A stretch of 37,193 bases of DNA, taken from Bacillota bacterium. Lineage in GTDB: Bacteria; Bacillota; Clostridia; Saccharofermentanales; Fastidiosipilaceae. Positions 1 through 37,193 of the stretch are shown in pieces (position 1 is the stretch's first letter; the number at the start of each line of letters is the position of its first letter). Location of the stretch: NCBI GenBank assembly GCA_030057555.1, contig JASGUU010000008.1:1-37193 (forward strand), in the 5' to 3' direction. The position numbers and the translations under genes were made by a program. The notes below the pieces were generated by a model. That model ran no database searches. It was not told the DNA's origin and was given only the letters and a program-made list of their open reading frames with translations.

Positions 1-2243
1 GTGACACTCAGGCGTTCGGTGCTCTTCAACTGTCCCTGCTGTACGGCACGTTCCTGAGGATATGAATACATCTGCATATCAGGATACAGTGTATTCAACT
101 CTGCAATCAGGGCATTTGTCCGGGTGCATGCGTCGATGTCACGCAGTTGCAGATAAACCATGGAAGGACGAACATTCAGATCATAGGTCTGAAAAGACTC
201 ATGCGCCCAAATAAAGCCGGCATGGCTTGCTGATGCTAAAAAGGCGCTCTCGAAAGAATCATCCCGGGGAATAACAGCAATGGCGCAAATATGAACCGGT
301 ATATCAACTCGCCTCACGCGCTGATCATCGAAATCTTCCACGTCCTGTACGAGCCGTATCATCGGAGAGAATGTCAGGGGTGTCGACATGTTGACCGCAT
401 CTGCCGTCTCCCGATCTTCGACAACCAGAACAACGGCCTGACCGTTTGAAAGTGCACGAATGTCCAGTGAGCCGCGGTAAATAAAGCGCTGGAGGTCAGT
501 CAGCTGTGATTCAGGTACTCCATTAATGTAGCAGGCATACAGCTTTTCATCTGATCCAAACCCGTACGTTTTCTTTTCCTGCTCATGAACTTTCGGATCC
601 GTAGCACTGCTCTGAGGAAGCCACTCTAACTCGAGCAACGAGGCCAACTGCTGCGTCGCGCTGTCAGAAACATTGAATGGAGCTGACAAGACAGATAATG
701 ACAAGGCACGCTGCAGCTCAGACTCTCCCAGAAGACGACCGAGGTCATCCGGTTCAAAGCCCATTGTATAGTCACGGGAGATATTGAACGTTGAGAACGT
801 TCGCCCAATACTGCCCATCAACGCATAATCGAAACGCTGCAGGTGTTTCAGGGTGCTTATGCGATGTTTGACCACATAACCGGCGACCAACAGCATAAGC
901 ACGACCATCGCAATAGAGACCAGAGTTGTGATCAGGCGGTGCATATAGTATTTAAAGGATTGTGCGGAGTAATTCATCAGCGGATTTCTGAACCGCTTCC
1001 GATAAAGCCCTCTGGACGGCCTGCCGGCTACTTCGTCGATTGTCTCCACCCGCCGGATCAGTTCCTGTGGTCTGACTTTTGACCAGGCTCTAAGGTGCCG
1101 ATAAAGCAGGATGTGGCACAGGGCAACGCAGACAAGTTCCAGCAATGCGGCTGTGACAGGCAGACTGTGTGAAAAAGGAACTACGCGGGAGTCGCCCTGC
1201 ATAAGCAACGCGAGACCAATCCCGACCAGCATAAGCATGAGCGCCAGCGCAGCCGCCAGGCCAATCCACATCCATGTGATCCCGGATATGAGCATGCGTG
1301 CCGTATGCTGCTTAATGCCGCAGCATAGCAGACGATACATTTGCTCCGCATTCGTTTGGACAATCCTGTTCGCCAGCAGCAACAGCAGCCCTGTACAAAT
1401 CAGGCCAGCAATACCTGTGAGGAGACGTATCATCTGGACTGACTGTACTGCATTATTGCGCATGGTTCTCAAGCGATTCAACTCATTTGCAGGGTAGAGA
1501 CCAGGGTCAAAATCACCTGCCCGCAGCTGCTTCGTATCGATACATCTTCCACTAAAATGCTCTTTAACGCGCTGCAGTATTTCCTGGTTTGGAGAACGAA
1601 TGAGGCGATATGCGGCAATCGCGGGTGCAGATATGGCTGTTCTTCCCGATTCAGGATTGATGAGCAGTTCCGGGAACCCAGAACCCCCTGCCGTCGAGTT
1701 TGGCATGCTCTGCATGTGGGAGTAATCATCTACTACCCCGACAATTCGGAGCTCCATTTGCGAATCACCGGCAGCTGGATTAAGTGAAATTGTAAAAGGC
1801 ACGCGCAGATCTGTTCGCAATTTCAGATAAGCACTATGTTCAATAACTGCTTCACCTGATTGTTCTGCCCACCCACCCTCACGCAGGCGCAGGCGCGTCA
1901 TATCCGCAGCTGCGGCATCCACATAGCCATAACGGATGGAATTAGACACATCGTATCCAGGAACCAGATGATATCCAAGTACATCAATCTGCCCATAATC
2001 GCCATCGGGCAGGGAGCGTAAAAAGTCATAATCTGTCTCATCTTCCACCCTGATAACGAGATCCTGCTGTCCAAACATGGATGTAAGGACATTTCGCTCT
2101 GCTTGAAAAGACGCAATGAAAAGCAACAAAAGCGTGCAGGAGAAAAACATGGCAAAGCCCAATGCCAGAACACGGATGACGCTATGTTTTTTGTCGTAGT
2201 TCAGGACAGAGAAAACATACTTGTATTTCATGTTCTTTTCCAT
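1..2243 (-). CDS. FtsX-type ABC transporter permease, partial (runs off left edge)
   Basis: The minus strand is open from the ATG at 2243 to position 1, about 747 codons with no stop, so the C-terminus lies outside the window. The product starts MEKNMKYKY and has a first membrane helix near residues 24-45. An extracytoplasmic region of roughly 200 residues follows, then a cluster of helices (around LLTGIAGLICTGLLLLLANR, WIGLAAALALMLMLVGIG and LVCVALCHILLY), a later helix LITTLVSIAMVVLMLLVAGY, and another large soluble region. This is the layout of FtsX/MacB-like permeases. The start lies 6 bases after the stop of the ATPase gene, so the two are co-transcribed and probably form one exporter or lipoprotein/peptide-resistance transporter. 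The substrate cannot be read from sequence. A second ATG at 2231, with GGAAAAG ahead of it, is an alternative start. Confidence 0.85.
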   Translation of the reverse strand, partial: MEKNMKYKYVFSVLNYDKKHSVIRVLALGFAMFFSCTLLLLFIASFQAERNVLTSMFGQQDLVIRVEDETDYDFLRSLPDGDYGQIDVLGYHLVPGYDVSNSIRYGYVDAAAADMTRLRLREGGWAEQSGEAVIEHSAYLKLRTDLRVPFTISLNPAAGDSQMELRIVGVVDDYSHMQSMPNSTAGGSGFPELLINPESGRTAISAPAIAAYRLIRSPNQEILQRVKEHFSGRCIDTKQLRAGDFDPGLYPANELNRLRTMRNNAVQSVQMIRLLTGIAGLICTGLLLLLANRIVQTNAEQMYRLLCCGIKQHTARMLISGITWMWIGLAAALALMLMLVGIGLALLMQGDSRVVPFSHSLPVTAALLELVCVALCHILLYRHLRAWSKVRPQELIRRVETIDEVAGRPSRGLYRKRFRNPLMNYSAQSFKYYMHRLITTLVSIAMVVLMLLVAGYVVKHRISTLKHLQRFDYALMGSIGRTFSTFNISRDYTMGFEPDDLGRLLGESELQRALSLSVLSAPFNVSDSATQQLASLLELEWLPQSSATDPKVHEQEKKTYGFGSDEKLYACYINGVPESQLTDLQRFIYRGSLDIRALSNGQAVVLVVEDRETADAVNMSTPLTFSPMIRLVQDVEDFDDQRVRRVDIPVHICAIAVIPRDDSFESAFLASASHAGFIWAHESFQTYDLNVRPSMVYLQLRDIDACTRTNALIAELNTLYPDMQMYSYPQERAVQQGQLKSTERLSV

Positions 2244-2248
2244 CGTCT

Positions 2249-2914
2249 CTACACAAACTCCAGTGCACCATCTGACATGCGGCACAGACGATCCGAGAAC
2301 AAAGCAGCAGCAGGATCATGCGTTACAAGAATAACTCCCGTCTGGGTCTCATTGACGATATGTCGCAGCAACTCCAGCACATGATTACTTGTGGCTTCAT
2401 CCAAATTGCCAGTTGGTTCATCAAGGAGAATCATCGCCGGCTTGCGAATCAATGCACGGGCGATGGCGACTCTCTGCTGTTCGCCTCCGGAAAGCTGTTC
2501 AGGTCGGTGCGTGAGACGCTGCGCAATCTCCAGACGTTCCGTCAAGTAGTTAAAATAGTCCTGATCAACAGTATCTCCCTGAATTACTGCAGGGAACAGG
2601 ATATTGTCCTCAGCACTAAGCTCCGGCAGAAGATTAAAGAACTGAAATACAAAGCCAAGCTTCCTGCTTCGGAGCCGACTAAGCTTTTCCTCAGCAAGAG
2701 ATTGCACTTCTTCACCACTCCAGCTGACCGTTCCGGAGCTGGCTCGATCCAGACCGCCCAGGAGATGGAGAAACGTAGATTTTCCGGAACCGCTCTTCCC
2801 CTGTATGACAGTAAATGAACCAGGCTGAAAACGGGCGCTGATATGATCCACCGCACGAACATCAACAGTTCCCATGTGATAGATTTTTGTCAGGTCTTCA
2901 CACTCAATTATCAT
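2249..2914 (-). CDS. ABC transporter ATP-binding protein, MacB/LolD/FtsE type
   Basis: This is a complete 221-residue ATPase. The Walker A motif GKSGSGKS is at 39-46, the Q-loop glutamine at 91, the signature LSGGEQQR at 141-148, Walker B ILLDEP at 162-167 and the H-loop histidine at 199. All catalytic residues are present. The size and the [16 protein letters not shown] signature are those of the MacB/LolD/FtsE group, which works with FtsX-like permeases, matching the next gene. It overlaps the upstream membrane protein gene by four bases (ATGA), so translation is coupled. The partner is the permease that starts at 2243. The transported substrate is unknown. Confidence 0.93.
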
Positions 2915-3528
2915 GTTTTTGACTCTTCTCTCCTGGATTTACGCCAAACTATGAACTGATTCATGCTCTTGCCAGCCCATATCCCGAACAGCAGAGCTAA
3001 AACCTGAAATAAAAGAATACAGCCATCAAAGCCTCCGGGCAAATCACCGGCGTAGTACTTGACCAGACCTAATGTGGTAATTGATAGCACAAGTATGGTG
3101 GGGACTATAAGGCGTTGGAGAAATGCTCTTCTTGACATGACTGCCCAGCCAAAAGCAATCAGCGCCGTCGCAGCCGAGGCGGAGATGGCGTTATGAAGGA
3201 TTTCTCTAATCTCAAACCAGTAGCTTTCCTTTACCAAGGGTTCAATGGCAGCATCAAGCGATCTGTATTCATCGATATAGAGAAGTAAATAGCGAAAAGG
3301 ATGCAATGATCTGAGATAGGGGCGACCACCGGAATCGCCCATATCATAGAGGTAAATGGGCAGAAACCAAACTGCTAGCAGCCAGGTTATGCCGAGCCAG
3401 AGGAGAGCAACCCCAAGGACATATGTTTCCGTCCTGCGTCTTTGGAACCATAAAACCAGGAGGAGAGGAATAAGCAAAACCAGAGATACAACGAACAAAT
3501 GCTCTGTGCGTATTTCATTTGTGACCAT
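2911..3528 (-). CDS. Uncharacterised multi-pass membrane protein
   Basis: I do not recognise this gene with confidence. The chosen start gives 205 residues beginning MVTNEIRTEH, with AGGTG five bases ahead. A longer open frame to 3603 exists but lacks a good ribosome site. Hydrophobic segments occur near residues 13-30, 38-55, 110-130, 143-158 and 173-195. The last segment, following a GGFDG sequence, faintly recalls the end of VanZ-like proteins, but this is weak. The gene overlaps the ATPase by four bases and belongs to the same transcription unit, so an accessory role with the ABC transporter is possible (inference only). Confidence 0.6.
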   Translation of the reverse strand: MVTNEIRTEHLFVVSLVLLIPLLLVLWFQRRRTETYVLGVALLWLGITWLLAVWFLPIYLYDMGDSGGRPYLRSLHPFRYLLLYIDEYRSLDAAIEPLVKESYWFEIREILHNAISASAATALIAFGWAVMSRRAFLQRLIVPTILVLSITTLGLVKYYAGDLPGGFDGCILLFQVLALLFGIWAGKSMNQFIVWRKSRREESKT

Positions 3529-3670
3529 ATGACACCTGTTATAGTTTAAAAAGTGGACATTGGCTGATGAGATACAAGAATCATTTGCATTACCACCGGC
3601 CAATGTTGTTACCGGAAAGAACAGTCAGGATTATTGATCTTTTGTACCCTGAACGAATCGTGCATTTGAG

Positions 3671-3961
3671 CTAATGATAGATCGGGACGTTGATAGTTAA
3701 TGCTGATTGCTGCTGATCTGAAAACACCGACAATGTTAGACTGGCATGTGAATCTAAAACATAAGCATTCTCCCTGCTTAGCTGTTCTACTCGATAAAAC
3801 CATCTCCACTTGATTTTCGGCAAATTGTGCATACTCCCGCCGAGGCCTGTAACCTCAACGGATACGGACGGCTTCGGACCCATGTCGGCGGATACGGTAG
3901 CCGACAGGCGGAACAGGCATAGGATGAGTAACAGCGGCACCATCAGGCGTTTGCATTTCAT
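3671..3961 (-). CDS. Short exported protein with MGPKPS motif, probably truncated
   Basis: A 96-residue frame with a strong ribosome site (AGGAGG, five bases before the ATG) begins with a clear signal peptide (MKCKRLMVPLLLILCLFRLS). ADMGPKPSVSVEVTGL follows. From memory, this motif marks the mature N-terminus of a family of larger Firmicutes membrane proteins of unknown function. Here the similarity stops after about 18 residues and the frame ends soon afterwards, without the membrane domain I would expect. An internal deletion or a decayed copy is likely. A second frame (3609-3809) overlaps the 3' end and may hold frameshifted remains. It is the first gene of the minus-strand ABC block. Confidence 0.5.
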   Translation of the reverse strand: MKCKRLMVPLLLILCLFRLSATVSADMGPKPSVSVEVTGLGGSMHNLPKIKWRWFYRVEQLSRENAYVLDSHASLTLSVFSDQQQSALTINVPIYH

Positions 3962-4104
3962 GCCGGCCTCCTCTCCAGCTCACGGCAGCAGGTGCCGGCG
4001 GCTACGGCCATGCCACTTCTGTACATCATAGCAGTGTCTGCCGGATGGCCAGGTGGTATATGCTGGTCATGCAGAACATCCGGAAAGATGAGGACCCAGG
4101 CAGG

Positions 4105-5028
4105 ATGAATGAAACAGATCTATCACGGCTCGGCACAGAGCAGTCCAATCCCCGCAGCGCCGGCATCGACCGTCTGGACACGGCGGGCATCCTGGGGCTG
4201 ATCAATGCCGAGGATCAGCTGGTGGCCGGGGCAGTTGGCGCCATTCTGCCCGATATCACGGAGGCTGTTGACCGGATCCACCAACGCATGCTGACGGGTG
4301 GCCGTCTGATCTATATCGGCAGCGGGACTTCCGGCCGCCTCGGTGTGCTCGACGCCGCCGAATGTCCGCCGACCTACGGTACCGATCCCGGCGAGATCAT
4401 GGCCATCATGGCGGGTGGACGCGGGGCGGTCTTCCGAGCGGTGGAAGGAGCCGAAGACGATCGCGAACAGGGGCGCCGGGATCTGGCCGCCGTGGGCCTC
4501 AAGCCTGCTGACAGTGTGCTTGGAATCGCGGCGAGCGGGCGCACACCCTACGTCATCGGAGCGCTTGAATATGCCAACGAGATCGGGGCCCTGACGATCT
4601 CTCTCAGCACAGTGGCAGATGCCAAGATCGGGCGGCTGGCAAAGGTCGCGCTCGCAGCCGTGACCGGTCCGGAGGTGGTGACCGGCTCGACCCGCATGAA
4701 GAGCGGAACGGCCCAGAAGCTTATCCTCAACATGCTCTCCACCACCCTCATGATCAAGCGCGGCAAGGTCTACGGCAACTATATGGTGGATCTCAGGGCG
4801 ACCAACGAGAAGCTGCGGAAGCGTGCCCAGCGCACCGTGATGGCGATCACCGGTGTCACGGAAGCAGAGGCGTGGCGGCTTCTCGAGGCCGCCGACCTCC
4901 ATGTCAAGACGGCCGTCGCCATGCACTGGCTCGACTCTACGGCAACCGAAGCGCGCCGGCGACTCGCCGCCGTGGACGGTCAGCTGCATCGGCTGGCGCC
5001 CGACAGCATCAAAGGAGAGCCTGTATGA
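4105..5028 (+). CDS. murQ: N-acetylmuramic acid 6-phosphate etherase
   Basis: MurQ cleaves the lactyl ether of MurNAc-6-phosphate to give GlcNAc-6-phosphate and D-lactate in peptidoglycan recycling. The 307-residue product has the SIS fold landmarks: IGSGTSGRLG near 71-80, the DAAECPPTYG motif with its catalytic glutamate at 86, EGAEDD at 114-119 and the TGSTRMKSGTAQK phosphosugar loop. The length fits the family (about 300). The start MNETDLSRL at 4105 was chosen because homologues begin there; GAGGAC lies about 11 bases ahead, and the upstream in-frame ATG at 4045 adds 20 atypical residues. The stop overlaps the next start (ATGA). It heads a three-gene salvage operon. No murP-type PTS gene is nearby, so substrate presumably comes from a kinase such as the one at 9576. 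Confidence 0.96.
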   Translation: MNETDLSRLGTEQSNPRSAGIDRLDTAGILGLINAEDQLVAGAVGAILPDITEAVDRIHQRMLTGGRLIYIGSGTSGRLGVLDAAECPPTYGTDPGEIMAIMAGGRGAVFRAVEGAEDDREQGRRDLAAVGLKPADSVLGIAASGRTPYVIGALEYANEIGALTISLSTVADAKIGRLAKVALAAVTGPEVVTGSTRMKSGTAQKLILNMLSTTLMIKRGKVYGNYMVDLRATNEKLRKRAQRTVMAITGVTEAEAWRLLEAADLHVKTAVAMHWLDSTATEARRRLAAVDGQLHRLAPDSIKGEPV

Positions 5029-6185
5029 GCGGAGCGGTCGTCCTCTCCGGTGTGGACCGGGTCGTCACGAGCCAGGTACGCCTGCCCGACCTCCGCTATG
5101 GCCTCGTCACCGCCGCCCACGCACGGACCAACGCCGGGCGCTCAAGCCGGGTGGCGCTCCAGGAGCAGGCCAGGATTGCCTGTCTCTTCAGCCCCGAGCA
5201 TGGGCTCGACGGCGTTGCCGGGGCCGGCGACAGCGTGGGCGACAGCCGTGATGAGCTGACCGGACTGCCGGTCTACAGCCTCTATCAGCAGCAGGGAGAA
5301 AACGAGCTCATTCCTGCAGCTGCCCTCGAGAGCATCGATGCCTTCCTCTATGACCTCCCCGATATCGGCGTACGGTTTTATACATATATAAGCACCTGTC
5401 TGCAGGTGCTGGAGATCGCCGCCCGGGCCGGGAAGGCCGTCTGTATCCTCGACCGGCCGAATCCGCTGGGCGGACTGGTGCTCGAGGGGCTGACGCTGGC
5501 ACCCGGGGACTTCAGCTTCATCGGCCCCTACAGCCTGCCGATCCGCTACGGCCTGACGGTCGGCGAACTGGCGACGCTCTATGTGGCAGAGCGGGGTCTC
5601 GAACTCGATCTCGAAGTGATTCAGATTGAGGGCTGGAGGCGCGGCATGCTCCAGCCGGACACGGGCCAGGTCTTCACCATTCCCAGTCCGAACATCCCCA
5701 ACTGGCAGACGGCTCTCTGCTATCCCGGCACCTGTCTCATCGAGGGGACGAACCTCAGCGAAGGACGCGGCACGCCCCGCCCCTTCACCTGGTTCGGCAC
5801 CCCCTGGATCCGCCAGGAGGAGCTCGCCCAGGCCCTTGAGGAGCTGCCACATCCCGGCCTCGCCATCCGCCCGCAGGGCTATATCCCGAGCGCCTCGAAG
5901 CTGGCGGGACAGCACTGTCAGGGCATCGCCCTCGAGATCACGGATGCCGCGGCGCTGCGCCCGGTGGGCTTCATGGTCGCCGCCATCGACCGCATCCGGT
6001 CGCTCTACCCCGACGACTTCCGTTTCATCGCCCCGGAGGAGACCTCGATCGCCGCCATCTGTCGCCATATAGGCCGGAGTTTCGTGGAGGACGGCTGGAG
6101 GGTGGCGGACTTTGCCTGCCGCGAAGCCCAAGATACAAGCGAGTTCAGGGCGCGAGTCGCCCCCTGGCTGCTTTATAAGGAGTGA
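5025..6185 (+). CDS. namZ: NamZ-type exo-beta-N-acetylmuramidase (DUF1343)
   Basis: This 386-residue protein carries the DUF1343 hallmarks in order: FSPEHGLDG near residue 55, a YDLPDIGVRFYTYI block, DRPNPLGG, and EGTNLSEGRGTPRPF. B. subtilis YbbC/NamZ, the characterised member, removes MurNAc from the non-reducing end of peptidoglycan fragments. AGGAG sits eight bases before the ATG, which overlaps the murQ stop, so the genes are translationally coupled. No N-terminal signal peptide is visible (MSGAVVLSGVDRV), unlike secreted NamZ proteins, so a cytosolic role on imported fragments is inferred. The MurNAc released would need phosphorylation before MurQ can use it. Confidence 0.9.
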   Translation: MSGAVVLSGVDRVVTSQVRLPDLRYGLVTAAHARTNAGRSSRVALQEQARIACLFSPEHGLDGVAGAGDSVGDSRDELTGLPVYSLYQQQGENELIPAAALESIDAFLYDLPDIGVRFYTYISTCLQVLEIAARAGKAVCILDRPNPLGGLVLEGLTLAPGDFSFIGPYSLPIRYGLTVGELATLYVAERGLELDLEVIQIEGWRRGMLQPDTGQVFTIPSPNIPNWQTALCYPGTCLIEGTNLSEGRGTPRPFTWFGTPWIRQEELAQALEELPHPGLAIRPQGYIPSASKLAGQHCQGIALEITDAAALRPVGFMVAAIDRIRSLYPDDFRFIAPEETSIAAICRHIGRSFVEDGWRVADFACREAQDTSEFRARVAPWLLYKE

Positions 6186-6186
6186 A

Positions 6187-7233
6187 ATGATGTTTTCCAG
6201 AGTGGACGAGATCATCCGTGAAGGTCTCGAAAAGCGTGTTTTCAGCGGTGCCGCCGTCGGCATTGCCCAGAGCGGGCGCACGCTCTACACAGGATACTGG
6301 GGCAAAACGAACTTCGACGCCGACGCCGTGCCCGTCCATGCGGGGACGCTCTTTGACCTCGCAAGCGTGACGAAGATCGTCGCCACGACTGCCGTCGCCC
6401 TGCGTTTTCTGGACCGCGGCCTGCTGCGGCTCGACGACCGCGTCGCCGATTTCTTCCCCGAGGCCAGCACGACCCGCGAGATCACCATCCGGCAGCTGCT
6501 GACGCATACGAGCGGCGAGCCGCCCCATTTCATGCTCGAATCCGAGATACAGGACCCGGAGGGGCTGCGCGAGCTGCTGCTGCACCGGCCGCTCGCGGCG
6601 CCTCCGGGCGAGGTCGAGGCCTACAGCTGCATGGGCTACATGCTGCTGGGCGAAATTCTGCAGAGCCTGTCCGGCCTCACGCTCGACCGCCTGGTGGAGC
6701 GCGAGGTCACCGGGCCTCTCGGGTTGCGGCACACGGGCTACGGGCCGGTGGCGGGGCCGGATGTGGCGGCGACGCGGGATCTCGCGACGGGAACGAGGCT
6801 CGACGGCATCGTCCATGACGAGAACGCGCGCTTTCAGGGCGGTGTCTCGGCGAATGCCGGGCTCTTCAGCTGCGTCGGGGATCTGCTGGATTTTGCCAAG
6901 GTGATTTCCGGGGCCTGGGCCGGCCGGCAGAACGGCTATCTCAGCCGCGCTGTGCTGCGGGCGGCGACGCGCAACTACACGCCTGGCCTCGCGGAGGACC
7001 GGGGCCTGGGCTTCTTTCTGGGCTCGAATCGCGGTTCGTCGCTGGGCGATCTTTGTGGTGACGAGGCCTTTGGGCATACGGGCTTTACCGGGCCCTCGCT
7101 GCTCTGGGTTCCCGAGATGGAGCTGGCCGTGGTCTTCCTCTGCAACCGCGTGCTAAGTCCGCAGGATGCGGCGGCGACGGTCAGGCTGCGCGCCTGTCTG
7201 CACAACGCCATCATAGGGGCGCTGGAACGCTGA
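6187..7233 (+). CDS. Serine hydrolase, class C beta-lactamase/AmiE-like family
   Basis: A 348-residue serine hydrolase with the SxxK motif SVTK at 60-63 and a GHTGFTG motif near 297 (the KTG/HTG box). The second motif, usually YxN or YxD, reads YSC at 146-148, followed by the expected GYMLLGEIL. The family covers beta-lactamases, D-alanyl peptidases and esterases. B. subtilis AmiE (YbbE), a MurNAc-L-Ala amidase of the mur-amiE-nagZ-namZ cluster, belongs here. Position next to murQ and namZ makes an amidase removing the peptide from MurNAc the best guess, but sequence alone cannot prove it. It starts one base after the namZ stop, with AAGGAG ahead (6177-6182). No signal peptide is seen. It converges with the deacetylase gene, leaving a two-base gap. 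Confidence 0.85.
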   Translation: MMFSRVDEIIREGLEKRVFSGAAVGIAQSGRTLYTGYWGKTNFDADAVPVHAGTLFDLASVTKIVATTAVALRFLDRGLLRLDDRVADFFPEASTTREITIRQLLTHTSGEPPHFMLESEIQDPEGLRELLLHRPLAAPPGEVEAYSCMGYMLLGEILQSLSGLTLDRLVEREVTGPLGLRHTGYGPVAGPDVAATRDLATGTRLDGIVHDENARFQGGVSANAGLFSCVGDLLDFAKVISGAWAGRQNGYLSRAVLRAATRNYTPGLAEDRGLGFFLGSNRGSSLGDLCGDEAFGHTGFTGPSLLWVPEMELAVVFLCNRVLSPQDAAATVRLRACLHNAIIGALER

Positions 7234-7235
7234 GT

Positions 7236-7952
7236 TTAGAAGTGTTCGAGGACGAGGCGGCGCTGTTCGGGGTCGACCGCGAAGCACTCGGCCCGTTCAC
7301 GGTGGATGAGGGCGCCGCGGCTGCGTGAGAGGGCGTCATAGTAGGCGCGGTACTGGAACCAGGGGGAGTTGTTGGTCAGCCAGAGCTTCTGGACATGTTC
7401 GTACCAGAGCTCGTAGCCGGAGCTGACGTCGATGTAGATGTAGGGCTCGAAGCCGGGGGCATCCTCCCAGTTTTCGGCGTAGTAGGGGCCACGGGCGGCA
7501 TGGCGGGGCCGGCTGCGCTCGAAGCCGCGGAGGGCGGCATAGTAGTGGGCGTCGCGGACGATCTGGGCGGTGCGGCGGTGGTCCTTGTGCAGGCCGTCCT
7601 TCCAGTGGGTGATGAGGATGTCGGGGCGGTGTTCGCGGATGAGGTCTGCTATCTGGTAGCGGACCTCTTCGTTGTCCGGTATTTCACCGTCGGGATAGCC
7701 GACGTCGATGAAGCGGCCGCCGAGGGCGGTGGCAAAGGCAGTGGCGGCGGCGACGTTTTCGGCGCGGAAGGCGGCTATGTCAGCTGCGGGCGGGGCGCCG
7801 CGCTCGCCGGCGCTCAGGGCGACGGTGGTGATCTGGTCGCCGAGGAGGCTGTGGGTCGCGAGGGTCTTCCCGCAGCTGAGCTCCATGTCGCCGATGTGGG
7901 CGCCAATCGCCATGATGTGTTTCGGTGTGCGGACGGGATTCGGGCTGGTCAT
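7236..7952 (-). CDS. PIG-L (LmbE) family deacetylase, atypical active site
   Basis: A 238-residue zinc N-deacetylase-fold protein. The family usually hydrolyses N-acetyl groups of GlcNAc-type sugars and binds zinc through AHPDD and a distal HxDH. Here the first motif reads AHIGDMELSCG (18-28): the zinc ligands His19 and Asp22 are kept, but the position of the usual catalytic aspartate holds Gly21. The second motif, HKDHRRT, is intact. I believe a subfamily with AHIGD exists, so this may be a group feature rather than damage. AAAGGA lies ahead of the ATG. It is likely transcribed together with the upstream GNAT gene (75 bases between them) and is convergent with the murQ operon. An N-acetylated amino-sugar substrate fits the setting. 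Confidence 0.85.
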   Translation of the reverse strand: MTSPNPVRTPKHIMAIGAHIGDMELSCGKTLATHSLLGDQITTVALSAGERGAPPAADIAAFRAENVAAATAFATALGGRFIDVGYPDGEIPDNEEVRYQIADLIREHRPDILITHWKDGLHKDHRRTAQIVRDAHYYAALRGFERSRPRHAARGPYYAENWEDAPGFEPYIYIDVSSGYELWYEHVQKLWLTNNSPWFQYRAYYDALSRSRGALIHRERAECFAVDPEQRRLVLEHF

Positions 7953-8026
7953 GGGGGTGGTCCTTTCTGGCGGTGGGGCAGGTAGCGGCAGTGACGGCGG
8001 ACGGGCGGGATGCGGACGGACGGGCT

Positions 8027-8968
8027 TCAGGTGAAGGTCTTTGCGTAGATGGTGAAGCTGCGGCAGACCTTCATGCCCCAGCTGCCGTAGATCTCGAGGT
8101 TGCGGCCGCTCGTCCAGAGGAAGTAGGTGTAGTAGACGCGGGCGGCGACGAGGTTCTCGAGCATGGCATGGAAGAGGATGGAGCCGATGCCCCGACCCTG
8201 CCAGGCGGTGGCGGTGCCGAATGGGCCGAAGCGTTCGGCCGTGCCGTCCATCGCGCGCAGGACGAAGCCAATGACAGAGCCGTCGGGTGCGAAGGCCAGA
8301 ATGAGTGTCGCGGGTGCGCGGCCGCTCAGGATCGCACGGCGGACTTCGGGCAGCCAGTGGGGAAACTCGGCGCGCATGAAGGCCAGCAGGTGGATCCAGT
8401 CACGGGGCTGATAGGTTACGAAACGACAGCCCTCGGCTTCGCGGGCAGCGCGGCGCTCACGATATTTCGCCGGCGTCTCATAGCCGCGCAGATGGATGTG
8501 CATGGCATGGGCTTCTGTCTCTGCCTTGTAGCCATAACGGACGAGAAAGGGGCCCGCCGCCGGATAGGCCTGTAGATCCACGCCCGGGAATATGTAGTTC
8601 GTGGCGTAGGGACCGACGTGGATGCGTCGGGCACCGGCGCGGTGGAGTTCGCGCTCGCTTTCGGCGAGGAGGGCCGTGCCGATGCCGCTGCGCCGCCAGG
8701 CGGGATCGACGCCGCCGGCAACGAGCCAGGCCTCACCCTCCTGCAGTCCTGCCACCTCGTCCGGAATGATGCGCATCACGCTGTAGAGAAAGCCGGTGAG
8801 CGTGCCGTCCTCCGCCACTGCGAGCAGGAGTTGTCGGGGCTCGAAGTTGCTGTCGTAGAGGATGCGCTGCCTGAGGTTCCGGTGATCGATGGGGTCCGCC
8901 GGCAGGCAGCGGTTCCAGAGCGCAACGAGGGCATCCTCATCTTCCATGGTAAAGGCACGAATCTGCAT
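8027..8968 (-). CDS. Tandem GNAT-domain acetyltransferase
   Basis: A 313-residue protein with two GNAT folds. The first (about 1-155) carries the acetyl-CoA loop RRSGIGTALL. The second (about 185-310) carries WQGRGIGSILF. Acetyl groups go from acetyl-CoA to an amine, but the acceptor is unknown. Both pyrophosphate-binding loops are well formed, so both domains may be active. GGGAG lies about 12 bases ahead of the ATG, and a good promoter sits at 9035-9062. The gene is followed closely by the PIG-L deacetylase, so an acetylase/deacetylase pair acting on related compounds is an appealing inference, though unproven. Confidence 0.85.
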   Translation of the reverse strand: MQIRAFTMEDEDALVALWNRCLPADPIDHRNLRQRILYDSNFEPRQLLLAVAEDGTLTGFLYSVMRIIPDEVAGLQEGEAWLVAGGVDPAWRRSGIGTALLAESERELHRAGARRIHVGPYATNYIFPGVDLQAYPAAGPFLVRYGYKAETEAHAMHIHLRGYETPAKYRERRAAREAEGCRFVTYQPRDWIHLLAFMRAEFPHWLPEVRRAILSGRAPATLILAFAPDGSVIGFVLRAMDGTAERFGPFGTATAWQGRGIGSILFHAMLENLVAARVYYTYFLWTSGRNLEIYGSWGMKVCRSFTIYAKTFT

Positions 8969-9034
8969 CTGGGTTCAGGGCTCCCTTCCAGCCGCGGCAC
9001 CTGATACTGCGCCCGGGCCGCCAAGTCTGGGTTT

Positions 9035-9062
9035 ATCTTAGGCCGCGGCATGTCTTTGTCAA
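9035..9062 (-). promoter_or_regulatory. Sigma-70-type promoter for the GNAT/PIG-L unit
   Basis: On the minus strand TTGACA is followed after 16 bases by TAAGAT, about 67 bases upstream of the GNAT start codon. The -35 is a perfect consensus and the -10 matches four of six. The spacer is one base short of ideal. No other gene lies between it and the GNAT start. Confidence 0.6.
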
Positions 9063-9172
9063 TCGGACGGATTCGCCCGGAGTTATCTCCAAGCAAAGAG
9101 ATTTCGCCTTCTCCAGCCATTCTCATGTGTAAACATATGCTTATTTCGAAGCTGAAAGCTGTCCGCTAACCG

Positions 9173-9352
9173 GGGCAGGAACGGGATATTGGCCAGGGAT
9201 GGACAAAAAATTCGCTGGTGCCCCTGAAAGCGGGCAGGAACGGAAATTTTGGCCAGGGATGGTCAAAAAATCCGCTGGTGCCCCTGAAAGCGGGCAGGAA
9301 CGGAAATTTTGGCCAGGGATGGACAAAAAATCCGCTGGTGCCCGAAGTTCAG
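9173..9352 (+). repeat. 60-bp tandem repeat array A, three copies
   Basis: Three head-to-tail copies of a unit beginning GGGCAGGAACGG and containing GGCCAGGGATGG, a run of six A, and CCGCTGGTGCCC. The first copy is 59 bp, the next 60 bp, and the last diverges at its 3' end. Copies are almost identical. The unit length is a multiple of three, so the plus strand stays open through it with a 20-residue period, which creates a spurious reading frame. Within each unit CCAGGGAT can pair with ATCC-G-CTGG across a purine-rich loop. The array lies between the divergent GNAT and kinase genes. The same unit occurs in opposite orientation at 18612-18823. Confidence 0.9.
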
Positions 9353-9444
9353 GGACAGTTGTCTCTCTACCATCTAATCAGACCTGGTCAAGAGCAAGTA
9401 ACGAAAACTGCTGGATAGATTCTGGCGCAGTGAACAGCTTCCGG

Positions 9445-9465
9445 CCGCACTGCACGACAGTGCGG
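9445..9465. other. Perfect 8-bp inverted repeat upstream of the kinase gene
   Basis: CCGCACTG and CAGTGCGG flank a five-base loop (CACGA). No T run follows on either strand, so it does not look like an intrinsic terminator. It lies 110 bases before the kinase start and could be an operator or a leader hairpin. The rest of the 9353-9575 interval shows no gene. A TAAGAT near 9526 could be a -10 element, but no matching -35 was found. Confidence 0.4.
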
Positions 9466-9575
9466 AAAGACCCTGCACTCCCAGTCTCCCCGCACGGTCT
9501 GAGCCATGCTCTGCTACCATCGTTGTAAGATGCAAAGCTGCGACAAAGCGGAACGCTACAGAGGGAGGCAGTGAA

Positions 9576-10511
9576 ATGGCCACGATTATCGGTATGGATG
9601 GCGGTGGCACCTCAACCCGCGCGGCGCTCTACTCCTTGACGGCGGAGGGCGTTGGCGCCTGCCTGCGTACGGCGGAGAGCGGCTCGTCCAACCTCAACAG
9701 CAGCACACCCGAACAGGTGCGCGCGAATCTGGCCGGGCTTCTGGCCGCCCTTGATCCACGCGATGCGGTGGCCACGGGCCTCGGCGCGGCCGGCGTCACC
9801 ACCCCGGGCGTCAGCGGGGCGCTGCGCGCCATCCTGCTGGAGCTCGGCTGCCCGGCCCCGGTCGTCATCGCCGGCGACCATGAGGCGGCTCTCTGCGGCG
9901 CCTTCGGGGACGATCCCGGCATCCTGCTGATCGCCGGCACGGGCTCGGTCGCCTACGGCCAGAGCCGCGATGGCCGCCTCTGTCGGGCCGGCGGCTACGG
10001 TCATCTCATCGGCGACGGCGGCTCGGCCTTTGCCATTGGCCGCGCCCTGCTCGCCGCCTACGTTCAGTCAGTGGACGGCAGCCGCCCCCGGACGCCCCTC
10101 CTCACCGCCCTCGCCGCGCAGCTGGGCGACACACCCGATGCCGTCATGGCGCGGCTGATGCAGCTCGCCTACCGCCAGCCCTTTGACAAAGCCCCCATCG
10201 CCCAGCTCGCCCGCCTCCTTGACCCCGCTCTGGCCGCGGACGATCCGCTGGCCGCCGAACTCGCGGCGGACGGCACCCGGGAGCTCGCCCTTCTGCTGGA
10301 CACGGTGGCCGCGCAGCTGGGCGAAAGCGAGATCGAGGTTGTTCTCGCCGGCGGCATGCTGAGCCACAATCCGCGCTATCGCGGCCTCCTGCTGGAGCGC
10401 CTCGCCGCCGCGCCGGTCCGCTACGAATTCGTCGCGCCCCGCTCGGATGCCGTGTTCGGCGCCGCGGAGCTCGCCCGGCGCGCCTTGACGGCACCGCTGG
10501 GACTCAGGTAG
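9576..10511 (+). CDS. BadF/BadG-family N-acetylhexosamine kinase (NagK/MurK-like)
   Basis: A 311-residue kinase of the ASKHA fold. It shows the phosphate-1 loop GMDGGGTSTRA (6-16), the presumed catalytic base Asp101 in AGDHEAALCGAF, the phosphate-2 loop GTGS (121-124) and GGYGHLIGDGGSAFAIGR (139-156), typical of GlcNAc kinases in the BadF/BadG/BcrA/BcrD family. Clostridial MurK, which phosphorylates both GlcNAc and MurNAc at O6, is of this type and length. With murQ and namZ 4-5 kb away and no PTS gene in sight, production of MurNAc-6-phosphate for MurQ is a reasonable inference. GAGGGAGG lies ahead of the ATG. Its last 91 bases overlap the 3' end of convergent tsaB. Confidence 0.9.
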   Translation: MATIIGMDGGGTSTRAALYSLTAEGVGACLRTAESGSSNLNSSTPEQVRANLAGLLAALDPRDAVATGLGAAGVTTPGVSGALRAILLELGCPAPVVIAGDHEAALCGAFGDDPGILLIAGTGSVAYGQSRDGRLCRAGGYGHLIGDGGSAFAIGRALLAAYVQSVDGSRPRTPLLTALAAQLGDTPDAVMARLMQLAYRQPFDKAPIAQLARLLDPALAADDPLAAELAADGTRELALLLDTVAAQLGESEIEVVLAGGMLSHNPRYRGLLLERLAAAPVRYEFVAPRSDAVFGAAELARRALTAPLGLR

Positions 10512-11209
10512 AGCGGCCGCAGTTCCCGGGCGGGCACGCCTGACGGTGTCGCCAGATACCGCTGCCAGGCGAGGGCGGCGAGGCCCCCGGGGCTCGGGGC
10601 ACTGAGGTCGATGAGCGTCTGCTCCTTCGTGAGCGAGGCAAAGGCGGCCCCGTACTCCGGATCGCGGAGAGCGGCGGCGGCGCCATCACCGCAGATGATC
10701 AGGTGGCTGTCGGAGAGATTCTGCTCCCCGAGAACGTCAAGGAGCACCTGATAATGATCGACAACAGGGCCCGCCAGAAGCTCGAGGCGGCCCCCTTCGG
10801 CAACCCGGTGCAGACCGAGATAGGCGCGGCGATTGCGCGCGTCAATCAGGCTGAGGATATAAGCACCGGGGGCGGGAGCGGCTGCCAGGCTGGCAGAGTG
10901 GGCGAGGGCGTCGAGGGTGCCGAGCGGCAGGGCCTTCCGTCCGCTGGCGGCAGCGAGGCCGAGGGCTGTCGCGAGGCCGACGCGGATGCCGGTAAACGAG
11001 CCGGGCCCGACCGTCGTCGCAAGCAGCGTGGCATCGGAGACCCGGCGGCCGGCGGCGGCGGCGGTTTCGTGCAGCAGGGCGAGCAGATGGCGGCTGTGCC
11101 GGCGGAGGTCGGGGAGGCTTTTGCCTGAGAGGCAAACTCCGTCGCGGACATAGGCTGCCGTGCACCGGGCCAGACTGGTATCAAAGACAATAAGTTCAGG
11201 TACAGACAT
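10421..11209 (-). CDS. tsaB: tRNA threonylcarbamoyladenosine biosynthesis protein TsaB
   Basis: TsaB is the inactive paralogue of TsaD that helps assemble the t6A37-forming complex with TsaD and TsaE. The 262-residue product has the N-terminal strand LIVFDTS, the RHSRHLLALL stretch, the signature GPGSFTGIRVGL (68-79) and a C-terminal ELRPLYL sequence as in homologues. The start MSVPELIVF at 11209 fits the family; the longer frame upstream is not homologous. It overlaps the tsaE 3' end by 14 bases. After ELRPLYL it carries a tail of roughly 28 residues, making it longer than the usual 230. That tail is encoded opposite the 3' end of the kinase gene. tsaD is not in the window. Confidence 0.92.
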   Translation of the reverse strand: MSVPELIVFDTSLARCTAAYVRDGVCLSGKSLPDLRRHSRHLLALLHETAAAAGRRVSDATLLATTVGPGSFTGIRVGLATALGLAAASGRKALPLGTLDALAHSASLAAAPAPGAYILSLIDARNRRAYLGLHRVAEGGRLELLAGPVVDHYQVLLDVLGEQNLSDSHLIICGDGAAAALRDPEYGAAFASLTKEQTLIDLSAPSPGGLAALAWQRYLATPSGVPARELRPLYLSPSGAVKARRASSAAPNTASERGATNS

Positions 11210-11702
11210 GCAGCTCCGGGACAGGCTCCTCACTGAGCCTCGCATCGAGGGCGGCGGCGACGGGAGGCGGCAGGCAAAGTGCGATGCGGCGTGTCTCGCC
11301 GTCGGCCGCGAAGCGGATCGCGATCGTGTCGGCGGGCAGGGCGCCCGCGATGTTCCGGGCCCACTCGATCGCCAGCAGGGCACAGGGCTCGTCAAAGTAG
11401 AGGTCCAGGCCGGCAGCGTTGAAGGCATCGCCGTCGGGCAGACGCCAGGCATCCATGTGGACGAGAATGATTTCGCCGGCGGCATCAACATGCTCGAAGG
11501 CGAGGGCAAAAGTCGGACTCGCCACCCGGTCCGGCAGTCCGAGACCATGGGCGAGTCCGCTTACAAAGACCGTCTTCCCCGCCCCCATCCCGCCGTCCAG
11601 GGCGAGAACCGCAGGACGCGGCAGCAGGGGCGCGAGCCTGGCCGCCAGCCCGCGCGTCGCGGCAGCGCTCAGGCTGCGGTAGACGCGGCACTGGGGCTCC
11701 AC
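11196..11702 (-). CDS. tsaE: tRNA threonylcarbamoyladenosine biosynthesis ATPase TsaE
   Basis: TsaE is the small ATPase that turns over the TsaB-TsaD complex in t6A synthesis. The 168-residue protein has Walker A GGMGAGKT (37-44), the SPTFAL switch (62-67) and HMDAWRL (82-88), all usual. It starts four bases after the rpsI stop and overlaps tsaB, so rplM-rpsI-tsaE-tsaB form one transcription unit. The length fits the family (about 150-160), with a slightly long C-terminus. Confidence 0.93.
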   Translation of the reverse strand: MEPQCRVYRSLSAAATRGLAARLAPLLPRPAVLALDGGMGAGKTVFVSGLAHGLGLPDRVASPTFALAFEHVDAAGEIILVHMDAWRLPDGDAFNAAGLDLYFDEPCALLAIEWARNIAGALPADTIAIRFAADGETRRIALCLPPPVAAALDARLSEEPVPELHVCT

Positions 11703-11706
11703 CGGC

Positions 11707-12111
11707 TTAACGCTTGGAGAACTGCGAGGCTTTACGCGCTTTTTTGAGACCGTACTTCTTCCGCTCCTTCATGCGGCTGTCGCGGGTCAGGAAGCCGGCG
11801 CGCTTGAGCGGGGCGCGGTAGGCTTCGGCATCCGCCTCAACCAGGGCGCGGGAGATGCCGTGGCGGATCGCGCCGGCCTGGCCGCTGAGGCCGCCGCCGT
11901 GAACTTTGCAGATGACATCGTACTTCGTGATGCTGTCGGTCAGATTGAGGGGCTGACGGACGATAAGCTTCATCGTCTCGAGGCCGAAGTACTCCTCGAT
12001 GTCCTTATCGTTGATGGTGATCCTGCCCTGTCCCGGCAGAATGCGGACTCGCGCCACCGCGTTCTTGCGGCGACCGGTACCCCAGAAATACTCTTTTGCT
12101 GCTCTGGCCAT
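11707..12111 (-). CDS. rpsI: 30S ribosomal protein S9
   Basis: A complete 134-residue S9. It begins with the [13 protein letters not shown] segment typical of S9 and ends in the conserved basic tail [12 protein letters not shown], which reaches toward P-site tRNA. It follows rplM after a 17-base gap, the near-universal L13-S9 pairing, and shares the rplM promoter. Confidence 0.98.
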
Positions 12112-12128
12112 ATGTCAGGTTCCCTCTC

Positions 12129-12557
12129 TCAGATATCCAGCGCGATCGGCTGCTGGGCGGCGTGCGGATGCGTGGGTCCGCTGTAGACTTTCAGCTTCTT
12201 CGCCATCTGGCGGCCGAGGGCGGACTTGGGCAGCATGCCTTTGACCGCGTGCTCAATGATGCGCTCGGGGCGCTTCGCCAGCACATGGCGGTAGGGCGTG
12301 TATTTGGCACCGCCGGGATAACCGCTGTGCGAGAAGTAGGTTTTCTGATCGGCTTTCTTCCCGGTGACCAGAACCTTCTCCGCATTCACGACAATAACGA
12401 AGTCACCGCAGTCGAGAAAAGGCGTATACATTGGCTTGTTCTTCCCGGTCAGGATACGGGCGATTTCGGTCGACAGGCGGCCGAGAGTCTTCCCTTCGGC
12501 ATCCACCACATACCAGACGCGTTCGATCTCGCCGGCCTTGGCTACATAGGTTTTCAT
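12129..12557 (-). CDS. rplM: 50S ribosomal protein L13
   Basis: A complete 142-residue L13 ([20 protein letters not shown] to the C-terminus), the same length as in E. coli. Landmarks are [25 protein letters not shown] and the [10 protein letters not shown] segment. Two ATGs stand in tandem. The second (12557) has GGAGG six bases ahead and is preferred over the one at 12560. A longer frame up to 12656 is not homologous and overlaps the promoter. It is the first gene of the rplM-rpsI-tsaE-tsaB unit. Confidence 0.98.
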
Positions 12558-12594
12558 CATATTCCTCCATGGCGCGTGTTGAAGGCGCCCCGCC

Positions 12595-12623
12595 ATCCTA
12601 GCGACAGCCGGGGCGCCTGTCAA
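12595..12623 (-). promoter_or_regulatory. Near-consensus promoter of rplM with a GC-rich dyad
   Basis: On the minus strand TTGACA and TAGGAT are separated by exactly 17 bases, about 38 bases upstream of the L13 start codon. A perfect 8-bp inverted repeat (GGCGCCCC at 12610-12617, GGGGCGCC at 12584-12591, both read on the minus strand) starts directly after the -35 and ends around the expected start point. It therefore brackets the -10. Because most of the left arm is upstream of the transcript start, this is more likely a DNA-level site than an RNA hairpin. Confidence 0.8.
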
Positions 12624-12689
12624 GTGCCATTTCATTTTAGCGAACTGATTCGCCAAAAATCTCTGTTTTTCGCGCTTTATCGCCTGAAA

Positions 12690-15600
12690 TCAGGCTTCGT
12701 TCTCTGGTTTTCCCTCAGCCGATGATCCGGCTGCGTCTGCGGCCGGTGTGGCGGCATCGGCGGCGCTGAAGTCCGGCGGCATGGAGAAGCTCTCCCCGCT
12801 GTCGCCGGCGGGCGTTTCAACCCCGGGCTGAGCGTCAGCATCGGTAACAGGCTCTGTTGCCGCGACATCTTCCACTGCCGGCGGGTCGGCCGGGGCAGCG
12901 GCCGATTCAGCGGCGGCCGCGGCCGCCTCCGCCTGCTGCCGGGCAAACTGGCGGCCCCGCCAGCGCGACTGGCCGAAGACATAGTCGTCCTCAGCGTCCA
13001 GATCATGCTCCGGCTCCGCAGTCTCAGCATCAGCATCCGGGGCATCGTCGCGGTCCGGCTCGACGAAATCCGCTACCTTCTCCGGCCCCGAAGCGGCATC
13101 CGCCCCCGGCGTGAACTGCCAGCCGCGCTCGCGGCTCATCTGGCGCAGATGCTCTTCGCGGGCGGCGTCGATGGCAGCGGCATCCTGGCGCGCGGCAGCG
13201 AGACGGCGCTGCTTCAGCGTGTAAATCAGCGTCAGCAGCAGCAGCAGCAGCAGCGAGCCGAGCGAAATCATCAGGCCGGGCATGAAGCCGGCGGGTACAA
13301 AGTGCAGATTCACGGCGTGGCTGCCGGCCGCGAGAGGCAGGGCAGTGAGACCGCCGGCGAGGCGGATGAGCTCGACGGCTTCGCCGTCAACGCGGGCCTG
13401 CCAGGCGGCGTCATAGGGGATTGAGAGGAACAGCAGTCCGTCCTCTGCCGCCGTCACCTCACCGTCAACATGGTTCGAGTTGAAGGCCGTGACACGCATA
13501 CCGCCCTCGGCGAGCTTCTCCGCCGCCGCCACAAAGGCCGGCTCATCCATACCGGCGGCATAGAGCTTGAAGTTGCCACCCTTGTCTTCCTTGAAGCGAT
13601 AGGTGACGCGGATCGTTTCACCGGGATCGCAGAAGCCTGCATCGAAGATCTCCGGCTTGTTGATGTTGCGCGTTTCGTAGTAGACCTGCTCGGTCGCGGG
13701 CGGCTCCGTCGCTCCGGGGTCGCCGGACTCGCTGTCCCTGCTGGCACCGGCGGCGGCTCCGGCCGTTTCCGGATCCCCGCCCGTGTTGTCCACCGGCGCG
13801 ACAGGTCGCGTGATTTCGATGGTGACATCCATCGTGCGCGTCGAATCGACGTAGAAATAGATATGCTGAGCCACCGGATTGATGATCCGGGTGACGACCT
13901 CACCCGCGAGGGCGGAGTCGATCACGTTGTACTGATAGCCCGTCTGGCAGTTGCCGCTGGGCATGTCGAAGTTCGAGACCGAATCGGTGACAATCTCGGC
14001 GGCGTAGAAGGCAGGGGCGAAACCGCCGGATTTCGCGAGAAAACTGTTCTGCTTGTCAAAGGGCGAGCCGACTGTCGTATTCCAGCTCTCCAGCTGGTTC
14101 GAGACCATGAATCCGATGGGCAGGGCATAGGGGTTGCGGTAGGTGTAAAAGCCCATTTCCCCCGCGTTTTCGCGCAGCGGCTCGAGGAGCGGGTCGCGGA
14201 TGGCGGCGTTCTTGTTTATCAGATAGCGGATGCCGAAAATCGCGTTGTAGAGATGCGTCGACGACATGTACTTATAACTGTTGATGTTGTTGCCGTGAAA
14301 GCCCAGTTCCCGCATCAGCCTGGCGGTCTTCTCATAGGAGGTCGAGGCAAAGAGCGTAAAACCCGGATAGCCGTAAAGGGCGGGGCTGTTGGTGGTCTTC
14401 TGCTGAATCATCTCGAGGCGGTAGAAGTCGGAGTCCTCGGACCGGATCCGGGCCACTTCGTCACGCATCTCGACACAGTCGTCAATAAAGCCGTTGCGGC
14501 CGGTAAAGTGCTCGTTCTTGTTGACCTGCCAGATGCCGAGGGTTGTCGACAGCAGCAGTTCCGTCATGAAAAAGAGCACCACGACCAGAGCCATCTGCCG
14601 GAACTGGATGCCGCCACGGCCGCGCAGCGCGAGGGCGATGGTGTGCAGCAGCAGAAAGAGAATGGAGATCAGGGCGGTGGTGTGCGTGACCTCGGCGGGA
14701 CTCAGCTTTTCGGCCAGGATGACAAAGACAATGCCGCCGGCCGCACCCAGCGCCAGCATCTTCGCCGACACCGCACCGAGGCTGCCGAGCGCCCGGTAGC
14801 ACATGATGATCAGCAGCAGGCTGTAGACGAAGGCATAACGGTAGGGCAGCTGGTTCGGGTAGTGCATGCCGTGCCAGAGAAAATTCAGCACATTGGAGTT
14901 GAAGCTCATGTAGAGGAAGCACAGCAGTCCGACATGCCAGACCTTCTCCGAAAGGCGGATGCGCGGCGCCACGACATAGAGCGGCAGCAGGATGAAAACC
15001 GGCAGACCCATGTAGACGTTGGGCAGGCCGTCGCGGATGGCGGGCTTGACATTCGGCAGATGGCGCGTGAGGAAGTCGAAGAAATTGAAGCTGAGCGACC
15101 AGGTCTGCGGCATCTTGTCGTTCGTGGCGCTCGTCAGCTGCAGGGCGAGCCAGGTCGGCAGGGCCATGAAGGCGGCGATGCCGCCGGCCAGCAGCGAGAA
15201 GAAGGCGAATTGAGCGAAGCGTTTGGCAAAGTACAGCACCGGCCGCCGTCGGGCCGCCGCGAGCCCCGGGGCCGCCGAGAAATAGGCAACAAAGAAATAT
15301 AGGGCCGTGAAGATGCAGACAAAGACGGCGATGTAATAGTTGACGATGATGGTGCCCGCGAGCGCGAGCGTATAGAGCAGGAAGCGGCCGTCGCGGATGA
15401 GGCGGGTCAGGCCGAGGATGACCAGCGGCAGCAGGAGGATGGCGTCGAGCCACATGATGTTCCAGGCATAGGCGATCATGAAGCCGGAAACGGCAAAGGC
15501 CGTGGCGAAGACCACTGTTATCCAGTCGGTGGCCACATCCGAGGTGTAGTTGTTCTCTTTGGGCTCATGCGCCCCGATCGTGCGGATGCCGTACGGTGCG

Positions 15601-16136
15601 AAGCCCGACTGCAGCATGTAGGCCGAGGTCAGGCCGGTGAGGCCGATCTTCAGCAGGGTCAGCACCGTCACCGCCTCGGTCAGATGAACGGGCGGGAATA
15701 ATACCAGAATGAGGTTCAGCGGCGAGGCCAGATAGTAGGCGATGAGGGCGTAGAAGTTGATGCCGAGGCCGCCATGCCAGCTGTAGAAGAGGTTCTGGCC
15801 GTTCAACAGCTTATGGCGCAGCTCCGAGAGGAAGGGGGCATACTGGTGGTAAAGGTCGATGGTCAGCGGGGTCGCCGAACCCTTCCCGATGGAGGGAAAC
15901 AGTTCACCGATGGGCCAGAAGCCCTGAACCGCATAGGCAAAGGCGAATATCAGCAGCGGGCAGAAAAAGCTGAGCAGCAGTACGCGCCAGGGCCTGAGCG
16001 GCAGATATTCCGAGTTTCTCCGGGAGCGGCCGAGACGCCGGTCCAGCTTACGCCTGGCGTGTTCGAGCGAATGCGATTGACCTCGCAGCATGGTGGGACG
16101 CAGTCCCGCAGTTTTCTCGCTTTTGCCCATGGACAC
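12690..16136 (-). CDS. Large YfhO-family membrane protein with acidic C-terminal tail
   Basis: An 1148-residue protein of the YfhO family, large multi-pass proteins with a GT-C-like membrane part. Some members are linked to glycosylation of lipoteichoic acid or other envelope polymers. A basic cytosolic N-terminus precedes a first helix near 52-70. Typical family sequences follow (DLYHQYAPFLSEL, FYSWHGGLGINFYALIAYY). About a dozen helices reach to near residue 540, then there is a large extracytoplasmic domain, and a last helix near 985-1010. The final 130 residues are rich in Ala, Pro, Glu and Asp and probably cytosolic and disordered, which is unusual. The start is a GTG at 16136 with GGAGG seven bases ahead; the ATG at 16130 is the alternative. 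It follows the methyltransferase gene on the same strand. Confidence 0.85.
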   Translation of the reverse strand: MSMGKSEKTAGLRPTMLRGQSHSLEHARRKLDRRLGRSRRNSEYLPLRPWRVLLLSFFCPLLIFAFAYAVQGFWPIGELFPSIGKGSATPLTIDLYHQYAPFLSELRHKLLNGQNLFYSWHGGLGINFYALIAYYLASPLNLILVLFPPVHLTEAVTVLTLLKIGLTGLTSAYMLQSGFAPYGIRTIGAHEPKENNYTSDVATDWITVVFATAFAVSGFMIAYAWNIMWLDAILLLPLVILGLTRLIRDGRFLLYTLALAGTIIVNYYIAVFVCIFTALYFFVAYFSAAPGLAAARRRPVLYFAKRFAQFAFFSLLAGGIAAFMALPTWLALQLTSATNDKMPQTWSLSFNFFDFLTRHLPNVKPAIRDGLPNVYMGLPVFILLPLYVVAPRIRLSEKVWHVGLLCFLYMSFNSNVLNFLWHGMHYPNQLPYRYAFVYSLLLIIMCYRALGSLGAVSAKMLALGAAGGIVFVILAEKLSPAEVTHTTALISILFLLLHTIALALRGRGGIQFRQMALVVVLFFMTELLLSTTLGIWQVNKNEHFTGRNGFIDDCVEMRDEVARIRSEDSDFYRLEMIQQKTTNSPALYGYPGFTLFASTSYEKTARLMRELGFHGNNINSYKYMSSTHLYNAIFGIRYLINKNAAIRDPLLEPLRENAGEMGFYTYRNPYALPIGFMVSNQLESWNTTVGSPFDKQNSFLAKSGGFAPAFYAAEIVTDSVSNFDMPSGNCQTGYQYNVIDSALAGEVVTRIINPVAQHIYFYVDSTRTMDVTIEITRPVAPVDNTGGDPETAGAAAGASRDSESGDPGATEPPATEQVYYETRNINKPEIFDAGFCDPGETIRVTYRFKEDKGGNFKLYAAGMDEPAFVAAAEKLAEGGMRVTAFNSNHVDGEVTAAEDGLLFLSIPYDAAWQARVDGEAVELIRLAGGLTALPLAAGSHAVNLHFVPAGFMPGLMISLGSLLLLLLLTLIYTLKQRRLAAARQDAAAIDAAREEHLRQMSRERGWQFTPGADAASGPEKVADFVEPDRDDAPDADAETAEPEHDLDAEDDYVFGQSRWRGRQFARQQAEAAAAAAESAAAPADPPAVEDVAATEPVTDADAQPGVETPAGDSGESFSMPPDFSAADAATPAADAAGSSAEGKPENEA

Positions 16137-16216
16137 ATCCGGACCTCCGAATCAGCGTGCCGGCGCCGCCCGCAGGTCATTTCGACGGCAGGATCCAGGC
16201 GCACAGCCACGCGCCA

Positions 16217-18049
16217 TTATACATCAGACGGTGTTGTGCCCTCCGTTTCGGACTGCCCGTCCGCCTCGCCGGCAGCCAGCCAGGCCGCATAGGCGGCGTT
16301 ACGGTCGAGCCCGTAGCATTCAACGAGAGTCCGGCGCACGCTGCGTGAATCCTGCCCCGCCCGCCGTGCCTCGAGCAGCCAGTCCCGCCAGGCTGCCGGG
16401 GCGTCCTCTGGTGTTTCCCCTGCAGCCGCGGGCGCGAGGCCCCGTGTCGCGGCCTCCGCACAGCCCTCCAGCACCAGTGTGTATTCCCCCCGCGGCTTCA
16501 CCCGGGCACAGTATTCCAGAGCTTCGGAGACCGTCAGTCGCAGGATTTCTTCGTAGCGCTTGGTCAGTTCACGGGCGAGCAGGATGCGGCGCGCCCCGAG
16601 CCCTGCCTCTTCTATCGCCGCCAGCGTGCGCTCCAGACGATGCGGCGCCTCGTAGAAGAGCAGCGTGCGCGGCTCGGTGACCAGTTCCTGCAGCCGGCGG
16701 CTGCGCTCCGCCGGGCGGCGCGGCAGGAAGCCCTCGAAACAAAAGCGCATGGTGTCGAAGCCCGACGCCGCCAGCGCCGACACCGCCGCCGTGGGGCCCG
16801 GGACGACGCGGACCGCGTAGCCGGCGGCCAGAGCGGCGCGGACGAGCTCGACCCCGGGGTCGGAGATGGCCGGCATGCCGGCATCGGACACCAGCGCCAG
16901 ACTCTCCCCCGCGGCGAGGGCTTCCAGCAGCCCGGCTTCGCGGCTGCGCTGGTTGTGGGCATGATAGGAGATCAGTGGACGACTGATGCCGAGCCTCTGC
17001 AGAAGTACGGATGTGCGGCGCGTGTCCTCGCATGCGATGCGGTCGACGGCGGCGAGAACGGCTCCGGCCCGCGGCGAGAGGTCACCGAGGTTGCCGATCG
17101 GCGTGCCGACGAGATAGAGCGTTCCACCCTCGACAGCGGCTCCGGCTTCGCTCCTGGCGTCCCAGTCGTTCAGCGCGGCGGCGTCCGGTTGTGGCGCTGC
17201 CGCAGGAACGGTCCCCGCTTCGCCGCCGTATATTTCGGCTGCGAGGCCGGTATAGCGCCCCTCCCCGTCCCGCAGCGTGAGTGTCGGCGCGAACTCGAAC
17301 CCCCCCGACCGCCCGTCACGGACCGCCGACAGGAAGAGCAGCGAGGGCGCCGCACCCGGTGTGGGGGCAAGCGGTTGAATCAGGTCGGGCTGCAGCTGCT
17401 GACGGGCCAGTTCCGCGAAAAGCTCCGGACAGCGATGGGGGCGATGCACGAGAAAGAGACGGCCCCGCGGACGCAGGAGGAGGGCGGCGAGGCGGCAGAT
17501 TTCCGCGAAGTTGACAGCCGCCTCCGTACGCGCGATGCGCAGTTCGTCGGACTGTAGAGAAGGATCGGGGGGCGGAGCATTCTCTTCGCGGCAGAAGTAG
17601 GGTGGGTTGACCAGAACACAGTCGTAGATGCCTGGCTTCAGACCATGTTCGGACAGCTGTTCCTCACTTTGCATGAGGCGCATGTCAGCCTCGAGTACCG
17701 CCAGCCGCGATTCAAGACCATTGAGCTCGATATTCCGCCGCATCAGGGCCGCCTGCCGTGGAACCAGTTCAATCCCGAGACCTCTGGCCCTGCCATGTAC
17801 CTCCTGAAAGAGGATGGATACGACACCCGAGTGGCTGCCGAGCTCCACAAAGTGGACGGGAGCCGGAGAGAGACTGCGCATGCGGGCGGCGGCGAGATGG
17901 GCGAGCAGAACCGCATCTTCGGAAAAACGGAAGCCGTCCTGCTTCTGAATCAGACGCAGCCCAGCCCGCTGCAGATCCTCGAGGCTTTCGTCCGGCAACA
18001 GCCTGGGGACCCCGGTCGAAAACAGTCGTCCGGACTGCCCTTCATCCAT
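16217..18049 (-). CDS. rsmI: Fused TrmN6-like and RsmI methyltransferase
   Basis: One continuous frame encodes two RNA methyltransferases. Residues about 30-285 are a class I SAM enzyme of the TrmN6/YabB group, which makes m6A37 in tRNA1(Val), with motif I VELGSHSG (78-85) and the catalytic NPPY (158-161). After a linker at about 286-317, residues 320-540 are RsmI/YabC, the 16S rRNA C1402 2'-O-methyltransferase, with GTPIGNLGDLS (325-335), EDTR (351-354), SDAGMPAISDPG (398-409), GPTA and FYEAPHR (475-481). An extra tail of 80 residues may match the C-terminal domain seen in some RsmI proteins. Residue numbers count from the ATG at 18079. The ATG at 18049 (MDEGQSGRL) is preferred because AGGAGG lies nine bases ahead of it. 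In Bacillus these are separate neighbouring genes (yabB, yabC). Confidence 0.92.
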   Translation of the reverse strand: MDEGQSGRLFSTGVPRLLPDESLEDLQRAGLRLIQKQDGFRFSEDAVLLAHLAAARMRSLSPAPVHFVELGSHSGVVSILFQEVHGRARGLGIELVPRQAALMRRNIELNGLESRLAVLEADMRLMQSEEQLSEHGLKPGIYDCVLVNPPYFCREENAPPPDPSLQSDELRIARTEAAVNFAEICRLAALLLRPRGRLFLVHRPHRCPELFAELARQQLQPDLIQPLAPTPGAAPSLLFLSAVRDGRSGGFEFAPTLTLRDGEGRYTGLAAEIYGGEAGTVPAAAPQPDAAALNDWDARSEAGAAVEGGTLYLVGTPIGNLGDLSPRAGAVLAAVDRIACEDTRRTSVLLQRLGISRPLISYHAHNQRSREAGLLEALAAGESLALVSDAGMPAISDPGVELVRAALAAGYAVRVVPGPTAAVSALAASGFDTMRFCFEGFLPRRPAERSRRLQELVTEPRTLLFYEAPHRLERTLAAIEEAGLGARRILLARELTKRYEEILRLTVSEALEYCARVKPRGEYTLVLEGCAEAATRGLAPAAAGETPEDAPAAWRDWLLEARRAGQDSRSVRRTLVECYGLDRNAAYAAWLAAGEADGQSETEGTTPSDV

Positions 18050-18111
18050 GCTTCTCATCCTCCTCATTTTTTCCGCCATGCTCCTCTTCAGGGCGCCGGG
18101 AATTCGGCGAC

Positions 18112-18147
18112 AAAAAAAGAAAAGCCAGTACTGACTTTTCTTTTAGC
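18112..18147 (-). terminator. Intrinsic terminator of the ferredoxin gene
   Basis: On the minus strand AAAAGAAAAG pairs perfectly with CTTTTCTTTT across a ten-base loop region, and the 3' arm runs on into further T residues (seven in all). It lies about 75 bases past the ferredoxin stop and before the TrmN6-RsmI start. It therefore separates the two genes into different units, or attenuates readthrough. Confidence 0.75.
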
Positions 18148-18222
18148 TGACATGCTTCCATTTGTGTGTCCGCCATGGCAGCGGAAATGTACCGCCGCGT
18201 CCGGCTGGCAGTTCGAAACAGC

Positions 18223-18468
<246 letters not shown>

Positions 18469-18481
18469 TCAGAACGCGTGA

Positions 18482-18511
18482 ATTGTATCACCGCTGTCAG
18501 TATGAGGGCAA
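18482..18511 (-). promoter_or_regulatory. Extended -10 promoter of the ferredoxin gene
   Basis: On the minus strand TTGCCC and TACAAT are 18 bases apart, and TGA directly before TACAAT gives an extended -10. The distance to the ferredoxin ATG is about 89 bases. No gene lies between 18411 and 19049; the remainder of that interval is the 60-bp array B and a terminator. Confidence 0.65.
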
Positions 18512-18611
18512 GTTTTTAGCCTGGAGTCAGCCGTTGCGCCTGTGCTGTGGTTACCTGGCTGACTATTGGTGGCTCGGACCGGGGCAGGGGGCTGATAAAC
18601 CGCAATCGAGG

Positions 18612-18823
18612 CCTTCCCTGGACAATTTTTCCGCTCCTGCCCGCTTTCAGGGGCACCAGCGGATTTTTTGGCCATCCCTGGTCAAATTTTACGCTCCTGC
18701 CCGCTTTCGGGGGCACCAGCGGATTTTTTGGCCATCCCCGGACAAATTTTACGCTCCTGCCCGCTTTCGAGGGCACCAGCGGATTTTTTGTCCATCCCCG
18801 GACAAATTTTACGCTCCTGCCCC
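18612..18823 (-). repeat. 60-bp tandem repeat array B, about 3.5 copies, inverted relative to array A
   Basis: The same unit as at 9173-9352 but reverse-complemented, with an exact 60-bp period (for example CTCCTGCCCGCTTTC at 18635, 18695 and 18755). It starts with a partial copy and ends in CTCCTGCCCC. Copies differ at a few single positions (AG, GG or GA after CTTTC; GGCC or GTCC before ATCC). In two copies one stem base changes A to G, read in the unit orientation, which keeps a G-U pair opposite CTGG. The array lies between the ricT terminator and the ferredoxin promoter. No transposase gene or target-site duplication is visible. Confidence 0.9.
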
Positions 18824-18976
18824 GTGCTGACTCAGAAGTTGTCATCCGAGTCCGTGATGTCTGTACAGCCTCTGGACGTCCGTCCACCAAGCTGCACAGC
18901 CGCGGTCACGTTTGGGGATTTGGCCCTGGTTGACATACAAAACTCCACTATTTGGCCCCGCCCCGATTTTCGAGTC

Positions 18977-19007
18977 AAAAGCGCCGATGCCCATCCGGGG
19001 CACCGGC
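18977..19007 (-). terminator. Intrinsic terminator after ricT
   Basis: On the minus strand GCCGGTGCCC pairs with GGGCATCGGC (ten pairs including one G-U) across a five-base loop, followed by GCTTTTG. The T tract is short (four). It lies 43 bases after the ricT stop codon. Confidence 0.65.
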
Positions 19008-19049
19008 ACTGATTCTAAACAACGACACTCTGGCGCGGAGCGGGGCCGC

Positions 19050-20189
19050 CTAGTTCTCCGCAGACGGCAGCGTGGTCGGATCAATGGGGTGGGGCAGGAA
19101 GCCGCCGGCGGGTTTCCCGGGACCGCGGCGACGACCGCGGCGACGGCGTGACGGGCGCGGGCTCTCTTCGGCTGCGGCGGTGCTCTTCTTCTCCTGCGTA
19201 GGCGGTGCGGGCGGCGCGGGCGGAGACGGTGGCGGAGGCGGCGCGGGCGGCGGAGGCAGCGGTGCCGGGGCGGCGGGACGGGCGGTGGACGCGGCGGGCT
19301 TTGCGTCATCCCGAACTCTTCTTCCGCGGCGCGGTTCCGGACGCTTCTCGCGCTCTGTCTCAGCCTCTGCACTCTGGCGTTCGCCGCGCCCGCTGCGCTG
19401 GTAGTCGAGCTCATCGAAGGCATAGCGGAAGCGCTCCGGGGTCACGGCATTCGGCAGCTCGACCTCGGCGGTTTCATGGAGCAGATCGACGGAGACGACC
19501 CGAACACTGCCACGCGGGCTGCCAACCATGGCATTGACGCGCGGAGCCTGACGCTGGGCCTGCGTGTAGTGCTCGTCCTCGAATTTCAGACAGCACATCA
19601 GGCGGCCGCAGCTGCCGGAGATCTTCGTTGGGTTCATCGAGAGATTCTGATTCTTTGCCATACGGACCGAGACGGGTTCGAAGTCCTGCAGCCAGGTAGA
19701 GCAGCAGAACTCGCGCCCGCAGACGGCTATGCCACCGATCATGCGGGCCTCATCGCGAATGCCGATCTGGCGCAGCTCGATGCGCCGGTGGAAGACCACG
19801 GCCAGGTCGCGTACCAGGGCGCGGAAGTCGACACGACCGTCGGCGGTGAAATAAAAGAGCAGTTTCTGGGCATCAAAGGTGTAGCGGGCATCGACGAGAC
19901 GCATCTCAAGTCCGTGCTCGTCGATCATGTCACGGCAGACTCGGAAAGCCTCCCGTTCCCGCTGGCGGTTTGCCGCGAGCGTCTCGAGATCGTCGTCATC
20001 GGCGAAGCGCAGGATGCGCGGCAGCTGGCTTTCGTCACGTTCGCGGATGACACTGGCGGCAACGGCCGCTTCGAGTCCGTTTTCGGTCTCGACAATTACC
20101 AGATCTCCGATCTGCACGTCGAGCCCGTCCGGGTCATAGTCGATGGTTCGTCCGCCCCCACGGAAACGCAGGGCGATGGCTTCAGGCAT
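19050..20189 (-). CDS. ricT: PSP1-domain protein RicT (YaaT)
   Basis: RicT is part of the Fe-S-containing RicA-RicF-RicT complex that in Bacillus assists RNase Y and phosphorelay functions. The PSP1 core covers roughly residues 1-260, with the cysteine motifs CGREFCC and CGRLMCC and a QNLSMNPTKISGSCG segment. The last 100 residues are low complexity: acidic/basic, then almost pure Pro-Ala, then RRRRGRRRGPGK. This is longer than typical YaaT (about 275 residues), so the tail is an add-on, perhaps for RNA or protein binding. GAGGAG lies ahead of the ATG, which overlaps the holB 3' end by eight bases. Confidence 0.93.
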   Translation of the reverse strand: MPEAIALRFRGGGRTIDYDPDGLDVQIGDLVIVETENGLEAAVAASVIRERDESQLPRILRFADDDDLETLAANRQREREAFRVCRDMIDEHGLEMRLVDARYTFDAQKLLFYFTADGRVDFRALVRDLAVVFHRRIELRQIGIRDEARMIGGIAVCGREFCCSTWLQDFEPVSVRMAKNQNLSMNPTKISGSCGRLMCCLKFEDEHYTQAQRQAPRVNAMVGSPRGSVRVVSVDLLHETAEVELPNAVTPERFRYAFDELDYQRSGRGERQSAEAETEREKRPEPRRGRRVRDDAKPAASTARPAAPAPLPPPPAPPPPPSPPAPPAPPTQEKKSTAAAEESPRPSRRRRGRRRGPGKPAGGFLPHPIDPTTLPSAEN

Positions 20190-21183
20190 GATTCAGCTCC
20201 TCAAACAGCGTGACCAGCAGGTGGGTCATCGCCGTCTCAAAATGTATGTTGTAGTAAAAGCCGCGGCGCAGATCCCGCAGCGTGGCCTCGATATTGATGA
20301 GGTGGCGGCGCTCCTCCTCATCTGCAGTTCCGAGTTTCTCCAGCACCAGACGGCTCAGCCCATCCAGTATAGCCTGACTCGCGTCGCGCCGGCTCTGCAG
20401 CAGGGCGAGCCCGTCCGTCAGCACGCTGGCGAGGCGCCGCGTGCGCAGCATGTGCCACAGTTCGCGGCAGAGCTGGTCGATCAGCGCGCTTTCGGTACTG
20501 ACATCGTCGTCGCCGTCCTCACCCGTCGCCCCCTGCTCAAGGGCACGGTAATTCTTGAGCGCCAGCCCCGGCCGTCCGCGCGCGTCCGCGATCGCGGCCC
20601 GCTGCAGCTCCGGCTCCACCAGCCCGTGTGCGGCCAGCACACGGCCCAGCTCCGCCGCCGTGGCGGGCCCGAGACGCAGCATCATCGAGCGCGAGCGGAT
20701 GGTGGCCAGCAGGTCCTCCGGCCGCACTACCGTCAGGAAGAAGTACGTGCCGGGAGCAGCCTCCTCCAGTGTCTTCAGCAGGGCGTTCTGAGCGGTCTCG
20801 CTGAGGTAGTCGGCCTCGATGAGATAGACCTTCCGTGGGCCAAACTGCGGCCGCATCAGGCTGTCTGTCACGATCTCGCGGCGTACACGCTCTACGGCGA
20901 TCGTCCGCTTCTCCGTCGGCAGACGGCTCAGATGGCGGTAGTCGGGATGGGTTCCGGCCCCGAACAGCCCGCAGGGTCGGCAGCGTCCACAGGCATGGTC
21001 GGTCGTCCGCCCGGTGTCGGCGCAGAGCAGGGCAGCCGCGAGCCAGCGCGCGAGGGTGCGCCGCCCGGAGCCTTCCGCGCCCGAAAACAGAAGGACCTGA
21101 GCGTCCGGGTGGACGCGCCAGGCCTCCAGCTGTTCCCTGACACGGGCCTGCCCAATAAATGGACGATCGAAGTCAGAATCGAT
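20182..21183 (-). CDS. holB: DNA polymerase III delta-prime subunit, apparent AUC start
   Basis: HolB is part of the clamp loader with DnaX and HolA. The product of 333 residues begins at the family-typical DFDRPFIGQ. It has a degenerate P-loop GAEGSGRRT (35-43), four zinc cysteines (54, 65, 68, 71), HPDYRHL, a YLIEADYLSETAQNALLKTLEE block and IRSRSMML (the SRC-like motif lacks Cys). The frame is open right back to the TAG that ends yaaQ and contains no ATG, GTG or TTG before a GTG about 100 codons in (20871), which would remove the P-loop and zinc motif. TAGGAG, overlapping the yaaQ stop, lies six bases ahead of an ATC at 21183, so an AUC start is proposed. A sequencing error at that codon is the main alternative. 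It overlaps ricT. Confidence 0.88.
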   Translation of the reverse strand: MDSDFDRPFIGQARVREQLEAWRVHPDAQVLLFSGAEGSGRRTLARWLAAALLCADTGRTTDHACGRCRPCGLFGAGTHPDYRHLSRLPTEKRTIAVERVRREIVTDSLMRPQFGPRKVYLIEADYLSETAQNALLKTLEEAAPGTYFFLTVVRPEDLLATIRSRSMMLRLGPATAAELGRVLAAHGLVEPELQRAAIADARGRPGLALKNYRALEQGATGEDGDDDVSTESALIDQLCRELWHMLRTRRLASVLTDGLALLQSRRDASQAILDGLSRLVLEKLGTADEEERRHLINIEATLRDLRRGFYYNIHFETAMTHLLVTLFEELNHA

Positions 21184-21192
21184 AGGGCGCTC

Positions 21193-21522
21193 CTACATTT
21201 TTTCGAAGTACTCTACGTTGAGCACAAAGACAGTCGCGCCGCCCACTGTCACCTCGACCGGATACGGAACATAGGAGCCTCCTACATTCGAAGGGGTGAC
21301 GTTGGTGTTGATCGCGGCCTTGCGCGCACTGGAATAGCTGCGGATGATGTCCAGCACCGCCTGCTGCTGCTTGTCTTCCACCACAATCATCAGCGTCGTG
21401 TTGCCGGAGCGCAGAAAGCCACCCGAAGAGTTCAGCTTAGTGACGCGGAAACCGCTCTTGTTCAATTCGGCCATCAGCCGCGGCGTATCCTCGTCGTGCA
21501 CGATGGCGTACAGCAGTTTCAT
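21193..21522 (-). CDS. darA: Cyclic-di-AMP receptor DarA/PstA (YaaQ)
   Basis: A PII-like trimeric signal protein of 109 residues that binds c-di-AMP. Family landmarks are the N-terminal MKLLYAIVHDED, GFRVTKLNSSGGFLRSGNTTLMIVVED and the C-terminal TVFVLNVEYF. The length equals that of the Bacillus and Staphylococcus proteins. The start overlaps the tmk stop (ATGA). The TAG stop is in frame with the following holB. Bacillus has yaaR between yaaQ and holB, which is missing here. Confidence 0.95.
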   Translation of the reverse strand: MKLLYAIVHDEDTPRLMAELNKSGFRVTKLNSSGGFLRSGNTTLMIVVEDKQQQAVLDIIRSYSSARKAAINTNVTPSNVGGSYVPYPVEVTVGGATVFVLNVEYFEKM

Positions 21523-22148
21523 GGCAGATCCTCCCTCAGTATCTCTTGCATCCTGTCGACCACGATAGGGATCGGCTGATCCGCCGCGATCGTCACGATA
21601 CGGTCCGATTCTTCCCGGGCGAGTGCCAGATATCCGGCGCGTACGCGCTCGGCAAACGCCCTGCTCTCTGCATCTATCCGGTCGGGTCCCGCGCCCTCGC
21701 GCCCGACCAGCCGACAGGCCGCCAGCTCCGGATCGAGATCCAGCAGCAGCGTGCGTTGCGGCAACAGCCCGCCCGTCGCAATCCGGTTCACGCGCCGGAT
21801 CATGTCGAGATCCAGCCCGCGCCCCGAACCCTGATAGGCGAGAGTGGAGTCCGTGAAGCGATCACAGATCACCACCATTCCCGCAGCCAGCGCCGGGCGA
21901 ATGACACCTGCCACCAGCTGCGCCCGCGCTGCGGCAAAAAGCAGCAGCTCACAGAGCGGATCCATATCGGCATGACGCGGGTCCAGGAGAATCCTCCTGA
22001 CATCCTCGCCAATCGCTGTTCCGCCCGGCTCACGCAACAGGAGCGTACGGTATCCTTCGTCGACCAGACGCTTATCAAGCGCCCCAATCGTCGTCGTCTT
22101 CCCGCTGCCGTCAATGCCCTCAACGCTGAGGAACAGGCCTTTGTTCAT
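21519..22148 (-). CDS. tmk: Thymidylate kinase
   Basis: Tmk phosphorylates dTMP to dTDP. The chosen start MNKGLFLSVEG gives 209 residues, normal for the family, with Walker A GIDGSGKT (11-18), the REPGGT motif, DRFTDSTLAYQG and a DPELAACR segment. An in-frame ATG at 22178 overlaps the yaaO stop (TAATG) and would add ten residues; it may be used for coupling. The 3' end overlaps darA by four bases. Confidence 0.95.
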   Translation of the reverse strand: MNKGLFLSVEGIDGSGKTTTIGALDKRLVDEGYRTLLLREPGGTAIGEDVRRILLDPRHADMDPLCELLLFAAARAQLVAGVIRPALAAGMVVICDRFTDSTLAYQGSGRGLDLDMIRRVNRIATGGLLPQRTLLLDLDPELAACRLVGREGAGPDRIDAESRAFAERVRAGYLALAREESDRIVTIAADQPIPIVVDRMQEILREDLP

Positions 22149-22177
22149 TCCTTCATTCCCATCTTTTAGTGACCTCA

Positions 22178-23686
22178 TTATACACGACGGCGAGGTTCCT
22201 CCGGGGCTGTTTCGACGAGGGCAAGCCTGCCCTCCACAGCGCCTGATTCCACGAGAACGGCGAGGTCACGGAGCGCCGCGGCGTCGAGGCGCTCGCCGGG
22301 CCAGAGCAGCGGAATTCCGGGCGGATACGGGCGCACGGCAGCAGCGAGCACGGCTCCTGCGCAGGCGGCGGGCGGCAGAAGGCGGCGGGGAATGTCGAAG
22401 AGTTCGGCGGGATGGCAGGCAAAATCCCCCTCCCGCCCGAGCAGCCCGCTCCAGGCACGGTCTCCCGCGACGAGGCAGGCGGCATCCTCCCCGTCGGCGG
22501 GTCCGGCCGTGAGCTCCGCGAGCGCGTCACCGAGCTGCCTGATCTCCCCCGCTCCATGGGCGAAGGAAGGCAGCAGAACCAGACGGCGGTGGTCATGAAA
22601 CTCGATCGCGATGCCGCGCCTGAGCAGGGCTGCGGCGAGGCGATCCGCATCGCCGGCCTCCGTGCAGCCGATCAGAAAGCGCAGGGGGTCACGGTCCGAC
22701 GCCGGCCGGCTCAGACGGATCGGGCCGGCTACGGGAGCCGCCGCCCGCCGGGCCGCAAGCCTCTCGGCGAGCGCGGACCAGGCCGAGATGAGCTCCGCCG
22801 CCCGCGCCGGGGCATGGACAGCCATCCAGGCACGGGCCCAGTCCGCCGTCGCGGCGATCAGGAGCGAGGGACTCGAACCCTGCCAGAGGCTCAGGGCCGC
22901 ATTGACGGCAGATGTCCGTACACGGCCGCTCGCGAGCGCCTCCCGGCTGACATGCAGCAGGGCGGCACCGGTCAGGGCGGGCAGGGTCTTGTGGGCGCTC
23001 TGGATCACGAGGTCGGCACCCTGGCGGAGGGCGCAGTGTGCTCTCAGCCCTGGAACAAAGGCAAAGTGCGCCCCATGCGCCGCATCCACCAGCAGCAGAC
23101 AGTCGTGGCGGTGGCAGACGGCGGCGAGCTGCTGCGTAGGGGCGATGCGTCCGTAATAGTCGGGGCTCGTCACCAGTACCGCGCGGATCCCGGGATCCTG
23201 GCGCAGGAGGGCATCGAGCCGCCCGGGATCAACGGCGGCCGGCAGCGGGCGCTGCCAGTCAGCGGCTGCAGCAGGCTGTGGAAGCAGGCGGAACGGGAGA
23301 TGGAGAAGCGAGACGGTCTGCAGCGCCGCCTGATGGGCGCCGCGCTCAATGGCGATCGTGCCGTGTCGTCCGACCGCGGCCAGAATGGCGGTGCGGATGC
23401 CGAGCGTTGAGCCGCCGGCGAGGAGCCAGCTGCGGCCCGCGCCCCAGGCCTCGGCAGCCAGACGGCAGGCGGCCTCAAGCGCCTCGCCGGGCGCATTCAG
23501 GTCATCGGTCAGAGGGGTTTCGGTGCTGTCGAGGCTCGCCAGACGGGCGGCGAGTTCTGGCGGCCAGGCGCGGCCGGCTGCATGGCCCGGCATGTGAAAG
23601 CCGAGCGCTGCCCCGCTGTCGGCCGCGAGCAGCCGCTCGAGCAGCGGGGCGGACAGCGGATCAGGTCTGGATTCCGGCGTGTTCAA
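22178..23686 (-). CDS. PLP-dependent Orn/Lys/Arg decarboxylase family protein (YaaO-like)
   Basis: A 502-residue fold-type I PLP enzyme. Visible features are FHMPGH (30-35), TDDL (60-63), the phosphate loop GGSTLG (91-96), DAAH with the ring-stacking aspartate (201-204) and the Schiff-base lysine in SAHKTLPALTG (K233). The C-terminal small domain is short, as in YaaO/SpeA-like proteins that lack the flavodoxin wing of the large biodegradative decarboxylases. The position next to tmk is the Bacillus yaaO-tmk order. The substrate (Arg, Lys or another amino acid) cannot be read here. The start overlaps the upstream gene by four bases. Confidence 0.87.
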   Translation of the reverse strand: MNTPESRPDPLSAPLLERLLAADSGAALGFHMPGHAAGRAWPPELAARLASLDSTETPLTDDLNAPGEALEAACRLAAEAWGAGRSWLLAGGSTLGIRTAILAAVGRHGTIAIERGAHQAALQTVSLLHLPFRLLPQPAAAADWQRPLPAAVDPGRLDALLRQDPGIRAVLVTSPDYYGRIAPTQQLAAVCHRHDCLLLVDAAHGAHFAFVPGLRAHCALRQGADLVIQSAHKTLPALTGAALLHVSREALASGRVRTSAVNAALSLWQGSSPSLLIAATADWARAWMAVHAPARAAELISAWSALAERLAARRAAAPVAGPIRLSRPASDRDPLRFLIGCTEAGDADRLAAALLRRGIAIEFHDHRRLVLLPSFAHGAGEIRQLGDALAELTAGPADGEDAACLVAGDRAWSGLLGREGDFACHPAELFDIPRRLLPPAACAGAVLAAAVRPYPPGIPLLWPGERLDAAALRDLAVLVESGAVEGRLALVETAPEEPRRRV

Positions 23687-24138
23687 TCGAGACTGAGGCT
23701 GCGGATCTCGGCCCGTTCGAGCTCGATCTCCTTCTCTATTCTCAGATTGTCGCGTGCAATATCTTCCCAGGTCTCGTGTGCCTGAAGCTCATGGCTCGGT
23801 TCGGCAGGCCGGCGCGTTTCGCCGCTGCGGCGCTCAGCGCGGCGGCTGCGCTCGCTCTGACGTTCCCGCCGCTCACGGCGTTCGGCTGACGTGTCACGGT
23901 TTTCGCGCGGGCTTGTGTCACGCGCCTCGCGCTGGCTCCGGTCTCGCGTCTCCTGCGGGCTTGTGTCACGCGCCTCGCGCGGGCTCCGATCTCGCGTCTC
24001 CTGCGGGCCCGCCTCACGCGTCTCGCGCGGGCTCTGGGCGGCGCCGTCGGAACGGCGGCCACGGCCGCGGCTGCGGCCGGAACGGCGGGGCTGCGAGCGG
24101 CGCTGGTCGGGCTGTTGCTTCTGTTCGGTATCAGTCAT
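23683..24138 (-). CDS. Arg-rich low-complexity protein with 16-residue repeats
   Basis: A 151-residue hypothetical protein with AGGAGA ahead of the ATG. The N-terminus is basic (RRSGRSRGRGRR). Residues about 45-80 carry two near-identical 16-residue repeats starting ETRDRS, followed by RERRERQ-type stretches. The last 40 residues (HETWEDIARDNLRIEKEIELERAEIRSLSLD) look like an ordinary helical segment and are the only part likely to be conserved. It overlaps the decarboxylase gene by four bases, so it belongs to the yaaO-tmk unit. No function can be assigned; RNA or ribosome association is only a thought suggested by the composition. Confidence 0.7.
   Translation of the reverse strand: MTDTEQKQQPDQRRSQPRRSGRSRGRGRRSDGAAQSPRETREAGPQETRDRSPREARDTSPQETRDRSQREARDTSPRENRDTSAERRERRERQSERSRRAERRSGETRRPAEPSHELQAHETWEDIARDNLRIEKEIELERAEIRSLSLD
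23913..24008 (-). repeat. 48-bp in-frame tandem duplication
   Basis: Two copies of a 48-bp unit (TTGTGTCACGCGCCTCGCGC and on, plus strand, at 23913 and 23961) differ at only a few bases. They encode ETRDRSPREARDTSPQ and ETRDRSQREARDTSPR. The period keeps the reading frame, so repeat number can vary without breaking the gene. Confidence 0.85.
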
Positions 24139-24202
24139 CAGGTTCTCCTGTTGCCGCGGGGGCGGGTGGGGCTTTGCATGGAAGAAATACTAGCACAGCC
24201 CT

Positions 24203-26323
24203 CTAAATGCGGAACATCATGTCCATGTAGGACGGGAAGGGCCAGAGGGATTTCGGCATCTCGCGCTCGATGGCATCGACGACCGCGCGCAGTTCGTCCA
24301 TCGCCGGCCGGATCTCAAAGCAGCAGCGGCGGGCGCGCCTGGGCCAGTCGGGGGCGGACTCGGCGGTGGTGATGGCCTCGCCCAGCCTGTTGGTCAGCAG
24401 ATAGAGTGTGTCGATATGCTCATTGAAGCGGTCGAGGATGGAGTGGACGCCGCCGTGGGTGCGGTTCAGGGCGCGCTGCTGGTAGGTGATCTGCGTGAGG
24501 TCGTAGATGTACTGGACCACCGCCGGCGTGATCTGGCGCGTCACCATGTCGATGGCGGTGCGGGCCTCAATCTCGATGGTCTTCGCATAGGTTTCGAAGA
24601 GGATGTCCGCGCGCGAGAGGGTTTCCTTCCGGGTCAGGACGCCGGTGGCTTCGAAGAGCTCGATGTTGCGCTCGCTCTGCATGGCGGCGATGGCCTCGAA
24701 GCTGTTGGCCAGCAGCGGGAGGCCGCGGGCGGCGGCTTCGGCCGGCCATTCGGGGGAGTAGTTGTCGCCGTTGAAAATGATGCGGCGGTGGGCGCGGACG
24801 GTGTCGCAGAAGTAGGCGAGAGCTTCCGCGGTCACGTCTTCGGAATCCTCGAGGCGGTCGGCGGCGGCATGGAGGCAGTGGGCGACGGCGGTGTTGAGCG
24901 TGAAGCAGGGGCCGGCGATGTTGAGCGAGGAGCCGCACATGCGGAATTCGAAGCGGTCGCCGGTGAAGGCAAAGGGCGAGGTGCGGTTGCGGTCGGTCTT
25001 GTCGACCGTGCAGAGGGAGATGGACTGGATGCCGAGGTTGGTCTGGCTGCCGCTCAGGGGGACATAGGGACGGCCGTCGAGGAGGCAGTCGATCATGAGG
25101 TCGAGCTCCTCGCCGACAAAGACGGAGAGGATCGGGGGCGGGGCTTCGTTCGCGCCGAGGCGGTGGTCGTTGGCGGCCGTGGCCACCGAGACGCGCAGAC
25201 TCTCGGCATAGACATCGGCGGCCTGCAGGACGGCGGCGAGGAAGACCAGAAACTGATGATCCTGGCTGGGGTCGTCGCCGTGGCGGAGGAGGTTTTCGCC
25301 CTCGTCGGTGGCGATGGACCAGTTGAGATGTTTGCCCGAACCGCTGGCGCCGGCGTAGGGCTTCTCGTGGAGCAGGGCGACGAGGCCATGGCGCCAGGCC
25401 ACCTTCTGCAGCATCTCCATAACCAGCATGTTGTTGTCGGCGGCTTCGCTGGCGCGGTTGAAGATGACGGCGAGCTCGTGCTGCGAGGGCGCCACCTCGT
25501 TGTGCTTGGTCTTTGCCGAGACGCCGAGGCGCCAGAGCGTTTCGTCGAGGTCATGCATGAAGGCCGCGATGCGCGGCTTGATGATGCCGTAGTAGTGGTC
25601 GTCGAGCTCCTGGGTCTTCGGGCTGGGGGCGCCGAAGAGGGTGCGGCCCGTCAGCATCAGGTCGGGACGGCGCTCGTAGTATTCGCGGTCGATCAGGAAG
25701 TATTCCTGTTCGGGGCCGAGGGTCGGAATGATGCGGCGGGCTGTCGTGTTGCCGAAAGCGCGCAGGACACGGATGCCGGCGGCGCTGAGGGCCTCGATCG
25801 AGCGCAGCAGCGGGGCCTTGAGGTCGAGGATCTCGCCGCCGTAGGAGAAGAAGGCGGTCGGGATGTAGAGCGTGCGCTCCTTCACAAAGGCCGGCGAGGT
25901 GCAGTCCCAGGCGGTGTAGCCGCGGGCGCGGGCGGTTTCGCGCAGGCCGCCGGAGGGGAAGCTCGAGGCGTCGGGCTCGCCCATGGTCAGCGCGCGGCCG
26001 GAAAACTCCATGATGACGGCGCCGTCACCAGAGACCTCAAGGAAGCTGTCGTGCTTCTCGGCGGTCGTATTCGTCAGCGGCATGAACCAGTGTGTGTAGT
26101 GGGTGGCTCCCTGTTCAATCGCCCACTGCTTCATGACGGCGGCCACCTCGTCGGCAATCCGGGAATCGATCGCCTCGCCGCTCTCGATGGTCTCCGTCAG
26201 GGACTGATACGTGGCATGAGAGAGTCGGGTGCGCATGACCCGATCGTTGAACACCGCCTCGGCGAAATAGTCGGGCGGCGTCTGTCTCATCGTCTCGCCG
26301 CCGTTTCCTGTCGTACTTTTCAT
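24203..26323 (-). CDS. glnN: Type III glutamine synthetase
   Basis: GlnN makes glutamine from glutamate, ammonia and ATP. The 706-residue length is that of the type III (GSIII) family. It shows FSGRALTMGEPDASSFPSGG, the EQEYFLID metal-ligand block, KTKHNEVAPSQHE, the ATP-contacting KPYAGASGSGKHLNWS and the EFRMCGSS arginine motif. The first Met (26323) is taken; MRQTPPDYF at 26290 is an alternative, since the first eleven residues look unconserved. A candidate promoter lies at 26652-26680, which gives a leader of about 320 bases. Confidence 0.96.
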   Translation of the reverse strand: MKSTTGNGGETMRQTPPDYFAEAVFNDRVMRTRLSHATYQSLTETIESGEAIDSRIADEVAAVMKQWAIEQGATHYTHWFMPLTNTTAEKHDSFLEVSGDGAVIMEFSGRALTMGEPDASSFPSGGLRETARARGYTAWDCTSPAFVKERTLYIPTAFFSYGGEILDLKAPLLRSIEALSAAGIRVLRAFGNTTARRIIPTLGPEQEYFLIDREYYERRPDLMLTGRTLFGAPSPKTQELDDHYYGIIKPRIAAFMHDLDETLWRLGVSAKTKHNEVAPSQHELAVIFNRASEAADNNMLVMEMLQKVAWRHGLVALLHEKPYAGASGSGKHLNWSIATDEGENLLRHGDDPSQDHQFLVFLAAVLQAADVYAESLRVSVATAANDHRLGANEAPPPILSVFVGEELDLMIDCLLDGRPYVPLSGSQTNLGIQSISLCTVDKTDRNRTSPFAFTGDRFEFRMCGSSLNIAGPCFTLNTAVAHCLHAAADRLEDSEDVTAEALAYFCDTVRAHRRIIFNGDNYSPEWPAEAAARGLPLLANSFEAIAAMQSERNIELFEATGVLTRKETLSRADILFETYAKTIEIEARTAIDMVTRQITPAVVQYIYDLTQITYQQRALNRTHGGVHSILDRFNEHIDTLYLLTNRLGEAITTAESAPDWPRRARRCCFEIRPAMDELRAVVDAIEREMPKSLWPFPSYMDMMFRI

Positions 26324-26578
26324 CCGCTTCTTTGCCCCTTCTTCCGTGCGCCGGCTGTTCCGCGCCGTGAACGGCAGCCGGAACGGGCGCTGCCGGCTTC
26401 GCCGCCGGTCCTCTGAACGCTATATATAACACGAATCAGGAGCGAACGTCATGACGGCTCGGGCAGAAGCAGGCGGCCTGCAGGTTCCGCAGCCACGGGT
26501 GCCGCCGCAGCCGGCAGTTTTCGGCCAATTCCCGGGGAAAACGCGGATTGGGCATGTTGGGTAGAGTACCCACTGGGC

Positions 26579-26613
26579 AAAAAAGCGGCTTGTACACGGT
26601 TTTCGGGACCGCT
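26579..26613 (-). terminator. Weak hairpin plus T run in the glnN leader, possible attenuator
   Basis: On the minus strand AGCGG and CCGCT can pair around a 20-base loop and are followed directly by six T. It lies between the candidate promoter and the glnN start codon, so it would act as a leader terminator or attenuator. The stem is only five pairs, so this is tentative. Confidence 0.3.
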
Positions 26614-26651
26614 CCTGCATACTTATTCGGTATTCTGGATATTTGCATGAT

Positions 26652-26681
26652 ATTATGCAGATTTTTGCATATATATGCAAA
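26652..26681 (-). promoter_or_regulatory. Candidate glnN promoter overlapping a perfect 18-bp palindrome
   Basis: On the minus strand TTGCAT and CATAAT are 17 bases apart. The -35 lies inside the perfect palindrome TTTGCATATATATGCAAA (26664-26681). A second imperfect palindrome, TGCAT-6-ATGCA, covers 26644-26659. The surroundings (26.55-26.80 kb) are clearly richer in AT than neighbouring genes. The palindromes could be a regulator site for glnN. The rest of the gap between glnN and the SRP RNA (26324-26898) shows no gene. Confidence 0.45.
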
Positions 26682-26898
26682 GACACTCTGCGAAAACTGC
26701 ACTAAACCGGATTTTTGCTCATGGCCGCCATATGCATGGGGCCGGATTCACGCCCGGAGCACGCCCGTAGCCTTCTCACACCTATACTATCCTATATAGC
26801 GGCGCTTCAGGCCGCGCCCATGATGCCTCACATGCCAGTCTGACAACGGTTTGGCGTATCACCGCAGACATGTGCTGCATTCGGACGCGGGCAGTGGC

Positions 26899-26928
26899 TT
26901 GTTCACAGCGGCGGCCATTTGCTATACT
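26899..26928 (+). promoter_or_regulatory. Promoter of the SRP RNA / dnaX unit
   Basis: TTGTTC and TATACT are 18 bases apart, and TGC directly before TATACT makes an extended -10. Transcription would begin near 26935, just before the 5' strand of the SRP RNA helix. Confidence 0.65.
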
Positions 26929-26934
26929 TCCTGC

Positions 26935-27093
26935 CTGACGGAGACCTTTTCCCTGTTCTGGGGTCGGCAGCGGGTCCCGTGCGATGTGGCCCGTGAACCC
27001 TGTCAGGTCCGGAAGGAAGCAGCAGTAAGCGACCAGCCGCAGGTGCCACGGTTACGCCTGTCGCCGACTCCAGACCAGAGGAAAGGTCTTTTG
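26935..27093 (+). ncRNA. ffs: Signal recognition particle RNA, small (4.5S-like) type
   Basis: The domain IV core GTCAGGTCCGGAAGGAAGCA (27002-27021), with its GGAA tetraloop and asymmetric loop, is the Ffh binding site and is diagnostic. The flanks fold into one long hairpin: AGACCTTT near 26942 pairs with AAAGGTCT near 27082, and CTGGGGTCGGC near 26958 pairs with GCCGACTCCAG near 27063. A TTTT run follows. The estimated length is about 155 nt, with no sign of an upstream Alu domain, although many Bacillus and Clostridium SRP RNAs have one. It lies 43 bases ahead of dnaX, as scr does in Bacillus. The ends are approximate. Confidence 0.92.
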
Positions 27094-27135
27094 ACGTATA
27101 CCGCTTGCGTTCCGGAAACGGACAGGAGGAATCGC

Positions 27136-29040
27136 ATGGCTCAGATGGCGCTCTACCGGGAATGGAGGCCGATGACCTTTGAGGAGGTCGTCGGACAGCA
27201 GCATGTCACCTCCGCCCTGCGTCAGGCGGTCATCTCCGGGCAGCTGGCTCATGCCTGGCTGTTCAGCGGCACGCGCGGCACGGGAAAGACCACCATGGCC
27301 AAAATTCTGGCCCGCGCCGTCAACTGCCTCGATCCCAGGAACGGCAGTCCCTGCAACAGCTGCGAGATCTGCCGCGAGCAGATCAGCGGCACCCTGCTCG
27401 ATGTCGCGGAAATCGATGCCGCCTCCAACAACTCCGTTGAGAACGTCCGCCAGATTATCGACGAAATTGTCTACCTCCCCACCCGGGCACGATATAAGGT
27501 CTACATCATCGACGAGGTCCACATGCTCTCGGCCGGCGCCTTCAACGCCCTCCTGAAAACGCTGGAGGAGCCGCCCGCCCACGCCCTGTTCATCCTGGCC
27601 ACCACGGATCCGCAGCGTCTCCCGGCAACCATACTCTCGCGCTGCCAGCGCTACGACTTCCACCGCATCGGCGAGGCGGAGATTGTCGGCCGCCTGCGGC
27701 AGATCGCCGCTGCGGAGTCTATCCGCATCGAGGATGACGCCATCCGCCGCATCGCCATCCTGGCCGACGGCGCCCTGCGCGATGCCATCTCCCTGCTCGA
27801 CCAGGCCTCCATCAGCTATCCCGAGGGCGCCGGTGAAAAAGACATCCTCGACATGGCCGGCCGCGCCAGCCGTCTGCGCCTCGGCCGCCTGATCGACTGT
27901 CTCGCCGAATCGCGGCCGGTCGAGCTGCTCGGCGAAATCGACGCTCTCGTCATGGAAGGCTACGACATCGTGCGCCTGACCCATGACCTCGCCGCCTATC
28001 TGCGCGACCTCCTCGTCGTGCGTGCCGCCCTGCTCGAGCAGCATTCCGCGGGCAGGCCCGTGGCCGCCGACAGCCTCCGCGACCTCGTCCACGCCACGGA
28101 AGAAGACCGCCTCCTGCTCGACCGCCAGGCCCGCCTCTATGCCCAGCCTGAAATCGTCACACTCATTCAGACACTGGCCGCTCTCATCCCGGATCTGCGC
28201 TGGTCCTCCAGCCCCAGAACCCTGCTCGAAATCACCCTGATCCAGCTGCTGGGCACCAGGCGTGCTCCGGCCGCCGAGGCACTGGCCGCCCGCGAGAGCA
28301 CACTGCCGGCAGCGTCAGTCACGCAGAGCTCCCCGGAGGCTCCCGCCCACAGCGCAGAAACCGATCCGGGCGTGGCAGCCGCAGCCAAACCGGCCCCCTC
28401 CCCCGCCGCAGAGCCTGAATCGACACCCGGGCAGGAACCTGAGCCTGACTCGGAACCCGAGCCCCGTCCGCTGCCTCCGCCCGCTCCCACTCCCGAGCCG
28501 TCCTCTGCTCCCGAGCCGTCCTCTGCTCCCGAGCCCGCCCCACAGCCCGAACCGACACCTGAGCCCTGGCCCATGGCCAGCACTGACGGCCACACAGCGG
28601 CAGAAGAGGGCGGCGTTCTGCCGGGTGAAACCACGCTCGAAGAAGTACTCGCGGCCGAACGCCGCAGTCTCGAGGCCAGGCCCGCCCTCGTTCCTAGCGC
28701 CGACTGGCAGGCCGTGCTAGACTGGCTGCGCGAGAACGACATGTTTGCCTATCTCTTTGCCCGTCCGGCTCAAGCGCACAGCGAAGGGGAGTGCCTGGTC
28801 CTGCGTTTTGCACGCGACGAAAGCGCCAACTATAATGTATTTTCAACAGAACGCGGCGCTGCTGCCCTGCAGCGCGCTCTGGCTGCTCAGCAGGCACCAC
28901 TGCATTTCCGCGTGGAATGCGACGGTCAGCGGGACTCCGGAGAGGACAGGGATCCGCTGTTACGCCTCAAGCAGGCCGCTGCCGATCTGGGCATACGCGT
29001 CACAGACGAACGCAGCAGCAACCGGCAGACAGACAGATAA
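27136..29040 (+). CDS. dnaX: DNA polymerase III gamma/tau subunit
   Basis: The clamp-loader ATPase, 634 residues. Features are the YREWRPMTFEEVVGQ start, Walker A GTRGTGKT (45-52), four zinc cysteines (64, 73, 76, 79), Walker B IIDEVH (124-129) and the sensor SRC (168-170). Residues about 405-490 form a linker rich in Pro, Glu and Ala (EPSSAPEPSSAPEP), encoded in part by an 18-bp direct duplication near 28495-28530. A short C-terminal domain follows. AGGAGGA lies six bases before the ATG; the longer frame upstream would run through the SRP RNA and is rejected. ffs-dnaX-ybaB-recR is a conserved Firmicutes order. Confidence 0.96.
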   Translation: MAQMALYREWRPMTFEEVVGQQHVTSALRQAVISGQLAHAWLFSGTRGTGKTTMAKILARAVNCLDPRNGSPCNSCEICREQISGTLLDVAEIDAASNNSVENVRQIIDEIVYLPTRARYKVYIIDEVHMLSAGAFNALLKTLEEPPAHALFILATTDPQRLPATILSRCQRYDFHRIGEAEIVGRLRQIAAAESIRIEDDAIRRIAILADGALRDAISLLDQASISYPEGAGEKDILDMAGRASRLRLGRLIDCLAESRPVELLGEIDALVMEGYDIVRLTHDLAAYLRDLLVVRAALLEQHSAGRPVAADSLRDLVHATEEDRLLLDRQARLYAQPEIVTLIQTLAALIPDLRWSSSPRTLLEITLIQLLGTRRAPAAEALAARESTLPAASVTQSSPEAPAHSAETDPGVAAAAKPAPSPAAEPESTPGQEPEPDSEPEPRPLPPPAPTPEPSSAPEPSSAPEPAPQPEPTPEPWPMASTDGHTAAEEGGVLPGETTLEEVLAAERRSLEARPALVPSADWQAVLDWLRENDMFAYLFARPAQAHSEGECLVLRFARDESANYNVFSTERGAAALQRALAAQQAPLHFRVECDGQRDSGEDRDPLLRLKQAAADLGIRVTDERSSNRQTDR

Positions 29041-29079
29041 CAAACCGGCAGGCAGACAGTCAGGTAACAGGAGAAAAAC

Positions 29080-29439
29080 ATGGCACGACGCGGAGGACAG
29101 CGGGGCTTTCCCGGGGGTGGCGGCAACATGCAGGGCATGCTGCGCCAGGTACAGAAGTTTCAGGCCGAGATGGAGCAGGCGCAGGCCGAACTCCAGGCGG
29201 CCGAGGTGGAGGGCAGTGCCGGCGGCGGTGCTGTCACCTGCCGCATCAACGGCTCGCACGAGCTCATCGCTCTCACAATTTCGCCCGATGTCATCGACCC
29301 CGAGGATCCCGAAATGCTTCAGGATCTCATCATCGCCGCCGTGAATCAGGCGACGGCGGCCTTCGCCGAACTCTCCTCCACAAAGATGGCGCGCTTTGAA
29401 CAGGCCGGAGCCGGCATGATGTCCGGGCTCGGTTTTTAG
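29080..29439 (+). CDS. ybaB: YbaB/EbfC nucleoid-associated protein
   Basis: A 119-residue DNA-binding dimer of the YbaB/EbfC family. A Gly-rich start (GGQRGFPGGGGNMQGML) leads into the helix KFQAEMEQAQAEL, then the beta segment VEGSAGGGAVTCRINGSHEL with the conserved glycines, and DPEDPEMLQDLIIAAVNQA. AGGAG lies 8 bases upstream. It stands between dnaX and recR, as usual. Confidence 0.94.
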   Translation: MARRGGQRGFPGGGGNMQGMLRQVQKFQAEMEQAQAELQAAEVEGSAGGGAVTCRINGSHELIALTISPDVIDPEDPEMLQDLIIAAVNQATAAFAELSSTKMARFEQAGAGMMSGLGF

Positions 29440-29459
29440 CTCGTTCAGGGTACAGATCC

Positions 29460-30065
29460 TTGGCCCGTTTTTCTCGCAGCATCAACCGTCTCGTCGCCGA
29501 GCTCGGCCGGCTGCCCGGCATCGGGCAGAAGACTGCCCAGCGACTCGCCTTCTACCTCCTTTCGCAGCCGGAAGAACGGGCCTATGAGCTCGCCGCCGCC
29601 ATCGCCGATGCCCGCCGCGAGACCCGGCTCTGCCCGGGCTGCTGCAACCTGACCGATCAGGAACTCTGCGACATCTGCAGCGACGAGGAGCGCGACGGAC
29701 ATGTGATCTGTGTTGTGGAACAGCCGGCCGACGTCGCCGCGATGGAGCGCATCCGCGAGTACCGCGGCCGCTATCATGTTTTGCATGGAGCGATCTCCCC
29801 GACCGCCAACATCGGCCCCCGCGAACTACACATCTCGGAACTCCTGCAGCGACTGCAGCAGCATCCGGAAATCAATGAGGTCATTCTGGCCAACAACCCC
29901 ACTGTCGAGGGCGAGGGTACGGCACTGTTTATTGCGCGGCTGCTGCAGCCCTCGGGCATCCGCACCACCCGCATCGCCCATGGCCTGCCGATGGGGACGA
30001 CGGTGGAATTCGCCGATGAAGTAACACTGGCACGTGCCCTGGCCGGCCGGCAGCCGCTGAACTAG
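29460..30065 (+). CDS. recR: Recombination mediator RecR
   Basis: RecR works with RecO (and RecF) to load RecA at gaps. The 201-residue protein has the helix-hairpin-helix LGRLPGIGQKTAQRLA (16-31), a zinc finger CPGCCNLTDQELCDIC, the Toprim sequence ICVVEQPADVAAME and the C-terminal Walker-like region with GLPMGTTVEFADEVTLARAL. The start is a TTG at 29460, with CAGGG upstream and no nearby ATG in frame; homologues begin at this point. It follows ybaB by 20 bases. Confidence 0.95.
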   Translation: MARFSRSINRLVAELGRLPGIGQKTAQRLAFYLLSQPEERAYELAAAIADARRETRLCPGCCNLTDQELCDICSDEERDGHVICVVEQPADVAAMERIREYRGRYHVLHGAISPTANIGPRELHISELLQRLQQHPEINEVILANNPTVEGEGTALFIARLLQPSGIRTTRIAHGLPMGTTVEFADEVTLARALAGRQPLN

Positions 30066-30125
30066 CATGGACGCGCGAGACCTGCCCGAATCCGGCACTG
30101 TATATCCAGCTGAGGAATCAAACCT

Positions 30126-30758
30126 ATGATTGAGCGTAGCAAGCGAAGTCCCGGAAACGTCCCGGAATCCTCTTCCCCGGCGGCCCATTCGGCTCATGGC
30201 AATCGTCGATCGGTCATGAGCGATCGCTACGCGCTGTCCGGGGCCGCTCCTCAGGCAGTGGCAGAAGATGAGGACTTCGGTTTTCAGGACAGCGCCATTA
30301 TCCTGATCACGGAAATCAGCCGTCTCTACGACCACCTCAATCAGCACTATGCCCGCTGCCATGACATCTCGCCGAGCCAGATCCAGCTGCTTCTGACCCT
30401 GATCCAGCGCGGTCCGCTGCGCATGATCGAGCTCAGCTGCCGCCTCGGTCGCAGCCCGAGCAATCTGACGCCGCTTACCCGCCAGCTCGAAGAGCGCGGT
30501 CTGATTTCGCGCAGCCGCGACATGCGCGACGGACGCTCCATCCTGCTCGAGGCGACCGAAGCGGAGCGGGCGATCATGGTTGAGATGTATCACGCGATCA
30601 GCCGTGATGCCGAGGCTGAGGGAATCGGTATCAGCCAGAAACACCGGCGCCAGATCGTCGAAAGCCTTGAGATTCTCAGCAGCTTTCTTACAGGACTGTA
30701 CACGGCCATCGGCAGAAGAGACGATCCCTGCAACAGCGGAAGGGACGAGGATGCCTGA
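30126..30758 (+). CDS. MarR-family transcriptional regulator
   Basis: A 210-residue protein with a MarR winged helix-turn-helix at about residues 55-175. The recognition helix region is MIELSCRLGRSPSNLTPLTRQLEERGL and the wing is ISRSRDMRDGRSILLEAT. The first 50 residues are polar and atypical. An internal start at MSDRYALSG (residue 31) is possible. The stop overlaps the cardiolipin synthase start (TGATG), so the two are co-translated, and the regulator may act on this unit. The ligand is unknown. Confidence 0.87.
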   Translation: MIERSKRSPGNVPESSSPAAHSAHGNRRSVMSDRYALSGAAPQAVAEDEDFGFQDSAIILITEISRLYDHLNQHYARCHDISPSQIQLLLTLIQRGPLRMIELSCRLGRSPSNLTPLTRQLEERGLISRSRDMRDGRSILLEATEAERAIMVEMYHAISRDAEAEGIGISQKHRRQIVESLEILSSFLTGLYTAIGRRDDPCNSGRDEDA

Positions 30759-32371
30759 TGCGCCGGCGCGGCCAGCATGAGGATTACCGCAACATCATCC
30801 GGGTCATCATCACCGCGCTGGCTCTGCTGCTGCAGGTGGCGCTCTTTGCCCATCTCGTCATCTATCTCTCCGAGCTCTCACCGATCTTTTATGCCATCAA
30901 CATGGCCACGGCCATCGCTGTTATCCTGCATATCGTCAACCGCCCCATTCAGGTCAACTACAAGCTCGCCTGGATCATCCTGATCTCGATCGTCCCGATT
31001 GTGGGCGGCATCTTCTATCTCTTCTACGGTAATCCGCGCCGCTCGCCACAGGTGCAGGCCCGGCTCTCCGCAAAGGATGTCCTGCTCGCCCGTGCTTTCG
31101 AGGCGGAACTCGCGAACCCCGTGCCGCTGCCGGACGAGGCGATGGCGGCCAGGCAGGTGCGCTACCTGCTCGAGTCAACCGGCTATCCGCTCTGCCGCGG
31201 CGACACCGAGGCCGTCTACCTCCCCAGCGGCGAGGCCCAGTTTGCCGCCATGCTGGCCGCTCTCGAGAGTGCCCGCGACTTCATCTACATGGAGTATTTC
31301 ATCATTTCCGAGGGGGAGATGTGGGATGCAGTCTTCGCCATTCTCGCAGCAAAGGCGGCGGCCGGCGTCGACTGCCGCGTCATCTACGACGACATCGGCT
31401 CGATGCACTTCCTGCCGCCGAACTTCGTCAGGAGTCTCACGGAAGCCGGTGTTCGCGTCCTGACCTACAATCCGCTGCGTCTGGCCCTGACCCTGCGCTA
31501 CAACAACCGTGACCACCGCAAAATCCTCCTCGTTGACGGCCGCATCGCCATGACGGGCGGCACCAACATCGCCGACGAGTACATCAACCGCAAGCTGCGC
31601 TTCGGCCACTGGAAGGACACCGGCATCATCCTGCAGGGTCCGGCCGCCTGGAACTTCCAGGTGATGTACCTGTCGCTCTGGTCCGAGCTCAGCGGCGAAG
31701 CGGTTGACCTGCCGCAGGCCCGCCGCCACAGCCGGGCGGCCCTGGACCGCCTCGCGGAGGGTGAGCGCCTCGACCTCGCCCCCTATGCCCTGCCGCACTC
31801 CGCCGCGGCCGCCGCTCCAACCGGCGGCTGGCTGCTGCCCTTTGACGATACGCCCCACGATGCCGACCACCAGGCGGCGACGCTCTACCGCAGCATGATC
31901 AACCACGCCACCCGGACGATCGACATCATGACCCCCTATCTGGTGATCGACGACGAGATGGTCAATGCCCTGACCTCGAGTGCGCGCTCCGGAGTGCGCA
32001 TACGCATCATCACGCCCCATATTCCGGACAAGCCCTATGTCCATGCCGCCACGCGCTCCTACTACTCCATCCTGATCGAGCACGGCATCGAGATCTATGA
32101 GTACACGCCGGGCTTCATCCACGCAAAGTCCCTCATCGTCGACCGCAGCACCGCCGTCATCGGCACCGTCAACTTTGACTACCGCAGCCTCTACCTGCAT
32201 ATGGAGAACGCCGTCTGGCTGCACCGCTGTCCCATGATCGCCGACATGACCCGCGACTTCGAGGAAACCGTCGTCGTCTCCGAGCTCATTACCTACGAAT
32301 CGGTGCGCCGCGTCTCGATTCCGGTCCGTCTCGCCCGCTCCCTTCTCCGTGTGATCTCGCCTCTGCTGTAG
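30758..32371 (+). CDS. cls: Cardiolipin synthase, phospholipase D family
   Basis: Cls joins two phosphatidylglycerols to form cardiolipin at the membrane. The 537-residue protein has membrane helices near 13-38, 44-62 and 70-90, then two PLD domains with complete HKD motifs: HRKILLVD (H253, K255, D260) and HAKSLIVD (H455, K457, D462), each followed by the expected GGTN or GTVNFDYRS. The length matches clostridial Cls. It is translationally coupled to the MarR gene. Confidence 0.94.
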   Translation: MRRRGQHEDYRNIIRVIITALALLLQVALFAHLVIYLSELSPIFYAINMATAIAVILHIVNRPIQVNYKLAWIILISIVPIVGGIFYLFYGNPRRSPQVQARLSAKDVLLARAFEAELANPVPLPDEAMAARQVRYLLESTGYPLCRGDTEAVYLPSGEAQFAAMLAALESARDFIYMEYFIISEGEMWDAVFAILAAKAAAGVDCRVIYDDIGSMHFLPPNFVRSLTEAGVRVLTYNPLRLALTLRYNNRDHRKILLVDGRIAMTGGTNIADEYINRKLRFGHWKDTGIILQGPAAWNFQVMYLSLWSELSGEAVDLPQARRHSRAALDRLAEGERLDLAPYALPHSAAAAAPTGGWLLPFDDTPHDADHQAATLYRSMINHATRTIDIMTPYLVIDDEMVNALTSSARSGVRIRIITPHIPDKPYVHAATRSYYSILIEHGIEIYEYTPGFIHAKSLIVDRSTAVIGTVNFDYRSLYLHMENAVWLHRCPMIADMTRDFEETVVVSELITYESVRRVSIPVRLARSLLRVISPLL

Positions 32372-32395
32372 TAGAATCATAGAGCTTTGCTGCTC

Positions 32396-32418
32396 CCGGC
32401 CCTCTGCTGACGGGCCGG
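32396..32418 (+). terminator. GC-rich hairpin after the cardiolipin synthase gene
   Basis: CCGGCCC and GGGCCGG pair perfectly across a nine-base loop, 25 bases past the cls stop. No T run follows, so it is at best a weak or factor-dependent terminator, or a mRNA-stabilising hairpin before the phosphoribosyltransferase gene. Confidence 0.35.
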
Positions 32419-32458
32419 AACCGTCCGTGCCCCCTGCGCGGCAGAATCGAGGGATAGT

Positions 32459-33028
32459 ATGGCCCGCCGTTACTATGAACTGAACATTTCCGGTCTCGTC
32501 CGTCATTTGCCCATCATGCCCATATCGGACGAGCTCGCTATCGCCGGCTTCGTGATCCTGGGGGATTGCGAACTGGTGTCGGCGGTGGCGCCCGATCTGG
32601 CGGCGAAGCTGCCGCCCTGTGACCTGCTGATGACCGCCGAGACGAAGGGCATCCCCCTGGTCGCCGAAATGGCACGCAATCTGGGCCACGAGCGCTATGT
32701 CGTCGCCCGGAAGAGCGTCAAGCTCTATATGGAGGATCCCATCTCCGTCGAGGTGGTTTCGATCACGACCGCCCATCCCCAGACGCTTTATCTGGATCGC
32801 AAGGACGTCGAGCGCATTCGCGGCAGGCGCGTCGCCATCGTCGACGACGTGATCTCGACGGGCGAGAGCCTGAACGCGATGGTCGAGCTCGTAAAACTCG
32901 CGGGCGGCGAGGTCGCCTGCCAGGCCGCCATCCTCGCCGAGGGCGACGCCATCGACCGCCCCGACATTATCTATCTCGAGCCGCTGCCCCTGATCCCTCT
33001 GGCGCCGGGCGAGGCCGCCCTGCTCTGA
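32459..33028 (+). CDS. Phosphoribosyltransferase-domain protein (Apt-like)
   Basis: A 189-residue type I PRTase. The PRPP-binding motif VDDVISTGES is at 128-137, and a conserved MTAETKGIPLVAEMAR segment lies around 58-73, as in adenine/xanthine phosphoribosyltransferases. The N-terminus (RYYELNISGLVRHLPIMPISDELAIAGFV) matches a clostridial group usually annotated as adenine phosphoribosyltransferase-like. The actual base is uncertain; true Apt differs in the N-terminal region. GAGGGA lies ahead of the ATG. Confidence 0.85.
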   Translation: MARRYYELNISGLVRHLPIMPISDELAIAGFVILGDCELVSAVAPDLAAKLPPCDLLMTAETKGIPLVAEMARNLGHERYVVARKSVKLYMEDPISVEVVSITTAHPQTLYLDRKDVERIRGRRVAIVDDVISTGESLNAMVELVKLAGGEVACQAAILAEGDAIDRPDIIYLEPLPLIPLAPGEAALL

Positions 33029-33193
33029 CATTTCGCCGGGCGCTGCCGGCATTCAACGACTCCCGGCCGGATATACGCGACATTTCGACTTCTCGCCGCA
33101 CGGGTCTGTGAGGCCTGTTGCCGGTAGCAGAGCAGCTAAAAGTGTTTTGGCACCCTCGTTCTGGCACCCTCTGAATGGACCAGCTAACTTGAA

Positions 33194-33228
33194 ACAGGCG
33201 GCTCCCCTCGCGGGAACCGCCTGCTTTT
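33194..33228. terminator. Strong intrinsic terminator, probably bidirectional
   Basis: CAGGCGG-C-TCCC pairs with GGGA-A-CCGCCTG across a short loop (CTCGC), followed by CTTTTCG on the plus strand and TTTC on the minus strand. It lies between the convergent phosphoribosyltransferase and SGNH hydrolase genes and can serve both. Upstream, 33029-33193 contains only a short direct repeat, GGCACCCTC, twice. Confidence 0.8.
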
Positions 33229-33257
33229 CGCGTAATCGGCCGGGCTGCGCAGACACA

Positions 33258-33902
33258 TTAGTTGAGGGCTGCCATGACCTCGCGCGCGATGAAGAGGTGC
33301 GCGGTGGGGTTGGGGTGGACGCGGTCGGAAGCGAGCTGCATGTAGTGGCGCCTGGCTGTCAATTTGTCAAAGGCGGCGGCGATATCGACGAGGCGGAGGC
33401 GCGCGTCCTGGCAGGCGAGCTCGCGGACCACCCCGGCATAGGCCTCGGCCTGCCGGCGCATGGGGTCCTGCGCCGACTGATCGAGAAAGAAGGGCGTCAG
33501 CAGCAGCATGCAGCGCAGCTGCGGCATGGCGAGCGAGCGTTCGATGATCTCCGTGTAGTTGCGGCGGTACTGGTCGACATCGATGTGGATGCCGCCGAGC
33601 GCCGGCGTGTCGTAATGGCGCCAGACATCATTGATCCCGATCATGATGGAGAGCACGTGCGGCTGGACTGCCAGAATGTCCTCATCCATCCGCGCCAGGA
33701 TGTGGGCGGTGGTGTCGCCGGAGGTGCCGGTGTTCACGACTGCGATGTCGCGGTCAACGTAGTCCAGCTGCAGCAGCGAATAGACGAGGCGCGGATAGCC
33801 CTCGCCGAGGCCACCGAGACCATAGCTATGGGGGCGGGCACGGCCGCAGTCGGTTACGCTGTCACCGGTAAACAAAAGAATCTCCTGATGCTTCAGAATC
33901 AT
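33258..33902 (-). CDS. SGNH/GDSL-family hydrolase (esterase or lipase type)
   Basis: A 214-residue SGNH hydrolase. Block I is TGDSVTD with the nucleophile Ser15, block II is a glycine in NTGTSGDTT, block III is GINDVW (GxND) and block V is SDRVHPN, supplying Asp and His. All catalytic residues are present. No signal peptide is seen, so the enzyme is likely cytosolic and may deacetylate a sugar or ester. The start MILKHQEIL is chosen because GAGGAG lies nine bases ahead; the longer frame reads through the 71-bp repeats. It is divergent from the dehydrogenase gene, with the repeat array between them. Confidence 0.88.
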   Translation of the reverse strand: MILKHQEILLFTGDSVTDCGRARPHSYGLGGLGEGYPRLVYSLLQLDYVDRDIAVVNTGTSGDTTAHILARMDEDILAVQPHVLSIMIGINDVWRHYDTPALGGIHIDVDQYRRNYTEIIERSLAMPQLRCMLLLTPFFLDQSAQDPMRRQAEAYAGVVRELACQDARLRLVDIAAAFDKLTARRHYMQLASDRVHPNPTAHLFIAREVMAALN

Positions 33903-34003
33903 GATTTCGCTCTCCTCAAGTTCTTTGTTCTCAGGTCTCACGCGCCTGTCGCCAGCAGTGTACTGCAATCGCCGCCTGGCTGCAGGCGGCTGTCTGTGCA
34001 CTT

Positions 34004-34262
34004 TTTCGAGGTTCCGCAGCCAAAACGTGCGGAAGCTTGAAAAGCTGCACATTTCGGGGGCGTTCTGTGCAATATTTCGAGGTTCCACGGCCAAAACGTG
34101 TGGAAGCTTGAAAAACTGCACATTTCGGGGGCGTTCTGAGCAATATTTCGAGGTTCCGCGGCCAAAACGTGCGGAAGCTCGAAAAACTGCACATTTCGGG
34201 GGCGTTCTGTGCAATATTTCGAGGTTCCGCGGCCAAAGCGTGCGGAAGCTCGAAAAACTGCT
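34004..34262 (+). repeat. 71-bp tandem repeat array of hairpins, about 3.7 copies
   Basis: Four hairpins at 34004-34042, 34075-34113, 34146-34184 and 34217-34255 recur with an exact 71-bp spacing. Each has TTTCGAG, a G, TTCCGC, an eleven-base loop (GGCCAAAACGT), GCGGAA, a G, and CTCGAAA or CTTGAAA: a stem of 7 plus 6 pairs around a G-G mismatch. Copy 2 changes both sides of the inner stem together (TTCCAC with GTGGAA). Copies 1 and 2 have a G-T in place of G-C in the outer stem. Between hairpins TGCAC and GTGCA form a smaller inverted repeat in most copies. The rest of the divergent gap (33903-34446) has no gene. Confidence 0.92.
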
Positions 34263-34446
34263 GCGCAGCCGGACTACGAAACGAGCAGGATTGCCACTCC
34301 CCCCTGATAGCTCTGCTGCCAGCTGTCCTGCAGCTCACTGTACACCCCGGTCACCGCGGTCTTCGCCACGCAGTCTGGCATTCCTAAAGAAAGCTGTCAA
34401 AACTGTATTTATGTGCGAAACTACGGGCAGCAGGAGGTTTGAAACG

Positions 34447-35523
34447 ATGAAAACAGTACCACCCACCATGCGGGCCCTCGTCGCCCATTCAGCGGATCGC
34501 TATCACTTTGAAGCCGCCTGGCCAACACCCGAAATCGGCCCCGATGATATCCTCCTTCAGATTGAGGCCTGCGGCATCTGTGCCGGCGATCTCAAGGCCC
34601 GCCAGCGTGCCGCCCGCTTCTGGGGCGGCGATGGAATGCCGGCTTACTGCGAACCGCCCTTTATCCCCGGCCATGAATTCGTTGGGCGTATCGTCGCCGT
34701 CGGCGAGCGGCGCCGCGATGCCTGGAATGTGGGCGAGCGCATCGTTGCCGAACAAATATTGCCCTGCGGTCACTGCCGCTACTGCCGTCAGGGCCAATAC
34801 TGGCTCTGCGATCCGCATGACGTTTTCGGCTTCCGCTCCTCCCTGAATGGCGGCATGGCCGAATATGTGCGGCTGCCCGCGAACGCCCTGCTCTACCGGG
34901 TTCCCGAGACATTCACGCGGGCGGAGGCGGCCCTGATCGAGCCCTTTGCCTGCTCACTGCACGCCGTGCGCCGTTCCGCTGCATCCGTCGACGACGTGGT
35001 CGTGCTGGCGGGAGCAGGAACCCTCGGTCTCGGCATGGTGAGTGCCCTCCGGCAGCGTAATCCCAGACAACTCATCGTCCTCGACCTCAACGAGAAGCGC
35101 CTCGAGCGTGCCCGTGTCTGCGGTGCCGATCTGACTTTGAACCCGGCGCAGGAAGATGTCATCAACAGAGTGCTCGAGCTGACGGACGGCTATGGCTGCG
35201 ATGTCTACATCGAGGCCACCGGACATCCGTCCGCGGTGGGGCAGGGGCTGGAAATGATATGCAAAGCCGGCCGCTTCATCGAGTTTTCCGTCTTCGGCGC
35301 CCCGGCGACCGTGGACTGGTCGATCATCGGAGACGCGAAGGAGCTGACACTGCTGGGGTCATCGCTCAGTCCCTACTGCTACGAGTCCACCATCGCGGGC
35401 ATCGCCGACGGGACGCGGGTCACCGAGGGCATCGTAACGCACGAGTTTGCCCTCGAGGACTGGGAGGCCGCCTTTGAGACGGCCGCTTCGACAGACTCGA
35501 TCAAGGTATTGATCGTTCCCTGA
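34447..35523 (+). CDS. Zinc-dependent alcohol dehydrogenase, erythritol/L-threitol dehydrogenase type
   Basis: A 358-residue medium-chain dehydrogenase. The catalytic zinc residues are Cys42 in ACGICAGD, the GHE motif at 75-77 and Glu165 in IEP. The structural zinc is held by Cys107, 110, 113 and 121. The NAD(H) loop is GAGTLG (189-194). From memory, the FWGGDGMPAYCEPPFIPGHEF, GFRSSLNGGMAEY and EFSVFGAPATVDWSIIGD segments closely match the proteins annotated as erythritol/L-threitol dehydrogenases, so a polyol or related sugar alcohol is the likely substrate. AGGAGG lies nine bases ahead of the ATG. An in-frame ATG at 34411 is less likely. Upstream lies the 71-bp hairpin array. Confidence 0.9.
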   Translation: MKTVPPTMRALVAHSADRYHFEAAWPTPEIGPDDILLQIEACGICAGDLKARQRAARFWGGDGMPAYCEPPFIPGHEFVGRIVAVGERRRDAWNVGERIVAEQILPCGHCRYCRQGQYWLCDPHDVFGFRSSLNGGMAEYVRLPANALLYRVPETFTRAEAALIEPFACSLHAVRRSAASVDDVVVLAGAGTLGLGMVSALRQRNPRQLIVLDLNEKRLERARVCGADLTLNPAQEDVINRVLELTDGYGCDVYIEATGHPSAVGQGLEMICKAGRFIEFSVFGAPATVDWSIIGDAKELTLLGSSLSPYCYESTIAGIADGTRVTEGIVTHEFALEDWEAAFETAASTDSIKVLIVP

Positions 35524-35599
35524 GCCCGGAGCACGCGTGCCCGTACCGTACTTTTTTCCGCATTTTTAGAAATTGACGCGGTACTTTCGCGCCGTGCGG

Positions 35600-35680
35600 A
35601 ATCAGGCAGGACCCCGGCCATTATTTGGCTGGGGGACCTCCCACACCATCGTGCGTACCGTTCGGTACACAGCGGTTCCA
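35600..35680 (-). mobile_element. Group II intron 3' remnant (domains V and VI)
   Basis: On the minus strand the sequence AAAGTCTGGAACCGCTGTGT leads into ACCGAACGGTACGCACGATG and GTGTGGGAGG, the pattern I know from domain V of bacterial group II introns: GTACC/GGTAC upper stem, two-base bulge, lower stem. A GC-rich hairpin follows directly (GGTCCCCCAGCCA with TGGCCGGGGTCC, loop AATAA), fitting domain VI. No reverse transcriptase frame or 5' end is present nearby, so only the tail remains. A few lower-stem mismatches in domain V also suggest decay. Confidence 0.6.
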
Positions 35681-35745
35681 GACTTTACTTCGCTTCCGCA
35701 TAACAGCCACTTAGTGTCAAGTATCCTGCCTTGTCGCAGCTGTGT

Positions 35746-35838
35746 ATGAGCAAGCCGATGGAGATCATCCTGTTTGTGCTGGTCTGTCTGAATTTTATTT
35801 TGACGTTGATCAACTTCATTCGGGGGCGGGATATGTGA
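35746..35838 (+). CDS. Possible 30-residue hydrophobic peptide
   Basis: A short frame starting MSKPMEIILFVLVCLNFILT forms one membrane helix of about 20 residues and ends in the basic-polar tail INFIRGRDM. The layout (short polar head, single helix, charged tail) resembles the small holin-like or type I toxin peptides of Firmicutes. No convincing ribosome site precedes the ATG, and the surroundings are decayed mobile-element DNA, so it may not be expressed. No antisense RNA promoter could be identified with confidence. Confidence 0.3.
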   Translation: MSKPMEIILFVLVCLNFILTLINFIRGRDM

Positions 35839-36514
35839 CAAAGAAGCGCGAAGCGGTATATGGTCCTGAGGCAGACAGACGCTGACGTGAGAAGAACCGA
35901 GAGCGAGCGAACTACCTCAGCGGGAGAAGCGCTGCCCTGCCCTTCATCCGAAGGGCGACCAGAGAGGATCTGGAAGAACTGGCTGGCAGGATCGAAGAAC
36001 GACTGGCAGACACCGAATCCGGCTGATTGGGCTCTGGCTGTTTTGGCTCGATCCGAGCCGGTCAAGTATGGCATATGACAGCGTTTGGAGGCGTTGGCCA
36101 ACACCTGGCGCCTCTTCGTATGCCAGCTAACAAGCCGTCAGGCACGAGGCAATTACGCCGGAGCAGCTGACGAGCGAATTCATCGCGTTTGTGGAGCGCT
36201 GCCAGGCAGCAATATTCCCGTCGTCGAGAAACGCGCAGACAGTGCTTATCAGACCTCCCCTACACCGTTCAGAACGTATGCAAGGTTCCGATCATTGACC
36301 GGACCCGGCTCCACAGTGTGCTGCTGCCGCTTGAACACCGGAAGCTCATGTGTGAATCGCAACATGCGCCAGCTTCCCTCACCTGCGCGGTTTTCGGCAT
36401 AAAACACTTGGGCCGTGACCCTCTGAACGATGGCAGCATGAACAGCGACAGCAGACAGAAGATTCAGACAGTTGTGATGCACTGCCGGCAGGCCACGCTG
36501 CTGTGTCTGAATGA
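35839..36514 (+). other. Decayed region with broken open frames, probably prophage remains
   Basis: No intact gene was found. One frame without a start codon (35886-36026) reads REKNRERANY and later RRATREDLEELAGRIEERL, a plausible helical coding relic. A second frame (36189-36602) contains DLPYTVQNV, LLPLEHRKLMCESQH and MNSDSRQKIQT, with codon third positions rich in G and C, suggesting former coding sequence. It ends in a different frame from the phage-like fragment at 36515, consistent with a frameshift between them. I cannot name either segment. Confidence 0.4.
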
Positions 36515-37193
36515 CTGGTGCCGAGGCGCAGATTGGACGGGGTGGAGAAAGCAGAACTTTACCGGAAGGAACAGGAGCAGAGGCGGCGCGAACGCAAGCT
36601 GAGAGAGCTCAGGCGAAAGCGGGACGGGTGCCGGATCCTCGGAGACCGTGAAGGCGAGCTGCGCTACAAGCGCGAGATCCGCGAGAAGAGCCGGCAGCTG
36701 CAGACCCTCGCGGACGACAACGATCTGACCCGTCTGAAAGCGCGTGAACGGAACTGGGTGCGCTTCGGGACCTACTCCGAAACGACGGAGCAGATCACAC
36801 GTCTGCCGGGCTGGGAGAAGACACAGCAGGCCCTGCCTCCGGTCACGTACGAGGAGAAGAGCCAGGAGCTGCACCGGGGCGGTCAGATCCGAGGGCAGAC
36901 GATCCACTACCGGATGTCGACGTTGACAGAGAACCCGATTGGGATCTCGACCCGGCTGACATGGCCGGAGACGGCGGACAACTCCGTACGTTTTTATGAC
37001 CGCATGCTGTCGGATGCGCAGGCTCTATACAGGAAGCACTTCAATCTGGACGGGAGGGAGCTACCCCGCACAATCATCCTGTCGGATGATGAAATCGGCC
37101 CGCGCATCTTGGCGTCTTACTCAGCCGAGTTAAATACACTGTTCTTGCGGGAACGCGTGTTTGACAAACAGAGTCTTTGCGTTGCGATAGAAG
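36515..37193 (+). pseudogene. Phage minor capsid-like protein fragment, 5' broken, runs off right edge
   Basis: A frame open from just after a TGA (36512-36514) to the window end, about 226 codons. Possible starts are GTG at 36518 or 36542, but no ribosome site is clear. The N-terminal part is a strongly basic helical region (RKEQEQRRRERKLRELRRKR, then KREIREKSRQLQTL). The later part (RTIILSDDEIGPRILASYSA, then LNTLFLRERVFDK) recalls the C-terminal domain of MuF/Phage_min_cap2-type minor capsid proteins, where a similar strand-helix-strand precedes a metallopeptidase-like or toxin-like end. Together with the intron remnant this points to a prophage remnant. The 5' part is probably lost or frameshifted into 36189-36602. 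The family assignment is from memory and uncertain. Confidence 0.45.

Follow-up and report, generated by a model that had tools for sequence, protein, structure and literature searches.

Which described repeats come closest to a tandem array of palindromes lying between two bacterial genes? REP and BIME-2 elements are dispersed extragenic imperfect palindromes, with BIME-2 forming tandem arrays, and binding by gyrase (to BIME-2), IHF, and Pol I has been reported (PMC2817692). A REP is described as a 20–40-bp palindrome carrying a GTAG or CGTC tag, and the CGTC type is reported without a dedicated transposase (PMC3733652). In Neisseria, short inverted repeats and longer repeat units together form the intergenic arrays known as NIMEs; dRS3, a 20-bp sequence of the form ATTCCC(N8)GGGAAT, is given as an integration site of filamentous phage (PMC3898611). 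Correia and RUP elements are classed as palindromic MITEs (PMC2817692).

The array described here lies in a window of 37,193 nucleotides (the whole stretch of DNA analyzed, from contig JASGUU010000008.1) belonging to the draft genome of a Bacillota bacterium (G000; 2.9 Mb in 90 contigs). Tandem Repeats Finder, run on the window, delimits the array at 93% matches and without indels (Table 1). An initial annotation, made from the sequence alone, had reported four copies of a hairpin with a 13-bp stem at an exact spacing of 71 bp. Copies and spacing were borne out, and the hairpin is present but had been undersized: an outer TGTGCA/TGCACA pair extends the dyad to 57 bp. The unit of this family, F1, is an imperfect palindrome of that length (arms TGTGCA-3-TTTCAA-2-TTCCGC around an 11-nt center) followed by a 14-bp linker. 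The letter changes on which the annotation had based its case for structure are real as well. Copies 1, 3, and 4 share TTCCGC/GCGGAA, which is replaced by TTCCAC/GTGGAA in copy 2; opposite TTCGAG, copies 1 and 2 have CTTGAA, a swap to G-T, and copies 3 and 4 have CTCGAA. For units 1 to 3, folding is more stable than in shuffled sequences on either strand (z of −3.9 to −5.9 in six of six folds), as is expected of any palindrome. A dehydrogenase gene starts 183 bp downstream of the array; its best named relative is in a Candidatus Alectryocaccomicrobium MAG (69% identity), and the other 11 loci are from eight Clostridia-type MAGs (including a Christensenellaceae), one Halanaerobium, and two Planctomycetota. 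These relatives suggest that the host is a Clostridium-like gut bacterium. An Rfam search of the window gave no match above the gathering score at the array and a single match elsewhere, the SRP RNA at 26968–27066.

Table 1. Repeat arrays of the window, the units of the F1 array, and its neighboring genes (positions are those of the window)
Feature	Position	Strand	Source
Tandem array, family F1, compact form, 71-bp period, 3.8 copies	33993..34261	+	TRF
Unit 1, 57-bp dyad TGTGCA...TGCACA	33995..34051	+	
14-bp linker TTTCGGGGGCGTTC, the same in all three linkers of the array	34052..34065		
Unit 2, sole compensated change of column pair 22/36 among 70 aligned units	34066..34122	+	
14-bp linker	34123..34136		
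Unit 3, outer hexamer TGAGCA vs. TGCACA, uncompensated	34137..34193	+	
14-bp linker	34194..34207		
Unit 4, last hexamer degenerate (array edge)	34208..34264	+	
GDSL-like lipase/acylhydrolase gene, 5′ end facing the array	33258..33902	-	
Zinc-type alcohol dehydrogenase gene, 5′ end facing the array	34447..35523	+	
F2 array, 60-bp period, 56-bp dyad, TGGACA/TGGCCA-type ends, 4-bp linker	9173..9343		
Second F2 array, opposite orientation	18610..18822		

Like REP and BIME elements, F1 is a many-copy, dispersed, intergenic palindromic repeat. It differs from them in its unit (57 bp, not 20–40 bp), in having several arm families of one length beside it, and in the single, rather than alternating, orientation of its units within an array; in the window array and the other listed host arrays, these are direct head-to-tail copies. 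By eye, the F1 core consensus has no GTAG or CGTC tag on either strand, and a search for the Y1 transposase (PF01797) gave no match in G000, the same search being positive in 5 of 14 control genomes. Because tag, Y1 transposase, and alternating orientation are all missing, we did not file F1 as a REP mobilized by a RAYT. With the neisserial elements it shares the intergenic arrays of short inverted repeats, but its 23-bp arms, 14-bp linkers, and sequence are unlike theirs: the dRS3 pattern is absent, by eye, from the F1 unit consensus, and no phage carrying an F1 array was found. BLAST of 50,697 phage and 72,556 plasmid records returned no match to the array, nor did an exact search of viral contigs with one gapped pattern, and on the absence of such matches a phage or plasmid origin was ruled out. 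The 14-bp linkers recur inside each array and are therefore not the unique spacers of a CRISPR; an integron attC array is unlikely, as there are no gene-sized cassettes between units. A literature search, thin on subscription journals, found no paper describing these repeats.

How widespread is F1 in its host and beyond? The window array has at least 42 matches in G000, itself counted, in a search that scored 40 of 50 candidates, and the family occupies at least 32 intergenic places of this genome, in every gene context (the family search behind the unit calls and this dispersal scored 150 of 1,539 candidates). At up to three mismatches, the pattern of a single arm, or half-site, has 188 matches in G000 and its reversed version has none; chance is therefore excluded. 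Among 188 genomes of the order, half-sites with at most one mismatch number 122 in G000 and 125 in its sister species G001, the only congener in that set, with one each in two others and none in 184. We examined F1 in 33 regions of the host genome, namely the window and 32 fetched regions (L-numbers denote fetched regions). Because F1 loci were fetched by their similarity to the window array or the half-site, arm frequencies are somewhat biased toward the query. These regions hold 182 half-sites at up to four mismatches and 32 clusters of at least two half-sites; none of the clusters touches a predicted gene, and predicted genes, called by a simple codon-usage script, cover 79% of the same DNA. 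Arrays reach up to eight units. At the edges of those in L017, L020, L031, L064, and L068, an arm variant like CTGTCCAGANCGNAAATTTTGCNCA was seen by eye about 15 bp beyond the last full unit. In L019, L020, L024, L027, and L032, arrays lie within about 260 bases of contig ends, which suggests that arrays broke the assembly and are under-counted.

Which parts of the unit are conserved? A profile search for F1 gave 87 matches, of which 73 near-complete units were retained (74 with unit 4 of the window). Alignment A1 contains 70 units (68 distinct), omitting L017:3178, L018:6050, L028:2993, and window:34208 as odd in length, weak, or degenerate; alignment A2 takes one unit from each of 23 compact arrays, and the compact arrays L065, L066, and L071 stand outside both. 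Between arrays, divergence is 0.124 at the 36 block positions and 0.49 in both the small gaps and the loop. Within arrays, the corresponding values are 0.066, 0.093, and 0.151, copies of one array being more alike than copies from different arrays. F1 is made up of two 23-bp arms conserved in both sequence and spacing, with a center and linker that drift. Facing arms in G000 are separated by 11 bp in 77 instances and by 92 bp in 8, with nothing else up to 130 bp; in G001 they stand 92 bp (nine), 91 bp (three), or 81, 32, and 115 bp (one each) apart. Linkers measure 13–15 bp in G000 and 14–16 bp in G001 and, among the G000 arrays listed, are similar inside each array and different among arrays. 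With the two arms pooled, half-site position 20 is C in 94% of 182 G000 half-sites and T in 94% of 48 G001 half-sites, and in the listed long units of G001 the change is present in both arms. Because of the constraint on the arms, their exact spacing, and this species-wide change without compensation at the level of units, we regard the arms as candidate half-sites of a dimeric protein; recognition of half-sites by such a protein would leave the conservation pattern seen in F1. Part of the arm conservation could instead come from recent common descent and from the finding of loci by arm similarity rather than from binding.

At some loci, and singly at some of them, the same F1 arms enclose 92 bp, making a dyad of 138 bp—the long form. 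Its 92-bp core is a dyad in its own right, with TGCATA/TATTCA boxes, and contains facing TGCATAWWTATTCA-like boxes with TGCATA/TATGCA between them; the exact pattern TGMATAWWTATTCA has 15 matches in G000, all with TGCATA, and its reversed version none. The long core also occurs between F3 arms (L111; see below) and other arms (L168). Published consensuses for the ARG boxes of ArgR/AhrC are given as TNTGAATWWWWATTCANW and AWTGCATRWWYATGCAWT (PMC4865122), and by sequence comparison the core motif TGCATAWWTATTCA resembles a mix of the two; the compact window array, unlike these, has no such core. Compact loops match the long spacer best at its last 11 nt (6.9 of 11) and first 11 nt (6.7), against 5.7 in the interior, which lends only mild support to an origin of the compact form from the long form by loss of 81 nt. 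With its 23-bp terminal inverted repeats, the MITE hallmark, its TG...CA ends, and its single occurrence at some loci, the 138-bp form is like the palindromic MITEs; it is unlike them in that its core is a spaced dyad of nearly fixed length and in the tandem arrays with constant linkers. The flanks of single long units revealed, by eye only, no consistent target-site duplication, and L068 is flanked on each side by its linker sequence. A TGCAT-rich stretch at window positions 26593–26700, which precedes the SRP RNA gene, looks, by eye, like a decayed long-form core.

How stable are these elements between the two sister species? G001 lacks the array L029:270-539 in the gap that corresponds to it. 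In two pairs of orthologous gaps, L038/L068 and L039/L029b, both species have elements, but of different make-up; for L038/L068, agreement is 32 of 36 positions in the arm blocks and 57 of 92 in the 92-bp core. The G001 counterpart of the L015 gap, 2.7 kb long there, has the same flanks with an F1 element between them; the two flanks of L023 fall on separate G001 contigs. At the window locus itself, the alignment with G001 stops at base 33989, five bases before unit 1; beyond that end G001 has a different gene, and the dehydrogenase is not at that place.

Is the geometry of F1 confined to one arm sequence? The window also holds two arrays of a second family, F2, for the first of which the genome yields 50 matches, with overlaps and hits on both strands counted. 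A third family, F3, was seen in a 400-kb sample of G000 (TGGTCA...TGACCA, 56 bp plus a 15-bp linker, making 71 bp), and a 211-kb sample of G001 contains F2, F3, and at least two further families with periods of 61 and 70; in total, the samples hold at least five arm sequences. We scanned for any TGNNCA-bounded dyad of 45–75 bp with 15 of 23 arm positions alike, which yielded 42 in G000 and 40 in G001, 72 of the 82 being 56 bp long and 5 being 57 bp. Clusters of at least two dyads number 23 in the samples of these two genomes vs. none in two other genera sampled, G008 and G002 (400 and 360 kb), where the scan found three dyads of scattered lengths and none, respectively. The unit of the superfamily is a 56–57-bp dyad bounded by TGNNCA hexamers. 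Twelve clusters per 400 kb extrapolate to roughly 90 in G000, an estimate from contigs picked nonrandomly, by length or number. Among L161–L180 of G000 and L181–L200 of G001 there are mosaic arms (e.g., L161:13722, whose outer and inner parts belong to different families).

Paired change is where F3 stands out. Alignment A3, with 32 of 34 F3-like units of G000 (not L170:1634 or L180:19406) and 10 of 11 of G001 (not L189:11941), has two-sided changes in 34 of 756 cells, a number reached by none of 500 shuffles. Most are block swaps common to related units, among them whole-block replacements such as that of ATCCAAA/TTTGGAT by ATGGCAA/TTGCCAT in 4 of 10 G001 units and in none of the 32 from G000; a difference between the species is also included. 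Because these changes exceed all shuffles, dyad symmetry has been maintained in evolution; its source could be a homodimeric protein, a folded DNA strand, or the copying of one arm onto the other. F3 mismatches are evenly divided (6 G.T vs. 5 A.C).

Does F1 itself evolve as a paired strand? Two-sided changes occupy 4 of 1,224 cells in A1 and 1 of 414 in A2, values reached by 471 and 439 of 500 shuffles, respectively; the percentage paired in A1 is reached by 495 of 500, and RNAalifold returned a consensus with 0 pairs. The selection on structure proposed by the initial annotation finds some support in the sister family F3 and none in F1, in which the aligned units have paired changes no more often than shuffles. 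At column pair 22/36, 57 units have G-C, 12 have A.C, and only one, copy 2 of the window, has A-T; just 1 of the 13 units with an A at column 22 is therefore compensated, and the compensation loses its force as evidence for RNA. The outer-hexamer pair 4/54 is unpaired in 25 of 68 distinct units. F1 mismatches comprise 42 G.T, 40 A.C, and 86 others; with G.T and A.C so nearly equal, no strand is favored, contrary to the earlier argument from G-T pairs that the plus strand is the functional one. When units are re-oriented by column 17, G.T exceeds A.C by 51 to 31 (14 loci vs. 7, with 1 tie), which is suggestive at most as a strand signal. At columns 17/41, 60 of the 70 units have G.G or C.C, 6 have a T.G wobble, and none has a Watson-Crick pair. 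This mismatch and the re-oriented G.T excess, together with the good folding of the units and the two-sided changes of F3, favor hairpins of single-stranded or cruciform DNA recognized as structures, much as REPs are by RAYTs, with the G.G mismatch marking strand polarity. We consider this reading rather unlikely given the lack of compensation in F1 at the level of both units and arrays, the uncompensated differences in the outer hexamers, and a host genome with no Y1 transposase match; the 17/41 mismatch may also have been inherited from a founder of the compact form.

Could the arrays be multiplied operators, the regulon of a transcription factor? Half-sites arranged as dyads, the species-wide letter change in the arms, and the resemblance of the long-form core to ArgR-type boxes would all suit such a role. 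The 26 array gaps with both neighbors, however, are not biased toward gene starts (6 divergent, 12 tandem, and 8 convergent, vs. 11, 14, and 7 for other gaps of at least 100 bp in the same DNA), arrays run to as many as eight units, and each genome has several arm families, which makes a regulon quite improbable. A structured plus-strand RNA (a leader, terminator, or sRNA) acting on the dehydrogenase gene is more doubtful still, strong as the folding of the unit is and close as the array lies to the start of that gene. Covariation and wobble bias in the default orientation are both absent from F1, the array has no Rfam match, a simple scan of 33880–34480 found no promoter-like site, and the congener has neither array nor dehydrogenase at the matching place. 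Because of the mix of gap types just given, leader function is not general, and with 8 of 26 arrays in convergent gaps, we reject for this family the leader RNA that the initial annotation had suggested for the dehydrogenase, along with an Rfam RNA or a terminator. A neutral, satellite-like expansion with no binding partner, its symmetry due to the copying of arm onto arm, is equally hard to credit: homogeneity inside arrays, mosaic F3 arms, and degenerate array edges are in its favor, but in comparisons of different arrays the blocks have only about a quarter of the divergence of loop and gaps, and the spacing is exact.

The reading we consider probable is that F1 is BIME/NIME-like dispersed intergenic DNA, part of a genus-specific superfamily, with arms that are putative half-sites for a dimeric DNA-binding protein and with tandem amplification of the unit. 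Each arm would be a half-site of a dimeric or multimeric protein on duplex (or extruded cruciform) DNA, the candidates being a recombinase or transposase that spreads the element or a chromosome-organizing protein. Tandem growth and homogenization may result from in situ recombination or slippage among copies, and the compact 57-bp unit might, more weakly, be a collapsed 138-bp element. By analogy, function would be like that of E. coli BIMEs or neisserial NIME arrays. The two-sided changes of F3 count against this interpretation, as they would also be expected from selection on pairing, and so does a host genome with no Y1 transposase match. Two of the three options left by the initial annotation, a protein-binding array and a small mobile repeat, both fit the evidence. 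Judged by analogy with described systems, F1 would work most like BIME-2 or NIME arrays and is a variant form of dispersed palindromic repeat.

What would these arrays mean for the genus? Several satellite-like array families of one fixed unit length are unexpected in bacterial genomes. Tentatively, we put forward a broader possibility: one genus, probably of gut Clostridia, may carry about a hundred or more intergenic satellite-like arrays that have several unrelated arm sequences and a single geometry (a 56–57-bp dyad with a period of about 60 or 71); in two or more of the arm families, an ArgR-box-like core would be common to the long forms. Geometry, and not sequence, would then be what is conserved, as for a chromosome-organizing nucleoprotein fiber or for recombination sites with co-evolving recognition proteins. 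Because several arrays sit at contig ends and the window array sits at a break in synteny, arrays may drive rearrangement. The superfamily is also a natural experiment, in which arms differ between families and sister species and length and symmetry stay constant; a binding protein could therefore be sought through its co-variation with the arms.
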